The notes below the pieces were generated by a model. That model was not told where the DNA came from, made no database searches, and worked only from the letters and a program-made list of their open reading frames with translations. This document shows positions 1-11,776 of a stretch of DNA of 11,776 nt, piece after piece. Source of the DNA: Strigomonas culicis (taxonomy: Eukaryota; Euglenozoa; Kinetoplastea; Trypanosomatida; Trypanosomatidae); the NCBI GenBank assembly GCA_000482145.1, contig AUXH01000590.1, positions 1-11,776 of the forward strand. The letters are read 5' to 3'. Position numbers and translations under genes: made by a program. Numbering within the stretch: position 1 is the first letter of the stretch; every line of letters begins with the position of its first letter.

Positions 1-455
1 TTNTNTGGTTTTCTTTTTTTTTTCGTTCATTTTTTCTTCTTTTTTAAAAGATTTGTTCCCTCTCTTTTTCCGCTTCTTTTTCTTGTGTATTTGTGGATTT
101 TTTTTTCCACGAGTCTTTGCGTTTTTCTTTCTCACTCCATTGGCAAAAGCAGTGCATACATTTTGCTTGTTTTGTTTTCCCCCGTTCTGGGCCTACTTTT
201 TTTTTCCTGTTTTAATTGGTGTACGACACAGATACAATCATTCATTCCTTGAGTTTTAATCCTTAGGAAGGAAAGTAGAGATTTGAAGTGCAACTGGTTG
301 TTTTTTTTTTACCCCTTTTTCGCGTCCACTGTTACGATAAGGATATCACAGCCTTTTCAGAAAAAAAAAAGAAGGACGTGTAATAACTCCGCAACAAGCC
401 ATCCCTTTTTGACCATTTCGCGTATTATACTCTTTTTTTTTCGTTTAACTCCCCG
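1..455. other. T-rich intergenic spacer upstream of the first gene
   Basis: This stretch is dominated by T runs and pyrimidine tracts, with two ambiguous bases at 3 and 5. Short open frames here translate into Phe/Leu/Cys-rich strings that merely follow the T runs, so I see no gene. The useful content is probably RNA-processing signal for the gene starting at 456: a long pyrimidine tract at about 299-330 and a CAG at 358-360. I see no tRNA-like or other structured RNA signature. Confidence 0.6.
297..360 (+). promoter_or_regulatory. Candidate spliced-leader trans-splice acceptor for the 456 gene
   Basis: A pyrimidine-dominated tract (about 299-330) is followed by a short mixed stretch and then CCTTTTCAG ending at 360. 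In trypanosomatids the spliced leader is normally added at the first AG downstream of such a tract. This would give a 5' UTR of about 95 nt before the ATG at 456. Other AGs follow at about 370-376, so the exact site is uncertain. A second T run at 432-440 lies between this AG and the ATG but has no AG after it. Confidence 0.35.
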
Positions 456-2469
456 ATGGATTTCCCGAAACCCAGCAAATCCGTCGTTCTCTCTGCCCCA
501 CCGCAATTGGTGGTGCTCATAAACCCCCGCAGCGCCACGACCGCTGTGAGCACGCACCACCGGGATCAGGGCAGCGGCAAGGCCCACGTGTGCCTGCCGC
601 CGCACGCGCACGGCACCGGCTGCTCGTACGGGGAGATCCTGACGCAGAGCGCAAATAGCGGCGTGTACAACCAGCAGGATGACGCGCTGACGCGCAGCGG
701 CTCCAACGTGACCGTGTGGGGCAGCAGCGTGCAGTGCAGCGGCGGCAGCATCCGCGTCGTGCCGGCCGCCCCGCGCGCGGCGACGCCGCCGCCGACCGCG
801 CTGCCCGCGCTCCTGTCCGCGGCGGAGGGCACGTCCAAGGCGGAGGGGCTGGACGCGGACAGCGACAGCGGTGACAGCGGCGACACGCCGCCGGAGGAGG
901 CGCTCGAGCTGCTGCAGAGCACCTCGAGCTCCTCCAGCCTCGACGACGCGAACCAAGTCGGCATCGACTCGCTCTTCTACCGGGTCCTCCAGGCGGCGGA
1001 GCGGGCGCGCGAGGAGGAGAAGGACCTGCAGGCGGCGGCGGTGCCGCTGATGCTGGCCGGCGGGCTCGGCCGCGCGTCGGCGGCGAAGTACGACGTGGGC
1101 AGCCAGAGCAGCGGCCTCGGCATCAGCGACTCCGGCAAGCGCTTTGCGCGCGAGCTGGGCGCTCGCGGCGGCGGCCACAGCCCCCGCCCGTGGGGCAGCC
1201 TCAGTGCCAAGGGGGCCTCGCCCGCGCCGCCCATCGGCGACGGGCTCGGAGGCAGCGGCATCACCCGAGCGATCCAGGCGCCACTGGTGAACAACTTCGT
1301 GTCCGTGCCGCAGCTGCCGGTGCCGACGCCGGCCGCCGCGCCGGCCGACGCGGCCGGCAGTCGCTTCTGCTGCCTCCGCACGCGCACCTACGAGACGCAG
1401 CGCGACCGCGTCGACGCGCAGACCGGCGAGTCGTACGTCTGCGCGGAGACGCGGGTGGAGGAGCTCGCAAGCGGTGTGCGGCAGTTCCAGTCCGTGCTGT
1501 CGCTGCCGGTCGTCAGCCGCGGCGCCGCGCCGCAGGACTTCACCCCGTGCCCGCGCAGCCCCGCCTTGCCGTCGACCGCGCACCCCTTCAAGCCCCCGTC
1601 CACCGTCGCGTCGCCGACGCACGGGCTCATCATGACGAGCGGCGGCGGCGGGCTCTTCCCCACCGTCTCGCAGCACCCGCTCGCGGACGGCGGCGCGCCG
1701 CGCGTGGCCGTGGGGCCGCCGCGCTGCCTGCAGCTGGTGCCGCCGCCGGCCGCGCCCGCCGGCGGCGGCCACGCGGTGCGCGTGCTGCGGCTGAGCGAGC
1801 TGCGGCCGGTGCAGGTGCAGCCCGCCGCAGACGCCCTGCTGCCCCCCGCGCCGCCGGCGCGCGCGGCGGGCGGCGCGGACGCCGCTGTCGGTGGGGCTCG
1901 ACGACGCGCCGCTCTCGCCGGCGACGACGTACAAGGCGGCGTCGCCGGAGGACGCAGCGCTGCCGATGCTGGAGTTCGCGCTGGCGGCTGGCGGTAGCTT
2001 CGACGGCGGCGCGTCGCCGGCGCTGGCGGCGACGACCGCGCCGGGGGACGGCCACGGCAGCTTTGGCGAGCTCGGCGGCAGCTTCAATTGGAGCCTCAGC
2101 GGGTCGACCCGCGTGCAGGTGGGCGGCATCGGCGTGCCGCTCGTGTACGCAAACGCGAACGGCAGCGGCGGGGGCAGCACCACGAGCGTGGTGTTCGGCG
2201 GCAGCGGCGGCGCCTCGCCCGGAGCGGCGCGCTTGGGCCCCACGGCGGAGCGCGGGCCCTTCGCGACGGGACCGCCGGTGAACCTGCTATCCGTCTCCGC
2301 GCGCGCGGCACCGCTGCTGGTGCAGCCGCCGTCCCGCGGCGGGGGCACGCTGTCGGCGAGTAACAGCATCAACGCCATCACGGCCGCGGTCGGCGCGGCG
2401 GCGGCCATGAGTCACCGTCGCTCGTGCTCCGTGACACCGCTAGACCCACCACCGGAGGAAGGGATGTGA
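456..2469 (+). CDS. Hypothetical low-complexity protein, interrupted by one apparent frameshift
   Basis: I do not recognise this gene and see no known domain, signal peptide or membrane segment. The frame opened by ATG 456 runs to a stop at 1995-1997. The frame one base later is open from 1636 to the TGA at 2467-2469 and carries equally gene-like sequence. Together they describe one protein of roughly 670 residues, with the switch most likely between about 1835 and 1890, where the second frame stops being Cys/Arg-rich and becomes plausible. The protein is rich in Ser, Gly, Ala and Pro. It has an acidic Asp/Ser/Gly patch (about residues 133-143), a serine run (about 154-160), a short charged helical stretch (about 170-190, LFYRVLQAAERAREEEKDLQ) and a Cys-containing, more ordered island at about 303-350 (RFCCLRTRTYE onward). 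The C-terminal part is Gly/Ser-rich and ends in a Pro/Glu tail. Disorder is likely. The break may be a sequencing error or real. Confidence 0.6.
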
Positions 2470-3203
2470 GGTCATCCGCTCATCTCTTTTTTTCTTTCTT
2501 TCCTTTTTTTTTGTTCTCTTTCTCGTAAGAGAGTGAAGGTTTTGGCTGCTTTTTTTTTTTTGACTTCCTTAACGAAGAGTTGAACCGTAAGTAGAGAATA
2601 CGAACTATTCATAAATGGAAAAGCTCGAATTAAAAGTACATAAAAAGGAATGAGAAAAAACAAAAAAAAACAAAAACAAAAAAAAAGCAAAGAAACAATC
2701 AGAATATAATAACAATAAAAACAACTACAACCGAAATGAAAACAAATACATACACATCAGACCCAAACTCTGATAGTGTTGGTATCCAACAACAACAAAA
2801 AAGAAAACGAAAAAGAAAGGAAAGATAGAGCGAATGAAAAAAAAAAAAGACTATAAAACAACGACACCAGTAGAGTATTATATAATCTATTGTAGCTGCA
2901 CCAACTATATATGCTCAGTGGTGTCTATATACGCTGTTTTGTTTATTTGTTGGGACGCGTGTGTCCGCGCCCCTATGTATTAGTTTGTCATTTGCTTCTT
3001 CGTTTCAGTTTTTTTTTGCTGTAGATTTTTTTTCTCGTTTTCTCCTTTTTTCTTGTCTTTTTTTTTGATATTTGCTCTTTTTTGTAGTTTTTGCCGTTAC
3101 CTCGTTGTTGTATATGCATAGGTGTTTTCTGTTGAATTTTTTTGTTCTTGATTACTTCGTTATAATGCGGCGTTCAACACTTTTCTCATCTTTTTTTTTC
3201 TAA

Positions 3204-3217
3204 ACACACACACACAC
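3204..3217. repeat. (AC)7 microsatellite followed by an A run
   Basis: Seven tandem AC dinucleotides are followed directly by a run of about ten A and preceded by a T run. This is a simple-sequence tract of the kind common in trypanosomatid spacers. Confidence 0.9.
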
Positions 3218-4279
3218 AAAAAAAAAGATAATAATAATGTAAACACGTACCTACATCAACAGTAAACAAATTGAATGCTTTTTTCTTTTAAATATTTTAC
3301 ACAGATGTATTGTGACATTGCTTAGGTATTGTTACCTTTTTTTTTTGTTTCTTTCATTATGTAATTCTATAGTCTTTTTTACCCTCTTTTTCATGAAACA
3401 AGACCACGTTAAACCAAAGTGCTTAAAAGAAAAAAGAAGTAAAACATTAATAATAAAAAGCACTTTTTTTCGTACATTATTTAGCACATCTATGCCAATA
3501 AACTTTTGTGCATCTCTTTTTTTTCTTCTGGCTTTCGAAGTTTTTTTTAGCTCTTCTCTTAAACAGGAGAAGCACAAATCGAATAACGGAGAGAAATAAA
3601 TGAGTTAATAAATCAAAAAAAAAAAACTGAAAAGAAAATGGCAAAAAAAGCAAAAACTACTTTTTGTTTTCTCTTCTCTAATGTTTTTCTCTTTTTGTAT
3701 TCCTTTTTTTTTTGTACGGCTTCATTTTTCTTTACAGGACTGTTCATACATGTTATGACAAAAAAAGAGTTTCGTTCATCATGTGAGGCTTGGATGTAAA
3801 CATTGTTTCTCTTTCACTTTTAGCAATCCACACGAATTTTTTTTTCTTTTGCTGTGTGTCTTTTCTTTATATGTGTGTGCCGTGGAACCTGAATGCGTCG
3901 TGCGTTGAATTCTCATTTGTATTTCTGTTTCTTGCTAACCTTTAATGAACACTTCACGATCCCGGATGCTATGCGAAGGAGAGGTGCCTTTATGCGTGTC
4001 AATGCTTCCTTTTTTCTTTGTGTGTGTTACGATCCTTGTATTCTCTCTTGACGTGTGACGCTTCTTTCGCTTTCCATTCTCCCTTCTTCTTATTATCAGT
4101 GTGTTTATTATTATCATACTAAACAAATAGAATTTCAATACATCTTAGGTAAGTGTAAGAGTAAAGGTTATCATATTAATACAGCTTTGAGAAGCAACAG
4201 CCGTAGATAGTTATCCACGTTAAGCCATTCCTTTTCTTCTATCTCCTTGAGGTATTTTGACAGTTTTAAAGATTAATCA

Positions 4280-4349
4280 TTTAGCTCTTTATTTTTCCTT
4301 ATATATTATCCTGTCTTATTTTTTTTTCATTGGTGTAACTTCTTTGAAG
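4280..4349 (+). promoter_or_regulatory. Candidate spliced-leader acceptor for the glycosyltransferase gene
   Basis: Pyrimidine and T tracts between about 4285 and 4330 precede the first AG at 4348-4349 (TTTGAAG). Using it would leave a 5' UTR of about 16 nt before ATG 4366. Another AG sits directly against the start codon at 4364-4365. Either choice supports 4366 as the start. Confidence 0.4.
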
Positions 4350-4365
4350 CTGGTTTACATATAAG

Positions 4366-6396
4366 ATGAACCGAAATGAAGATCGATTGCTCACTCAACG
4401 CCGCTTAGGTTTTAGATTCTTCATCCTGGTACTGTGTATGCTTAGCTGCATGGCCTATGAGCGCTACTGCACGATGCCAGCCCGCGTGCGTGCGCACCCG
4501 GAGTGGCGCACCTGCATTCTGTGTCCGGACGGCAGCATCCGCGCGGCGCTGACGCAGGACTCCCAGTTCTGCGCACCGCGCGACGCGAACCGCATCACCA
4601 CCGCCGCGCACGCCGCCTCGCTGGCCGCCGCGGAGGTCCCGCTGTGGCGCACCGCACATCCACCCCTCAGCAACCGCGAGCGGCAGTGGGTCGTCACCGC
4701 GGCGGAGTGCGCGGTGGTCGTCGCGGCCTTTCACCCGCACTTCCGGGAGGTGGTCAGCGCGGCGAACTTAGCACTCGTGCCACTCTTCACCGCGGCGCAC
4801 CCGGAGGCGGCCGCCGACACATGGAAGCCGCTGGTGCGACTGACAAAGGAGGTGAAGGCCTCGCTGGTGCAGGGCGCGGCGAGCTTCCGCTACCGGTCGG
4901 AGATGCAGCGCGTACCGGTGTGGTACGGCTCGCCCCTGCGGGCCTGCCTCCCACCCCCGACACTGCCCGCGGGCGGCGACGCCAGCCGCGACTGTCCCCG
5001 GCAGTACGTCACGTTCAATAACTGGCTGAGCGGGCGGCACCACAACCAGCTGCAGATGCTCATCAACGTGCTCTCCCTCGGCCGTCGCCTGAACCGCACG
5101 GTCATCCTGCCCCCCTTCTGCATGGACGCGCCGGACTGTGCCATGGGCGTCCGCGCGGAGTGGTTTTACAACCTCAGCGGCATCGCGCGCGCGGGGTACT
5201 GCTTTATCGCCTATGACGAGCTCGAGCGGCGGCTGCTAGAGCGCTATGATGCCGCGCAGGGCGTGTTCCCCGATGCGACGATGCCCACGGTGCAGTACGT
5301 GTACTCGGACAAGGAGGTGAACGTAGCGCAGCCGCCCTTTCTCGAGGCGGAGGTGGACGTGGCGCAGCTGGTGCGGCCGGGCATCGGCCGCCTGCGCCGC
5401 CGCAGCGGCCACCGCGGCCTGTTCCTGCGCCACGTGCGGCCGTACATGCCGCACACGGCGCTGAACCGGATGGCGGCCCTCGTGGGCGAGTGCAGGCTCG
5501 CCGGGGCCGCGGCGGCGGCTCCGGCGAATGAGACAGAGCGCTACTGCGCCAACGCGCCGACAGCGCGCGGCAGCACGGCGGGGCTCCCCATGGGCGTGAC
5601 CGTGCTGGCCCTCTCGCAGGTTCTCGCCTTCACCCAGCGCGCCTCCAAGACGGAGACGAGTCTGCTGCTGCACCTCCTGCTCCCGTCGCCGTCCGTGCAG
5701 CGTGCCATCGCGAGCTACTGCGCGGCGAACGGGCTGGCGTGCGGGGCGGCGGCGCACGGCGCGGCGGCGGCCCCGCACCACATGGTCTCCGTCCACGCGC
5801 GCCAGCGGGAAAACAGCTGCCTGTACGAGATCGACGAGCGCCTCCGCTGTAAAGGCACCCAGTCGCCCTTCTTTATTGACAACCGCATGTGTGCGGACTA
5901 CATGCGGGACTGCACGGTGAGCGTGAAAAAGCTGCTGGCGACCTACAACGACCTCGCACAGCCCCTGCGGCCGAACAGCACGGCGCCGTGGCCGGCGCTG
6001 CTGCTCATGCACGACCCGGATTCCGTGAAGGTGGTCACGGAGGTGGCCAGCATCCTGCGGTCGCGCGGCGTGCGGGTGCTGATTATGACCGGCAACGTGG
6101 AGCCCTTCCACGACAACGTGTCAGCCGTCGAGGAACAGCGCCAGAAGCAGCCGTTTCCCTTTGGAAGCAGAAAGCTGTACGACTCTGTGGAGAAGGAGCG
6201 TCAGGACAGCATTCACCTCGTTAGCAATGTACACGAGCTGGTGACGGAGTACTTTATCATTACCTCCCTGCCCAGCGCCTTCGAGGGTAACTTTTTGTCT
6301 TCTATTTCACAAAATATTTGTATGCGACGTTTTTACAGGGGCCTGCCCTGTAACAATCTGTTTCCCGGGTTTTTTGAATACACCTTCCCCAGTTAG
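4366..6396 (+). CDS. Putative Golgi/ER GDP-fucose protein O-fucosyltransferase-like glycosyltransferase
   Basis: A 676-residue protein with type II topology: a short basic N-terminus (RR at 12-13), one membrane anchor (about 16-31), then a large luminal part with several N-glycosylation sequons (NRT, NLS, NET, NST, NVS). Motifs match the O-fucosyltransferase superfamily in order. A G-R-x-x-N-Q loop (G223, R224, N227, Q228) sits in a block reading YVTFNNWLSGR followed by LNRTVILPPF, as expected for the N-terminal Rossmann half. An H-x-R-type element follows (H477, R479, with E482). A strand pair then resembles the nucleotide-sugar half (ALLLMHDPDS and VRVLIMTG). Finally comes a Y-F-I-I-T-S-x-x-S-A-F element (629-639), similar to the family's terminal Ser/Phe motif. 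Transfer of fucose from GDP-fucose to a glycoprotein is therefore inferred; acceptor and linkage cannot be told. The last ~38 codons are AT-rich, unlike the rest. Alternative: another GT-B glycosyltransferase of related fold. Confidence 0.6.
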   Translation: MNRNEDRLLTQRRLGFRFFILVLCMLSCMAYERYCTMPARVRAHPEWRTCILCPDGSIRAALTQDSQFCAPRDANRITTAAHAASLAAAEVPLWRTAHPPLSNRERQWVVTAAECAVVVAAFHPHFREVVSAANLALVPLFTAAHPEAAADTWKPLVRLTKEVKASLVQGAASFRYRSEMQRVPVWYGSPLRACLPPPTLPAGGDASRDCPRQYVTFNNWLSGRHHNQLQMLINVLSLGRRLNRTVILPPFCMDAPDCAMGVRAEWFYNLSGIARAGYCFIAYDELERRLLERYDAAQGVFPDATMPTVQYVYSDKEVNVAQPPFLEAEVDVAQLVRPGIGRLRRRSGHRGLFLRHVRPYMPHTALNRMAALVGECRLAGAAAAAPANETERYCANAPTARGSTAGLPMGVTVLALSQVLAFTQRASKTETSLLLHLLLPSPSVQRAIASYCAANGLACGAAAHGAAAAPHHMVSVHARQRENSCLYEIDERLRCKGTQSPFFIDNRMCADYMRDCTVSVKKLLATYNDLAQPLRPNSTAPWPALLLMHDPDSVKVVTEVASILRSRGVRVLIMTGNVEPFHDNVSAVEEQRQKQPFPFGSRKLYDSVEKERQDSIHLVSNVHELVTEYFIITSLPSAFEGNFLSSISQNICMRRFYRGLPCNNLFPGFFEYTFPS

Positions 6397-6776
6397 AGCC
6401 AAGCCCTTTTTTGGAAACCCCTGTGCAGTGTATACAACGAGTTGTTGTATTTGCATCTTAGCCTGTTTGCAGCACATCAAATACTTTTTTTTTTGCCTCC
6501 TTCTCTCTGAGACGCATTCATTGCCATACACAGAGGGTCTTTTTTCAGAGTGTTTGGCTGCGCCCTTTCCCATGTGCCTAATTGATGTACGTGTGTCTAT
6601 CGGTATCCTTCCTGCTTCTCTCACATTCTTGCCAACCAGCTTTTTTATCGACGTGTTCGGAGAAAAGAAACGAAGGAGAACAACAGAAATCCGCGGCGGT
6701 GCAGGTATCTGCGTTTGCCTTTTCCGGTCTTCTCTCTTCATAGTCTTCATCTTATTACTAGGACACACCTTACGGG
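6397..6776. promoter_or_regulatory. Spacer with candidate trans-splice acceptor for the carboxypeptidase-like gene
   Basis: A 380-nt spacer. A T run with a following pyrimidine tract (about 6485-6509) may drive polyadenylation of the upstream mRNA. A second tract (about 6718-6739) is followed by TAG at 6741-6743 and CTAG ending at 6761. These would give a 5' UTR of about 33 or 15 nt before ATG 6777. A GTG/TTG-type frame open across the spacer in another phase is T-rich and not gene-like. Confidence 0.45.
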
Positions 6777-6825
6777 ATGGCGTGCGGTGCGCGACAGTGT
6801 GTGCCGCCGCACAGGCCCCTTCTTA

Positions 6826-6859
<34 letters not shown>

Positions 6860-8255
6860 AGCACTGTTGACGAGCGCGGCCGCGCTGCGGGATGGCCACG
6901 GGTGGCACGCGTGCGAGCCGCGCAGCCTGCAGGCGAGCGGCTACGTATCCTTCGCGACCACGCCGGACCCGACGGCGGCGCCCACACGGCACCTCTTCTA
7001 CTGGCTCCTGAGCCCGCGCGAGCCGCCGGCCGCCGGGGGGCCGGCGCCGGTGCTGCTGTGGCTCTCCGGGGGGCCCGGCGCGAGCGCGCTGGTGGCGCTG
7101 CTGACGTCACACGGTCCGTGCCGCGTGAACGAGAGCAGCGGCGCGCTCGACGCGCACCCCGACGCGTGGAACCGCAAGGCCTACGTGCTCTTCGTGGACC
7201 AGCCGGTGGGCGTCGGCTTCAGCTACAGCGACGAGCCGTCCGAGGCGGGCGGCGCGACGAGCGGGGCGGCGGTGGCCGCGGACGTGTACCACTTCCTGCA
7301 GGGCTTTGCGCGCAAGTTCAGACACCCCGCCTTCACGGCCGCGAGCGCCGGTGGGGCGGCGGCCGGCGGCGTGCATGAGCTGTTCGTGGCCGGCGATGGC
7401 TATGCCGGCCACTACATCCCCACCATCGCGGCGTACATACGCAGCGAAAACGAGAAGCGCGCCGGGACGAGCGCGTACGTGCACCTCCGCGGCATCGCGA
7501 TCGGCAACGGGTGGGTGGACCCGTACACCCAGATGCCGAGCTACGCGACGCTCGCCTACGACTGGTGCAAGGTCCGGCTGGGCGTGCCGTGCATCACGGC
7601 CGCGCAGCACGCGGCGATGCGGGCTGAGCTGCGCGCGTGCCAGGCCGCCATCGCGGGCTGCAACGACGCGCAGCAGCCCTTCGAGAACGACATGTGCCTG
7701 CAGGCGGGCGCTCGCTGCGAGCGGTATCTGTCGTACTACCTGAATACGTCCCGCAGTCCGCACAACATCCGCGGCGCCTGGGACGGCAGCGCGCGCGGCG
7801 CGCCGCCGGAGGCGGTCACCGCCTTCCTGGCGCGGCCGGCGGTGCGCGCGGCGCTCGGCGTGGCGGCGGGCGCGCCGCCGTGGGCGGCCAGTAGCGCGGC
7901 GGTGCGCCGCCGCTTTGCGTACGACGCCTACAAGACGGTGAACGCGACGGTGGCGCGGCTGCTGGAGGGGGGCCTGCGTGTGTGGGTGTACGCGGGTGAC
8001 TTGGACTACATGGGGAACTGGGTCGGCGCCAAGGCGTGGCTGCGGGCGCTGCAGTGGCCGGGCGCCGCCGGCTTCGCAGCGGCGCCGGACACGGAGTTCG
8101 TCGTTGATGGCCGGTGGGCGGGGCGGGAGCGGACTTACGGCAACCTCACCTTTGTGCAGGTGTACGAGGCGGGACACGCGGTGCCCACTGACGCGCCCGC
8201 CGTTGCGCTACAGATCATCGAGCACTTCATGGACGGCGCGTCTCTCAGCCCGTAG
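6777..8255 (+). CDS. Serine carboxypeptidase-family (S10) protein lacking the catalytic serine
   Basis: A 492-residue protein of normal S10 length with a signal peptide (about 1-36) whose core is eleven leucines. Family signatures run in order: the oxyanion block W-L-S-G-G-P-G (96-102 region), then W-N and F-V-D-Q-P-V-G-V-G-F-S-Y-S, then A-G-D-G-Y-A-G-H-Y-I-P (205-215), then Y-A-G-D-L-D-Y-M-G-N-W (catalytic-type Asp410), then E-A-G-H-A-V-P (catalytic-type His467). The canonical G-E-S-Y reads G-D-G-Y, so the nucleophile Ser is Gly208 and the preceding Glu is Asp207. The family Asn before GGPG is Ser97, and the Glu that helps bind the substrate C-terminus is Ser111. Four sequons fit secretion or lysosomal delivery. 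An active family member would remove C-terminal residues from peptides in acidic compartments; this one probably cannot by the usual mechanism. The frame is intact, so decay is unlikely. From memory, Leishmania CBP1 also lies beside a PAP2 gene; I could not check this. Confidence 0.9.
6828..6857 (+). repeat. (CTG)10 trinucleotide repeat encoding the signal-peptide core
   Basis: Ten perfect CTG codons followed by CTA encode residues 18-28 of the carboxypeptidase-like protein, all leucine. The repeat is in frame, so slippage would change the hydrophobic core length without breaking the gene. It may also be collapsed or expanded by assembly. Confidence 0.95.
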
Positions 8256-8558
8256 CGCGAGAGGGGAGAGGTGCGTGCGTGCGTGGGTGTGTGTGGGTGT
8301 AACGAATCCCTTTTTTTTTCCATCTCAATTGAAGCGGTGGCAATGCAAACAGAGTTACCAATGGAAAACAGAACACCAACAACAACACCAACTGGAGCCA
8401 ATATGTGCAACGACAGACGGAGCGAGACATGCTGTATTGACATCGCATGATGCGCGGAAAAATGAAAACCCTTTCTGTTATGTCTTTCACCCTCTCTCAT
8501 TCTGTGTTCTTCTTGTTTGTTGGTTTGTTGTGCATGGAGTAGTGTTATATCCTCTGCC
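8256..8558. promoter_or_regulatory. Spacer with GT-rich tract and candidate acceptor for the first PAP2 gene
   Basis: Just after the stop codon is a GT-rich stretch (8271-8300, GTGCGTGCGTGCGTGGG-like), then a T run (about 8310-8319) and a CAA/ACC-rich segment (about 8372-8392). A clear pyrimidine tract (about 8468-8516) is followed by the first AGs at 8538-8539 and 8541-8542. Splicing there leaves about 16-19 nt before ATG 8559 and removes any earlier start. An ATG at 8534 followed at once by GAG TAG would be cut off by this splicing. Confidence 0.5.
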
Positions 8559-9548
8559 ATGTTCCCGTGGTCGTGGGAGGAAGTTTGTCGCGCGAACGCG
8601 AACTATCGCCTCAGTGACTACCTCCTCTGTTTTGCGATGTATCTCTTCTGCATCATTCTGTCCGCGACGGTCACGCCGCACTGTCGCACCTTCGACCCGT
8701 CGGACGCGTCCATCAGCCACCCCTACGCCGGCGCCGGCACCTTCCCCTCCTGGACACTGCCCATCATCAGCATCGCGCCCGCTGTGATCTACGCAGCGGT
8801 GGAGTACATGTCGTACCGCCAGCATGCAGATGCCGTCGCGCCCGCCGCCGCCGTCACCGCGACGGACGTGGCGATGACAGCAGTCGATGACCGCCGCGAG
8901 CGGCAGCGGCTGGCGGGCGGCGGCGGCGTGGCCGTGGTCGTGAGCGGCACGGACGGCAGCGCCGCGGCGACGGCGGAGCGGGGCGACGGCGGCGGCCCCG
9001 TCGCGGTGCCGGCCGAGAAGCGCGTGTGGCACTTTGTGCTGCGCGCGCACTACTGGTTCCTCACGCAGGCTTTTTCCGTCGCGCTGGCCATGCTGATCGT
9101 GGACACGACGAAGCTCTACGCGGGGCGGCTGCGTCCTGACTTTCTCGACCGCCTCCGCCGCGCGGATCTGGACACGAGCTACAACGCGTCGGACAGCGCC
9201 TACTGGTGCGACAAGGCGCTGTCGGGGCGCAAGTCGTTCCCGTCCGGCCACAGCGCCATCAGCTTTGCCGCCTTCGTGCCGCTCTGCTGCTTTTGCATGA
9301 GTCGCCTACAGGCGTGGCGCCACGGCGGCTCCTACACGCGGCTGACGGTGGGGCTGCTCCCGCTGGCGCTGCCCATCATGGTGGCCGTTTCCCGCACACG
9401 CGACTACCGCCACTTTTTTGACGATGTGGTCGCCGGCTCTGTCATCGGCACGGTGACCGCGCTGATCGCCGTGCTGTACAATTTCGAGATGGATGCGACG
9501 AGCGGCCGACTGTTCCCGCATCGGCAGCGGTCGCCTATGCAACTATGA
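8559..9548 (+). CDS. PAP2-family lipid phosphatase (phosphatidic acid phosphatase-like), copy A
   Basis: A 329-residue multi-pass membrane protein with the complete three-part PAP2/LPP signature: K-x6-R-P (K185 to P193, KLYAGRLRP), P-S-G-H (228-231), and S-R-x5-H-x3-D (S278, R279, H285, D289). The histidines at 231 and 285 are the expected acid/base and phospho-His. About six membrane segments are visible (near 21-38, 65-84, 163-183, 233-252, 262-278, 290-310). Known family members dephosphorylate phosphatidate or other lipid phosphates on the luminal or outer face of membranes; the substrate here cannot be assigned. The start was set at 8559 because the best splice AG lies at 8539-8542. A hydrophilic Ala/Gly/Val-rich insert (about residues 88-153) sits in the loop between the second and third segments and is absent from copy B. 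It is followed at a spacing of 279 nt by copy B. Confidence 0.9.
   Translation: MFPWSWEEVCRANANYRLSDYLLCFAMYLFCIILSATVTPHCRTFDPSDASISHPYAGAGTFPSWTLPIISIAPAVIYAAVEYMSYRQHADAVAPAAAVTATDVAMTAVDDRRERQRLAGGGGVAVVVSGTDGSAAATAERGDGGGPVAVPAEKRVWHFVLRAHYWFLTQAFSVALAMLIVDTTKLYAGRLRPDFLDRLRRADLDTSYNASDSAYWCDKALSGRKSFPSGHSAISFAAFVPLCCFCMSRLQAWRHGGSYTRLTVGLLPLALPIMVAVSRTRDYRHFFDDVVAGSVIGTVTALIAVLYNFEMDATSGRLFPHRQRSPMQL
8820..9017 (+). other. Low-complexity loop insert unique to PAP2 copy A
   Basis: Residues about 88-153 of copy A form an Ala/Val/Gly/Asp-rich hydrophilic segment with one charged cluster (DRRERQR) and a Gly run. Copy B goes from its second segment to its third with about 64 fewer residues, while the distances before and after agree. 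The segment is thus an insertion in A or a deletion in B, placed in a loop away from the catalytic motifs. Confidence 0.75.
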
Positions 9549-9697
9549 GAGTGTGTCATGTCGTCCTTTTTTTTTTGTGTGTGGCTGTTGTTGGTGCGTA
9601 CTTCTGGTGGTTCTCAGTCTTCCATTTGCTCTTTTTGTTCTTCGAAACACCTGTACCTGTGTGTGCCGCTGTCCGCGCGTGTTCTTCACGACATGTG

Positions 9698-9729
9698 GAT
9701 TCCCTCTTCCATCCCCTTTTTCTCTCTAG
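9698..9729 (+). promoter_or_regulatory. Strong candidate trans-splice acceptor for the second PAP2 gene
   Basis: An almost uninterrupted pyrimidine tract (about 9702-9727) ends in CTCTCTAG, with AG at 9728-9729. There is no other AG and no ATG between it and the ATG at 9828. The predicted 5' UTR is 98 nt. This argues against the in-frame ATG at 9558, which lies upstream of the acceptor. Confidence 0.55.
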
Positions 9730-9827
9730 TTGCGTCTTACACGTGGACCTCTTCGCGTTTGTCACGACTGTCGTCCGTGCGATTGTTTTTGGCTTCTATT
9801 TACGTGCTATCCTTTTCGTGCATTGCA

Positions 9828-10841
9828 ATGGCCTCGTGTGGCGAAAGCTTCCGGAAGCACTTTATGCTGTGGCGCATACCGGACTACCTGACCATCGGCG
9901 TCCTAGCCGCTATCGCCGGCCCCATCGGCGCAAAGGTGCATCCGCACTGCCGCTCCTTCAGCTGGGATGACCCCACCATCAGCCACCCGGCCGAAAGGGA
10001 CATCTTCCCCACGTACTCCGCCATCATCGCAGTTGTCTTGGTGGCGCTGCTGTACCTTGTGGGCGAGTTGGTCTCGCGCTGGCACCGGCCGGCCGGGAGG
10101 CGCAGCATGCTGCTGCACCTGAACGGCTGGATCTTGACCCACCTCTACAGTGTCGTTCTCGCCTTCGCGATTGTGAACATCTTGAAGCTGTACGCGGGCC
10201 GCCTCCGCCCGCGCTTCCTCGCGGCCCTGGCGGCGGAGGGCATCACACAGGCGACCGCGGGCAGCTTCACGGCGGCGCAGATCTGTCACGCGGCGCGCGA
10301 GGCGCGTGTGTCTTTCCCCTCTGGCCACAGCGGCACCGCCTTCAGTGGCTACGTGCCCCCGGTGCTCTATCTCTTCGGCCTCTGCCGCTCACTCAACGGC
10401 GGCCACTTCTGGGTCAAGACGCTGTGCCTGCTGCCGCTCGTGCTGCCCATCACCATCGCCGTGTCCCGCACGGTCGACTACCACCACAACTTCGACGACG
10501 TCCTCTGCGGGTCGCTCATCGGCGCGAGCTGCGGCGTCGTCGCCGTCGTCGCCGCCTTCCGCCCCTCCGCGCGCGGCGAGTGGACGCTGCGCGACGCGCC
10601 GGACGACACGCCGGCCGCCGCGGCGGCGTGCGGCGCGGCGGGCGACGAGGCGCACCTGATGGCGCAGCCGCGGACCGCGTCGGACAACCCGATCGAGCCC
10701 CCGAGCGACGCCGCCGGCCGCGAGGCGCGCGACAGCACCCACGACCGCGCGGACGCGCGGCCCGCCAAGGGGAGCGTGTCACCGGTGCTGCCCTTCATCG
10801 ACAGGCAGGGCGATGTGGTCGTGCGCGACGGCAGGCCGTGA
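9828..10841 (+). CDS. PAP2-family lipid phosphatase (phosphatidic acid phosphatase-like), copy B
   Basis: A 337-residue multi-pass membrane protein with all PAP2/LPP catalytic motifs: K-x6-R-P (K120 to P128, KLYAGRLRP), P-S-G-H (164-167), and S-R-x5-H-x3-D (S213, R214, H220, D224). It aligns along its length with copy A: DYL near residue 20, a PHCR-S/T-F segment with D-x-x-I-S-H-P, and SRT-x-DY near the end. The core is shared but well diverged, which fits an old tandem duplication. Beyond the last membrane segment (ends about 244) it carries a ~93-residue hydrophilic Ala/Asp/Arg/Pro-rich tail that copy A lacks; copy A ends soon after its last segment. The frame is open back to ATG 9558, but that stretch is T-rich, unlike coding sequence here, and lies before the likely splice site, so I start at 9828. 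Likely acts on lipid phosphates at internal membranes or the surface; substrate unknown. Confidence 0.9.
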   Translation: MASCGESFRKHFMLWRIPDYLTIGVLAAIAGPIGAKVHPHCRSFSWDDPTISHPAERDIFPTYSAIIAVVLVALLYLVGELVSRWHRPAGRRSMLLHLNGWILTHLYSVVLAFAIVNILKLYAGRLRPRFLAALAAEGITQATAGSFTAAQICHAAREARVSFPSGHSGTAFSGYVPPVLYLFGLCRSLNGGHFWVKTLCLLPLVLPITIAVSRTVDYHHNFDDVLCGSLIGASCGVVAVVAAFRPSARGEWTLRDAPDDTPAAAAACGAAGDEAHLMAQPRTASDNPIEPPSDAAGREARDSTHDRADARPAKGSVSPVLPFIDRQGDVVVRDGRP

Positions 10842-10915
10842 TGGCGCGCCCGCACCATCGTGGCCATTGCCCTCCTATAGGGCGGCACCTCAAGAGCAGA
10901 CCGTTTTTTTTTTAA

Positions 10916-10935
10916 ATATATATATATATATATAT
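10916..10935. repeat. (AT)10 microsatellite
   Basis: Ten alternating AT dinucleotides directly after a T run and AAA, in the 3' flank of PAP2 copy B. The alternating tract is self-complementary, so it could extrude as a hairpin. Confidence 0.9.
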
Positions 10936-11671
10936 TTATTGTTATTCTTTCTTTTACATGTATGCATCGATATACTTATGTACTCTGTTCTCTTTACCGA
11001 TTTATGTATGTGCTGTACCCTTTCTTGTGCTTCTTGTAGTAACACATTTGAATGTGCATCTTATTGTCATCGTGATTTATACACGTTTACTTCACCTAGT
11101 TTTTTTTTAATGCTTCACTAATATTGCATCTGCACAAAGCACACACACATATACACATAAACGTACACATAAAAACGTATGTTTTTTTTTTTTCATTACT
11201 CCGTTTTCCCTATCAGCAGGTATTGTCCCCCTAAGAACATCAATAATTCCAATACCCACACTTTGATTTTCTCTCTCCCCCCTTTTGTCTACTAGGACGA
11301 TAATAAGAACAATAACGAAACCAGTTGGACTAATAGGCAGGAAACTTGTCTGTCTTTTCCTGCGTACTCTTCGCTGCTGTGTTTGCTGCTTCGTATAGAA
11401 AGGATGACTACAAGTTGTAGTGCGCTCTGAGTCTTATAGGACTGAAAAACAACAACTTTAATGAACTATTTTTAGCCTCTGATCATATGACCTGCAGTGA
11501 AGACGAATGATGGATTCCCTCTTTCCTTTTTTTTTGTGTGTTTGGATGCTTCCTCCAATACCATCGACAGATACACGCATCATACATGATGACAAAGTTT
11601 GTAGTGCGCGACTGAAACGAGTGATTGAGAAAATACAAATCCAAATAACAATTCTACTCTGATTCTTCATT

Positions 11672-11730
11672 TTACTTCCCCCCTNTTGCTGCTTCTATAT
11701 CGTCTTTTCCGTTCTATGTGTGGGCGTCAG
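11672..11730 (+). promoter_or_regulatory. Candidate trans-splice acceptor near the window end
   Basis: A dense pyrimidine tract (about 11672-11715, interrupted by N at 11685 and a TATA) is followed by CAG at 11728-11730. The pattern matches the acceptors proposed upstream of the other genes and suggests that a new coding region begins immediately after. Confidence 0.4.
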
Positions 11731-11732
11731 CT

Positions 11733-11776
11733 ATGATAAGAAACTATTATGACGACGCGGACCGTAACTTTCGTCA
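11733..11776 (+). CDS. Possible start of a further gene, cut by the window end
   Basis: Two ATGs follow the candidate splice site and stay open to the edge in different frames. ATG 11733 (MIRNYYDD onward) is 2 nt after the AG, and ATG 11749 (MTTRTVTFV) is about 18 nt after it. The last ~25 bases turn GC-rich, as coding sequence does here. The 18-nt leader resembles the spacing seen upstream, so 11749 is slightly preferred. No product can be named from so few residues. Confidence 0.25.
   Translation, partial: MIRNYYDDADRNFR

Follow-up and report, generated by a model that had tools for sequence, protein, structure and literature searches.

A CBP1-type S10 carboxypeptidase homologue of Strigomonas culicis with glycine at the nucleophile position

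In African trypanosomes it is S10 serine carboxypeptidases that activate benzoxaborole prodrugs for veterinary use, and in T. brucei wild-type CBP1B restored drug sensitivity where an S179A variant failed to do so (PMC7710103). In Leishmania, LinJ.18.0450 is a CBP1 gene and LmjF.18.0430 and LmjF.18.0440 are PAP2 genes (PMC9232130, PMC7403338). Catalytically inactive homologues of serine proteases have already been described in plants, and the protein reported here would be of the same kind; the S10 section of that account names acyltransferases and no S10 protein with Ser changed to Gly (PMC1560137). CBP1 of Angomonas deanei (P0001) and of the Leishmaniinae resembles our protein in length, in its scaffold cysteines and in three N-glycosylation sequons. 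These relatives keep Ser and Glu at the two positions where our protein has Gly and Asp.

The gene lies in a window of 11,776 bases, the whole stretch of DNA that was analysed, which is also a whole contig. We read it, with good confidence, as a maintained pseudoenzyme derived from the CBP1-type S10 carboxypeptidase of its trypanosomatid lineage, with a putative non-catalytic, binding function. Judging by its residues, the protein would almost certainly be inactive as a carboxypeptidase. Among the titles and abstract openings listed by a literature search on inactive or trypanosomatid S10 proteins, there was no report of a kinetoplastid S10 homologue with a Gly nucleophile and no description of an S10 receptor or prozyme in a kinetoplastid.

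The S10 gene and its neighbourhood

The S10 homologue is encoded in one uninterrupted frame of 492 amino acids (6777-8255, forward strand, as are all features below), and its product matches PF00450 over residues 51-486 with 293.5 bits against a cut-off of 21.9. The nucleophile elbow (residues 206-213, 7392-7415) has the codons GGC GAT GGC TAT GCC GGC CAC TAC and reads G-D-G-Y-A-G-H-Y, the family form being GESYxGHY. Asp207 (GAT, 7395-7397) stands in a column that is Glu in 233 of 233 listed homologues, and Gly208 (GGC, 7398-7400) occupies the nucleophile position, which is Ser in 232 of the 233. The catalytic Asp410 (8004-8006), the GGPG loop and His467 are retained; His467 is followed by Ala468 (8175-8180 for both residues) in place of Met (218/233; M398 of yeast carboxypeptidase Y, CPY). 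A predicted model has the alpha/beta-hydrolase fold with a cap, as in CPY. In the sequence and in the model, residues 13-33 (6813-6875) form a Leu-rich, hydrophobic N-terminal helix, coded by a stretch with a CTG-type repeat, that is a likely signal peptide, and the protein probably belongs to the secretory pathway.

An earlier, sequence-only reading had pointed to this elbow, with GAT GGC where Glu-Ser would be expected, to a Gly codon at 7398-7400 and to an open frame, and the DNA and its translation bear out all three. It had also called the rest of the domain intact. That holds for Asp410, His467 and the fold, and it fails for the active site at large, where 11 of 18 conserved columns are changed.

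Immediately before the nucleophile strand there is a Gly/Ala-rich insertion of ten residues (190-199, 7344-7373) that is not present in nine aligned relatives; model confidence is below 50 at residues 188-196.

Directly downstream lie two PAP2 phosphatase genes in tandem. The first (8559-9548, its start inferred as the first ATG of an ORF from 8517) matches PF01569 with 96 bits and 98.9 bits, and the second (9558-10841, start uncertain) with 81.3 bits and 84.8 bits. Taken by themselves, the Leishmania gene numbers suggest that CBP1 adjoins the PAP2 genes there, and the window gene with its two PAP2 genes may represent the same neighbourhood. Both PAP2 translations carry the motifs KxxxxxxRP, PSGH and SRxxxxxHxxxD in the form given in PMC9232130. 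A 676-residue protein is encoded upstream (4366-6396), with an N-terminal hydrophobic stretch, a sub-threshold match to O-fucosyltransferases (E 0.06) and one homologue listed in the protein search, P0234, at 49% over the full length; the gene may be an unrecognised glycosyltransferase. In another upstream gene (456-2469) the high-GC codon phase switches near 1800, passing from ORF 456-1997 to ORF 1891-2469. This gene seems frameshifted, whether in reality or by assembly, and the shift could be an indel error of the contig.

Conservation of the active site and of the scaffold

We aligned the window protein by MAFFT with 233 listed homologues, the union of two protein searches, one contributing its best 120 of 230 hits and the other its best 120 of 2373; each search scored only the approximately 8000 candidates sharing most words. 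Against these 233, a Gly nucleophile is rare, and no other protein has Asp in the preceding position. The sequence-only reading had proposed looking for orthologues with the same Gly and Asp, and none of the 233 has the pair, a result that counts against our reading as regards persistence across speciation. The sole other listed homologue with a Gly nucleophile (1/233) is P0013 of Phytophthora fragariaefolia (GEGYAGHY), which keeps the Glu, has 2 of 18 site columns changed, falls outside the CBP1-type clade A described below and is 35% identical to the window protein. Its Ser-to-Gly step is apparently an independent change, or a sequence error.

Sixty-three columns are conserved at 95% or more. 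The window protein departs from the family at 15 of them, the highest count for any of the 233 homologues being 11; Angomonas CBP1 departs at 2, and C165, the other S10 protein of this genome, at 1. At the 97% level it is changed at 10 of 52 columns (next homologue 6), and at the 90% level at 19 of 77, a count equalled by one homologue, P0101. Gaps were not scored as changes at these three levels; they were scored in the following tallies of site and scaffold.

For those tallies we mapped onto the alignment 26 CPY positions that are presumed to be catalytic or substrate positions. Eighteen fall in 90%-conserved columns, and these, like the 59 other conserved columns, are defined on all 233 homologues. 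With the list so drawn up, the window protein has lost 11/18 site columns against 8/59 of the others (Fisher p 0.00015), and with the same presumed list it has lost 9/16 against 6/47 at the 95% level (p 0.0011). Within the list, Thr60 and Met398 have the backing of a PDB title and C262-C268 that of PMC6609556. C165 and Angomonas CBP1 are each changed at 0/18 site columns, and the clade-A proteins (18 tallied) at 0 to 3, against 11 in the window protein. The losses of P0101 are not concentrated in this way (6/18 in the site, 13/59 elsewhere, p 0.36). All scaffold cysteines (8/8) and three N-glycosylation sequons are retained in the window protein; cysteines were counted on 13 clade-A proteins and sequons on 12, and identity means were taken over 11 clade-A proteins of the Leishmaniinae. 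By the alignment, the dismantling extends to much of the active site and is not confined to one residue pair, and the pseudoenzyme reading is to be corrected to that extent.

The changed site positions are C102, E111, E207, S208, Y329, C335, C341, Y342, C372, C413 and M468. They cover both partners of two active-site disulfides, the carboxylate-clamp Glu and the S1' wall, to which the Met398 equivalent belongs. Ala102 (7080-7082) replaces a Cys (229/233; CPY C56) and Ser372 (7890-7892) another (230/233; CPY C298), and we take the two CPY counterparts to be paired. Ser111 (7107-7109) replaces a Glu (231/233; CPY E65) that is presumably the carboxylate clamp. His329 (7761-7763) stands for Tyr (230/233; CPY Y256) and Gly413 (8013-8015) for Cys (219/233; CPY C341), while within residues 335-342 (7779-7802) Trp335 and Gly341 take the place of the Cys pair C262-C268 of CPY and Ala342 that of its Y269. 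The effect of losing the C262-C268 bond in CPY is treated in PMC6609556.

Both active-site disulfides are also lost in P0031, which keeps its Ser. Two clade-A proteins, the Leptomonas-type CBP1 paralogues P0145 and P0147, lack the pair of C262-C268 type, have Met for the conserved Tyr329 and keep Ser; from their sequences they appear to be another diverging branch of CBP1. Because these three proteins have lost disulfides yet keep Ser, such losses alone are no proof of inactivity. Active-site disulfides are usual in active S10 peptidases, not strict.

Ancestry and maintenance of the gene

A 17.7 Mb draft assembly of 670 contigs was searched for further S10 genes. It holds one other, C165 (L002:1363-2916), in which GESYGGHY is intact; this is the second, canonical gene that the sequence-only reading had suggested might be sought in the same genome, and none of its 18 site columns is changed. 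Protein, family and DNA searches of the draft assembly found two S10 genes only and no second copy of CBP1 type. A proteasome is expected to have 14 core subunits, and the assembly gave 12 matches to the proteasome family and 11 to the Cpn60/TCP1 family. It seems to be incomplete and may lack a canonical copy of CBP1 that the genome itself has.

In a maximum-likelihood tree of 45 proteins (43 of the 233 homologues and the two genes of this genome), the window gene joins Angomonas deanei CBP1 (98/94) inside CBP1-type clade A (21 rows of the tree, 100/100), and C165 joins a second S10 protein of Angomonas, P0151 (100/99). A quick tree of 73 proteins (71 homologues and the same two genes) agrees on the CBP1 grouping of the window gene (97 and 100). 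The window protein is 42% identical to C165, which falls in a separate group, and its nearest listed homologue is about 46% identical. Because each copy groups with a different Angomonas protein, the two S10 copies predate the split from Angomonas, where each of the two paralogue groups is represented and keeps its Ser. On this evidence it would be the CBP1-type copy, not the C165-type, that lost its chemistry. The exact position of the window gene in the tree is less sure because of long branches and unusual letter composition.

The branch leading to the window gene is long (2.0 against 1.06 for P0001), and Tajima relative-rate tests with three outgroups find this gene to be the faster one (p 0.030, 0.007 and 0.0003). 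The same tests on C165 and P0151 find no difference (p 0.11, 0.43 and 0.90). Such acceleration also fits relaxed constraint. With a canonical C165 present, the window gene could be dispensable, a pseudogene that is young or under relaxed constraint and still lacks a stop codon, and both its long branch and its faster rate would be expected of a gene on its way out. The open frame says little against this and is by itself weak evidence, because only 2.8% of point changes in the S10 gene create a stop. On the other side, a stop-free frame becomes less than 5% probable once about 109 neutral changes have accumulated.

Other features argue against decay. GC at third codon positions is 0.919 in the S10 gene, compared with 0.857, 0.869, 0.843 and 0.920 in the other ORFs of the window and 0.31-0.48 in four intergenic stretches, so that no drift is seen, and the phase of highest GC is constant through ten consecutive 150-base segments of the gene. 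Neutral decay following loss of the Ser would not spare the conserved columns outside the site, and the losses here are focused on the site (11/18 against 8/59) while all eight scaffold cysteines and the three sequons persist. The contrast between site and scaffold is a stronger argument for maintenance than the open frame. Because frame, third-position GC and scaffold conservation have all been held, simple decay is argued against, and we consider loss in progress improbable and maintenance of the gene highly likely. The maintained pseudoenzyme that the sequence-only reading had proposed thus gains support from the eleven site changes, from the cysteines, sequons, frame and codon bias that were kept and from the canonical paralogue elsewhere in the genome.

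Proposed mode of action and related systems

By sequence, the homologue would be unable to work through the usual S10 peptidase mechanism: with Gly in place of the nucleophilic Ser, the acyl-enzyme chemistry of the family would be gone. We propose that entry into the secretory pathway and folding have both been retained, and that the protein binds a partner or ligand non-catalytically, using its cap and a pocket that is probably larger and less acidic. The site of this action would be the secretory or lysosomal system, and carboxypeptidase work would fall to the canonical C165. Given the changes in the carboxylate clamp and the S1' wall, ordinary peptide C-termini are not expected to be held as by a decoy. 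From what is generally known of the fold, the nucleophile elbow is strained and accommodates Gly well where a side chain is dispensable, so that the change from Ser to Gly may have added stability of its own to the protein. We give a binding role about an even chance. Two more specific forms of it, an S10 receptor and a prozyme, are put forward tentatively and are together rather unlikely to be right as they stand. In these, a carboxypeptidase of formerly lysosomal type would have been rebuilt, either to serve, secreted or in the lysosome, as a binding protein whose pocket is new and larger, or to activate its own living paralogue.

The second of these forms, a narrower version of the binding role, would have the dead paralogue bind the active C165 and activate or stabilise it. 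In trypanosomatids, AdoMet decarboxylase and deoxyhypusine synthase each have a dead-paralogue prozyme of this kind. In the present genome a dead and a canonical S10 copy do occur together, the site of C165 being canonical by sequence, and the S10 proteins of wheat and human are homodimers (PMC6609556). Those dimeric proteins are, though, without the C193-C207 bond of CPY (PMC6609556), and both copies here have Cys264 and Cys272, the likely counterpart of that bond, which favours a monomer. It is because both keep a Cys pair resembling that of CPY, not that of the dimeric relatives, that we regard a prozyme as less likely. The copies are moreover just 42% identical and belong to different tree groups, and in Angomonas, where both groups occur, neither has lost its Ser. 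We judge the prozyme distinctly improbable.

The sequence-only reading had also raised the possibility of altered chemistry. The retained His467-Asp410 together with Asp207 might catalyse another reaction, the GGPG loop being kept as well, and other activities are indeed found in the family. Its acyltransferase and hydroxynitrile lyase members keep their Ser. Such relatives include acyltransferases of plants (PMC1560137) and a hydroxynitrile lyase (1gxs). In the window protein the substrate-recognition residues are lost too, which makes altered catalysis on the S10 plan very unlikely, and His and Asp may persist for the fold alone. That the nucleophile codon is a sequencing or assembly artefact is scarcely credible: the gene is a single copy in a draft assembly, and the phase shift near 1800 indicates that the contig may hold indel errors, but the frame is unbroken, and besides the two adjacent codons nine more conserved positions of the active site differ, which upholds the earlier view that a base-call error is an unlikely explanation.

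The maintained, non-catalytic pseudoenzyme remains our preferred reading. With its scaffold preserved while the catalytic Ser and much of the substrate pocket were lost, the protein has probably been reused, and not for cutting proteins. Its scaffold kept and its chemistry stripped, it would offer a natural test of what the S10 scaffold does alone. Angomonas, with two Ser copies, and this genome, with one copy that would be dead and one canonical, make possible a direct comparison of the roles of the paralogues.

Among these proteins, C165 shares the S10 domain with the window protein and differs by its intact GESYGGHY. Yeast CPY (1cpy, 1ysc) has Ser, Glu and Cys pairs at positions that are changed in the window protein. 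Human protective protein/cathepsin A has a stabilising role, and the binding mode proposed here may be comparable to it. In contrast to the window protein, protective protein/cathepsin A (4cia; mouse complex 7kdv) has its catalytic Ser, S190, and an S190A mouse exists (PMC3937211).
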